IMG/VR virus record: IMGVR_UViG_3300050821_013826
Location: 1 to 35,009 of that record
From: a virus
Reading direction: 5' to 3' (one strand)
Length of the DNA: 35,009 nucleotides
In this document: positions 1 through 35,009 of the stretch, in pieces
Numbering within the stretch: position 1 is the stretch's first letter
Layout: every line of letters begins with the position of its first letter
Program-made: the position numbers and the translations under genes
Notes under the pieces: model-generated
The model's input: only the letters and a program-made list of their open reading frames with translations
The model's database searches: none
Told to the model about the DNA's origin: nothing

Positions 1-2
1 TT

Positions 3-1118
3 CCGAGCCTGATCCTCAACTATGCCGGGCAGGCCGGGCTCGTGCTTGAGGGCGCCCCGACCGACGGCAATATCTTCTTTCGGCTCTGCCCCGGACCCTT
101 GCTGATACCACTCATCGTGTTGGCGACCGTGGCGACGATCATTGCCAGTCAATCGATCATCACCGGCGCCTTCTCGATGACCCGGCAGGCGATCCAGCTC
201 GGCTGGCTGCCGCGGCTGCGGATCAAGCAGACCTCATCGGAGGGCTACGGTCAGATTTATGTCGGCGTCGTCAACTGGCTGCTGATGATCGTGACCGTCG
301 GGCTGACCATCGGGTTTGGCAAGTCCGACAATCTGGCGGCCGCCTACGGCATCGCCGTTTCGCTGACCATGCTGATGACCTCGGCGCTGCTTTTCATTGC
401 GATGCGCGAGATCTGGGGCTGGAGCATATGGGTTGCCGGTTCGGTCGCGGCCTGCTTTCTGGTCATCGACAGCGCCTTCTTCCTTGCTAACCTCACCAAG
501 GTCGCCGACGGCGGCTATGTACCCCTGCTCTTGGCGATCGCGGTGTACGGCGTGATGTGGATCTGGCACCGCGGGGCGGCGGCGGTGACGGCTCGGATGC
601 ATGAATACCTGATTCCGATTCCGGAATTCATGAAGGACATCGAAGCGAAAGGCATCCCTCGCGTTCCCGGCACCGCGGTGTTCCTGACCCGGACCGAGAA
701 GGACACGCCGCCGGTGATGATCTGGCATGTCAAGCATAACCGTGCGCTGCATGAGCATCTGTTCGTGCTGCGCGTCGAAATCCTGTCGGTGCCGTGGGTG
801 ACGTCCGGCAACCGGATCGCCATCGAGGAAGTCGCGAAGAATTTCTGGCGCGCTGAAGCGCGTTTCGGCTTCATGGAGCGGCCCCATATTCCGGAATTGC
901 TCACCACCGGTAAATCGCTGGGGTGTACCGTCGATCTCGACGATGTGACGTATTATGTCGGTCATGAAACGGTGATCGGCCGCGAAGACGAGTTGGGCCT
1001 GCCTAAGTGGCAGGAGGGGCTGTTCGCCGTGATGGAGCGCAATGCCATCCATGTCAGCGATTTCTTCAGCCTGCCGACCGATCAGGTCGTCGAGATTGGA
1101 CGCCAGGTTTCGATCTAG
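3..1118 (+). CDS. kup: Kup-type potassium uptake transporter, C-terminal part
   Basis: This is the C-terminal ~371 residues of a Kup/KUP (HAK/KT family) inner-membrane K+/H+ symporter. The reading frame is open from the window edge, so the start lies upstream. Visible family features are the membrane segment with ATIIASQSIITGAFSMTRQA, the following loop with QLGWLPRL, further hydrophobic helices (VVNWLLMIVTVGLTIGFG and the SLTMLMTSALLFIAM region), and the soluble C-terminal tail with GTAVFLT, HVKHNRALHE and the YYVGHETV-type strand. The known family length is about 630 residues, so a little under half is missing. It ends in TAG with no clear terminator. It belongs to the host flank, and its codon use matches the neighbouring host genes. 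Confidence 0.93.
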   Translation, partial: PSLILNYAGQAGLVLEGAPTDGNIFFRLCPGPLLIPLIVLATVATIIASQSIITGAFSMTRQAIQLGWLPRLRIKQTSSEGYGQIYVGVVNWLLMIVTVGLTIGFGKSDNLAAAYGIAVSLTMLMTSALLFIAMREIWGWSIWVAGSVAACFLVIDSAFFLANLTKVADGGYVPLLLAIAVYGVMWIWHRGAAAVTARMHEYLIPIPEFMKDIEAKGIPRVPGTAVFLTRTEKDTPPVMIWHVKHNRALHEHLFVLRVEILSVPWVTSGNRIAIEEVAKNFWRAEARFGFMERPHIPELLTTGKSLGCTVDLDDVTYYVGHETVIGREDELGLPKWQEGLFAVMERNAIHVSDFFSLPTDQVVEIGRQVSI

Positions 1119-1150
1119 TCTCGGAAGCAAAATCCGACTAGCATCCGATT

Positions 1151-2215
1151 ATGTGGGGAGAGCTGCCGGAGAAACTGGCGATATTTTACGCCATCCCGCG
1201 ATGGGGGCACGCCATCAACAGACCGGTGGCGTCGGTTCTGGGCGCGCTGGCGATCATTGGCGTCGCCGGTTGCGGTGCCGCCAACGCGCAGAAGCCCGGT
1301 CCGGATTCTACGCCGGCTGCGCCGGTGTCCGATTCATTTCCAGCCTGGGCCTATCCATGGGCTCCGGATTTCAAACCGCCACCCGACGACGGCAAGCCAA
1401 CTCACGTTCCCGACAGTACCGCCGCCTTTACGATCACGCAGGAGCGCGATCTTTTCTTCGCCCCGGACTGGCATCCCGGCGATCACATTCCCATGCCCGA
1501 CATCGTCGCCCACGGGCGGCGACCTGATGTGCGGGCCTGCGGCTCCTGTCATCGCGCCGAAGGCACCGGCGGTCCGGAGAATGCGAGCCTTGCCGGCCTT
1601 TCTGCCGCCTATATCTCCCAGCAGATGGCCGACTTCAAAAGCGGCGCGCGGAAATCTGCACGCCCTGGCGCGGGTGGGCTGATGATCGTAATCGCCAAAG
1701 CCGCCACCGATGCGGAGGTGGAAGCCGCGGCGGCCTATTTTTCCGCGCTGAAGCCGAAGCCGATCATCAGGGTCGTCGAGACCGAGACGGTCCCGGTGAC
1801 GCAGATTGCGCAGTTTTTTTACACGACCGTGGCCAATGGCGGCACGGAGCCGATCGGCCGGCGCATCGTCGAGATACCCCGCGACGTCCAGCAATTCGAG
1901 CATCGCGATTCGCGCTCGCAGTTCACGGCCTATGTGCCGACCGGAAGCCTTGCCAGGGGCGAAGCCCTGGCGAAAACCGGCGGATCGGGCACAACGATCC
2001 CTTGCGCCGGATGCCACGGTCCGGGCCTCAACGGTATCGACGCCATTCCCCGCATCGCCGGACGCTCGCCGAGCTATCTCGTGCGGCAGATGTATAATTT
2101 CCAGCAGCACGCCCGGAACGGCAGCGCGGGCGCGCTGATGATGCCGGTCGTTGAAAAATTATCGCATGACGACATGATTGCGCTCGCGGCCTATGTGTCG
2201 TCGTTGCAACCCTGA
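1151..2215 (+). CDS. Di-haem c-type cytochrome, probable lipoprotein
   Basis: This 354-residue exported protein has two CXXCH haem-attachment motifs, CGSCH near residue 130 and CAGCH near residue 290, each in a class I cytochrome c-like domain. The N-terminus carries a hydrophobic stretch (VLGALAIIGVAGC) that ends in a lipobox-like VAGC; a conventional signal peptidase cut after ANA is the alternative. The start is uncertain, because 20 mostly non-hydrophobic residues precede the signal core and a later start is possible. The protein would carry electrons in the periplasm, but its redox partner cannot be read from the neighbours. It lies 33 bp after kup and overlaps the upstream region of the arginase gene. 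It looks like an ordinary host gene. Confidence 0.85.
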   Translation: MWGELPEKLAIFYAIPRWGHAINRPVASVLGALAIIGVAGCGAANAQKPGPDSTPAAPVSDSFPAWAYPWAPDFKPPPDDGKPTHVPDSTAAFTITQERDLFFAPDWHPGDHIPMPDIVAHGRRPDVRACGSCHRAEGTGGPENASLAGLSAAYISQQMADFKSGARKSARPGAGGLMIVIAKAATDAEVEAAAAYFSALKPKPIIRVVETETVPVTQIAQFFYTTVANGGTEPIGRRIVEIPRDVQQFEHRDSRSQFTAYVPTGSLARGEALAKTGGSGTTIPCAGCHGPGLNGIDAIPRIAGRSPSYLVRQMYNFQQHARNGSAGALMMPVVEKLSHDDMIALAAYVSSLQP

Positions 2216-2276
2216 GGGCCACCGTCGTTTGCGACCGCGCGGGTATTCGGGCGGATCATTCATCCAAGAGGCTGCT

Positions 2277-3254
2277 GTGATCGACACCATGAAATCGGAT
2301 ACGGCGCGCCGAATTGCGCTGCTTGGTGCGCCCATCGATATCGGCGCGTCGCAACGGGGAACCCTGATGGGACCGGCGGCGCTGCGAACCGCCGGTCTTC
2401 TGACCGTGCTCGACGGGCTGGCGTGCGAAGTCAGCGATCATGGCGACATCTCGATCGGTGAGCTGGCCGAGCCGGCGGACCCTCCGCCTGACAATGCCAG
2501 GCATTACCGGGAAATCCAGCGCTGGACCCGGGAACTGAGTGCGCGGGCGTATGAGCTGGCGCGATCGGGGGCAATCCCGATCTTTCTCGGTGGCGATCAC
2601 ACCCTCTCGATGGGTTCGGTGAATGGCATCGCCCGCTACTGGCGCGAGGCGGGTCGCGAGCTTTTCGTCTTATGGCTGGATGCGCATGCTGACTACAATA
2701 CGCCGGTGACAACGCTATCCGGCAACATGCACGGCATGTCGGCGGCCTTCCTGTGCGGCGAGCCGGGGCTGGACCGGCTTTTGGGCGGAGAACCGCGTGC
2801 GTCGATCAAGCCCGATCAACTGGAACTATTCGGCATACGTTCGATCGACAGGCTGGAAAAGGACTTGCTGCGAGATCGCCGCATCAGCGTCGCCGACATG
2901 CGGCAGATCGATGAGTTCGGCGTCGGGGTGCTGATCCGCCGCGTGATTGAAAAAGTGCGGGCCCGCGGCGGCGTGCTGCATGTCAGTTTTGACGTCGACT
3001 TTCTCGACCCCGGCCTCGCGCCCGGCGTCGGCACCACGGTGCCGGGCGGCGCCACCTATCGTGAGGCGCATCTGGTGATGGAAATGCTGCATGATTGCGG
3101 GCTGGTTCGTTCCGTCGATGTCGTGGAACTCAATCCGTTCCTTGACGAGCGGGGCCGCACCGCGCGAACCGCGGTCGAACTCATCGGCAGCCTGTTTGGC
3201 CAGCAGATAACCGACCGGCCGACCCCGACCAACGCCATCGGACCCGGCGATTGA
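2277..3254 (+). CDS. rocF: Arginase
   Basis: This is an arginase (ureohydrolase family), which hydrolyses L-arginine to L-ornithine and urea in the cytoplasm with a binuclear Mn2+ centre. The metal-binding signatures are all present in order: GGDHT, DAHAD and SFDVDFLDP. The GTTVPGG segment is typical of true arginases. The length of 325 residues is normal. I chose GTG at 2277 because AAGAGG lies 5 nt upstream; ATG at 2289 is an alternative, and the open frame further upstream reads as non-coding. Agmatinase is a related possibility, but the substrate-loop style favours arginase. It is a host gene on the left flank of the phage cluster. Confidence 0.93.
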   Translation: MIDTMKSDTARRIALLGAPIDIGASQRGTLMGPAALRTAGLLTVLDGLACEVSDHGDISIGELAEPADPPPDNARHYREIQRWTRELSARAYELARSGAIPIFLGGDHTLSMGSVNGIARYWREAGRELFVLWLDAHADYNTPVTTLSGNMHGMSAAFLCGEPGLDRLLGGEPRASIKPDQLELFGIRSIDRLEKDLLRDRRISVADMRQIDEFGVGVLIRRVIEKVRARGGVLHVSFDVDFLDPGLAPGVGTTVPGGATYREAHLVMEMLHDCGLVRSVDVVELNPFLDERGRTARTAVELIGSLFGQQITDRPTPTNAIGPGD

Positions 3255-3415
3255 AGCGCGAGTTGAATGCGTCAAGGGGCGCGCGCTCTCGGAATGATCG
3301 ATTCAGGAACTCAAGGATTGTTCCCGAAAACAAGGTCGCGGCGGACGACCCGTACCCGGAACTTTCGTTCTCGCCGCGATTTATTTCGCGAGAGGAATCG
3401 TTCGAGGCATATTCT

Positions 3416-3703
3416 ATGAGCACCGATCTCTCGAGGAATAAAGCCCGCTTCAGGAGACGAGCTGGCAATCCTGTCGTGTACGCCCTGGCGGTCGCCGTTT
3501 TCGGTTTGCTGTCAATGCTGATTGTCGATCACGGTCCGTGGAATCGCCCCCACATCCAGACCGCGGAGGCCCACTACGCCACCACCGGCGCCGCCGCGCG
3601 AGCCGCCGGAGCGACGGTGACGCCGACGATGCCGAAGCCGGCGCTCGAACCGGTTGCCCCTGTTCCGAAGCCGGTTCAACCGACAAATCCAGCGACACCA
3701 TAG
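3416..3703 (+). CDS. Small single-pass membrane protein, Pro/Ala-rich tail
   Basis: This 95-residue hypothetical protein has a basic N-terminus (RNKARFRRRAG), one transmembrane helix (VVYALAVAVFGLLSMLIV, about residues 20-37), and a Pro/Ala-rich extracytoplasmic tail ending in repeated PKP/PVAP-like units. This organisation fits a membrane-anchored periplasmic peptide. ATG 3416 was chosen because the longer open frame upstream is poor in coding character. No family is recognised. It is monocistronic and belongs to the host flank. The 160 bp upstream is non-coding and contains a ggaac/gttcc inverted pair. Confidence 0.6.
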   Translation: MSTDLSRNKARFRRRAGNPVVYALAVAVFGLLSMLIVDHGPWNRPHIQTAEAHYATTGAAARAAGATVTPTMPKPALEPVAPVPKPVQPTNPATP

Positions 3704-3777
3704 CGCCTGGCTTTAGTTGCGATCATCTTCCTCGCGGTCGCGATAGCGCGTGGAGAAATTACTCGGTCCGGATCGCG

Positions 3778-3963
3778 TCAGCGGATGCTGACAAACGCGG
3801 CCCACAGCGCGGCAAGGATCGCGCCAGCCAAAACGTAGGACGGGTGATCGCAAAAGGTGCTGCCGTATTGGCACATCTGCACACCCAGGCTGCCGATTTC
3901 ATTATTGCCGGCGGCATAGAACAGACCGGCCAGTACGGCCAGCACTGCGGCCACGAAATACAT
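3778..3963 (-). CDS. Small two-helix membrane protein
   Basis: This 61-residue protein on the minus strand has two hydrophobic segments (YFVAAVLAVLAGLFYAAG and YVLAGAILAALWAAFVS) around a short loop with two cysteines (QMCQYGSTFC). The layout is common among small hypothetical inner-membrane proteins of Bradyrhizobium-like genomes; that comparison is from memory. The start was set at the ATG at 3963, because extending it to 4125 would translate through the repeat unit at 4099-4180. It is the last recognisable host-type gene before the phage cluster and runs away from it. Confidence 0.6.
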   Translation of the reverse strand: MYFVAAVLAVLAGLFYAAGNNEIGSLGVQMCQYGSTFCDHPSYVLAGAILAALWAAFVSIR

Positions 3964-4057
3964 CAGACGCCCCCCATGCAGGAATGACCATTGAGTCGCA
4001 CGCGACAGCGGCAGCCTCTCATATATCCGCCGCGCTGTCGCCGCGGCCTCAAGAAAA

Positions 4058-4103
4058 ACTTGCGAAAAAACTTGCCAAGGACTTGCCAACAAAAAAACTT
4101 GCC
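4058..4103 (+). repeat. Four short tandem-like ACTTGCC/ACTTGCG repeats
   Basis: ACTTGC[CG] occurs at 4058, 4070, 4081 and 4097, separated by A-rich spacers (unit starts 12, 11 and 16 bp apart). The last copy overlaps the -35-like TTGCCA of the promoter-terminator unit at 4099. The array stands at the left edge of the phage cluster, between the divergent host gene and the terminase module. It could be a regulator-binding array or slippage-derived repeats; nothing in the sequence decides this. Confidence 0.6.
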
Positions 4104-4180
4104 ATGTCGGGCAAATCAGCTGCATATGTTCAGCATCGCAAGAATTAAGCCCGCGCCGGAAAACCGGTCGCGGGCTTTTT
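4099..4180 (+). repeat. Promoter-terminator repeat unit, copy A
   Basis: This is the first of three ~82-bp near-identical units (others at 10262 and 14606). It has a -35-like TTGCCA at 4099, an 18-nt spacer, a CATATG at 4123, then about 20 nt to a strong hairpin with T-run (4148-4180). Conserved blocks are atgtcgggcaaatca, ctgcatat, catcgca and the whole stem. If the first part is a promoter, a transcript of roughly 45-50 nt would start and stop within the unit. Copy A precedes the small terminase module. Confidence 0.75.
4148..4180 (+). terminator. Rho-independent terminator in unit A
   Basis: The stem agcccgcg/cgcgggct is extended by ccgg/ccgg with one bulged T, giving about 12 bp closed by an AAAA loop and followed by a T-run. 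Copies B and C have the GAAA (GNRA) loop instead. It reads on the + strand. Confidence 0.85.
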
Positions 4181-4346
4181 GAATCGGACGGCGATCCGCA
4201 TTCACGGGCGCATTCATCCTCCCAGTCAGCTCATTGCCGCCAGACGCGCCCCCGTGGGTCGTCGTCCGAACCAGTCAGCCGGCGCCCGCGTTCGCGCAGC
4301 CGATTTGCACCCCGCAACAACAACGAACGATCATGAAGAGGCCCGC

Positions 4347-4418
4347 ATGACAGCTTACCTGATATCGCTTTCCCTGACAGGCCTGGTCGCGATCGCAGTG
4401 TGGGAGGCGCTGTCGTGA
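4347..4418 (+). CDS. 23-residue single-helix membrane peptide
   Basis: This tiny gene encodes one hydrophobic helix (YLISLSLTGLVAIAVWEAL). The start is supported by GAAGAGG five bases upstream of ATG 4347, and its stop overlaps the GTG start of the next gene (GTGA), which indicates translational coupling. It opens the phage operon after repeat unit A. No function is recognised. Such short membrane peptides are common in phage operons. Confidence 0.55.
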   Translation: MTAYLISLSLTGLVAIAVWEALS

Positions 4419-4600
4419 GCGCGGAAATCATTCCATTCGTTCCACGGCTCAAGCGCAAGCCAGAGCCGACGCCTCTTCCGCCGGCCGCGCTTCGCTCGGC
4501 GCCGCGGCCCGACGACCTGACCATGGATCACGCCGACACGGCGCCGTGCGAATACGTTCCGTCCCTCGATCTGCCCGGGCATGATGTCAAAAATGGTTAG
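4415..4600 (+). CDS. Small Pro-rich phage protein upstream of terminase
   Basis: This 61-residue hypothetical protein is rich in Pro and Arg in its first half (VPRLKRKPEPTPLPPAAL) and acidic in the second. The GTG start at 4415 overlaps the previous stop by four bases, and its 3' end overlaps the next gene by 20 bp. The coupled arrangement supports real translation. No family is recognised; position suggests an accessory role in the DNA-packaging module. Confidence 0.5.
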   Translation: MSAEIIPFVPRLKRKPEPTPLPPAALRSAPRPDDLTMDHADTAPCEYVPSLDLPGHDVKNG

Positions 4601-4850
4601 AAGCATCACCGAAATCCGGTCACTGGCGCGCAGCCATACCCGGACCGCGCTCAATGTCCTGGTCGGCGTCATGCGATCGAAGGACGCCACCGCCACCGCA
4701 AAAGTATCCGCCGCGAATGCCATTCTGGATCGCGGCTGGGGCAAAGCCACGCAAGCCATCGGCAACAGCGACGACGGTGCGTTGGAACTGATCCATAGAA
4801 TCGAGCGCGTCATTGTCCATCCTGAAAATCCCGACAGCCAGGGTCTTTGA
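4581..4850 (+). CDS. Small terminase subunit-like protein
   Basis: This 89-residue protein sits directly before, and overlaps by 38 bp, the large terminase gene. That is the usual place for the DNA-recognition (small) subunit of the phage packaging motor. The sequence has helical segments (ARSHTRTALNVLVGVMRS and ATAKVSAANAILDRGWGKA) with the AANAILDRGWGKA pattern that I associate with small terminase-like or putative HTH proteins of alphaproteobacterial phages. It is shorter than many TerS proteins, so the call rests partly on position. The start is atgatg at 4581/4584. Confidence 0.65.
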   Translation: MMSKMVRSITEIRSLARSHTRTALNVLVGVMRSKDATATAKVSAANAILDRGWGKATQAIGNSDDGALELIHRIERVIVHPENPDSQGL

Positions 4851-6099
4851 GCCGCTGCTTGCGCGCGCCCGGTACAAGGGTGTGCACGGCGGCAGGGGCT
4901 CGGGAAAATCGCATTTCTTCGGCGAGCTTTTGGTGGAGACCTGCCAGGCCGAGCGCGGCACGCTGGCGGTCTGCATTCGCGAAGCGCAACGGACGCTGGC
5001 GCAGTCCAGCAAGCGGCTGATCGAAAGCAAGATCGCAGCCCTCGGCGTCGGCAGTCAGTTCAAGCTGTTCAATGACAAGATCGAAACGCCCGGCGACGGG
5101 CTGATCATCTTCAGGGGCATGCAGGATCACACTGCCGAGTCGATCAAGTCGCTGGAGGGGTTCGGGATTGCCTGGATCGACGAGGCGCAGAATTTGAGCG
5201 CGCGCAGTCTTTCACTGTTGCGCCCAACCATCCGCGCTGAACGCTCCGAACTGTGGGCGTCGTGGAATCCGCGCCGGCGGTCCGATGCGATCGATGATTT
5301 TCTTCGCGCAAGGCAGCCGCCGGGCGCGATCGTCGTCAACGCCAACTGGCGCGACAATCCGTGGTTTCCATCGGTGCTGGAGCAGGAACGCAAGCTCGAT
5401 CTCGCGCTTTATCCCGACCGCTATCAGCACATATGGGAAGGCGATTACGTCAGGGCCTTCGAGGGCGCGTATTTCGCGCAGATGCTGGGCGAGGCCAGAT
5501 CACAGCAAAGAATCGGAAAAGTCTCCGCCGATCCGTTGCTCCCGATTCGCGCCTTTCACGATATCGGCGGCTCCGGTGGCGTTGCCGATGCCTACGCTAT
5601 CTGGATTGTTCAGTGGGTGGGACAGGAGATTCGCATTCTCGATTACTATGAGCAGGTCGGGCAAGTGCTCGCCTTCCACGTCAACTGGATGCGTGAGCGC
5701 GGCTATGAGAAGGCGATCAACTATCTGCCGCATGACGGCGTGAACGAAAACAACGTCACCGGCAAGAAATACGAGGACCATTGGCGCGAGGCCGGCTTCA
5801 ATGTCGAGCCGCCGGTGAAGAACCAGGGCAAAGGTGCGGCGATGATGCGGATCGAAGCGATCCGCCGGCTGGGGCCGCAGATGTGGTGGAATGAATCGAC
5901 CACCGAGCCGGGCCGGGACGCGATCGGCTTCTACCACGAACGCAAGGACGACATTCGCAACGTCGGCCTCGGACCGGAGCACGACTGGTCCAGCCACGCC
6001 GCCGATGCGCTGGGCCTGATGGCGGTCTGCTACGAGGCTCCGGGGCGGACGGCGAGTTTTAATCGGGCGATCCGGTATGCGGAGCAGGGCTGGGTGTGA
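4813..6099 (+). CDS. terL: Phage terminase large subunit (ATPase-nuclease)
   Basis: This 428-residue PBSX-family (Terminase_3-like) large terminase powers DNA packaging into the capsid and cuts the concatemer. The ATPase domain shows Walker A GGRGSGKS (residues 26-33), an adjacent Q/R-rich segment, and Walker B IAWIDEAQ (119-126) with its catalytic Glu. The C-terminal RNase H-like nuclease half contains FHDIGGSGGVADAYAIW and the terminal DWSSHAADAL, both supplying acidic metal ligands. The length is normal. The start is TTG 4813, overlapping the preceding gene; no ATG fits before the conserved N-terminus. It is intact, although a large accessory insertion follows immediately. Confidence 0.95.
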   Translation: MSILKIPTARVFEPLLARARYKGVHGGRGSGKSHFFGELLVETCQAERGTLAVCIREAQRTLAQSSKRLIESKIAALGVGSQFKLFNDKIETPGDGLIIFRGMQDHTAESIKSLEGFGIAWIDEAQNLSARSLSLLRPTIRAERSELWASWNPRRRSDAIDDFLRARQPPGAIVVNANWRDNPWFPSVLEQERKLDLALYPDRYQHIWEGDYVRAFEGAYFAQMLGEARSQQRIGKVSADPLLPIRAFHDIGGSGGVADAYAIWIVQWVGQEIRILDYYEQVGQVLAFHVNWMRERGYEKAINYLPHDGVNENNVTGKKYEDHWREAGFNVEPPVKNQGKGAAMMRIEAIRRLGPQMWWNESTTEPGRDAIGFYHERKDDIRNVGLGPEHDWSSHAADALGLMAVCYEAPGRTASFNRAIRYAEQGWV

Positions 6100-6139
6100 G
6101 TGGGGCGCGCGCGTACGGTACAAAGCGAGCCACCTCCCG

Positions 6140-6157
6140 AGCTTGGGTACTGGCCGG
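6140..6157 (+). repeat. Left inverted repeat of the 2.8-kb accessory segment
   Basis: agcttgggtactggccgg here matches the reverse complement of 8926-8943 with one mismatch. Next to it is cgcgatttcaaatccagcc (about 6171), which recurs in direct orientation, with several differences, near 8892. Multiple short repeats at both ends resemble the ends of IS21-like elements, but no istAB genes lie between them. Confidence 0.65.
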
Positions 6158-6231
6158 AACCGGCCCGACTCGCGATTTCAAATCCAGCCACCTAGTCTAA
6201 GCCCCCCTTGATCACGCGGAACTGCCTGCGC

Positions 6232-7101
6232 CTATCGGGCGCAGATGGGGTCGGAGCTATCGGTTGGGTGGTAAGCGCGGCAAATGACCAGATCACTGAT
6301 CGTCCATACGCGATCGGCAATCCCGATTGCCATCGCTGGCGTACATTTAAGGCTCTCATGCATTCTAGCGAGATTATAGAACGCGATGTGTAATGAAACT
6401 GCGGCGCAATGGGGATCGAGTTTCTTGCTAAAACCATTGCTCAGGCGCGCGAATCGTTTCGATGACATTCTGATCGTGAGATTTTGCCGTTCGACATAGC
6501 TTGTCGAAAACGTAACAGGATCTCCATTCGCTATCTGCTCTTCGACTGAGATCACTTCGGCCGGCGAGTAACGTCGAGATGCTTCGGTTATGTTCAGGTG
6601 AGTCACGGAGTAAGACCTGTTCACTACTCCATGGGCAACGTTGGGACCAAAAGCATCCCGGATGTAAGGGCGATAGGGATGGAAACCGTCCGTCGTGATT
6701 TCTGGCGTACCAATGACGCGCTCGCGCAAATCCTGGATAAGAAGGTCCGTGTTCTCTCCATCGCGCTTGCCCGTGCGGTAGCTGATGATGGCTCGGGTTG
6801 AGCTGCCAAGAGCGATGAAAGTATTTTGGTCGCCAGTCACGGCGATGTCGCGTCGGAGTTTCTCATGCTGCCGTCTTTTTCGCCCAACGAATGCCCATAA
6901 CTCGTCACATTCGATGAGGTTGGCTCGAACGCCGACCATCATGCGGTCGTGTAGTTCGGCGCAGCCGCGCCCGACTTTGAGCGCCAAGGTGGCGACGGTT
7001 TCGCGGTTAACCCCGGTGACGCGGCCGGCGGCGCGAATACCCATGCCCTCTACAAGGGCGGCGATGACTTCAACTTGTTTCTGATGAGGTAGAAGGTTCA
7101 T
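6232..7101 (-). CDS. IS1-family-like DDE transposase
   Basis: This ~289-residue transposase has an N-terminal helix-turn-helix segment (LVEGMGIRAAGRVTGVNRET) followed by a DDE-type catalytic region. Candidate acidic residues are in ECDELWAFV and TTDGFHPY, with the later YVERQNLTIRM/ARLSNGFSKK block typical of the IS1-like transposases abundant in Bradyrhizobium. ATG at 7101 was preferred; an upstream ATG at 7164 would add 21 residues of doubtful quality. The stop falls in a short GC hairpin (6225-6244). I did not find clean terminal inverted repeats hugging the gene, so it may belong to the larger segment bounded at 6140 and 8943. It is on the strand opposite to the phage genes. Confidence 0.85.
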   Translation of the reverse strand: MNLLPHQKQVEVIAALVEGMGIRAAGRVTGVNRETVATLALKVGRGCAELHDRMMVGVRANLIECDELWAFVGRKRRQHEKLRRDIAVTGDQNTFIALGSSTRAIISYRTGKRDGENTDLLIQDLRERVIGTPEITTDGFHPYRPYIRDAFGPNVAHGVVNRSYSVTHLNITEASRRYSPAEVISVEEQIANGDPVTFSTSYVERQNLTIRMSSKRFARLSNGFSKKLDPHCAAVSLHIAFYNLARMHESLKCTPAMAIGIADRVWTISDLVICRAYHPTDSSDPICAR

Positions 7102-7157
7102 GGCCCAATCCACGAAATGCGGAACTGAGGCCCGGAAGTCTCTGGAAATCTCGCCGA

Positions 7158-7175
7158 ATATCATATATATGATAT
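7158..7175. promoter_or_regulatory. 18-bp perfect AT palindrome upstream of the transposase
   Basis: atatcatatatatgatat is its own reverse complement and lies 57 bp before the preferred transposase start, overlapping the alternative start at 7164. It could be an operator or part of an element end. Confidence 0.5.
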
Positions 7176-7265
7176 CGAACGATCATGGCTTCGGGCCCAG
7201 TCCCTGAGTTGTGATCTAGGGACCCGGTCCCCGTTGACGCGGTGATCGGTTCTGTTTCGAGTCTA

Positions 7266-7342
7266 TGGCGGTCCCGGTTGGACTCGAACCAACAACCCGC
7301 AGTTCGGAAGACTGAAGCTCTATCCAGTTGAGCTACGGGACC
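7266..7342 (-). tRNA. tRNA gene, anticodon UCC by folding, Arg-like body
   Basis: A full 77-nt cloverleaf is visible on the minus strand. The 7-bp acceptor stem is ggtcccg/cgggacc. The D arm is gctc-aactggata-gagc, the T arm is gttgg-ttcgagt-ccaac, the discriminator is G, and CCA is encoded. Strict spacing gives the anticodon arm tcagt-cttccga-actgc, whose outermost pair (27-43) is U-C, placing UCC at positions 34-36 with G37. UCC would read Gly GGA codons. The body and G73 look more like an arginine tRNA. A shifted loop exposing CCG (Arg) would not form a stem. Its place inside a mobile-looking segment suggests an acquired or decaying gene. Confidence 0.85.
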
Positions 7343-7351
7343 ACCCCAAAG

Positions 7352-7381
7352 GGAGGAACTGGGTTGCCGCCCGGTTCCTCC
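7352..7381. other. Strong hairpin beside the tRNA 5' end
   Basis: ggaggaac/gttcctcc (8 bp) is extended by tggg/cccg around a short loop, immediately 5' of the tRNA on its own strand. There is no T-run in either direction, so it is not a standard terminator. It could be an RNA-processing or recombination structure. Confidence 0.45.
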
Positions 7382-7414
7382 TATCCGGTGACGTATTATC
7401 TACTATAACGAATA

Positions 7415-7433
7415 ATTCAGGTCAATACTGAAT
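7415..7433. promoter_or_regulatory. Candidate operator of the HigB/HigA-like operon
   Basis: The perfect inverted repeat ATTCAG-N7-CTGAAT lies in an AT-rich stretch 32 bp before the toxin start and just after a TATAAC that could be a -10 box. Antitoxins of the XRE type usually repress their own operon by binding such palindromes. That role here is inferred from position. Confidence 0.5.
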
Positions 7434-7465
7434 CTGCCCCCTTGTAGATATCCTCTTAAATCGAT

Positions 7466-7867
7466 ATGTGTATGACGTCGTGGACGTTCTACGACTACGT
7501 CGAGGCTGGCGGTCGGAACCCAATCCGGCACTGGCTCGATTCCATGCCCCCATGCGATAGCGAAAAAATTGACACGAGACTGCGGTACATGGCGGCAATG
7601 CCGCGATGGCCTGAGAAGTGGGTTTCGAAGTACAAGGGTACCGATGAGATTTTTGAATTTCGGATTGTTGGCAACAAAGTGCAGTACAGGCCGCTCGGAA
7701 CGTATTACGGCACCAAGCAATACCTCCTTCTCGCCGGAGCAATCGAGAGGGGTGATAAAATTCCAAAGAGCGATATTGAAACTGCAGAGCGGCGTTTAAG
7801 TACCGTTAGAAGAGAGTCCGGCCATGTCATCCTCCACAAATACGACGGCGATCCAGATTTGGGGTAA
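7466..7867 (+). CDS. RelE/HigB-like (Gp49-type) toxin
   Basis: This 133-residue protein resembles phage-derived Gp49-like HigB toxins, which are ribosome-dependent mRNA interferases of the RelE fold. Visible features are an N-terminal FYDYVEAGGRNPIRHWLDSMP segment, a KYKGTDEIFEFRIVGNKVQYRPLG core (strand-rich, with Lys and Arg at expected catalytic positions), and the YLLLAGAIERGDKIP segment that matches the family's LxxGxxKK-like end. The C-terminus is longer than usual. Its 3' end overlaps the antitoxin gene by 44 bp. Codon use is AT-richer than in the phage genes, suggesting transfer. There is no good ribosome site; ATG 7472 is an alternative start. Confidence 0.72.
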   Translation: MCMTSWTFYDYVEAGGRNPIRHWLDSMPPCDSEKIDTRLRYMAAMPRWPEKWVSKYKGTDEIFEFRIVGNKVQYRPLGTYYGTKQYLLLAGAIERGDKIPKSDIETAERRLSTVRRESGHVILHKYDGDPDLG

Positions 7868-8441
7868 GCTGGAGAACAAGGAGTATCGAGACTCCTTCGT
7901 TGCTTCCAATATCTCTAACACCGTGTCTTCTCAAATCTTCACGATGCGAGAACAGCACGGTTGGACACAGAAGCAACTCGCACAACGAGCGGGCATGGGG
8001 CAATCGCGGATTCCAGCCTTGGAAGACCCGAACCTTGAGAATTTTGAAATCGGTACATTGAAGCGGATCGCGTCGGCCTTCGATGTTGCGCTCGTCGTCC
8101 GATTTGTGCCGTTTAGTGAACTAACAAATTGGACGGCGCGTCTCTCCGAAGAAAGTCTATTCGTTCCAGACTTTGCGAACGATAGACTAGAGCTAGAGCC
8201 GGTTTCCGCAAACGTGGAGTTTACTGTCAAGATCGTGAATATAAATGCTGCAGCTATTCCAAACCCAAATCCCATCGCGGGTTCCATCGGCTTTGCTAAC
8301 GCTGATCATAGTTACGGTATGCTCACTATGGTCAGCCAACCGACAATGTATTCGCCGGCGTCACACCAAATTACGAACAGCAGTCCGCTCAACGTTGCAG
8401 AAATGATGTTCCCGCTTCAGGGAGACCACGTTCGTGGTTAA
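7824..8441 (+). CDS. XRE-type antitoxin-like regulator with extended C-terminus
   Basis: This 205-residue protein carries an HTH_XRE domain at about residues 35-95. It shows IFTMREQHGWTQKQLAQRAG, then MGQSRIPALED, then IGTLKRIASAFDVALVVRF, the classic HigA-like core that ends in a dimerising strand. Simple HigA antitoxins are about 100 residues. This one adds ~110 residues (VPFSELTNWTARLSEESLFVPDF and onwards) of unknown role. It overlaps the toxin gene upstream and the DUF6941-like gene downstream (8 bp), so the three genes form one operon. It probably neutralises the toxin and represses the operon through the palindrome at 7415. Confidence 0.75.
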   Translation: MSSSTNTTAIQIWGKLENKEYRDSFVASNISNTVSSQIFTMREQHGWTQKQLAQRAGMGQSRIPALEDPNLENFEIGTLKRIASAFDVALVVRFVPFSELTNWTARLSEESLFVPDFANDRLELEPVSANVEFTVKIVNINAAAIPNPNPIAGSIGFANADHSYGMLTMVSQPTMYSPASHQITNSSPLNVAEMMFPLQGDHVRG

Positions 8442-8880
8442 GTTGATGCCAAAGCAGTTTGTCGTTTGCGATGACATTCGACGTGAAATGAGTGGCAAGG
8501 AAATTCTGATCGGTGTCTACGGCAGCGACATTGCAGTTGCAGGCTTTCCCACTCAGTTGGCCTTGTCCTATTGGGTTCAGGTCTACTCGCCAGAAGCTGT
8601 TCTTTCGCCCGCCACTATAGATTTTCGGTTGATGGGTGGAGAGGATGCCCAGTTCTTTGCCGTTTCCGTTCAGGTAATGATCCCTAGACCAGGTCTTGGG
8701 GCAATATCGCTTCCGGCGATTCCTTTCAGTCTCCAAATCCCGACGCGCTTAATACTTCAGATGAGACAGAGAGATGGGGATTGGGAGAAGGCTGGCGAGT
8801 TCGGAGTAGATAGAGGTACTCCGCTCCCCAATTTTAGCGCCGCTGCGGCTGCCGCAGCAGCCGCTGCTGTCCGCACGTAA
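8434..8880 (+). CDS. DUF6941-like protein with poly-Ala tail
   Basis: This 148-residue protein opens with the KQFVVCDDIRREMSGKEILI and GVYGSDI pattern that I associate with DUF6941, a family of unknown function that often sits beside XRE regulators. The body is beta-rich (FRLMGG, FAVSVQVMIPRPG, FSLQIPTRLILQM). The C-terminus ends in an unbroken run of ten alanines encoded by gc-rich codons. The GTG start at 8434 overlaps the previous stop, with AGGGAG ten bases upstream; ATG 8446 is an alternative. Third-gene position suggests a role tied to the toxin-antitoxin pair, but no activity can be assigned. Confidence 0.65.
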   Translation: MVKLMPKQFVVCDDIRREMSGKEILIGVYGSDIAVAGFPTQLALSYWVQVYSPEAVLSPATIDFRLMGGEDAQFFAVSVQVMIPRPGLGAISLPAIPFSLQIPTRLILQMRQRDGDWEKAGEFGVDRGTPLPNFSAAAAAAAAAAVRT

Positions 8881-8944
8881 AATCCGGCCACCGCGGTTTT
8901 CAAAACCGGCCACTAGGGGTCGAAACCGGCCAGTACCCGAGCTT
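8881..8944. repeat. CCGGCCA repeat cluster, right end of accessory segment
   Basis: Three spaced copies of (t/a)ccggcca occur at 8884, 8906 and 8926. The last forms the inverted partner (8926-8943, ccggccagtacccgagct) of 6140-6157. The cluster begins at the stop codon of the DUF6941-like gene. It looks like the multi-repeat end of an IS21-like element that has lost its transposase genes. Confidence 0.6.
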
Positions 8945-9466
8945 GAACCGGACGCACAATAGTGAACAGGACTTGAACGAGAATCTAAGCAACACTGCCA
9001 AGGCCAATCCGATGGAGATCATCGCTGGCGTCCTCAAGGCAGTGGCCTGCCGAACGATCCTGCTCTTGTCGCCGACCTCAGCGAGAAGGTCCCTAGCGAG
9101 CCTGCGCGGGAAGCAAAAAGTTGAGGCAATCGTCAAATCGGGGACGGTAGCAGGAGCCAAATGGCGCCTCGTGCCCATGCCGATGGCAGATGACAGGGAC
9201 ACCCTTTTCAGCGACAAATGGCCCGAACAAACGCCTTTGCAGCCAAATTCGTACCAATTTGGTCAAAAACGGCAATTTTTCACTATTACATTATTTCAAT
9301 CGCGATATGGTTGTACGCACGCCGGAGTGTGACCGTTGAATCACGCTTCGGCCGAAATCAGCAACCACATTGGTTGAACGACGTTGGTACTTACTCCGAC
9401 GTAGTGCAGTGTAAATAACGGTTAACGGTTTTGGCGCAAGAGTCGCATGCGCCGCAGGGGTTCAAA
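8945..9466. other. 520-bp stretch with no convincing gene
   Basis: Short open frames exist on both strands (a 129-residue one on +, a 105-residue one on -), but neither has a ribosome site, domain or consistent codon bias. The stretch follows directly on the repeat cluster and may be element debris. AT content rises towards 9300-9420. Confidence 0.5.
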
Positions 9467-9652
9467 ATGACCGCAATCCTCCAAATGGTCTCCGGATGGG
9501 TCCGGCATAGTTGGAGCGGCGGCGGGACTTCCGGCCAGGACAAGGTCGGCGCCTATAAGGCTGACTACTCCCGCCTCACGGACGAGCAGCTCGACCAGGA
9601 AGATTTTGAGTGTGTAGAGCTGCTCAAGCATAGCCGGCCGGTTTCGCGTTAG
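9467..9652 (+). CDS. Small acidic protein upstream of the MazF-like gene
   Basis: This 61-residue hypothetical protein has an ATG at 9467 with AGGGG six bases upstream. The C-terminal half is acidic and helical (YSRLTDEQLDQEDFECVELL). It lies 24 bp before the MazF/PemK-like gene and could be its partner, but it has no AbrB, MazE or RHH signature that would mark it as an antitoxin. It is unrecognised otherwise. Confidence 0.4.
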   Translation: MTAILQMVSGWVRHSWSGGGTSGQDKVGAYKADYSRLTDEQLDQEDFECVELLKHSRPVSR

Positions 9653-9676
9653 ACGCGAGTATGCTAGTGCCCCTAT

Positions 9677-10132
9677 ATGGGGCTGACACTATTCGATCCA
9701 GCGACCGCACCAGAGGTGTACGATATAGTTTGGTGCAAATGGCCCCGACGGGAGGACAAACTCGCGCCGGGGAATTGGGTGAGGTGTGTGCTCGTTGTCG
9801 ACGTCCGCCGAATGGTCGATGAGCGAACTGACCAAGAATATGCGCTCGTTACCGCGCAATATGGTACCGGCAAGGAAAATCTAGAATTTCACGAGCTTGC
9901 TAACAACGTTGTCATTGAGCGCCATGAGTTTCGTGATCTGGGCCTGCACAAACCCACTGTATTTCAGATGGATCTGAGAAATCGCAAGCGGCTACCATGG
10001 TGCGTGGAGTATTTTGTCCCGAAGCCATATTTGCTTTCGGAGAACATCGTCGCCGGCCGATTGAATGAGAGCCAACAAACGAGATTCCATAATTGCTTTA
10101 TGGCAAGGAATCTTCGATTCCCACTGCCTTAG
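9677..10132 (+). CDS. MazF/PemK-like toxin family protein
   Basis: This 151-residue protein has the layout of MazF/PemK-type ribonucleases. It has an early strand YDIVWCKWPRRED, then a PGNWVRCVLVVDVR segment corresponding to the PGKVRPVLVV-like signature, and a later VTAQYGTGK strand. The remainder (FHELANNVVIERHEF onwards) is less typical. The family folds as an SH3-like barrel and cleaves mRNA. A non-toxic SH3-like cousin cannot be excluded, as the active-site Arg and Ser/Thr pattern is only partly clear. It sits at the end of the accessory region, just before repeat unit B and the portal. A near-palindrome cccctatatgggg overlaps its start. Confidence 0.55.
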   Translation: MGLTLFDPATAPEVYDIVWCKWPRREDKLAPGNWVRCVLVVDVRRMVDERTDQEYALVTAQYGTGKENLEFHELANNVVIERHEFRDLGLHKPTVFQMDLRNRKRLPWCVEYFVPKPYLLSENIVAGRLNESQQTRFHNCFMARNLRFPLP

Positions 10133-10261
10133 TGATAACAGCCTCAGCTAGCAACGTCGCTGCCAATATCCCCTCGACACCGGATGTGCAAGCGCCGCGC
10201 TGATAGTCATTAGATATCGAAGCCACTGCGACTGTTCTGTCGGCAAGGTCCGCCATCCGGA

Positions 10262-10343
10262 TTGACATGTCGGGCAAATCACCTGCATATTAGCACCATC
10301 GCAAGAATTGAGCCCGCGCCGGGAAACCGGTCGCGGGCTTTTT
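10262..10343 (+). repeat. Promoter-terminator repeat unit, copy B
   Basis: This is the second copy of the ~82-bp unit. It has a perfect -35 consensus TTGACA at 10262, an 18-nt spacer and CATATT at 10286, then about 20 nt to the hairpin. It is almost identical to copy C through the stem, with a GAAA loop. Flanks differ, so only the unit itself is conserved. It precedes the portal gene. Confidence 0.78.
10311..10343 (+). terminator. Rho-independent terminator in unit B
   Basis: The stem agcccgcg + ccgg pairs with ccgg + (bulged t) + cgcgggct, has a GAAA tetraloop, and is followed by a run of T. It would stop transcription arriving from the accessory region before the portal operon. Confidence 0.85.
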
Positions 10344-10410
10344 AGTCGGCTGTATTTCACAGCGCCCGTCGTCAGGCGATACCTCCCCGGTCATCAACCA
10401 ACGCCTTTCG

Positions 10411-10440
10411 CGCGAGCCGTCAGCGGCTCGTCGGCTCGCG
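10411..10440. other. GC hairpin in the portal leader
   Basis: cgcgagccg and cggctcgcg (9 bp) flank a 12-nt loop that itself contains a cggctc able to form an alternative stem. It lies 37 bp before the portal ATG with no T-run, so an RNA leader structure is possible. Confidence 0.4.
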
Positions 10441-10477
10441 ATGACGGCGACATCCGATTGATCCGAAAGAAAACCAG

Positions 10478-11065
10478 ATGCCCAAAATGTCTCCGCTCGA
10501 TCTGAAAGCCATGCTGGCCTCGGAAAAGGCCAACGCACTGGCGGCGATCTCGGCCGCCAGGCTGATGGAAGAGCGCGCCGATGCGATGGATTATTATCTC
10601 GGCGACATGCGCAAGGACATGCCGGCGCAGGATGGACGCAGCCGCGCGGTCTCGACCGATGTCGCCGACACCATCGAAGGCCTGATGCCGAACCTGATGG
10701 ATATCTTTGCCGGCTCCGACGAGGTGGTGCGGTTCGAGCCGGTCGGACCCGAGGACGAGGCCGCGGCGCAGCAGGAGACCGACTACGTCAATCACGTTTT
10801 CATGCAGCAGAACCCCGGCTTCATGATCCTGTATTCCTTCATCAAGGACGCGCTGCTCTCCAAGGTCGGCATCGTCAAGGTATGGTGGGAGGAACGCGAG
10901 GAAGAGAGCCGCGAGACCTATTACGACCTCACCGACGATCAGTTCGCGCTATTGGCGCAGGCCGTGGTCGAATCCGGCGGCGCTATGAAGATCGTGGCGC
11001 ACACGATGCACGACGCAGGCGACGTGCTGGAAAACGGGCCGCGCCAATCGGAGGCGACGAGTTGA
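10478..11065 (+). CDS. Phage portal protein, N-terminal part
   Basis: These 195 residues match the N-terminal region of large P22/SU10-like portal proteins, the dodecameric ring through which DNA enters and leaves the head. Typical segments are MEERADAMDYYLGDM, VSTDVADTIEGLMPNLMDIF and QETDYVNHVFMQQNPGF, followed by FIKDALLSKVGIVKVWWEE. The frame stops at 11063-11065 and the rest of the portal continues from an overlapping ATG (TGATG) in the next frame. This is therefore either a frameshifted gene or a two-polypeptide portal with coupled translation. It is the first gene after repeat unit B and its leader hairpin. Confidence 0.85.
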   Translation: MPKMSPLDLKAMLASEKANALAAISAARLMEERADAMDYYLGDMRKDMPAQDGRSRAVSTDVADTIEGLMPNLMDIFAGSDEVVRFEPVGPEDEAAAQQETDYVNHVFMQQNPGFMILYSFIKDALLSKVGIVKVWWEEREEESRETYYDLTDDQFALLAQAVVESGGAMKIVAHTMHDAGDVLENGPRQSEATS

Positions 11066-12726
11066 TGAACATGACCACTCCCTTGCTGGCTCCGCCGTTG
11101 CCGCAGCCGGTCGCATCCGCGGTTACCCATGACGTCGTCATCGTCACCACCCGAAAGCTTGCCCAGGCCAAAGTGCTCGGCGTTCCCCCGGAGGAATTCG
11201 GCATCGAGCGCGGCGCCCGCAACATCCGGAATTGCAATTACTGCTTCCACGAAGTCGTCACCAGGACCGAAAGCCAGTTGATCGCGGAAGGGTTTGACGA
11301 GGAGCAGATCAAGTCGCTCAGCGACTACACCGGCAATACCGAGATCGAGACGCTGGCCCGCGACACGGTGGATGAGCATTTCAGCACCACCGCCGGGGGC
11401 GTGAATTCCGCCGCGCGCCTGGTTCGAATCACCGAGCACTACGTGCGGATGGACTACGAGGGCCGCGGCCGCGCTTGTCTTTACCAGGTCGTTACCGGCG
11501 GCGACCAGGGCGAAGTCCTGCGCAAGGACGGCAAGGAATGCGTCACGCCGTTCGACGCCATTCCGTTTGCGACGACGACGCCGGTGCCGGTGACGCATCG
11601 TTTCTTCGGCCGCTCGATCGCCGATCTGGTGATGCCGGTGCAGCGGGAGAAAACCGCGCTCAAGCGCGGCGCGCTCGACAATCTCTATCTGCACAACAAT
11701 CCCCGGGTCGAAGTGGCCGAGGGCATGGCAGGCCCCAATACGCTCGATGATTTGCTGGTATCACGCCCCGGCGGGGTGGTCCGCACCAAGCAGCCCGGCG
11801 GGCTGAACTGGCAGGTGGTGCCGGATATCACCACCTCGATCTATCCGATGCTGCAATATCTCGATGCCGAACTGGAGACCCGCACGGGCCTCGCCAAGCA
11901 GACCCAGGGCATCGACGCCGACGCTCTGCAGAACCAGTCCGCCACTGCCGTGGCGCAAGTCTTTAACGCCTCGCAAATGCGGATGAAGCTGATCGCCCGC
12001 ATCATGGCCGAGGGCGTGCGGGACATGTTCGCGCTGCTGCACGCCACGATCCGCAAGCACGGCCAGCAGCAACAGACCGTGCGCCTGCGCAATGGCTGGA
12101 TCAATGTCGATCCCAGAGGCTGGAAAACCCGCGACGACATGACCATCAATGTTGGCCTCGGCTCCGGCGGCAAGGCCCAGCAATTCGCGCAGACGATGGC
12201 CATTGCAAACGTGCAGAAGCAGATGCTGGCCGGTGGCAAGAGTAACCTGGTCGGCGACGTCCAACTCTACAACACCGCGGCCGAGCTGACGCGGATCATG
12301 GGCCACAAGAACCCGGATCAATTCTTCAACGATCCCTCCGCCATCAATCCGCAAACCGGGCAATTGCAGCATCCGCCACCGGCGCCGCCCTCACCGCCGC
12401 CGGATCCGAAGCTGCTGGCGGCGCAGGCGAGGGCGCAGACCGATCAGGTCATCGCCGCGCACCAGGCCCGGATCGAACAACAGAAAGCGCAGAACGCCGC
12501 CGTCCATTTGCAGGTCAAGACCCAGGCCGAAATCGAGCTGGCCCGGATCAAGGCCGATCTCGACGCCAGGATGGCGCTGCTCGACGCGCATTTGAAGGCC
12601 GCGACCGAAGCGCGGAAGCCGCCGCGTTCATACCCGCCGGACGCGCGAAAAGCGAAGGACGGTCACCATTATGTGGCCGACCCTAATCGTTCTGGCAAAT
12701 ATTTGTTGGTTGTTCATCATGCCTGA
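11065..12726 (+). CDS. Phage portal protein, C-terminal part
   Basis: This 553-residue continuation of the portal starts at ATG 11065, whose first base is the last base of the upstream stop. Conserved portal blocks are VPPEEFGIERGARNIRNCNY, FGRSIADLVMPVQREKTALK, ETRTGLAKQTQGIDADALQN and AVAQVFNASQMRMKLIARI. The C-terminal ~130 residues are a Pro-rich hinge (HPPPAPPSPPPDPKLL) and a helical, charged tail (KTQAEIELARIKADLDARM). Together with the upstream part it gives about 750 residues, a normal length. Its 3' end overlaps the HNH protein gene. The frame is also open back to 10882, so a single indel between about 10980 and 11065 would restore one gene. Confidence 0.88.
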   Translation: MNMTTPLLAPPLPQPVASAVTHDVVIVTTRKLAQAKVLGVPPEEFGIERGARNIRNCNYCFHEVVTRTESQLIAEGFDEEQIKSLSDYTGNTEIETLARDTVDEHFSTTAGGVNSAARLVRITEHYVRMDYEGRGRACLYQVVTGGDQGEVLRKDGKECVTPFDAIPFATTTPVPVTHRFFGRSIADLVMPVQREKTALKRGALDNLYLHNNPRVEVAEGMAGPNTLDDLLVSRPGGVVRTKQPGGLNWQVVPDITTSIYPMLQYLDAELETRTGLAKQTQGIDADALQNQSATAVAQVFNASQMRMKLIARIMAEGVRDMFALLHATIRKHGQQQQTVRLRNGWINVDPRGWKTRDDMTINVGLGSGGKAQQFAQTMAIANVQKQMLAGGKSNLVGDVQLYNTAAELTRIMGHKNPDQFFNDPSAINPQTGQLQHPPPAPPSPPPDPKLLAAQARAQTDQVIAAHQARIEQQKAQNAAVHLQVKTQAEIELARIKADLDARMALLDAHLKAATEARKPPRSYPPDARKAKDGHHYVADPNRSGKYLLVVHHA

Positions 12727-13363
12727 TTTTTCACTGGTGCCAGTGGATCATCAGCCGGAATTCGAAGGCGTCTCACTCGTTCCGGTTGACTACGATCCGT
12801 TCGGACCTTCGACCGAGAGTCCGCAAAATTTGTCGTCGACTTTCGGATATCCTTCGTCACTTTCATTCCCGACTACGATAACTGCCAATGCAAATTACCT
12901 CAGCCGAACAGGCGCAGTTGCAGTACCGCGGGCGGCTGCTGACGCGAACGACGTTGAAGCATTCACCGCAACACCGGTACCGCGATCGGAACATAGCTCA
13001 GTTCAGTTAGCCCAGGCGTTCCCGCCCACGATTTTTGCCCGTCCCCCCGTCATAACTCCGGAGGGGCTTACTCCGCTTGAGGAACTGCCGGCAGGATCAA
13101 GCGGTGGCTCAGGAGCAGGAAAGCCGTTTCCTCGATCCTTCAATGAACAGCAACAGGACTCGGTGCCGTGCATCTATTGTGGTGATCCAACAACACGGAC
13201 TCCCGGTCCTGACCGACTTCATGGGGATCACGTCATTCCGCGCAGTCAAGGCGGCAATAATGGCCCTAAAAATTATGGACCGTCTTGTCAGACGTGCAAC
13301 CTGCAAAAAGGACCGCGAACGCCCGAAGAATGGTATAATTGGATCCTTCGCGGAGGAGTCTAG
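12719..13363 (+). CDS. HNH nuclease toxin-like protein with SLVPVD repeats
   Basis: This 214-residue protein combines a duplicated N-terminal motif (SLVPVDHQP at residues 5-13 and SLVPVDYDP at 19-27), a long Ser/Pro/Ala-rich linker, and a C-terminal zinc-type HNH nuclease domain. That domain has CIYC at 151-154, RLHGDHVIPRSQGG with the catalytic-type DH at 170-171, downstream Asn residues, and CQTC at 190-193. N-terminal motif, linker and C-terminal nuclease is the architecture of polymorphic or cargo toxins rather than a phage packaging HNH. The immediately following DUF4265 gene fits an immunity partner. It is AT-richer than the phage genes. The ATG overlaps the end of the portal gene. Confidence 0.78.
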   Translation: MPDFSLVPVDHQPEFEGVSLVPVDYDPFGPSTESPQNLSSTFGYPSSLSFPTTITANANYLSRTGAVAVPRAAADANDVEAFTATPVPRSEHSSVQLAQAFPPTIFARPPVITPEGLTPLEELPAGSSGGSGAGKPFPRSFNEQQQDSVPCIYCGDPTTRTPGPDRLHGDHVIPRSQGGNNGPKNYGPSCQTCNLQKGPRTPEEWYNWILRGGV

Positions 13364-13852
13364 ATGAACGAAGGTTTGGTAAAATGCCGTTTTGAGTTGG
13401 ATGGGTCCGATTGGCACGGGCACGCAAGCGAGACTCTTTGGGCCGAGCCAATTGCCAAGACGGAGAAACGGATTCTTCGGATCAGAAATTCGCCGTTTTT
13501 TGCGAGAGGCATCAACCATCTTGACGTCGTTAGGGCGAAGTTCACTGATAATTTCGTGGGCGACTTTATTGAAGTGATTGAGCGCGGAGGACACTCCACA
13601 TACATGCTGTTGATACCACCCGCTGATACCCGGATCGCTTCCTACTGGAACATATTGGAAGGATTGGGCTGTTCGTACGAAAGCGCGGACATTGAATTGA
13701 GCATAGGTCGGCGGCTGCTCTATTCCGTCGACGTTCCGCCTACTTCTGATATTCACGAGGTCTATGAAATGCTTGAGCGGGGTAAAGACCAGGACGTGTG
13801 GATGTTTCAGGAAGGTTATGCCCATATTCCGGGATCACCTCGGCCGACGTAG
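13364..13852 (+). CDS. DUF4265 family protein, probable immunity protein
   Basis: This 162-residue protein shows the DUF4265 pattern of an N-terminal KCRFELDGSDWHGHASETLW segment, AEPIAKTEKRILRIRNSPFF, ARGINHLDVVRAKF, and a later YWNILEGLGCSYE region. DUF4265 proteins often follow toxin genes and are regarded as candidate immunity proteins. The start codon abuts the stop of the HNH gene and has a strong GGAGGAG five bases upstream, so the two are co-translated. It would bind and block the HNH nuclease in the producing cell; that is inference from gene order. Confidence 0.72.
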   Translation: MNEGLVKCRFELDGSDWHGHASETLWAEPIAKTEKRILRIRNSPFFARGINHLDVVRAKFTDNFVGDFIEVIERGGHSTYMLLIPPADTRIASYWNILEGLGCSYESADIELSIGRRLLYSVDVPPTSDIHEVYEMLERGKDQDVWMFQEGYAHIPGSPRPT

Positions 13853-13889
13853 AAAAGCCCACTTTCAGCAAGCGAATCTGGAGCGGCAT

Positions 13890-14114
13890 ATGGATCGAGA
13901 TGCAGCGGTCAGGATTGATGGAATGTTGATGCGAGCGCTAGCCGGTTTGGATGGCATAGCGCATCACATGAAGAACAATCTCTCTTCTGAAGAATTTTCG
14001 GAACTCGCGTTGTCAATTGGAAGATCGATGTCGGCTCTGACAGATATATCGTCCTCTTTGCATTCAAAATTTCCGGATATTATTCCAAAGGAATTGTTGC
14101 CACCTGGCGACTGA
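13890..14114 (+). CDS. Small helical protein of the HNH/immunity cassette
   Basis: This 74-residue hypothetical protein is mostly helical (DGMLMRALAGLDGIAHHM, SSEEFSELALSIGRSMSAL). ATG 13890 was chosen because the upstream part of the open frame overlaps the DUF4265 gene out of frame. It is AT-rich like its two upstream neighbours and apparently belongs to the same cargo cassette. A second immunity or accessory factor is possible; nothing identifies it. Confidence 0.5.
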   Translation: MDRDAAVRIDGMLMRALAGLDGIAHHMKNNLSSEEFSELALSIGRSMSALTDISSSLHSKFPDIIPKELLPPGD

Positions 14115-14162
14115 TGAATGATCTTCCCTCGAAGAAGTGATCGAGCGATAAGGAGCCGCCCA

Positions 14163-14261
14163 GTGAAATTGACGCTCGGTGGCCTTTTGATCCTGATAGC
14201 GGTCTTCTTGATATTCATAGTGCAACGGATCAACGACGCGCCGGGAAAATTCAATGACTGA
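14163..14261 (+). CDS. 32-residue single-pass membrane peptide
   Basis: GTG 14163 is preceded by AAGGAG with a seven-base gap. The peptide is one membrane helix (LGGLLILIAVFLIFIVQRI) with a short polar end. It overlaps the next gene by eight bases, indicating a coupled phage operon. The function is unknown. Confidence 0.5.
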   Translation: MKLTLGGLLILIAVFLIFIVQRINDAPGKFND

Positions 14262-14553
14262 CGAAAGCAAACTCAATCAAGCCGCGGCCAGGGCGGCGCG
14301 GGCGCAAGATCTGCTCGACAACCAACTGCTGGATGAATCCTTCAAGCGGCTCGAGGAAAATTACACCGCGGCGTGGCGGGCGACTGGAATCGACGATTTC
14401 GGCGCCCGCGAGAAACTTTTCCTGGCGATCAATATCGTCGGCAAGGTGCGCGATCATCTCGCCGCCATCGTCGCCAATGGCAAGCTGGCACAGGCCGAGT
14501 TGAAAGAACTGGCGCAGACCGCCGAGCGCCGGAAGCGGTTCGGGATTGTTTGA
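14254..14553 (+). CDS. Conserved-type phage head-module protein
   Basis: This 99-residue charged helical protein (AAARAARAQDLLDNQLLDES, KVRDHLAAIVANGKLA) returns to GC-rich phage codon use after the AT-rich cassette. It lies between portal and capsid, where such phages carry small proteins of unknown role. No catalytic motif is visible. ATG 14254 overlaps the previous gene. Confidence 0.6.
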   Translation: MTDESKLNQAAARAARAQDLLDNQLLDESFKRLEENYTAAWRATGIDDFGAREKLFLAINIVGKVRDHLAAIVANGKLAQAELKELAQTAERRKRFGIV

Positions 14554-14605
14554 CGTGGCCGCACTTCGTTGAGGGATGCTTCCACGTACAAATTGCTTTC
14601 AAGGA

Positions 14606-14686
14606 TTGACATGTCGGGCAAATCACCTGCATATGTTCATCATCGCAGGAATTGAGCCCGCGCCGGGAAACTGGTCGCGGGCTTTT
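14606..14686 (+). repeat. Promoter-terminator repeat unit, copy C
   Basis: This is the third copy. It has TTGACA at 14606, an 18-nt spacer, CATATG, and then the hairpin from 14655. Compared with copy B the differences are few, and one of them (ccgg to ctgg in the stem) keeps a G-U pair, so the structure is preserved. It precedes the capsid operon. Confidence 0.78.
14655..14686 (+). terminator. Rho-independent terminator in unit C
   Basis: It has the same stem as units A and B with a GAAA loop and one G-U pair, followed by TTTT. It would insulate the capsid operon from upstream transcription. Confidence 0.82.
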
Positions 14687-14904
14687 GAATTGGCGCGATG
14701 GTCGCATTGATGGAGTTCCGCGGCCTGATGGCACGGAGCCAGTCATCAGGCGCCCGATCTGTCGGCTTGCGATCCGGCTTCAAAAAGCTTCATCCGATGA
14801 GATGCGATATCGCGTGATGTTGCTACACATCAGACAACAGGCTGCCGGGTGCGCTGATTGAAGCGACCGCAGCAAACCGAATTGGCTGGTAGCCAACGCC
14901 GACC

Positions 14905-15105
14905 CTGCCGTTCGCGCAGGCGCCCGGCGAAGACATCGAAGAAGCCGAACCGGAAGCGGTGCTTCCGCGCCATCGTGCGACAGACGTCTTCAGATCCTTA
15001 AACCCATCAACGTCCGGCGCGTTCACTTCCAGGCTCAATCGTTTGCGCGCAGCGCAGTTCGAGGCGGCCTGGCGCCGGGCACCATCCAAGGAACACCTCT
15101 TATGA
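14905..15105 (+). other. Possible short reading frame or remnant before the capsid gene
   Basis: The ~400 bp between repeat unit C and the capsid gene holds no standard gene. One frame is open from 14893 to a TGA that overlaps the capsid ATG (ATGA). It reads as an acidic then basic segment (APGEDIEEAEPEAV, SRLNRLRAAQFEAAWRR). Only CTG 14905 could start it. Position is that of a scaffold gene in related head modules, so a scaffold remnant is conceivable, but evidence is thin. Confidence 0.25.
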
Positions 15106-16064
15106 CTCTTCCGACTTCCACCTTTGTCACCTACCAGGCGGTGGGCAACCGCGAAGACCTCAGCGATATGATCTATCGCATCGATCCGACCGATACCCCG
15201 TTCATGAGCGGCGCCGAAAAGGAAAAGGCCACCGCCGTCAACCACGAGTGGCAGACCCAGGCGCTCGCCGCGGCTTCCTCGGCGAACGCCCAGCTCGAAG
15301 GCGATGATCCCACCACCACCGCGACCACACCCACGGTTCGTCTCGGCAATCTCTGCCAGATCTCCTACAAGGTAGCGGGGGTATCCGGCACCCAGCAAGC
15401 GGTCGATCACGCCGGCCGGGACAATGAGCTTGCCTATCAGGAAATGCTCAAGGGCCTCGAGCTCAAGCGCGACATCGAAACCATCCTGGTCGGCACCAAT
15501 CAGGCCAAGGTCAGCGGCAACGCCACCACGCCGCGCCAGACGGCGTCGATCCTGTCCTGGATCGCGTCCAACACCTCGAAGGGCACGGCCGGCTCGCCCG
15601 CCGATCCGTCGCCTGTCGATGGCACCGGCACGCGCACCGACGGTACCCAGATTGCGTTCACGGAGGTGCGCCTGAAAAGCGTGCTGTCCTCGATCTGGAC
15701 CAATGGCGGCAAGCCTGGCACCATCATGACCGGCGCCTTCAACAAGCAGGTGTTCTCCACCTTCACAGGCCGTTCCACCGCGATCGAGGAAGCCAAGTCG
15801 AAAAAGATCGTGGCTTCGGTCGATGCCTATGAGTCCGATTTCGGCAAGCTCAAGGTGGTGGCCAACCGCTTCCAGCGAGCCCGCGACGTACTGGTGCTGG
15901 AAATGGACAAGTGGGCGGTCGCTTATCTCAACGGACGCAACATGATCTCGATTCCGCTGGCGAAGACCGGCGACTCCGATCGCCGCGAGATCCTGGCGGA
16001 ATACGCGCTGGTGGCCCGCAATGAAAAATCGAGCGGCGGCGTCTTCGACAACACCGTGTCCTGA
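15102..16064 (+). CDS. SU10-like major capsid protein (DUF5309 type)
   Basis: This 320-residue HK97-fold major capsid protein belongs to the DUF5309/SU10 type. Recognisable blocks are the N-terminal REDLSDMIYRIDPTDTPFM, NHEWQTQALAAASSANAQLE, and the LGNLCQISYKVAGVSGTQQA strand. The E-loop to helix region NELAYQEMLKGLELKRDIE and the late YESDFGKLKVVANRFQRARD follow. The length is normal for this type, and there is no fused protease or long scaffold-like N-terminus. AAGGA lies nine bases before ATG 15102. It sets the virion type as short-tailed SU10/P22-like together with the portal. Confidence 0.93.
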   Translation: MTLPTSTFVTYQAVGNREDLSDMIYRIDPTDTPFMSGAEKEKATAVNHEWQTQALAAASSANAQLEGDDPTTTATTPTVRLGNLCQISYKVAGVSGTQQAVDHAGRDNELAYQEMLKGLELKRDIETILVGTNQAKVSGNATTPRQTASILSWIASNTSKGTAGSPADPSPVDGTGTRTDGTQIAFTEVRLKSVLSSIWTNGGKPGTIMTGAFNKQVFSTFTGRSTAIEEAKSKKIVASVDAYESDFGKLKVVANRFQRARDVLVLEMDKWAVAYLNGRNMISIPLAKTGDSDRREILAEYALVARNEKSSGGVFDNTVS

Positions 16065-16145
16065 GCCGGCTGCTCCGCCATTTCGGGTTAGGTCCTTCAA
16101 CCATCCCGGAATGACGATTTCATCGCTCTTTTTCGGAGACCTCAG

Positions 16146-16508
16146 ATGTCGCTCCCCGACAATCACACGCTCAACACCATCGACCTTACTGCCTATACGC
16201 CTTCCTGCGGCGCCACGCCGGTCGCGGCCTATATCCGCGCCCCTTTCCGTTGCCGGCTTTTGAAGGCAACCGGCATTCTCGGCGGCGCCATCACCACGAC
16301 CGACGGCACCGTCACGGTGTCGGTCAATTCCACCACGCTGGCTACTTTCGCCGTGCCGCAATCGGGCTCGGCCGCGGGCCTGTTATTCTCGGGCACGCCG
16401 CCGTCGCCGGCCTATCTCAACGAAAACGACGTGATTGTGTTGACGCCGTCCGGCGCGTCGGGCGCGTCGATCCCGATGCATTTCTCCGTCGCCGTGAGGG
16501 CCGCATAA
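16146..16508 (+). CDS. Small beta-rich head protein
   Basis: This 120-residue Thr/Ser/Gly-rich protein lies directly after the capsid gene. It has alternating strand-like segments (TVTVSVNSTTLATFAVP, IPMHFSVAVRAA). Position and composition suggest a head decoration or stabilising protein, which is inference. It is followed one base later by the next small structural gene. Confidence 0.6.
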   Translation: MSLPDNHTLNTIDLTAYTPSCGATPVAAYIRAPFRCRLLKATGILGGAITTTDGTVTVSVNSTTLATFAVPQSGSAAGLLFSGTPPSPAYLNENDVIVLTPSGASGASIPMHFSVAVRAA

Positions 16509-16509
16509 G

Positions 16510-16821
16510 ATGTCGTTCTTTCCCAAGCAGCCGTCATCCCGCGCCGGCGCCACGCAGACCATCGCGTTCGATGCCAGCGCGGCGATAACCAGCGCATTCG
16601 GTCCCGAAACCTATCAGCTCCGCCTCGTCGCGGATTCCGCCTGTTGCTACCGGATCGGCAACGGCACGCAGACCGCGACGTCAGCCGATATCTTCCTGCC
16701 GGCAAGCGTCATCGAATATGTCATCGTCAGTCCGGGGCAGAGCATTTCCGCCGTCAAGGCTGCCACCAACGGGCTCGTCACGGCGACGGCAGGCACGTTG
16801 TGGGTCACGGAGATGTCGTGA
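16510..16821 (+). CDS. Small structural protein of the head module
   Basis: This 103-residue beta-rich protein contains TYQLRLVADSACCYRIGNG and SVIEYVIVSPGQSISAVK, a pattern common in small phage proteins between capsid and adaptor genes. A decoration or connector role is likely but not shown. Its TGA overlaps the next ATG (TGATG). Confidence 0.6.
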   Translation: MSFFPKQPSSRAGATQTIAFDASAAITSAFGPETYQLRLVADSACCYRIGNGTQTATSADIFLPASVIEYVIVSPGQSISAVKAATNGLVTATAGTLWVTEMS

Positions 16822-17153
16822 TGGACGGCGTCCTAATCCGTCCTCATCTCGACAGCAACGGCAGGGACCTTGCGATCGAGCGCGTCCAGGATGTCGAGCC
16901 GATCCTGGAATGGACCAGGCAATCGCGCTGCGACGAACAGCACGGCGATTGGGGACGCCACGTCGCGCGCATCCCCAACGTCATCTACGTCAAATGGCTG
17001 GATGAGGAACACGCCAGGGGCAACACATCGTTGCGGATGTTCACGCCTGAGTTCGATCAGGTTGTCCAGAAGAAGCTTGACGACCCGGAATGGGCCTACC
17101 TGCGAACCGACAGGCCCAAACTGCAAGCCGGCTGGTCAGCGAGGTTATCGTGA
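16821..17153 (+). CDS. Conserved-type phage protein upstream of the adaptor
   Basis: This 110-residue charged protein (DVEPILEWTRQSRCDEQHG, RIPNVIYVKWLDEEHARG, FTPEFDQVVQKKLDDPEW) is coupled to both neighbours by overlaps at 16821 and 17150. I recognise the pattern as a recurrent short protein of podovirus-like head modules, without a known function. The start was chosen at the ATG overlapping the previous stop; GTG 16818 is possible. Confidence 0.65.
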   Translation: MDGVLIRPHLDSNGRDLAIERVQDVEPILEWTRQSRCDEQHGDWGRHVARIPNVIYVKWLDEEHARGNTSLRMFTPEFDQVVQKKLDDPEWAYLRTDRPKLQAGWSARLS

Positions 17154-17803
17154 CACAAATCGTCGACGCCCCATCGTTGCAGGATGCCGTGACCGAATAT
17201 CTCGCAAGGGATCAGGATGCCACGCTGATCGCGCGGATTCCGACCTTCATCCAGCTTGCGGAAGCAAAGTTCAACCGGCAATTGTTTGTCCGTCAGATGG
17301 AGGAGCGCGCAACCGCGCTGGTCGACACCGGATCGAGTGAGCCGGAATTCATCTCGTTGCCTGCTGATTTTCAGTCGATGCGGCGCGTTCGACTGTCCAG
17401 CGTGACGGGAAAACCGAGTCTCGAGTTCAAGTCCGGTCTCCAGATGGACGAATACCGGTTCTTCACCGCAGATATTGCGGCGCAGCCGCGTTACTTCACG
17501 GTGTTCGGCGGCGAGATCGAATTGGCGCCGACGCCGGATCAGAACTACACCGTTGAAATGGTGTATCGCGGCAACGTTCCACCTCTTGGATCCAATACCA
17601 GCAACTGGCTGCTGACGCTGGCGCCCGATCTGTATTTGTACGGGGCGCTCCTGGAATCCGCGCCTTACATCAAGGAAGACGCGCGCATCCAGACCTGGGG
17701 CCTCGGCTTCACCACCGCTCTGAACGATTTGAACAATCTGGGACTCGCATCGACGTTCAACGCCGGGCCGATGACAGTTCGCGTCTCCGGGCGAGTCATC
17801 TAG
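17150..17803 (+). CDS. Head-tail adaptor protein (SU10-like)
   Basis: This 217-residue protein resembles the SU10/P22-type adaptor that binds beneath the portal ring. It opens with a helix (LIARIPTFIQLAEAKFNRQL) typical of the family, then FISLPADFQSMRRVRL, and ends with an APDLYLYGALLESAPYIKED helix. GTG 17150 overlaps the previous stop (GTGA). Its last codon and stop run into the dispersed repeat that begins with TAG at 17801, so the natural C-terminus may have been altered. Confidence 0.82.
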   Translation: MTQIVDAPSLQDAVTEYLARDQDATLIARIPTFIQLAEAKFNRQLFVRQMEERATALVDTGSSEPEFISLPADFQSMRRVRLSSVTGKPSLEFKSGLQMDEYRFFTADIAAQPRYFTVFGGEIELAPTPDQNYTVEMVYRGNVPPLGSNTSNWLLTLAPDLYLYGALLESAPYIKEDARIQTWGLGFTTALNDLNNLGLASTFNAGPMTVRVSGRVI

Positions 17804-17927
17804 AGCCGTTCCGATTGAATCGGAACGGAGGCTCTAACTCTCTATTTTGACGGGTTTTCTTCGGGCGAACCGGTGTTTCACCCCGCATCAGGGGCAGGGG
17901 CAGGCTTTCGCTTGAAAGCGCTTTAGG
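17801..17927. repeat. Dispersed Rhizobiales-type intergenic repeat element
   Basis: The segment contains, in order, a hairpin (tagagcc-gttccg, loop attgaat, cggaac-gga-ggctcta), the stretch ttttgacgggttttcttcgg, the block gcgaaccggtg, and an end with a gctttc-gctt-gaaagc hairpin. I recognise this order as a diverged copy of the RIME-like repeat scattered through Bradyrhizobium chromosomes (recall, not a search). It fills the only long gap in the tail operon. Confidence 0.7.
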
Positions 17928-17940
17928 GAATCAAAAATCA

Positions 17941-18366
17941 ATGGCATCGTTCAGCAAGTTCAATACGTTTGTCGGTGACGTGGCGCACGCGCTGCATGAC
18001 ATGAAAACCGGCACGGCCCAGGTCTACAAGGTCTATCTGACCAACACGCTCCCGGTTGCCACCAACACGGTCTACAACACGCCCGCCGATCTTTCGACCG
18101 CGAACGGTTACACGGCCGGCGGCACGACGATCGGCACAATCACGGGCGTGCTGACGTCAGGCACCTTCTCATTTTCCGGCGGCACGAACCCGGCATGGAC
18201 CGCCTCGGGAGGATCGATCGGTCCGTTCGAATATGCGGTGCTCTACAATTCGACATCGGCAACGCAACCGCTGATCGGTTGGTGGGACTATGGAGCGGCA
18301 ATCACGCTGACCAATGGCAACACCTTCACCGTGAACCTTGGTTCACCAATCCTGACGATCACCTGA
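17941..18366 (+). CDS. Phage structural protein, Gly/Thr-rich
   Basis: This 141-residue protein has a helical start (FNTFVGDVAHALHDM) and a strand-rich Gly/Thr body (GTITGVLTSGTFSFSGG, VLYNSTSATQPLIGWWDYG). It is the first gene after the dispersed repeat and is followed immediately by the fibre gene. The composition fits a virion surface or tail-associated protein. No family name is offered. Confidence 0.62.
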   Translation: MASFSKFNTFVGDVAHALHDMKTGTAQVYKVYLTNTLPVATNTVYNTPADLSTANGYTAGGTTIGTITGVLTSGTFSFSGGTNPAWTASGGSIGPFEYAVLYNSTSATQPLIGWWDYGAAITLTNGNTFTVNLGSPILTIT

Positions 18367-18367
18367 G

Positions 18368-19639
18368 ATGGCGGCCTTTCTCGACGGGTGCCGGTTCAAT
18401 CCAACGGCCGGCGGCACAACCGATTGGACCTATTCATCGGCGGTGACCGGCTATCAAAGCCCGGCCGCGGCCAATGTCGTCAACGGCAGGCTCTACAAGT
18501 ACCGCGCCGAGAGCAGCGACCTCAGCCAATGGGAATTGGGCGAGGGCGCATACAATACCTCCAGCGGCGTGCTGGCGCGCTCGACCGTGCTTTACAATTC
18601 ATCAGGCGGTACGTCGAAGATCAACTTCACGACCGTGCCGCAGGTCGCCATCGTTGCGCTGAAGGAAGATTTGATTTCGGTCGAAGAGGTCAACACCTTC
18701 ACGGCGACGCAGCAAGCGCAAGTCCGGGCCAATATCGGCGTGGGAGGTCTGAAAAATCTTTTCCGCAATGGCACGATGGACGTTTGGCAGCGGGGGACGA
18801 CTCCTGCCGGCCCGCTCGGCACCTTCTTCTATACGGCTGACGGCTGGATGGTCAATTTCGCCGGGGCGGTGGGAACGGTTGCTCGCGTCTCCAACGGCCG
18901 GTCCGGCGCCTATACGCTCTATGCCCTGAAACTGACGGGAGCGACGAGTTGCACTGATGTTCAGCTCTTGCAGCGGATCGAAAGCTACATGGCGGTCCGA
19001 GCCGCTGGAAACCCGATCACGGTTCAAGCGCAGATTACCAACAATACCGGTGCTTCGATCACGCCTACTTTGACCGCGGCTCATGCCGGCTCGCAGGACA
19101 ATTGGACGTCTCCGACAAACGAGTTGTCCGGCGTAAATCTTCAGGTTTGTCCAAACGGCGCGACCACACTTGTTTCGTACGCCTTCACGCCTTCGACCTC
19201 CGCGGCGAACGGCCTGGAGATCTGGTTCGACTTCGGTAACAATTTCAGCAGCAACGCCAAATCGGTCACCGTTGCGGAGGTCGATGTGCAAGTGACGCTT
19301 GGCGTTCCGACCGGCTTGAACGCAAATCCGCCGGTTCCGGAATTGCGCGAGGTCGGCGATGAAACGCGCCTGTGCCAGCGTTACTATTACGCGATGCCGT
19401 CGGCGGCTTATGGATATGCATCACCGAATTCGGGAGGATATGCTGCCTATCAACGCTATGACTTCAAGGTCACCATGCGCGCGGTGCCGACGGTTTCGAC
19501 CTCCTACAGCAGCTTGGTCAACGTTGCGAGCGTCAACGCTCAGATCAGAACCGTGGACTTCATGATGGATCAGATCATTTCGACGACCACGACGAATACG
19601 ACGTGGACGTTCTCGGTGACCGCGACCGCAGAGCTTTAG
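18368..19639 (+). CDS. Tail fibre-like protein with lectin-like C-terminus
   Basis: This 423-residue protein has two parts. The N-terminal ~130 residues (VNGRLYKYRAESSDLSQWEL, ARSTVLYNSSGGTSKINF, VEEVNTFTATQQAQVRANIG) form a short tail-attachment region of the kind seen in many phage fibres. The C-terminal ~290 residues (LFRNGTMDVWQRGTT, FYTADGWMVNF) resemble the carbohydrate-binding-like sandwich common in fibre tips. It should mediate host-surface binding. ATG 18368 overlaps no gene but follows by one base. Confidence 0.75.
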   Translation: MAAFLDGCRFNPTAGGTTDWTYSSAVTGYQSPAAANVVNGRLYKYRAESSDLSQWELGEGAYNTSSGVLARSTVLYNSSGGTSKINFTTVPQVAIVALKEDLISVEEVNTFTATQQAQVRANIGVGGLKNLFRNGTMDVWQRGTTPAGPLGTFFYTADGWMVNFAGAVGTVARVSNGRSGAYTLYALKLTGATSCTDVQLLQRIESYMAVRAAGNPITVQAQITNNTGASITPTLTAAHAGSQDNWTSPTNELSGVNLQVCPNGATTLVSYAFTPSTSAANGLEIWFDFGNNFSSNAKSVTVAEVDVQVTLGVPTGLNANPPVPELREVGDETRLCQRYYYAMPSAAYGYASPNSGGYAAYQRYDFKVTMRAVPTVSTSYSSLVNVASVNAQIRTVDFMMDQIISTTTTNTTWTFSVTATAEL

Positions 19640-19657
19640 TGAACCGAGGATCATCCA

Positions 19658-20266
19658 ATGCTTGGCTTTGATGCGATCGGGCGGCTCGCGCTTGGCCAGC
19701 TCTCCAGGATCGGGTTGACGAATACGGTTCTGCTGGCAGGATCCGGCTCGTTCACCGAAACAGGCGTGGCTGCCACATTTGGGCTTTTGCAAGCGTCAAG
19801 CGGAGCCTCCTGTTCTCTGACCGGCAATCCAGCGACATTCGCGGCGAAACTCGCTGCGGCTTCTATGGGATCTTATTCGTTCACTGGCAATGCTTCGATG
19901 TTCTCGATGAGGCTCGCGGCGGCCGCCGGAAATGTTGCCTTCACCGGCGGCGTCTCGGTGTTTGCGGCCAGGATAACGGCGGGCGCCGGATCATACACGG
20001 TCACCGGCAATGCAATGCCGCTGGTCACTTCGATCAATGCCGGCGTCGGCTCCTATGTCGTCACCGGCTATCCCGCAGTCTTTACGCGCGATTTCGAGGC
20101 CTGGTTCCCGAGACCGTTCGAGACCGGCGAATGGACCGGCGCAGCGATCGAGGCCGCGACCTGGACGCCGATGGCCGCGGCCTCCGGAAGCTGGAGCGAA
20201 AAGACAACGCCGGTGTCGACATGGATACCGGCAACCACACAGCCCGAAGTCTGGACATCTGAATAA
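19658..20266 (+). CDS. Tail protein with six 20-residue repeats
   Basis: This 202-residue protein contains a regular array of six units with a TG turn at residues 35, 55, 76, 96, 116 and 136 (for example GSYSFTGNASMF, GSYTVTGNAMPL, GSYVVTGYPAVF). The period is 20-21 residues and points to a repetitive beta structure such as a solenoid or shaft. The last ~55 residues switch to a Trp-rich, linker-like sequence (FETGEWTG, ATWTPMAAASGSW, STWIPATT). No known domain is assigned. It is coupled to the next gene by a TAATG overlap at 20266, so it is part of the tail operon. Confidence 0.65.
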   Translation: MLGFDAIGRLALGQLSRIGLTNTVLLAGSGSFTETGVAATFGLLQASSGASCSLTGNPATFAAKLAAASMGSYSFTGNASMFSMRLAAAAGNVAFTGGVSVFAARITAGAGSYTVTGNAMPLVTSINAGVGSYVVTGYPAVFTRDFEAWFPRPFETGEWTGAAIEAATWTPMAAASGSWSEKTTPVSTWIPATTQPEVWTSE

Positions 20267-21987
20267 TGCCGCTTCTTGCTACTGGCGATTATCGCCCTGA
20301 CGTCAGCGATTATGAGGGCCAGGCCACTCGGAACGTCTTGAATGTGCTTCCGCGCGGCGACGGCTACGGACCGTTCCCGGACTTTTCAGCCTATACGGAG
20401 GCACTTCCGGCGCCATGTCGAGGTGCATTTTATGCGCTGAAGTCGGATGGGACAGTCATTACCTTCGCCGGCACCAGCACCAAGCTCTACAAGCTCAACA
20501 ACACGGATTTCACCTGGGCCGATGTTTCGCTGGGTGCGTCGAACTATTCGTCGCTGTCTTCGACGGCACAATGGCAGTTCGCGCAAACCGGCAATCTGGT
20601 GTTCGCGACGCAGGCCAACGCGCTGCTGCAGGTGTTCGATCTTTCAGCGGCGACAGCATTTTCCAACGCATTGGGTTCGCCGCCGCAAGCGGCTTATATC
20701 AGCGTGGTCGGGCAGTTCCTGGTGCTGTCCGGATTGCTCTCGACGCCGTATCGAATTCAATGGTCGGGGCTCGACAGTTTCAATGCTTCCACCAGTTGGA
20801 CCAGTGGTGTCAATTCCTCCGATTTCCAGGACTTCCCCGACGGCGGCATTGTCCGCGGGGTGGCCGGCGGTGAGGCCGGGATCATCTTTCAGGATCAGGC
20901 AATCCGCAGCATGTCCTATGTGGCGGGGTCGCCGATCATCTTTCAGATTGATCGGCTGACGCAGGACAAGGGCTTGTATGCGCCGTATTCGATCATCCGG
21001 GCCGGCGAAAAGATATTCTTCTATGCAGGACAGGGCTTTCACAAGATCGAGCCGGGCGGCGTGCCCGAACAGATCGGCCGCGAAAGGGTCGATCGCACGT
21101 TCCTTGCGAACCTGGACAGGGGCAATCTGCAACTGTTTATAGGTACTGCGGATCCGCGAAGCGCGCGGGTCTACTGGGCCTATAAATCGGTCTCGGGAGC
21201 TGCGGGGCTTTACGACTCGCTTCTGGGCTATGATTTTCTGCTCGATCGCTTCTTCCCGGTGTCGATGTCGGGAGAATATCTCCTTGGCGTATCCCAAACC
21301 GGCTTGACGCTGGAAGGCCTTGACCTGATCGCCCCAGGCGAGATGGCCATTACCGGAACGGCGAATAACGGCTCCGGCTTGATCCGGATTTCGGTTGTAT
21401 CGACCTCGACGCTCGTCACCGGAAATGATTGCGCGATCGACAGCGTCGGCGGCACAACGGAAGCCAACGGCAATTGGAAAATATCCGTCGTCAGCCCTAC
21501 CACCTTTGACCTGATCGCCAACAACGACACCGGCGCACCGTCGGCCTATGTAAACGCCTGGACATCAGGTGGAATCGTCGGAGGCTCCATCGATGCGATG
21601 ACCCTCTCGCTGGACAATTACGCCACGGCCGTTCAGCCGCAACTCGGCCAATTCAACAGCGCCAATGTGCTGGGCTTCTTCTCAGGAGCGAATCTTGAGG
21701 GAACCATGGAAAGCGCGGAGCAGGGCACCGATGGCCAGCGGATCACGGTGAGGGGATTTCGCGCGGTGACCGACGCCGTCACGCATTTCGGCTCGGCCTC
21801 CTATCGCGACACCCAACTTGTTGCCGCGACGCCGGGAACGGAAGTTGCCGTGAGCCGGCGGACCGGCCGTTGCGACATGATGCGCGATACGCGTTACTCG
21901 CGTTTCAAGGTGCGCGTTCCCTACGGGACATCCTGGACATTTCTCGCCGGCGTTGAGCCGGATATCACGACGAACGGAACACAATGA
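20266..21987 (+). CDS. Tail nozzle/stabilisation-like protein
   Basis: This 573-residue protein begins like many podovirus tail hub or stabilisation proteins (DYRPDVSDYEGQATRNVLNV). It continues with repeated blade-like segments suggestive of a beta-propeller: GTVITFAGTSTKLYKLN, GNLVFATQANALLQVFDL and VYWAYKSVSGAAGLYDSLLG. In the P22 plan this corresponds to the nozzle (gp10-like) ring that closes the short tail. A late insertion (AITGTANNGSGLIRISVVST) looks like a separate small domain. It overlaps its neighbours at both ends. Confidence 0.75.
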   Translation: MPLLATGDYRPDVSDYEGQATRNVLNVLPRGDGYGPFPDFSAYTEALPAPCRGAFYALKSDGTVITFAGTSTKLYKLNNTDFTWADVSLGASNYSSLSSTAQWQFAQTGNLVFATQANALLQVFDLSAATAFSNALGSPPQAAYISVVGQFLVLSGLLSTPYRIQWSGLDSFNASTSWTSGVNSSDFQDFPDGGIVRGVAGGEAGIIFQDQAIRSMSYVAGSPIIFQIDRLTQDKGLYAPYSIIRAGEKIFFYAGQGFHKIEPGGVPEQIGRERVDRTFLANLDRGNLQLFIGTADPRSARVYWAYKSVSGAAGLYDSLLGYDFLLDRFFPVSMSGEYLLGVSQTGLTLEGLDLIAPGEMAITGTANNGSGLIRISVVSTSTLVTGNDCAIDSVGGTTEANGNWKISVVSPTTFDLIANNDTGAPSAYVNAWTSGGIVGGSIDAMTLSLDNYATAVQPQLGQFNSANVLGFFSGANLEGTMESAEQGTDGQRITVRGFRAVTDAVTHFGSASYRDTQLVAATPGTEVAVSRRTGRCDMMRDTRYSRFKVRVPYGTSWTFLAGVEPDITTNGTQ

Positions 21988-22298
21988 CCGCTTACGTTCC
22001 AGCACTGACCGAAAAAGATCCGGCCAAGATCGTCCGGTCGCTGCAGCAGCTCGCGGCAGGCCGGTCGAACGCGGTGGGGACGGTGACGCTCGCTGTCAGT
22101 GCTGCTTCGACGACCGTAACCGACCAGAATTGCGCAGCGGGCAGCGTGCCAATCCTGGTACCGGGCACGGCGAGTGCCGGAACCGAAATCGGCAACGGCA
22201 CCATGTATGTCTCGGCTGTGACCAACGGCTCGTTCACGATTATCCATGCCAACTCCACGGTTACGGGTCGAACCTTCCTCTATGCCCTCCAGGGCTGA
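21984..22298 (+). CDS. Small tail-associated protein
   Basis: This 104-residue protein has a short helical N-terminus (TEKDPAKIVRSLQQLAAGR) followed by a Thr/Ser/Gly strand region (TVTLAVSAASTTVTD, GTMYVSAVTNGSFTIIHA). It overlaps the nozzle-like gene by four bases and the next gene by 17. It is probably a minor tail component; the exact role is not visible. Confidence 0.6.
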   Translation: MTAYVPALTEKDPAKIVRSLQQLAAGRSNAVGTVTLAVSAASTTVTDQNCAAGSVPILVPGTASAGTEIGNGTMYVSAVTNGSFTIIHANSTVTGRTFLYALQG

Positions 22299-22695
22299 GC
22301 TGGTTTGCGTCGACCCCGCACGGGTTCACGAGATCTGGCCGCGCGTTAGCCCGCTGCTGAAGGCGGCCTGTTACCGCACCCAGTTGAATGCCTTTGCCGA
22401 CATCGAAGCCGACATTCTCTCCGGCCGCAGCCTGTTGTGGCTGGCGTGGAACGGCCGAACGGTCGAGTCCGCGGCGGCGACCGTCCTGATCAATTCCGAA
22501 ATCGGCAAGGTCTGCATCATCACGGCCTGCGGCGGCAGCGACATGAGGCGCTGGCTGCCGCTGATCGCGCAAATCGAAACCTATGCCAGCCGCGAAGGCT
22601 GCAAGCGCGTCCGCATCTACGGCCGCAAGGGCTGGCTGCATGTGCTCGACGGCTATCGGGAAAAGCACATCGTCATGGACAGGGAACTAAGCTGA
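22282..22695 (+). CDS. GNAT-like phage internal protein
   Basis: This 137-residue protein resembles the compact GNAT-fold proteins found in podovirus late operons, related in concept to the T7 internal virion protein A family. Key segments are NAFADIEADILSGRSLLWLA, VCIITACGGSDMRRWLPLI and EGCKRVRIYGRKGWLHVLDGY. A functional acetyl-CoA loop is not evident, so a structural or ejection role is more likely than catalysis. The TGATG overlap at 22695 couples it to the next, toxin-like gene. Confidence 0.68.
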   Translation: MPSRAELVCVDPARVHEIWPRVSPLLKAACYRTQLNAFADIEADILSGRSLLWLAWNGRTVESAAATVLINSEIGKVCIITACGGSDMRRWLPLIAQIETYASREGCKRVRIYGRKGWLHVLDGYREKHIVMDRELS

Positions 22696-24167
22696 TGGGT
22701 GACAACCTTCGACGCATTTATATCTATCCGCGATTGCCGAAAGACGACGGCCCGGCAGCGAATCTCTTTTGGCCGCCCGGTATGGCCGGTCTTCCCGTGT
22801 TACCCGACGATCAATCGCGACCGACGTCGCCGGACTATCCGGAAAGCTACTTTGCCCAAGGCGGCGGTCTGCTCGGCATGCTGTTGCGGGGAATGCAGCA
22901 GGGTCAGGGTCAGTCGGGCGTTGATTCAAGTTCGGCTCCGAATGGCGCTGACGGCAATGGCAGCCCTCAGGGCGGCTTGCTGGGCAGACTGCTTGCGCTG
23001 CAAGCGGAACAGAGCCAGCCTCCGTCGTTTGCGGAGACCAACGAACCGACGCCATCCGAGTCGCCGGATCCGAACTTCAGGGAAGTTTCGCGCGCTCGCA
23101 GGGCGGCCGGGCCTCAAGGCACGACGGGCAATCGATCTGATGATCAATCGCCCGTGCCTTACACTCCTGCTGGAGGTGCGCCCCATTCGTCCGCCTGCCC
23201 TAACTGCGCGCAGCGCGATCTAGCTGGACAGCCCGAACGCACATTCGCTGATCGCTTACAGGCTTGGTGGGATCATCCCACGCCCTATGGCGTGGTGGCG
23301 AGAGTAAAAGAAGGGCTGAACGGAATCGCGCAAGCAGTACAAGGCTCGATCGACGCAACCAGTGTCCCTTCTACCGAAGAAGAGGCGTTCCGCCAAAACC
23401 TCGGACGGGCGCAAGGCCCCATCGGCGCGTGGCAGGTTGTATCTCAATTCAATCCAAGGATACCGCGCGGAGCCGGCGAAATTCCCGCGAGACCACTGAT
23501 CAATGCGATTGTCAATCAAGGGCTGCGGCTGCGACCCGGTGAGCCGATCGCGAGGCAGGGTATCGACGGGCCGATTGCGGGCCCCGGCGTCTCACTCGGC
23601 AACGCGCATCCTCCAACCAGATTTCAAAATTCTTCGGCTCTCGGAAACGGATTAGGTCCGCTGCAAGACATCCTTTCCTCAAGCCCACCGCAAACGATCC
23701 CGCGGGTGAGTGGCGGATTGCTCAGGACCTACGGCGATGGGCCCGCGCTGCCATGGATTGATGCGCCGGGTGTGCAGCCAGGAATCGGTGAGATTCAGGC
23801 CGGGAGAAAGCGCTATAGAGGGCCGCCCCTCCCGAAGGGTGTTAATCTTCTGGGTTGGTTTGAGAAGCAGCTTCCGAGAGAACCATACGGATCCAAAGGC
23901 GGACTTGGTGGCGGTTTACCTCCAAGAACAGGCGTTAAGGGAGATCCCGATGATCCTTGCAATGATATGTTCATTAAAGAGCAAAATAAATGCTTCGAAC
24001 GCCTTGATAAGGAAGAATACGCCGATGTGAGTCATTTTCGGGGATGCATGAAGCGCGCGGCCGAGCGATGGGATTTATGCAATAGGACTGGCCGTATTCC
24101 CATCGAACCTAAGGAATGGGGACCGGACGATGAGGAAATTTTTAATCGAGATTTCCGATTACGGTAA
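22695..24167 (+). CDS. Cargo/toxin-like protein with two GGLLG motifs
   Basis: This 490-residue mosaic protein has four visible parts. Residues 1-55 are a Pro-rich start. Two copies of a GGLLG motif follow (GGGLLGMLLRGMQQ at 56-69 and GGLLGRLLALQAEQ at 93-106) in a disordered Ser/Gln/Pro context. A central region with WWDHPTPYGVVARVKEGLNG and a long Gly/Pro-rich linker come next. The C-terminal ~75 residues are Cys-rich, with four Cys in CNDMFIKEQNKCFERLD, FRGCMKRAAERWDLCNRTGR, ending in EWGPDDEEIFNRDFR. The tail resembles C-terminal modules I recall from rhizobial polymorphic toxin-like proteins. Enzymatic activity is unknown. AT-richness rises at the 3' end. The next gene is a plausible immunity partner. 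Confidence 0.65.
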   Translation: MGDNLRRIYIYPRLPKDDGPAANLFWPPGMAGLPVLPDDQSRPTSPDYPESYFAQGGGLLGMLLRGMQQGQGQSGVDSSSAPNGADGNGSPQGGLLGRLLALQAEQSQPPSFAETNEPTPSESPDPNFREVSRARRAAGPQGTTGNRSDDQSPVPYTPAGGAPHSSACPNCAQRDLAGQPERTFADRLQAWWDHPTPYGVVARVKEGLNGIAQAVQGSIDATSVPSTEEEAFRQNLGRAQGPIGAWQVVSQFNPRIPRGAGEIPARPLINAIVNQGLRLRPGEPIARQGIDGPIAGPGVSLGNAHPPTRFQNSSALGNGLGPLQDILSSSPPQTIPRVSGGLLRTYGDGPALPWIDAPGVQPGIGEIQAGRKRYRGPPLPKGVNLLGWFEKQLPREPYGSKGGLGGGLPPRTGVKGDPDDPCNDMFIKEQNKCFERLDKEEYADVSHFRGCMKRAAERWDLCNRTGRIPIEPKEWGPDDEEIFNRDFRLR

Positions 24168-24446
24168 TTCTAGTGCGTTCCACTCGAAGGTTGCATCGCG
24201 CGCATAGAGCATCTGCAGTCCGCCGTCTGACCACGCGCTGAAGAGTGCTGGTCAGGATGTGGGTATAGCAGGGCGAGAGCGAGTGAAAACACTTTACGAA
24301 GTTTCAGGCCGAATTCGGATTGACATTGTTCCTGCTTTGTTCCAATGTTGGGTCATTGGAATTTGGAAGCAGCAAGCTCGTCATAGGGGCCGTCAAAGTA
24401 GCGCCAAATGAGGGGGTATGCTGCAGTTGAACCGACAGGAAATGGC

Positions 24447-25055
24447 GTGGGTTCTCGCAATTCATTGGTTGAGCTCAATAAATGGTGCTTTGAGGTGGAA
24501 CGTAAGCTGCCCCTTAGCAAGGCTATCGCCAAGGTGTCGGCGCGTATGCGCAAAGGCGATGATGAAGATCGATACCACCTTGCCCTGCATTTGCAGCTTC
24601 TCTTGGTTCGCGCTGGTCGGCGCGACGAAGCAGTGTCGCTTATGAACGCGATGATCGAGCGCTATCCGGACGACGTTCGCGTTCCGATCAGTAAGGCAAC
24701 GCATTATCTTTATTTCGAGAATGATCCGCAAGAAGCGTTGAGATGGATCAATTTGGCCCTGGAGCGGGCCCATCGCACCGGCTTTTTCCGAAGAGAAGCG
24801 CTTGGCGACAAGGCACGGATTCTTTTGCAGTTGGGCCGCGGCGAAGAATTGTCCCAGGTGCTGGAGGAGATCATGGCGCTGCGAATGGCAAAGGGCGTTC
24901 CTGATATCGGACGCGAACGCGATTTCGTCGATCGGGCCCCTTCCGGGCTCATCGCAGAAGATGTTCTTGCCCGCTACAATGAATTCCGTCCGAAGCGGGC
25001 GGGAGACTCCGATGCGGACGAGCCTCCGGAATGGGAATATCCGGAAGAGGGATGA
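24447..25055 (+). CDS. TPR-like protein, candidate immunity partner
   Basis: This protein of about 202 residues is built from helical pairs of the tetratricopeptide type (HLALHLQLLLVRAGRRDEAV, RVPISKATHYLYFENDPQEA, RREALGDKARILLQLGRGEE) and closes with an acidic tail (DADEPPEWEYPEEG). It follows the GGLLG/Cys-rich protein gene by ~280 bp, a position I associate with proteins paired to that C-terminal type. GTG 24447 was chosen because AGGAA lies five bases upstream; ATG 24408 lacks a ribosome site. It is somewhat AT-richer than the structural genes. Protection against the upstream protein is inference. Confidence 0.6.
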   Translation: MGSRNSLVELNKWCFEVERKLPLSKAIAKVSARMRKGDDEDRYHLALHLQLLLVRAGRRDEAVSLMNAMIERYPDDVRVPISKATHYLYFENDPQEALRWINLALERAHRTGFFRREALGDKARILLQLGRGEELSQVLEEIMALRMAKGVPDIGRERDFVDRAPSGLIAEDVLARYNEFRPKRAGDSDADEPPEWEYPEEG

Positions 25056-25450
25056 GATGTCGCGATCGCGCAGGGCGGAACCGGCGCGCTGCTGGACCGG
25101 ATCTTTCCAGTATCGGTGCCCACAAAAATCCGCGACGCACTTCAAGAATCACATGGAACAAGCAATCAGGGAGCTGTCCTCGGCGCTCCTTCTTACGCAA
25201 GAGGCCGCCGCAGCATAGCGGTGCTCCACTGGGCATTGTTCGCGGCCAGCCGATGCCGCAATGGATCGTGCCCCGCCGATCTTCTGTCCACGTCGATAGT
25301 CAATCGACCTTTCGAAGAATGCGAAGACAGATCGATGCTCACACAGGCATTCGGGACAGGACACGCGCCCGTATCTTCGGGCGCAGTTGCCTCTGCACGC
25401 TTGATTGAAAACGCGAAAACCAATCCGATCAAAGAAGGACATTAAAGCCA
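25056..25450. other. 395-bp stretch without a convincing gene
   Basis: Several overlapping short frames are open here, but none has a ribosome site plus a recognisable sequence. A hairpin gcgcccg/cgggcgc (25365-25384) without a T-run lies in the middle. An AAGGA (25435-25439) near the end serves the next gene. It separates the cargo pair from the S74-like protein gene. Confidence 0.45.
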
Positions 25451-26530
25451 ATGGGCGGAACATCGACAACCTCGCAAACGCAGCAATCGCAGACCGCGCC
25501 ATGGGAAGCGGCGCAACCGATGCTGCAGGGCATCCTCGGGCAGCTCGGACCACTGGTTCAAAACAGTGGATTGAATCCGACCGAAAGCAACGCGATCAGC
25601 CAGCTCTCGCAGAATGCCGCTCAGGGCAATCCTTACGCGAGTCAAATCAGCAGCTTCGCCAGCAATCTGTTGAATGGCGGAGGTGCGACGGCTCAGTCGC
25701 CCAATCTTCAAAGCGGCCTTTCGACGCTGCAAAGCCAGCTCACGCCTTATGCCAACGGTTCGATGATCGGCAACAACCCGGCTCTGCAGGCGCAGCTCGA
25801 TCAAATCGCGAGCGACACGACAAATCAGGTGAACGGGCAGTTCGCGGCGGCCGGTCGTGAAATGTCCGGCATGAATCAGCAGACGCTCGCGCGTGGCATC
25901 GCGCAGGGCGAAGCGCCCGTGATCGCCGGACAGTATAACCAGGATGTCGCCAATCAGTTGAATGCCGCCAATTCCCTCTACGGTGCGCAGAACACAACAA
26001 GCGGCTTGCTGGCTGGCCTGACGCAACAGGGCCTCGCCAATCAGTTGCAGGGCGTTACCTCATCGCAGGACGCGCTCAACGCCCAGAACTACACCCCGCA
26101 ACAGCAACTGGCGCTGGCTCAATTGGCGCAGCAGATTCCGGCGCAAAACCTCGGGCTGCTGGCGCAGATCGGCGTTCCCGTTGCGGGGCTTGGATCGCAG
26201 ATGTCAGGCACCACGCAAGGCGCACAGCAGATGTCCGGTGCCCAGCAGTTCGGCGCCATCGCCAGTGCTATCGGCAATCTTCTGAAGGGCATAACCAGCA
26301 TTCCATCCGATATGCGCTTGAAGGAGGATATCTCGATGGTAGGCTCGCTATTCGACGGCACGGCAGTCTATGGCTATCGCTACAAGGGAGCACCGGCCTA
26401 TCACATCGGCCTGATGGCGCAGGATGTGGAGAGAACGATGCCCGGCGCAGTGATCGAAATCAACGGCTACAAGGCGGTGGATTATCGCGCCGCGACCGAG
26501 GCCTCCCGCAGAATGAATAGCGCTGCCTGA
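25451..26530 (+). CDS. Gln-rich virion protein with S74-like C-terminal domain
   Basis: In this 359-residue protein the first ~280 residues are Gln/Asn/Ala-rich and low-complexity (LQSGLSTLQSQLTPYANGS, NYTPQQQLALAQLAQQIP), as in long internal or fibre proteins. The C-terminal 74 residues (from 286) begin SDMRLKEDI and continue with YGYRYKG, HIGLMAQDVE and AVDYRAATE. This is the signature of the S74 intramolecular-chaperone/peptidase domain, in which Ser and Lys form the self-cleaving dyad. It probably trimerises a shaft-like protein and then cuts itself off. It ends in TGATG overlap with the next gene. Confidence 0.78.
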   Translation: MGGTSTTSQTQQSQTAPWEAAQPMLQGILGQLGPLVQNSGLNPTESNAISQLSQNAAQGNPYASQISSFASNLLNGGGATAQSPNLQSGLSTLQSQLTPYANGSMIGNNPALQAQLDQIASDTTNQVNGQFAAAGREMSGMNQQTLARGIAQGEAPVIAGQYNQDVANQLNAANSLYGAQNTTSGLLAGLTQQGLANQLQGVTSSQDALNAQNYTPQQQLALAQLAQQIPAQNLGLLAQIGVPVAGLGSQMSGTTQGAQQMSGAQQFGAIASAIGNLLKGITSIPSDMRLKEDISMVGSLFDGTAVYGYRYKGAPAYHIGLMAQDVERTMPGAVIEINGYKAVDYRAATEASRRMNSAA

Positions 26531-26826
26531 TGGGGCTATTCGACGGCTATTTCGATCCGGATCAATTCGGCAACGGCGGGGGTTTGCTTGGTCGCCTGCT
26601 GGCGCTGCAACGGCAGCAAGGTCGGTATCAGCCGGGCGAGAGCTTTGATCGGGCGCCATCCGTTCCGCAACCCTCGTCGCCTGATTTGCATTCTCAATAT
26701 CAGGCATTGCGGCCGCTCCTCGGCGATCGAAACGCGATGCTCGCGGCCATCAGTCCGTCAGTGCGTGAAGCTCTGATCGCGCAGGCTCTGGCGAACCGGC
26801 AAAATCCGGCCAACGCCGGCGGTTGA
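26530..26826 (+). CDS. Short protein consisting of the GGLLG motif and a helical tail
   Basis: This 98-residue protein starts MGLFDGYFDPDQF and has GGGLLGRLLALQRQQ at residues 16-30, closely matching motif 2 of the 490-residue cargo-like protein encoded at 22695. A helical end follows (RNAMLAAISPSVREALIAQA), with no toxin domain. It overlaps the S74-like gene (TGATG) and sits among ejection/scaffold-type genes, so the motif is used by a virion-operon protein as well as by cargo. A motif-bearing adaptor or internal virion protein is a reasonable guess. Confidence 0.6.
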   Translation: MGLFDGYFDPDQFGNGGGLLGRLLALQRQQGRYQPGESFDRAPSVPQPSSPDLHSQYQALRPLLGDRNAMLAAISPSVREALIAQALANRQNPANAGG

Positions 26827-27004
26827 AGTCTGCGAATGCTGTGAAGAGACAGGAACCGAATGTTTCGAAGCCAGTTGGACCGTCGGTACGATCGAGACGT
26901 CCGAACGACAGGACTGGCTTGAACCGGCCGACATGGCGCGGCTCGCTGCATTGAAGCCGGCCGCTTGGCGCGATCGACGCGCCAGGCATCATCTGTGGCA
27001 ATGA
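26822..27004 (+). other. Cys-rich reading frame lacking a start codon
   Basis: Directly after the GGLLG-tail gene, one frame reads as a plausible small protein (VEVCECCEETGTECF, SWTVGTIETSERQDWLEPAD, then RRARHHLWQ and TGA at 27002). Four cysteines close together could bind metal. No ATG, GTG or TTG opens the frame, which is two bases off the preceding gene. A frameshifted extension of that gene or a decayed small gene would explain it. Confidence 0.35.
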
Positions 27005-27054
27005 TCGCAGTTTTGCCGGGCGTTCCACAACGAGTTCCAGCGGAGCATCAAATT

Positions 27055-28266
27055 ATGTCAGATGAAAATGAGTCCGTGCTGACCGGCGGCGCCTTTGAAC
27101 TTGCCAATGCCGGCTATCGACCGATGCCCGAGCGGGATGACGAAGAAACAACGGACGCGATTGGCAGCGACAGCGCTTCATTGCGCGAGGCGGCCGAGCA
27201 ACGCGCCGGTTCGCACGACAATGTAACAGTGCGGGAATATATCGACTCGAATGGCAAGCCGGTGGCGGCAAACGAGGCGGTTACGCTAAATCGCGCCGGG
27301 CGCGATTATGCCCGTGCCATCGCAGCCGATTTTGCCGCTGCGGAAAAAGAAACGTCGATAGCGCTCGCGGCCCGCGTCGATAAGCTGCGTGCCGAGGCGT
27401 TAGCGGAGGATCCCGACGCCGCCGAGTTTTACGGCTTCGAGCCGCCACAAGCAGAAGCTGATAAACACAACGCCGATGAAACCGATTCCAGGAAAACGGC
27501 AAGCGAGCCGGCTGATCCGGACGACCCCGAGACTATCAGACTCGATCCCGAAATCGAGAAGGTGATCAATCATCCTCAGGTGCGCGCGGCCATCGAGGAG
27601 CGGATCGGGGAAGCCGAGCAGACCCGGCAGAACTATCTCGACGGGCTCGCGGCGGCGACGCAAATTGCCCAAGTCAGTTTTCTCAGCCAGTTTCCCGAGT
27701 TGGCAAGCGTCGCACCGGAAAATCTGCCCGCGACGCTTGCGCAAATGTCGGGACAGGACCCGCAAAAATTTGCGCGCGTTCAGGCGTTAGTCGCGAGCAC
27801 CGAACAGTTGTTTGCGCAACAGCGGCAGGAGAGTCGCCGCCAGGCCGAAGCAGCGCGCCAGAATTTCCAGAACTATGCGCGGGCCGAGGACGCGCGGCTC
27901 GAGGCCTTATTGAAGGGTGAGCCGAAAGCGACCCAGCATGCCGTCACAAACGAGATCTTTGCCTCCGCCAAGGCCAGCGGCATCGAGCCGGCTGAACTGA
28001 TCGGATTGTTCAACAGCGAACCCCTGATGCGCAACGCAGCTTTCCAGCGGATGATGTATGATGCCGGAAAATATCGCCTGGTAATGAAAGCCAGAGACGC
28101 AGCGGCCGCGAAGCCCGTCCCGCCGGTGCAGCGGCCCGGCATGGCCCGTATGCCGGGAGAACGCGAGCACGCGGATCTGCGAATGCTGAACGCGAGACTT
28201 TCAACCTCCGGTGACATCAAGGACGCGGTGGCGCTCTATAACGCCAGAAAGTCCAGCAGGCGTTAG
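27055..28266 (+). CDS. Scaffold-like coiled-coil phage protein
   Basis: This 403-residue protein is charged and Ala/Glu-rich. It has long predicted helices (AAATQIAQVSFLSQFPELAS, QQRQESRRQAEAARQNFQNY), an acidic central linker (ETDSRKTASEPADPDDPET), and an end with AFQRMMYDAGKYRLVMKARD followed by a basic Pro-rich tail. This organisation is like internal scaffold or ejection proteins of P22-like phages. A scaffold normally precedes the capsid gene, here 12 kb away, so an ejection-protein role is also possible. GGAG lies nine bases upstream of ATG 27055. Confidence 0.6.
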   Translation: MSDENESVLTGGAFELANAGYRPMPERDDEETTDAIGSDSASLREAAEQRAGSHDNVTVREYIDSNGKPVAANEAVTLNRAGRDYARAIAADFAAAEKETSIALAARVDKLRAEALAEDPDAAEFYGFEPPQAEADKHNADETDSRKTASEPADPDDPETIRLDPEIEKVINHPQVRAAIEERIGEAEQTRQNYLDGLAAATQIAQVSFLSQFPELASVAPENLPATLAQMSGQDPQKFARVQALVASTEQLFAQQRQESRRQAEAARQNFQNYARAEDARLEALLKGEPKATQHAVTNEIFASAKASGIEPAELIGLFNSEPLMRNAAFQRMMYDAGKYRLVMKARDAAAAKPVPPVQRPGMARMPGEREHADLRMLNARLSTSGDIKDAVALYNARKSSRR

Positions 28267-28300
28267 GTGGCCATTTCTGCGCTCAGCGAGACAGTATTCC

Positions 28301-28417
28301 TTGTTCGCAGCGCTCGCCCTCGTCTTGCTGACCGGTTTCTTGGTTGAATTCGCGCGTGAACATCTGCGCCTCGGGAATCACGTGATCCGGGCGCGTCCTG
28401 AAAGAGGAATCCTATAA
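28301..28417 (+). CDS. Small membrane protein, start uncertain
   Basis: The frame ending at 28417 has one strong hydrophobic helix (LFAALALVLLTGFLVEFA) and a basic tail. It is open back to GTG 28211 inside the preceding gene; TTG 28301 and CTG 28277 are the plausible starts outside it. The stop overlaps the next ATG (TAATG). The role is unknown. Confidence 0.4.
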   Translation: MFAALALVLLTGFLVEFAREHLRLGNHVIRARPERGIL

Positions 28418-28683
28418 TGGCCGATGACGATCGCGACTTCATCGAACGCACGGAATCCAGGAACGGCAAGCTCCATGGCAAGCCGGCTTCGTTCGACCAG
28501 ATCGCCGACAATTTCGCACTTTACGGCTTGAAGAAACGCGCTGCTACGCTGGAAGATTTCGACACCGAATTGCGTGGCGAGATTGATTCCGGTTCGCATA
28601 GCCTGCGGCGCCGCGTTCGACTGTTGATGCTGCGCAAGAAGATGGGCGGCGTTCACGAAGCGCTACGCAAGGCCAAGCGCTAA
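28417..28683 (+). CDS. Small charged phage protein
   Basis: This 88-residue protein (ERTESRNGKLHGKPASFDQI, YGLKKRAATLEDFDTELRGE, RRRVRLLMLRKKMGGVHEAL) is strongly charged and helical. AAGAGG lies upstream of ATG 28417, and the start overlaps the previous stop. It has no recognised domain and probably belongs to the late operon. Confidence 0.58.
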   Translation: MADDDRDFIERTESRNGKLHGKPASFDQIADNFALYGLKKRAATLEDFDTELRGEIDSGSHSLRRRVRLLMLRKKMGGVHEALRKAKR

Positions 28684-28691
28684 CAAGGGCT

Positions 28692-29199
28692 ATGACGAAC
28701 CCGGTATTAGCCGCGTTGGCGCAGGCCCGAATGCGCAGCGCCGATGTTCGCTAGGTGGTGCGATCTGAATGGCGCTTCATGGTGTCCTGCGGGCCCCGCT
28801 ACCGTGGCGAAGTTTGTCACCGATTGCGCCTCGCTCGGGATCGAACGGCTGTGGCCGGCAGTGCAGGAAATATCGAGAGCACACGTTTCACTGGGGCTTG
28901 CGGATCCGACGCTTGGCGGTGCAGCGGCGGCCGCCATCAGTGATGTCGCCGGCATCTCGCCACCGCGCTCCTGGCCGAACGAGCGCAAGCAGCGCTTCAG
29001 GTCGCTGCCGTATGATGTACAAGTCTATCTCGCAAACCACGAGGAGCGGCGCGACAGAGCGCTGCGGCGGGCGCAAAACGAAGCCGCTATCGCCCGGCAG
29101 AAGCTGTTGGTGAGCGAGCGTCCCCTAACGGCGACGATCGAAGGAGCCAGGATCGATGATTTCAAAGGAAATAAAATTGACGTGCCCCACGACGCTTGA
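28692..29199 (+). pseudogene. Integrase core-binding (SAM-like) domain protein, frameshifted
   Basis: A frame starting at ATG 28692 (MTNPVLAALAQARMRSADVR) stops at 28754, while a second frame from 28744 carries on with FARWCDLNGASWCPAGPATV, VQEISRAHVSLGLADPT and a basic end (RRDRALRRAQNEAAIARQKL). The joined product resembles the N-terminal core-binding domain of tyrosine recombinases (AxPATVAxFL...H..LGL.DPT), but no catalytic domain follows. A short deletion near 28748, where gttcgc occurs once instead of the twice expected for a spaced repeat, would explain the shift; that is inference. Alternatively only the 151-residue product from ATG 28744 is made. Confidence 0.5.
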
Positions 29200-29368
29200 A
29201 GACCGAATCCAGCGAATCCGCGGCGAAATCAATGCGATTATCGACGCGAAGGCGGCCGCTGTCGCTACGGAAAGCCCGGGCGTTCCCCTGGGGGTGATCC
29301 GGAATCTCCTGACGGCGAGGGCGCCGGCGTGCCCCTGCGCGCAATATCTTGAAATCAACGGAGCATGA
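29156..29368 (+). CDS. Small phage protein with C-terminal cysteines
   Basis: This 70-residue protein (LTCPTTLEDRIQRIRGEINA, VPLGVIRNLLTARAPACPCA) starts inside the previous gene (44-bp overlap) with AGGAT close upstream. It is helical with a CPC near the end. It is the last + strand gene before the reversed HAD gene. No function is recognised. Confidence 0.5.
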   Translation: MISKEIKLTCPTTLEDRIQRIRGEINAIIDAKAAAVATESPGVPLGVIRNLLTARAPACPCAQYLEINGA

Positions 29369-29382
29369 CCGGCGACCGGTGA

Positions 29383-30015
29383 CTATCGCAGCGGCAATTT
29401 CGTCGCTGCTTCAAGTTCAGTGATCGTTTGTGAAGCATTGATCACCTTGATGGTAGCCATGCCCATGTCGCGCGCCGGCTTCAGATTGACACCGAGATCG
29501 TCGAGATAGACGCAATGTCGGGGATCGACACCCAGCGCCTCGGCCATCATTTGATAGATGCGCGGATCGGGTTTTCGGAGGCCGATCTTGGCGGACTCGA
29601 TGACATGATTGAACAGCGCCATCACCTCTGCGATGTAGAGCGACCGGCCGCCTGCGCTTCCGATCGCATTGGCGGGCAGGTTGTTGGTGATGCATCCGGT
29701 CTTGAACTTCGCAGCTATGCGCCGCAGCGCCTCGACCATTTCGGGCCGCAGATCCCCGGACAATAGCGGCAACACGTCCTTGCCTCGAACCTCCGCGCCT
29801 AGCGCCAGCGATTCCACCGCGAACAGGCGATCGAAGGCTTCGACATCGATTTCGGCCCGCTCGAATTTCGCCCAGGCATTTTCCCAGTGATTGGTCGCAT
29901 TGGTACGCCTGATAATGCCCGCAGGCAGGCCGCGTTCGATCTCAAACCGCTCGAAAGCATCGAATGGCGATGTTGTGAGCACACCGCCGAAATCCCAGAT
30001 CACTGCCTCAATCAT
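29383..30015 (-). CDS. HAD-superfamily hydrolase (HAD-IA type)
   Basis: This complete 210-residue haloacid dehalogenase-like phosphatase carries all four motifs. Motif I is WDFGGVL with its nucleophile Asp near residue 8, motif II is CITNN, motif III Lys is in SAKIGLRKPDPRIY, and motif IV is YLDDLGVN. The cap domain is of the C1 helical type between motifs I and II. The substrate is unknown; relatives act on small phosphate esters or haloacids. It lies on the opposite strand between late phage genes, with host-like GC-rich codon use, so it looks like a host metabolic gene picked up as cargo rather than a phage structural gene. Confidence 0.9.
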   Translation of the reverse strand: MIEAVIWDFGGVLTTSPFDAFERFEIERGLPAGIIRRTNATNHWENAWAKFERAEIDVEAFDRLFAVESLALGAEVRGKDVLPLLSGDLRPEMVEALRRIAAKFKTGCITNNLPANAIGSAGGRSLYIAEVMALFNHVIESAKIGLRKPDPRIYQMMAEALGVDPRHCVYLDDLGVNLKPARDMGMATIKVINASQTITELEAATKLPLR

Positions 30016-30187
30016 CGTTCCCCGCTTATGCCAGCGCCGATCCGGGAACGGCTAGCACAGCATTCTGACCGGGGCCAGCCTCGACCGTCCGCTGGCGCCG
30101 AACGGATCATCAATCCGACTTCAGACAACCAGCAGCAGCAAAAGGCGACCCTTCGCGGTCGCCGCCTTCACTTCAGGAAAAGCCAAA

Positions 30188-31174
30188 ATGACGCTCTACA
30201 AATGGTCGCAGACGGCCTCTTCGGACGCAACGGCGGACAGCACCATCAATTGGGCGGAGGGACAAGCGCCCTCCAGTGTCAACGATTCTGCGCGCGCCAT
30301 GATGGCCGCGACCGCGAAGTACCGCGACGACATCGCTGGCGCTATCGTCACCGGGGGCACCTCCACGGCTTACACGGTTTCTTCCTACCAGGTGTTCGAT
30401 ACGCCGGCCCATCTCAACGGGCAGATGATCGCGTTCACGCCGCACACCACGAACGGCGCGACGGTGACGCTGAATGTCGATACGCTCGGGCCAAAGCCGC
30501 TGCGTACCGCTCCGGGTGTCGAATTGCTGGCCGGGACCATCATCCAGGGTACGCCTTACGTCGCGACTTACAATAATGGCGACGGCGCGTTTTACCTGCA
30601 GGGCTTTTACGGCAGTCCGTATCTGATCCCGCTCGGCGCCGGCATCGATTATTGGGGGGCGACGACCCCAAATAGCTCGTTCGCGCTGGCGACCGGCCAG
30701 CCCATTTCTCGAACAACTTATTCCGCGCTATTCTCCTTGTTCGGAACAGCCTATGGATCAGGCGACGGATCGACGACGTTCAATTTGCCAGACAAAACCG
30801 GGCGCGTATCCGCGATGCAGGAGCAGTCGTCAACCCGCCTCACATCGACTTACTTCGGGGGCAACTCGACGGTGCTTGGGGCTGTCGGTGGCGGGGAAAG
30901 CCAAACGCTTACGCTCGCTCAATTGCCAACTGGAATTACTTCGTTCGGAAGCAACTCAATTAGTGTGTTATCAACCGTCGGCGGTATCCCTTACGGTGCA
31001 TTCATTAATTCGACGAGCGGTGCTGGAAATACCTTTCCTCAGACCAGCACGATCGGCCAAGTTGCATCTACTGGAATCAATTCGATTGGCGTAACATCGA
31101 CCAACACAAGTGGAAGCGCACATCGTACCGTGCAACCCACCATCGTCTGTAACTACATCATCCGAATTTTGTAA
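30188..31174 (+). CDS. Phage tail collar domain protein
   Basis: The first part of this 328-residue protein has a short fibre-like start (WSQTASSDATADSTINWAEG, QAPSSVNDSARAMMAATAKY) typical of phage fibre proteins. It then has a strand-rich shaft and a tail-collar domain (PF07484 type) with ATTPNSSFALATGQPISRTT, YSALFSLFGTAYGSGDGST and FNLPDKTGRVSAM. The final GSAHRTVQPTIVCNYIIRI is the usual collar ending. It is likely a second receptor-binding or collar fibre. It stands alone between two reversed cargo genes. AGGAAA lies a few bases upstream of ATG 30188. The 3' third is AT-richer than the 5' part, as if the tip had been exchanged. Confidence 0.9.
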   Translation: MTLYKWSQTASSDATADSTINWAEGQAPSSVNDSARAMMAATAKYRDDIAGAIVTGGTSTAYTVSSYQVFDTPAHLNGQMIAFTPHTTNGATVTLNVDTLGPKPLRTAPGVELLAGTIIQGTPYVATYNNGDGAFYLQGFYGSPYLIPLGAGIDYWGATTPNSSFALATGQPISRTTYSALFSLFGTAYGSGDGSTTFNLPDKTGRVSAMQEQSSTRLTSTYFGGNSTVLGAVGGGESQTLTLAQLPTGITSFGSNSISVLSTVGGIPYGAFINSTSGAGNTFPQTSTIGQVASTGINSIGVTSTNTSGSAHRTVQPTIVCNYIIRIL

Positions 31175-31194
31175 CCGGCTAATGCAACACTTCG

Positions 31195-31890
31195 TTAAGC
31201 CCAAGTCGGTCGTTGTCCCCGTCGCCCGATGCCTATAAAATAGAACGAGCTTTCTTTGGTGAGAGCTGGACAGTCACCGTGTGTAAAAAATATCTCTAGG
31301 CCGCGTTGCTCAATCATCGACCTAAAGGTTTCGACGGTGGACCCTCGGTTGTTCTCTTGCAAGACGATCACGCCTTCCTCTGCTAGGTGGTTGCTCACCA
31401 TCCCGAAGAAGTTCTTGTGGATTTGCCAATCTGGATCGTGCGCGCGTGTATCCCCTTCATATTGATCGACGAAATGGGGTGGGTTGCTCACGATCAAGTT
31501 CCACATTTCCGAACTTGGAATGCTTTTAAGATTATCCGATTGATAAACAGAAACGCGGTCGCTGAGTTTGTTGACGCGCACAGTGTGCCGGCACGAAGAA
31601 ATTGCCGCTGGGTTGATGTCCGACAGGCAAAGTGTTTCGCAAAGGCCATGCCCAAGCATGGAGAAGCCGATGAAGCCGGGACCGGAGCACCATTCGAACG
31701 CATGTTGTTGTTTCGGCATTCCTCGCGATTTGAAAAAAGGAATGAACTGTTGCCCGAACTCGGTTCCTCCTCCGTCGAGTTCGCTTCGATAGCTGATGTC
31801 TATCCCCGCGAAGCGGACGTGACGGGATGACCGAGCCCAACGCAGGATAGGCCTGACCAGTTCATGTTCAACGCGCTTTAGAAGGCCCAT
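31195..31890 (-). CDS. SAM-dependent methyltransferase with NPPH motif
   Basis: This 231-residue class I methyltransferase has motif I EWCSGPGFIGFSML for SAM binding, the acidic SDINP loop, and a catalytic NPPH in LIVSNPPHFVDQY. The NPP[YFWH] motif marks enzymes that methylate planar nitrogen in RNA, DNA or protein glutamine (RsmC/RlmG/PrmC-like). The N-terminus has a short substrate-binding region and no DNA-recognition domain is visible. It is AT-richer than surrounding phage genes, reversed, and next to an acyltransferase fragment, suggesting transferred cargo. It might modify host or virion components. Confidence 0.8.
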   Translation of the reverse strand: MGLLKRVEHELVRPILRWARSSRHVRFAGIDISYRSELDGGGTEFGQQFIPFFKSRGMPKQQHAFEWCSGPGFIGFSMLGHGLCETLCLSDINPAAISSCRHTVRVNKLSDRVSVYQSDNLKSIPSSEMWNLIVSNPPHFVDQYEGDTRAHDPDWQIHKNFFGMVSNHLAEEGVIVLQENNRGSTVETFRSMIEQRGLEIFFTHGDCPALTKESSFYFIGIGRRGQRPTWA

Positions 31891-32046
31891 CTTTTGTACT
31901 CACTAGCCTGTCGCGATTACCAGTGAGGACTATCATGCGCTGCCCAGCGCTGAATAGTCCCGCCAGCCTCGTTCGGCCCTTTTTCCGCAAGCTCCCTGAA
32001 GTCACCGAGGAAGGTTTCCGATGTGACTCGCCGTCGTACCGTCGAG

Positions 32047-32295
32047 CTAACGCGCAAGGACAAAGCCGCTCAAGACGAAGAAGGTGACAACAGAGCCGAT
32101 TTCATTGGAAACGGTGGCAAAGATCCAGAAGGCAAAGCCGTCAAACCTGCCGTGTGCGGGACTTGCCGATAATCGACCGTGGACGTGATAGCCGACCACC
32201 GCAAGGGCAGCGATACCGCGCCAGGATTCATGCGCGGGAGAAAATTCAAGTCTCTTCACTGGCGTACAGCGCTTTCTGCCCGTTAGCCTTAACAC
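32047..32295 (-). pseudogene. N-terminal fragment of an acyltransferase 3 family protein
   Basis: The 82 residues include ESWRGIAALAVVGYHVHG, with the acyltransferase-3 (OafA/YrhL-like) LRGIAALAVVxYH signature and its catalytic His, and FFVLSGFVLAR, the second conserved block of the same family. The protein then stops at 32047, whereas the family needs about 350 residues and ten membrane helices. No continuation is visible in the next 150 bp. It is a truncated remnant of a gene that would have acetylated surface sugars, a typical lysogenic-conversion function. Confidence 0.75.
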
Positions 32296-32319
32296 GCCTC
32301 ATCCAATAGCGAGCAAGTC

Positions 32320-33033
32320 ATGACCGATATCGTCGCGCTTAGAAGCGTGAACACGAAGCGCTGGGCAGATGCCAAGCTGACCCGTAACTTTGCCGCAATG
32401 GCGAAATCGCTAGTCTCCGCCAAGCCGCGCTATCAAACCGTCGAAGCGAAAACCGGCGTTCCCTGGTTCGTTGTTGCCGTCATCCATGAGCGGGAATCCA
32501 GTCAGAACTGGTTCGCAAGCCTCGCGCAGGGCGACCCATGGAACAGGGCTTCGGTTAATGTTCCCGCAGGGCGTGGCCCGTTCAGATCCTGGGAAGACGC
32601 AGCGATCGATGCGCTGGCGAATTGTGCTCCGCATGCGGCGCGCAACAAGGACTGGAGCATAGGAGGCGCGCTGACCGAACTCGAGCAATATAACGGGCTC
32701 GGCTATGCCTCGCGCGGCGTTCCGTCGCCCTATCTCTGGTCGGGAACCAATCAATACAAATCCGGCAAATATGTTCGCGACGGCGTCTACGACACCAAGG
32801 TGGTTGATAGCCAGCCCGGATGTGCCGGTTTGCTGCTGGCAATGATGGCGCTTGATAGGACTATCAGTTTTGACGGGAAAATGCCGTCCGTCGTTGCACC
32901 ATCAGCTCTAAACCCGCGGCCTTCCGATACCCAAAAGCCACCCCCGCCCTCCATCAGGAACCCCGCCAGGGGTTCGATCGGAGATTTTGTCATTTCCGTC
33001 CTGTCTGCAATCTTCAAGAGGAAATTACCATGA
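32320..33033 (+). CDS. Endolysin (peptidoglycan hydrolase)
   Basis: This 237-residue phage lysozyme-like protein opens the lysis cassette. The catalytic region shows VEAKTGVPWFVVAVIHERES with the probable catalytic Glu, SLAQGDPWNRASVNVPAGRG, PFRSWEDAAIDALANCAP and LTELEQYNGLGYASRGVPSP. This is a pattern known from alphaproteobacterial and cyanobacterial phage lysozymes. A C-terminal Pro-rich linker and a hydrophobic segment (GDFVISVLSAIFKRKLP) could tether it to the membrane. It has no signal peptide, so holin-dependent release is expected. The stop overlaps the next ATG. Confidence 0.85.
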   Translation: MTDIVALRSVNTKRWADAKLTRNFAAMAKSLVSAKPRYQTVEAKTGVPWFVVAVIHERESSQNWFASLAQGDPWNRASVNVPAGRGPFRSWEDAAIDALANCAPHAARNKDWSIGGALTELEQYNGLGYASRGVPSPYLWSGTNQYKSGKYVRDGVYDTKVVDSQPGCAGLLLAMMALDRTISFDGKMPSVVAPSALNPRPSDTQKPPPPSIRNPARGSIGDFVISVLSAIFKRKLP

Positions 33034-33179
33034 CGATGTTTCTTGTCTCTCTCGCGTTCGCCGCCGGCTACGTCGCTTCGATCTATTCCTGGCCCGGGAT
33101 CAAACTCCGGGTAAACGGCGCCCAGGCCGAAATTGCCGGCCTCGAGGCCAGGGCGGCCGCGCTCAAGGTGGTACTGTAA
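33030..33179 (+). CDS. Small lysis-cassette membrane protein
   Basis: This 49-residue protein has one N-terminal membrane helix (FLVSLAFAAGYVASIYSW) and a short Ala/Glu-rich helical tail. The ATGA overlap with the endolysin and an AAGAGG upstream support it. It could be an i-spanin-like or accessory lysis protein; this is by position only. Confidence 0.6.
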   Translation: MTMFLVSLAFAAGYVASIYSWPGIKLRVNGAQAEIAGLEARAAALKVVL

Positions 33180-33181
33180 CC

Positions 33182-33424
33182 ATGTGGGGCAAAATCAAAG
33201 CCTTCAGCCTTAACTCCCTGACGGTGGCGTGGGGTTATTGCCTCGCATTGGCTGGGGTAATGATGCAGGGCCTCGATACAATGGCGGACGCGTTGGGTGA
33301 TCCGAACCTAAAGGACCAGATCAGCGCGTCGATTGGCGATGCCAAGACGGCAGGCCGCATATTGCTGGGCATTTCGATTGTGACGATCATTGCCCGCCTA
33401 CGGTCGATCAGGAAGGGCAACTGA
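33182..33424 (+). CDS. Holin-like membrane protein
   Basis: This 80-residue protein has two hydrophobic segments (LTVAWGYCLALAGVMMQGL and AGRILLGISIVTIIARL) around an amphipathic loop with LGDPNLKDQISASIGD, and a basic C-terminus (RLRSIRKGN). It starts two bases after the preceding stop. Size, topology and place fit a holin or antiholin. Confidence 0.6.
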   Translation: MWGKIKAFSLNSLTVAWGYCLALAGVMMQGLDTMADALGDPNLKDQISASIGDAKTAGRILLGISIVTIIARLRSIRKGN

Positions 33425-33425
33425 C

Positions 33426-33809
33426 ATGTGGATGGCCATCCTGTCCTTTCTCGGCGGTCCTGTTATCAAGGGACTGATCGATGCTTATCAGGCCAAACTG
33501 AAGGCAGGAAACGTCGAAAGCAAGATCGCTGCGGATCTGGCTGCAACTGAAATCGCAGCGGAAGTCGCTGAATCCAACGCGATTTTGCAATATCGCATCG
33601 CCGAAATCGGACACTGGTACGAGCCCGACAAGCTGATGGGATATTTCGTCGCGCTTTATTTTGGCAAGCTCCTGGTATGGGATAAGGTATTGGGGTTGGG
33701 AACGACCGATCCCCTGGCTGGGTTTGCGTCCGTCACGTCGAATCTCGTGGTGTCATTCTATTTCGCCAAGCGGGGATTTGAGAACGTCGCGCGGATCATC
33801 AAACGATGA
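33426..33809 (+). CDS. Holin-type membrane protein
   Basis: This 127-residue protein has an N-terminal hydrophobic segment (ILSFLGGPVIKGLIDAYQ), a charged helical middle (KIAADLAATEIAAEVAESNA) and two later hydrophobic segments (LMGYFVALYFGKLLVW and VTSNLVVSFYFAKRGF). It follows the previous gene by one base. This pattern is common for holins in alphaproteobacterial prophages and GTA-like clusters. It is probably the pore-forming lysis protein. Confidence 0.65.
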   Translation: MWMAILSFLGGPVIKGLIDAYQAKLKAGNVESKIAADLAATEIAAEVAESNAILQYRIAEIGHWYEPDKLMGYFVALYFGKLLVWDKVLGLGTTDPLAGFASVTSNLVVSFYFAKRGFENVARIIKR

Positions 33810-33828
33810 TCGCAGGGATCATCAGGCG

Positions 33829-34131
33829 ATGAACGAAATGCGCGACGAGTATATCAGGGCCGTTGTCGCCGAGACGTTAGCCGAACAGCAGAGGCTTCGC
33901 CACGACGATATCGACGCCGTGATTCTCAAAGCGGTCGCAACAATCCTGACCTCTTTCGGGATCGAGGAAGAGGATCGCCAGGAGTTGCGCGCGGACTTTC
34001 AACACCTAAGGCGCTGGCGCAAGAGCGTCGAGCAGGCGCAGAGTTTTACCTTCAAGGCCGTGATAACGGTTATCGTGACGGGTTTCGTCGGGGCGGTCTG
34101 GCTCGGCGTCAAGGTCATGCTTGGCAAATGA
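33829..34131 (+). CDS. Membrane-anchored coiled-coil lysis-module protein
   Basis: This 100-residue protein has a long charged helix (EYIRAVVAETLAEQQRLRHD, RQELRADFQHLRRWRKSVEQ) followed by a C-terminal membrane helix (FKAVITVIVTGFVGAVWLGV). It belongs to a type of small protein often next to holins. ATG 33829 gives the compact form; the earlier open frame overlaps the holin gene. It is the last phage gene seen. Confidence 0.6.
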   Translation: MNEMRDEYIRAVVAETLAEQQRLRHDDIDAVILKAVATILTSFGIEEEDRQELRADFQHLRRWRKSVEQAQSFTFKAVITVIVTGFVGAVWLGVKVMLGK

Positions 34132-34381
34132 TTCGCGTCATTTTGTTTGCCACAATTCTAGCATTGTTTCCCTAACCCAATGCTGGGCGGCCAGAAGAGC
34201 TTTCACTCAATAAGGCGAAGCGGCTGCGAAATCCTGGGTGCGCGCCAAGGGCACCTACGACAAGGATATCGAGCGAGCGAAGCGATGCTTCAGATAGGCT
34301 GCCGCTGCTTTGAAATCGTGGTTCAGGCTGTACCCGATCAGGCTGCGGTGTTAGCTTCCGCCTGATCACGTTAGGGGCGGC
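34132..34381. other. 250-bp junction between phage cluster and host gene
   Basis: There is no standard gene here. One frame reads EAAAKSWVRAKGTYDKDIER and then stops near 34289, which may be a fragment of a lost gene. No tRNA, integrase or obvious attachment repeat matching the left edge is visible. Confidence 0.4.
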
Positions 34382-35009
34382 ATGACTTTCACATCGTGGC
34401 AATTCGGCGCATTCGTTGCGATCGTGTTTGGGGCATATTATCTCCCGCCATTCAAACCCCTTCAAGTCCGGTTACTGGTCGTCGCAAGCCTCTTCTTTTA
34501 CGGTTACGGCCAGCCCGAACTTCTGCCGCTGCTGGCCGTCGCGGTTTTGGGAACCTATCTGTTTCTGATTTTGGCTTTGCGGAATCGCCCGTTCTGGTTG
34601 CCGATAGGTATCGCCTTTAATCTGGTACTGCTGGCGTTCTTCAAATACAAATTCCTGTTCATTGAGTCGGCGTCGCCTGGCGCGGCTGACCTTGCGCCGA
34701 TCGATTTTCTCTTGCATCTGCCGCTGCCGATCGGGATCTCGTTTTTCGTATTCCATAACATTAGCTTGCTCGTTGATCTAACCAGCAAGCGGACTGAGCC
34801 GCCGGATTTAAAGAGCGTCTTTCTCTACATCATATTCTTTCCGCAGCTCGTTTCGGGACCGATTACACGCGCCGAAATGTTCATGCCGCAGATCCGGCCG
34901 AAATATTTTGAGGATATTCCGTTCGTCGATGCCGCGAAATGGATACTGACGGGATTCTTTTTCAAGCTCTACGTCGCGAACAACCTCAACGAGATGACAT
35001 CCTATATGG
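34382..35009 (+). CDS. MBOAT family O-acyltransferase, N-terminal part
   Basis: The frame from ATG 34382 is open to the window end (209 codons). It encodes a polytopic membrane protein with the AlgI/DltB-like MBOAT layout: an N-terminal TSWQFGAFVAIVFGAYYLP, then LLVVASLFFYGYGQPELL, the LPLPIGISFFVFHNISLLVD segment that contains the conserved PxGISFxxFxxxSxxxD pattern, and FFPQLVSGPITRAEMFMPQI. The family's catalytic His lies further on, outside the window. It transfers acyl groups to polysaccharide such as alginate or cellulose-like exopolymers. AGGGG precedes the ATG. It is a host gene bordering the cluster. Confidence 0.92.
   Translation, partial: MTFTSWQFGAFVAIVFGAYYLPPFKPLQVRLLVVASLFFYGYGQPELLPLLAVAVLGTYLFLILALRNRPFWLPIGIAFNLVLLAFFKYKFLFIESASPGAADLAPIDFLLHLPLPIGISFFVFHNISLLVDLTSKRTEPPDLKSVFLYIIFFPQLVSGPITRAEMFMPQIRPKYFEDIPFVDAAKWILTGFFFKLYVANNLNEMTSYM

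Follow-up and report, generated by a model that had tools for sequence, protein, structure and literature searches.

The repeat-bounded segment studied here, which lies in a viral contig (IMG/VR record IMGVR_UViG_3300050821_013826, analysed as a window of 35,009 nucleotides), is very probably a single complete transposon from a family that is related to IS1 and carries passengers. The element occupies positions 6146-8937 (2792 bp) between two perfect 8-bp copies of CGAGCTTG, and its terminal repeats agree at 12 of 12 positions. When the window was scanned blind for inverted repeats enclosed by exact 8-bp duplications, a single structure emerged (6138-8945), where 0.0004 such structures are expected from base composition alone. 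A repeat search of the window recovered inverted arms at 6140-6166 and 8917-8943 (27 nt, 81% identity), and the G+C content was 53.2% within the element versus 62.6% and 58.0% in the 5 kb on either side. The initial annotation had proposed a mobile segment bounded by 18-bp inverted repeats; the perfect duplication and the matching terminal repeats indicate that the segment is real and mobile, while the 18-bp repeat is only in part an element end, consisting of the terminal repeat GGTACTGGCCGG together with an AGCTTG part that belongs to the target duplication. The transposase, tRNA, HigB-like and HigA-like genes that it had placed inside the segment were recovered as Pfam domains and as a tRNA-Gly(tcc). 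The features are as follows.

6138..6145, no strand: target duplication CGAGCTTG, left copy (duplication scan)
6146..6196, plus strand: L-type end, terminal repeat GGTACTGGCCGG followed by two inverted inner repeats (profile match)
6232..7164, minus strand: IS1-like DDE transposase (Pfam DDE_Tnp_IS1), conserved start M22 at about 7101
7165..7265, minus strand: leader between tRNA and transposase, with two hairpins that covary in 15 relatives and are divergent in the window
7266..7342, minus strand: tRNA-Gly(tcc), anticodon TCC (Gly codon GGA), CCA encoded
7466..7867, plus strand: HigB-like toxin (Gp49/DUF891, Pfam), with a relative in element L180
7824..8441, plus strand: HTH antitoxin, HigA-like (HTH_3, Pfam)
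8434..8880, plus strand: third cargo gene, DUF6941-like according to the initial annotation; phrog_31406 match, no Pfam family
8880..8937, minus strand: R-type end with direct repeats in three copies, GTACTGGCC/GTGGCC/GTGGCC, spaced by about 22 bp
8938..8945, no strand: target duplication CGAGCTTG, right copy (duplication scan)
8964..8978, no strand: GAAC-N7-GAAC, a box of LexA type lying 26 bp beyond the R end of the window element

The first two cargo genes have the order and domains of a HigBA toxin-antitoxin pair, whose activity is predicted from these features. For the third gene, the proposed DUF6941 assignment found no backing among Pfam families; the gene shows weak similarity (41% over 29 residues) to one that adjoins an end of this kind in locus L006. 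A scan of promoters and terminators gave matches at chance level.

The window transposase reached 26.2 bits with Pfam DDE_Tnp_IS1 (PF03400, cut-off 24.1) and 64.2 with NCBIfam NF033558 (IS1, cut-off 100). It has its closer relatives in L004, L005 and L107 (47-58%) and more distant ones in L007-L111 (35-38%). Its conserved C-terminal FRVIKGG lies in another frame, ending near 6192 (region 6192-6232), so that this copy may be inactive now. The structure that AlphaFold predicted for this transposase was of poor quality (pLDDT 52) and was left unused. At E 1e-60 a related transposase was present in 40 of 397 genomes of the order, mostly in single copy.

The ends are asymmetric and multi-repeat, beginning with GGTACTGGCC in the window type and mostly with GGTAGTGTCTCAGT or GGTAGTGGGTCAGT across the family. 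In profile searches L-type ends were also present in L004, L107, L096 and L100, while an R-end pattern search matched 4 viral contigs and 20 genome contigs. The latter were labelled as Hyphomicrobiales or its members (Afipia, Bradyrhizobium, Pseudolabrys, Rhodoplanes, Rhizobium and Xanthobacteraceae), except for two labelled only as Alphaproteobacteria. Both L004, a phage contig with an element upstream of terminase, and L107 have paired ends with matching 8-bp duplications. A second end kind, with GTCCTAATTTGAAAT repeats at similar spacing, lies near recA at L105:1877-1935 and L105:3190-3250, and GGT..TGTCC ends like this second kind occur in L195, L303, L310 and L311.

Across the family, 44 of 61 transposase matches lay between matching GG-ends flanked by a perfect duplication of 8 bp, compared with 30 of 1220 shuffles. 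Leaving out the weak-ended L196 and a repeated row for both L166 and L198 gives 41 distinct elements, which span 2.3-4.7 kb and carry 1.4-4 kb of cargo, frequently genes for toxin-antitoxin systems or defence; since every one far exceeds the 0.9-kb transposase, all carry other DNA. Ten of 20 further window-type loci were likewise enclosed by a duplication and ends (for L301 the second-listed end pair, 5721-10444, was used, its ends fitting the family). Pfam assigned Peptidase_M78 (13), P63C (8), SDH protease (3), Panacea, HipA-like, HigB-like and NYN (2 each) and Fic (1) among 119 cargo ORFs (125 listed, minus 8 left out, with two L007 genes added), and the best-matched PADLOC model was RmrA (RosmerTA), with 9 matches among the cargo ORFs. 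In clustering of the cargo, 58 of 70 clusters were singletons. Ends related to those of the window element do enclose other cargo in relatives.

An empty site was found for one relative. The element of L107, located before recA, sits between two copies of AAATTCTC at a position where L225 has the flanks joined (GTACATG...TATATATCTG, 8 bases, GAAAAGAACATATTGCG). No empty site was found for the window element, and the gene at 9677-10132 had no relative in the viral contigs searched. For L152, matches of the empty-site query in 10 other genomes began at least 344 bases inside, covering no junction. As separate observations, L172:6148-11761 holds two 2795-bp tandem elements that share one common 8-bp duplication beside a recA-like gene, and directly left of the recA-linked element of L107 is an ORF (L107:54-932) that resembles an IS1595-type transposase, together with a neighbour gene.

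The initial annotation had considered a non-autonomous or nested element with IS21-type ends. IS21 has multiple terminal repeats, and the window element resembles it in this respect; the spacing of about 22 bp between its inner repeats is reminiscent of IS21 ends, and L325, L334 and L335 have the same ends without a transposase gene. Such features would fit a cargo transposon moved in trans by IS21 istAB with the IS1-like gene as a passenger. However, istA and istB are absent among the ORFs of the window element, istAB was not recognised beside the ends in the ORF lists of L003-L007, L105 and L107, and the end type tracks the transposase clade with 8-bp duplications throughout. We therefore rejected an IS21 origin, for which no istAB was recognised, as highly improbable. 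By contrast, sequence comparison shows the transposase clades agreeing with the end sequences and with 8-bp duplications. The IS1-like transposase thus seems to belong to the element itself, and neither IS21-type ends nor a non-autonomous status need be invoked. That two nested or chimeric elements make up the segment was the least probable reading we considered. Repeated use of one site is known in the family (two ends at GTTTGATC in L004, the tandem of L172), yet L107 has the same order of end, transposase, tRNA, cargo and end with matching duplications, L156 has the same set, and the duplication and inverted-repeat scan detected no further intact pair of ends within the window segment.

A tree built from 75 transposases gives the window clade 27 members with a support of 1.0, and a tRNA or tRNA-like gene lay just upstream of the transposase in 20 of these 27 versus 2 of the 48 outside the clade (L157 and L189). 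ARAGORN, together with a covariance model (R1) based on seven of these tRNAs, showed the same arrangement, on the same strand, in 14 of another 20 window-type loci, with a tRNA-transposase spacing of mostly about 150-170 bp; in L295 and L299 the T-arm and CCA alone were visible by eye. On these sequence data, the tRNA is a recurrent part of the window transposase clade and no chance cargo. In 22 sequences the acceptor stem was 94.2% paired with both-sided changes at 7 of 7 pairs, the T stem 100% paired and the anticodon stem 56% paired, and the covariation score was 0.613, compared with 0.183 after shuffling and no more than 0.240 after sliding. The D-stem value (39.8% pairing) was left out, being at least partly an alignment shift. 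Read by eye, the anticodon stem is bulged with an 8-nt loop containing UAC in many members. One of the two covarying leader hairpins directly precedes the transposase start and, in our own reading, holds the Shine-Dalgarno region.

Whether such a gene still decodes was weighed against a regulatory role. The body of the window tRNA is of the tRNA-Arg kind, sharing 82% and 78% identity with host tRNA-Arg(tct), but the anticodon is TCC. It scores 62 bits to the Rfam tRNA model, which favours decoding, and ARAGORN draws a cloverleaf for it, as L157 and L189 also fold into cloverleaves with 7-nt anticodon loops. A working tRNA carried as cargo to help translation of the phage or the element is nevertheless a doubtful reading, given that anticodon stems are broken or bulged in most clade members, that a passing tRNA lay beside the transposase in only 2 of 10 loci searched with Rfam, and that the near-fixed spacing to the transposase counts against it. 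The retained acceptor and T half, the relaxed anticodon arm and the hairpin beside the start codon instead suggest, with less confidence than the other steps proposed here, that the tRNA or tRNA-like leader would govern processing or translation of the transposase mRNA.

The location of relatives points to a preferred chromosomal site. Among complete window-clade elements, 11 of 15 lay directly upstream of recA (within 130 bp), and in all 11 the box GAACATATTGCGAAC began exactly 13 bp out, that is, the 8-bp duplication plus 5; by our own reading of the end sequences, the R-type end faces recA in each of them. The motif GAAC-N7-GAAC, which we take to be the alphaproteobacterial LexA box, occurred within 100 bp in 13 of the 15, compared with 44 of 3000 random position pairs. 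L195 lay 14 bp from a different box, and L004 and L303 had no box within 150 bp. Of the 36 other elements, 10 had a box within 150 bp and 2 were at recA. The pattern CCAGTACC-N(2-32)-GAACATATTGCGAAC was found in 45 of 391 family genomes, once each, and the reversed pattern in none of the 391; with the gap left free, 37 junctions had a gap of 13, six of 14, and one each of 12 and 17. R-type profile matches (E 0.01) were obtained in 10 of 30 recA loci from relatives, including that of L107, at or near the same point upstream of recA, versus none of 10 control loci. When 20 of the 45 recA junctions, chosen irrespective of transposase, were examined, 3 proved to be complete short transposase-less elements with a perfect duplication (control 29 of 2000), and no far end was found in the other 17. 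SOS boxes as general targets were also considered and rejected: in 381 genomes, any GAAC-N7-GAAC beside an end away from recA gave 13 matches versus 18 for the reversed control, and general use of such boxes is therefore unsupported. The copy in the window lies away from recA, and the LexA-type box nearest to it, at 26 bp rather than 13, possibly occurs there by chance.

It could be argued that recA adjacency reflects a single ancient insertion inherited vertically, as all recA-sited elements belong to a single order and the far end is unrecognisable at many junctions (17 of 20). We regard this as unlikely. The 14 recA elements (11 plus 3) have perfect 8-bp duplications, each a different 8-mer, and an old insertion is unlikely to have kept such intact, differing 8-mers; moreover, cargo varies among recA-sited elements, and an empty recA site exists in L225. 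With confidence evenly divided, we propose that the transposase targets the recA LexA-type box in one orientation with a 5-bp spacing, under control of a tRNA-derived leader, and that prophages ferry off-target copies, of which the window element would be one. The transposase would bind the end repeats, take as its address either the sequence of the box or LexA bound to it, and insert with an 8-bp stagger. As the box of the recA promoter is left intact, the recA site may be a safe harbour, and phages would carry the element between hosts. Our confidence is highest in recA targeting and decreases through the safe-harbour advantage and LexA as a guide to the role of the tRNA.

IS1 elements have GGT ends and 8-9 bp target duplications, and classical IS1 is short and passenger-free, with two ORFs joined by frameshifting. 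The present family resembles IS1 in apparent DDE transposase homology, including the ERxNLTxR block, and in its 8-bp duplication and GGT ends. Unlike classical IS1, the window element is 2792 bp long with a single transposase ORF and cargo, and the family has a single ORF of about 290 aa, a size of 2.3-4.7 kb and passengers in every complete copy found; a tRNA leader, an NCBIfam score under the cut-off and, in one clade, apparent recA targeting also set it apart. Tn7-like elements insert in one orientation, keeping a set distance to a conserved gene that stays unbroken, as is the case here; by contrast, only one IS1-like transposase is involved, the proposed target is a promoter box rather than a gene end, and no TnsABCD-like protein was found among the four proteins of the window element. 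A further related class is that of the tIS, passenger-carrying insertion sequences with a single transposase and non-transposition genes (PMC7986276, PMC9330008). Having passenger genes inside IS ends, the window segment is classed as such a passenger-carrying IS, while the tRNA or tRNA-like module, the toxin-antitoxin or defence cargo in many members and the oriented insertion at one chromosomal site distinguish the family from other tIS. Titles and abstract openings in the literature, with subscription papers mostly beyond reach, contained no description of this transposon family. A one-transposase element with an address would represent a simple natural form of targeted transposition to a conserved site in many Alphaproteobacteria, in which toxin-antitoxin and defence genes travelling as cargo become linked to the region of recA/SOS control and to phage carriers. 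A leader derived from a tRNA and retained with covariation next to a transposase would be an unexpected use of the tRNA fold.

In the phage, the element does separate terL (4813-6099) from the portal pieces (from 10478), as had been noted, with about 1.5 kb of other sequence between its right side and the portal. Insertion points on phage contigs differ from those at recA, being between terL and portal in the window and by terminase genes in L004 and L005. From at least 600 terL relatives 80 were taken. The distance from terL to the first portal piece exceeded 1 kb in 11 of 21 loci (L008-L028), and a profile search at E 0.05 found none of these transposon ends in L008-L087, so that their terL-portal inserts are other inserts; the terL-portal gap is a general insertion region for other genes. 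The window portal appears as two overlapping ORFs, 10478-11065 (N-terminal) and 10882-12726 (C-terminal), and the portal parts are up to several kb apart in many terL relatives. A GTTTGATC or TTTTGATC site next to the terminase genes is common to L004 and L005. A palindromic target, GTTTGATCAAAC, occurs near terminase twice in L004 (1409-1500 and 5365-5450) and slightly changed in L005 (2235-2320), and this terminase-side target is accompanied by a duplicated terminator-like flank.

Follow-up and report, generated by a model that had tools for sequence, protein, structure and literature searches.

Promoter early stem-loops (PeSLs), reportedly described by Arbiol in 2010 and by Comeau in 2014, are said to join a sigma-70-like promoter to a stem-loop terminator in a short intergenic unit that occurs in several copies per genome. 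PeSLs exist in T4-type phages and are linked to gene shuffling (PMC4503421). Promoters and terminators are also paired at the targets of the antiterminators lambda Q, AlpA and GafZ, where a binding element lies at the promoter and a terminator lies downstream (PMC7171158, PMC7969949, PMC9371919, PMC11150451). Late promoters of the lambda type carry a QBE, a sigma-dependent pause and a downstream terminator (PMC7171158). AlpA has two target operons in Pseudomonas aeruginosa; its element is found between -10 and -35, and a terminator precedes the first gene (PMC7969949, PMC9371919). GafZ acts at the promoter of the Caulobacter gene transfer agent, where a palindromic element sits in the spacer, and allows terminators to be bypassed (PMC11150451).

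Here, we analyzed a virus record of 35,009 bases (IMGVR_UViG_3300050821_013826; the whole stretch is called the window below), in which a unit of about 82 bp, a promoter-like part followed by a terminator-like hairpin, occurs three times. The closest published cassette is the PeSL: like PeSLs, these units place a promoter and a stem-loop in a short intergenic unit, are present in several copies and are associated with modular gain and loss. The likeness is one of architecture; unlike PeSLs, the units lie in integrase-less, podovirus-like Bradyrhizobium clusters, at terminase, portal and capsid genes, and have an almost invariant spacer. With AlpA promoters they share a candidate element inside the -35/-10 spacer and a terminator between promoter and first gene, but the element has another sequence and one cluster holds 1-6 copies. 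Like the GafZ promoter, they belong to an alphaproteobacterial phage-like structural cluster and carry the candidate element in the spacer; however, the GafZ system has one promoter, a palindromic element and a terminator after the first gene, whereas here there are several units, a non-palindromic core and a terminator right after the promoter. The lambda Q late promoter resembles them in its late genes, its element near the promoter and its early terminator, but it is a single promoter; here there are several units, a pause element is partly supported, and searches for Q21- and lambda Q-type antiterminators, both with a working control, found none among 10 virus records and 6 host genomes. 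PeSLs and spacer-located antiterminator elements are each already known; as far as our limited literature search shows, a repeated promoter-spacer-terminator cassette ahead of Bradyrhizobium head modules is apparently undescribed.

The window carries three copies of the unit

The left end of the window is host-like (K+ transporter, cytochrome c and arginase genes). To its right lies a podovirus-like structural cluster with terminase, portal and capsid genes; genes for virion, fibre and collar proteins extend to about 31 kb, and a methyltransferase gene and an acyltransferase-like frame come after them. The positions of the units and of the modules downstream of them are given in Table 1. The two portal frames meet at a TGATGA overlap; several relatives are split alike, and locus L146 has a single frame of 701 aa. 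The interval between terminase and portal holds an insertion (6232-8880). In it are an IS1-like transposase frame, a tRNA gene on the minus strand (7269-7342) and a Gp49/HTH pair that resembles a HigBA toxin-antitoxin.

Table 1. Positions of the units, the leader RNA and the head genes in the window.
Feature	Position	Strand	Details
Unit 1	4099..4180	+	TTGCCA-18-CATATG; intrinsic-terminator-like hairpin about 4147-4177; upstream of the large terminase gene, 635 nt gap
TerL, terminase large subunit	4813..6099	+	module downstream of unit 1
Unit 2	10262..10343	+	-35 TTGACA 10262-10267; conserved spacer 10268-10285; -10 CATATT 10286-10291; putative start near 10298; hairpin about 10310-10340; T-run to 10343; upstream of the portal N-part gene, 170 nt gap
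Portal protein, two adjacent frames	10511-11065 and 11065-12726	+	module downstream of unit 2
Unit 3	14606..14686	+	TTGACA-18-CATATG; hairpin about 14654-14684; upstream of the capsid gene, 417 nt gap
Structured leader RNA, twin hairpins	14895..14997	+	between unit 3 and the capsid gene; separate from the unit
SU10-type major capsid protein	15102..16064	+	PF17236, E 7e-96; module downstream of unit 3

An earlier note on this DNA had described three copies of about 82 bp ahead of the terminase, portal and capsid genes, and both a repeat finder and the sequence itself bear this out: copies that are 82-90% identical were returned at 4096-4187, 10259-10350 and 14603-14694, with no second repeat family of comparable strength in the window. 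All three share their strand with the late genes, and each contains the -35-like hexamer, 18-nt spacer and -10-like hexamer that the note had listed. When folded from the putative start, whose placement we infer from the sequence, each copy formed one 13-pair hairpin followed by a T-run, as had been claimed for the region downstream of each promoter-like part (-24.9 to -27.1 kcal/mol; z -3.7 to -4.8 against dinucleotide shuffles). We also confirmed the stem change that keeps a G-U pair: in copy 3, a C-to-T change converts a G-C pair to G-U. A promoter scan with an E. coli-style consensus called copy 2 alone, because the -10 of copies 1 and 3 ends in G, and the terminator scan that accompanied it missed the hairpin in the units.

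No PF00589 integrase was found in the window record, where host-like genes flank the cluster (4100-31200), or in 18 related virus records (G011-G019 and G210-G218), which may be fragments; the control was positive in 14 of 14 genomes. An integrase-less structural cluster of this kind is possibly gene-transfer-agent-like. Phage reads from B. japonicum S06B show an even genome coverage that is described as gene-transfer-agent-like (PMC10127595).

The spacer and the RNA stem are conserved across relatives

We profiled 139 distinct full units from all fetched loci, which comprise Bradyrhizobium phages and prophages, and found that the element is real and conserved. TTGAC and a 14-nt spacer core, CGTCGGGCAAATCA, mostly carry 1.7-2.0 bits per position; a GCAT motif near the -10, after the core, and CATCATCGC around the putative start are also conserved. 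Each of the 50 bases upstream of the unit carries about 0-0.3 bits, apart from one position at 0.5, which agrees with the earlier view that the flanks are unrelated and the element is kept as a unit. The core is asymmetric, not a palindrome. The 139 units present a conserved candidate binding element between -35 and -10. With related sequences pooled, a -10-like hexamer occurs at +5 to +10, mostly at +6 or +9, in 52% of units versus 24% of shuffles.

Beyond the conserved start, the RNA body and the hairpin differ in sequence and length between units. The hairpin sequence drifts, with its pairing retained: when 58 hairpins were aligned for covariation, a check that the earlier note had proposed, 7 of the 13 pairs proved to have changed on both sides. 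The alignment held 36 cells with changes on both sides, compared to 13.0 +/- 3.3 in shuffles (none of 500 was as high), a count that is not a probability, as the sequences are related; sliding the hairpin partners by 1-3 columns, a control that preserves relatedness, removed most of the signal. Mean fold energy was -24.9 kcal/mol, versus -13.9 kcal/mol in shuffled copies. Together, the covariation and the slid control support the proposal that the RNA structure is selected. This covarying hairpin with its T-run, about 45 nt past the putative start, represents a putative intrinsic terminator before the first gene.

An optional unit with a fixed position and orientation

Loci fetched via the unit have a recurring layout: one or more units, the small and large terminase genes, a unit, the portal gene, a 99-aa gene, a unit and the capsid gene. 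Positional counts from such loci are biased, and we superseded them with samples anchored on the genes. When anchored on the capsid, the unit was found upstream in 32 of 64 close relatives; with a limit of 700 nt to the capsid gene, it occurred at 18 of 27 loci with a capsid identity of at least 90%, at 14 of 37 with 85-90% and at 0 of 39 below that. Of 78 portal-anchored loci, 15 had a unit, in each case at a distance of 69-164 nt upstream of portal; of 57 terminase-anchored loci, 9 had one (8 of 14 at an identity of at least 75%). In the portal- and terminase-anchored loci, 59 units were on the late-gene strand and 0 on the opposite one. From these results, we conclude that the unit is optional, yet its position and orientation are fixed where it is present. 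The placement ahead of head modules that the earlier note had stressed is seen for terminase, portal and capsid alike, but it is not universal. Nor do copies always precede phage modules: they also occur before cassettes for accessory secreted proteins, in tandem arrays and as orphans.

Units also occur away from head genes

Many unit-bearing genomes hold prophage remnants at one host neighbourhood, where terminase fragments are often preceded by a pair of units with a spacing of about 170 bp. On one side of this neighbourhood are genes that we take, from reading the sequences, to be phasin, alpha-hydroxy acid dehydrogenase and CaiB-like genes. Genome G071 has a tandem array of five units (period about 166 bp) upstream of a terminase fragment (L145, 7955-8695). 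Accessory segments that encode signal-peptide-like and unknown proteins are bounded by units in many loci, and Pfam and PADLOC gave no match for the proteins between units. The unit-bounded cassettes of L161 (6055-12240) are duplicated, with segments 80-94% identical; they encode two proteins, one small and signal-peptide-like, the other larger, of unknown kind and with an NSNSFAAA motif. Four loci (L150, L151, L153 and L154) carry an orphan unit and, after it, the capsid leader RNA between two host genes, and nothing nearby matched 14 phage proteins of the window. We also considered the unit as an att site, as some loci have their first unit or half-unit 11-27 nt past a host gene; this idea was set aside as improbable because copies also separate late modules and no integrase was found.

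The two hairpins of the capsid leader RNA have a similar internal-loop pattern (GCCG-A-CCC...GGG-C-GCC-CGGC and CGA-A-CCGG...CCG-C-GCC-AUCG), and in a set of 14 sequences both partners have changed in 5 of its 20 predicted pairs. The 84 sources searched gave 33 matches, some of them overlapping copies of one record. The RNA is present in about 25 distinct loci. By eye, the leader RNA is also present in relatives without the unit.

Full units are found in Bradyrhizobium, and half of the unit in a host repeat

With blastn, the unit had no match in 50,697 phage records or in a plasmid collection. A strict sequence pattern found nothing in viral contigs because most relatives read CACGTCGGG, not CATGTCGGG; a loosened pattern returned 57 stretches in IMG/VR, many of which hold the unit in full. 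Among GTDB genomes, the exact pattern identified full units solely in Bradyrhizobium, and matches in the non-Bradyrhizobium genomes (L007, L011 and L017) are without the hairpin and look like chance. Matches at E 1e-9 were present in 58 of 147 Bradyrhizobium genomes; at this value a positive genome holds 1-5 full units, clustered in phage loci. Rfam has no family for the unit or the capsid leader RNA, and we treated a lone weak match to sR19 (E 0.05, under the gathering score) as chance.

The promoter half of the unit, including CATCATCGC and without the hairpin, is part of a dispersed chromosomal repeat of about 110 bp. This repeat reads AAACAACCCCATGCANAG, about 45 nt, then TTGACNCGTCGGGCAAATCA...; in L076-L094 (about 110 bp each), its second half, after N45, reads TTGACNCGTCGGGCAAATCAGGTG.ATA..GCCATCATCGC. 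First- and second-half matches numbered 93 and 44 in one genome and 54 and 14 in another, and G006 and G124 have tens of copies; G003 and G071 have no first repeat half, yet contain full units. The repeat follows a gene 3' end in most of 20 copies examined, and the copies examined have their own upstream half and no hairpin directly after the promoter half. It contains a good -35/-10 pair. The published consensus sequences of Br-REP1 and Br-REP2 of B. japonicum differ from it (PMC5082802). The earlier note had held that many copies scattered through unrelated chromosomal places would speak against its reading of the unit; such scatter was found for the promoter half, as part of the dispersed repeat (93 and 54 copies of one repeat half in two genomes, none in two others), but not for the full unit, which clusters in phage and prophage-remnant loci.

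Discussion

Our results raise the possibility that the unit is an antitermination-controlled gate, that is, a promoter followed by a terminator that a trans-acting antiterminator bypasses; we give this reading a probability of roughly 0.45. A transcript from a sigma-70-type promoter would be stopped about 45 nt on by an intrinsic terminator, and the antiterminator would load on RNA polymerase at CGTCGGGCAAATCA, between -35 and -10. When the factor is absent, a short terminated RNA would result, and read-through from an upstream operon would also be stopped; when it is present, polymerase would pass the hairpin and the terminase, portal or capsid operon would be transcribed. The factor is presumably encoded outside the cluster. 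We infer that the promoter is active and that the hairpin terminates transcription, and likewise the factor and its identity.

A gate of this type was among the options in the earlier note, and spacer conservation together with the selected hairpin leads us to retain it as the likeliest mechanism: a fixed -35/-10 spacer with a selected terminator is the architecture of processive antitermination targets, and a plain promoter needs no set spacer sequence. The 59:0 orientation and the tight distance of 69-164 nt to portal also count in its favour. Against the gate, the Q21 and lambda Q searches found no antiterminator in the 10 virus records and 6 host genomes, the core is not palindromic as the GafZ element is, and a good -10-like pause element is missing from about half of the units. 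The host repeat, too, contains this spacer core but shows no terminator downstream, so the core may carry another meaning. Close relatives lack the unit before the capsid gene in half of the cases, so the cluster does not depend on the gate.

The units could instead be PeSL-like cassettes for recombination and insulation, each providing a constitutive promoter for the next cassette and a terminator for the previous one, and kept mainly for homologous copies that allow modules to be duplicated, swapped or inserted. The five-unit tandem array of one genome (period about 166 bp), the duplication of unit and accessory genes in L161 (80-94% identical), the many loci in which units bound accessory segments, and the unrelated flanks all fit this explanation. 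We nevertheless consider it rather unlikely: with the promoter ahead of the terminator, the cassette would stop its own transcript; neither recombination nor plain initiation calls for a spacer conserved to anything like this degree; and position and strand are fixed relative to portal and capsid. Less likely again is an operator or 'stoperator', at which a repressor on the conserved spacer would silence late promoters when integrated and the hairpin would only insulate. Such a site is consistent with a near-invariant, asymmetric core that is present in every copy, several times per cluster, and always oriented with transcription. However, a check of window proteins (a subset of ORFs) against PHROGs or Pfam showed no phage repressor, the sole HTH protein sits in the toxin-antitoxin-like pair, and a selected terminator so near the start is left unexplained.

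Variation in the RNA body and hairpin, which is expected of a terminator and not of a base-pairing or protein-binding RNA, argues against a family of small-RNA genes with the terminated RNA of about 45-50 nt as their product. Points in favour of such a family are a promoter that runs into a terminator of its own, units in tandem, and orphan copies beside which no phage gene was detected; we assign it a chance just short of that of the stoperator. Finally, an ordinary dispersed Bradyrhizobium repeat that lies in prophage by chance is very improbable, and largely excluded for the full unit. The promoter half is indeed common to the chromosomal repeat of about 110 bp, with tens of copies in G006 and G124, but the host copies examined have their own upstream half and lack the hairpin, G003 and G071 have full units without that half, and full units cluster in phage loci.

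If the antitermination gate is correct, then alphaproteobacterial phage-like elements without a detected integrase would set the whole gate (promoter, loading site and terminator), as a reusable cassette, before each head module instead of using one master late promoter. A more speculative extension, which we think unlikely, is that a host-encoded antiterminator simultaneously opens several identical gates of an integrase-less, gene-transfer-agent-like podovirus cluster and also acts at the dispersed promoter halves, tying particle production to a host regulon. Under the gate reading, the core CGTCGGGCAAATCA offers a concrete search target for the missing factor, and the unit marks a family of elements with a possible relation to the gene-transfer-agent-like particles of S06B (PMC10127595).
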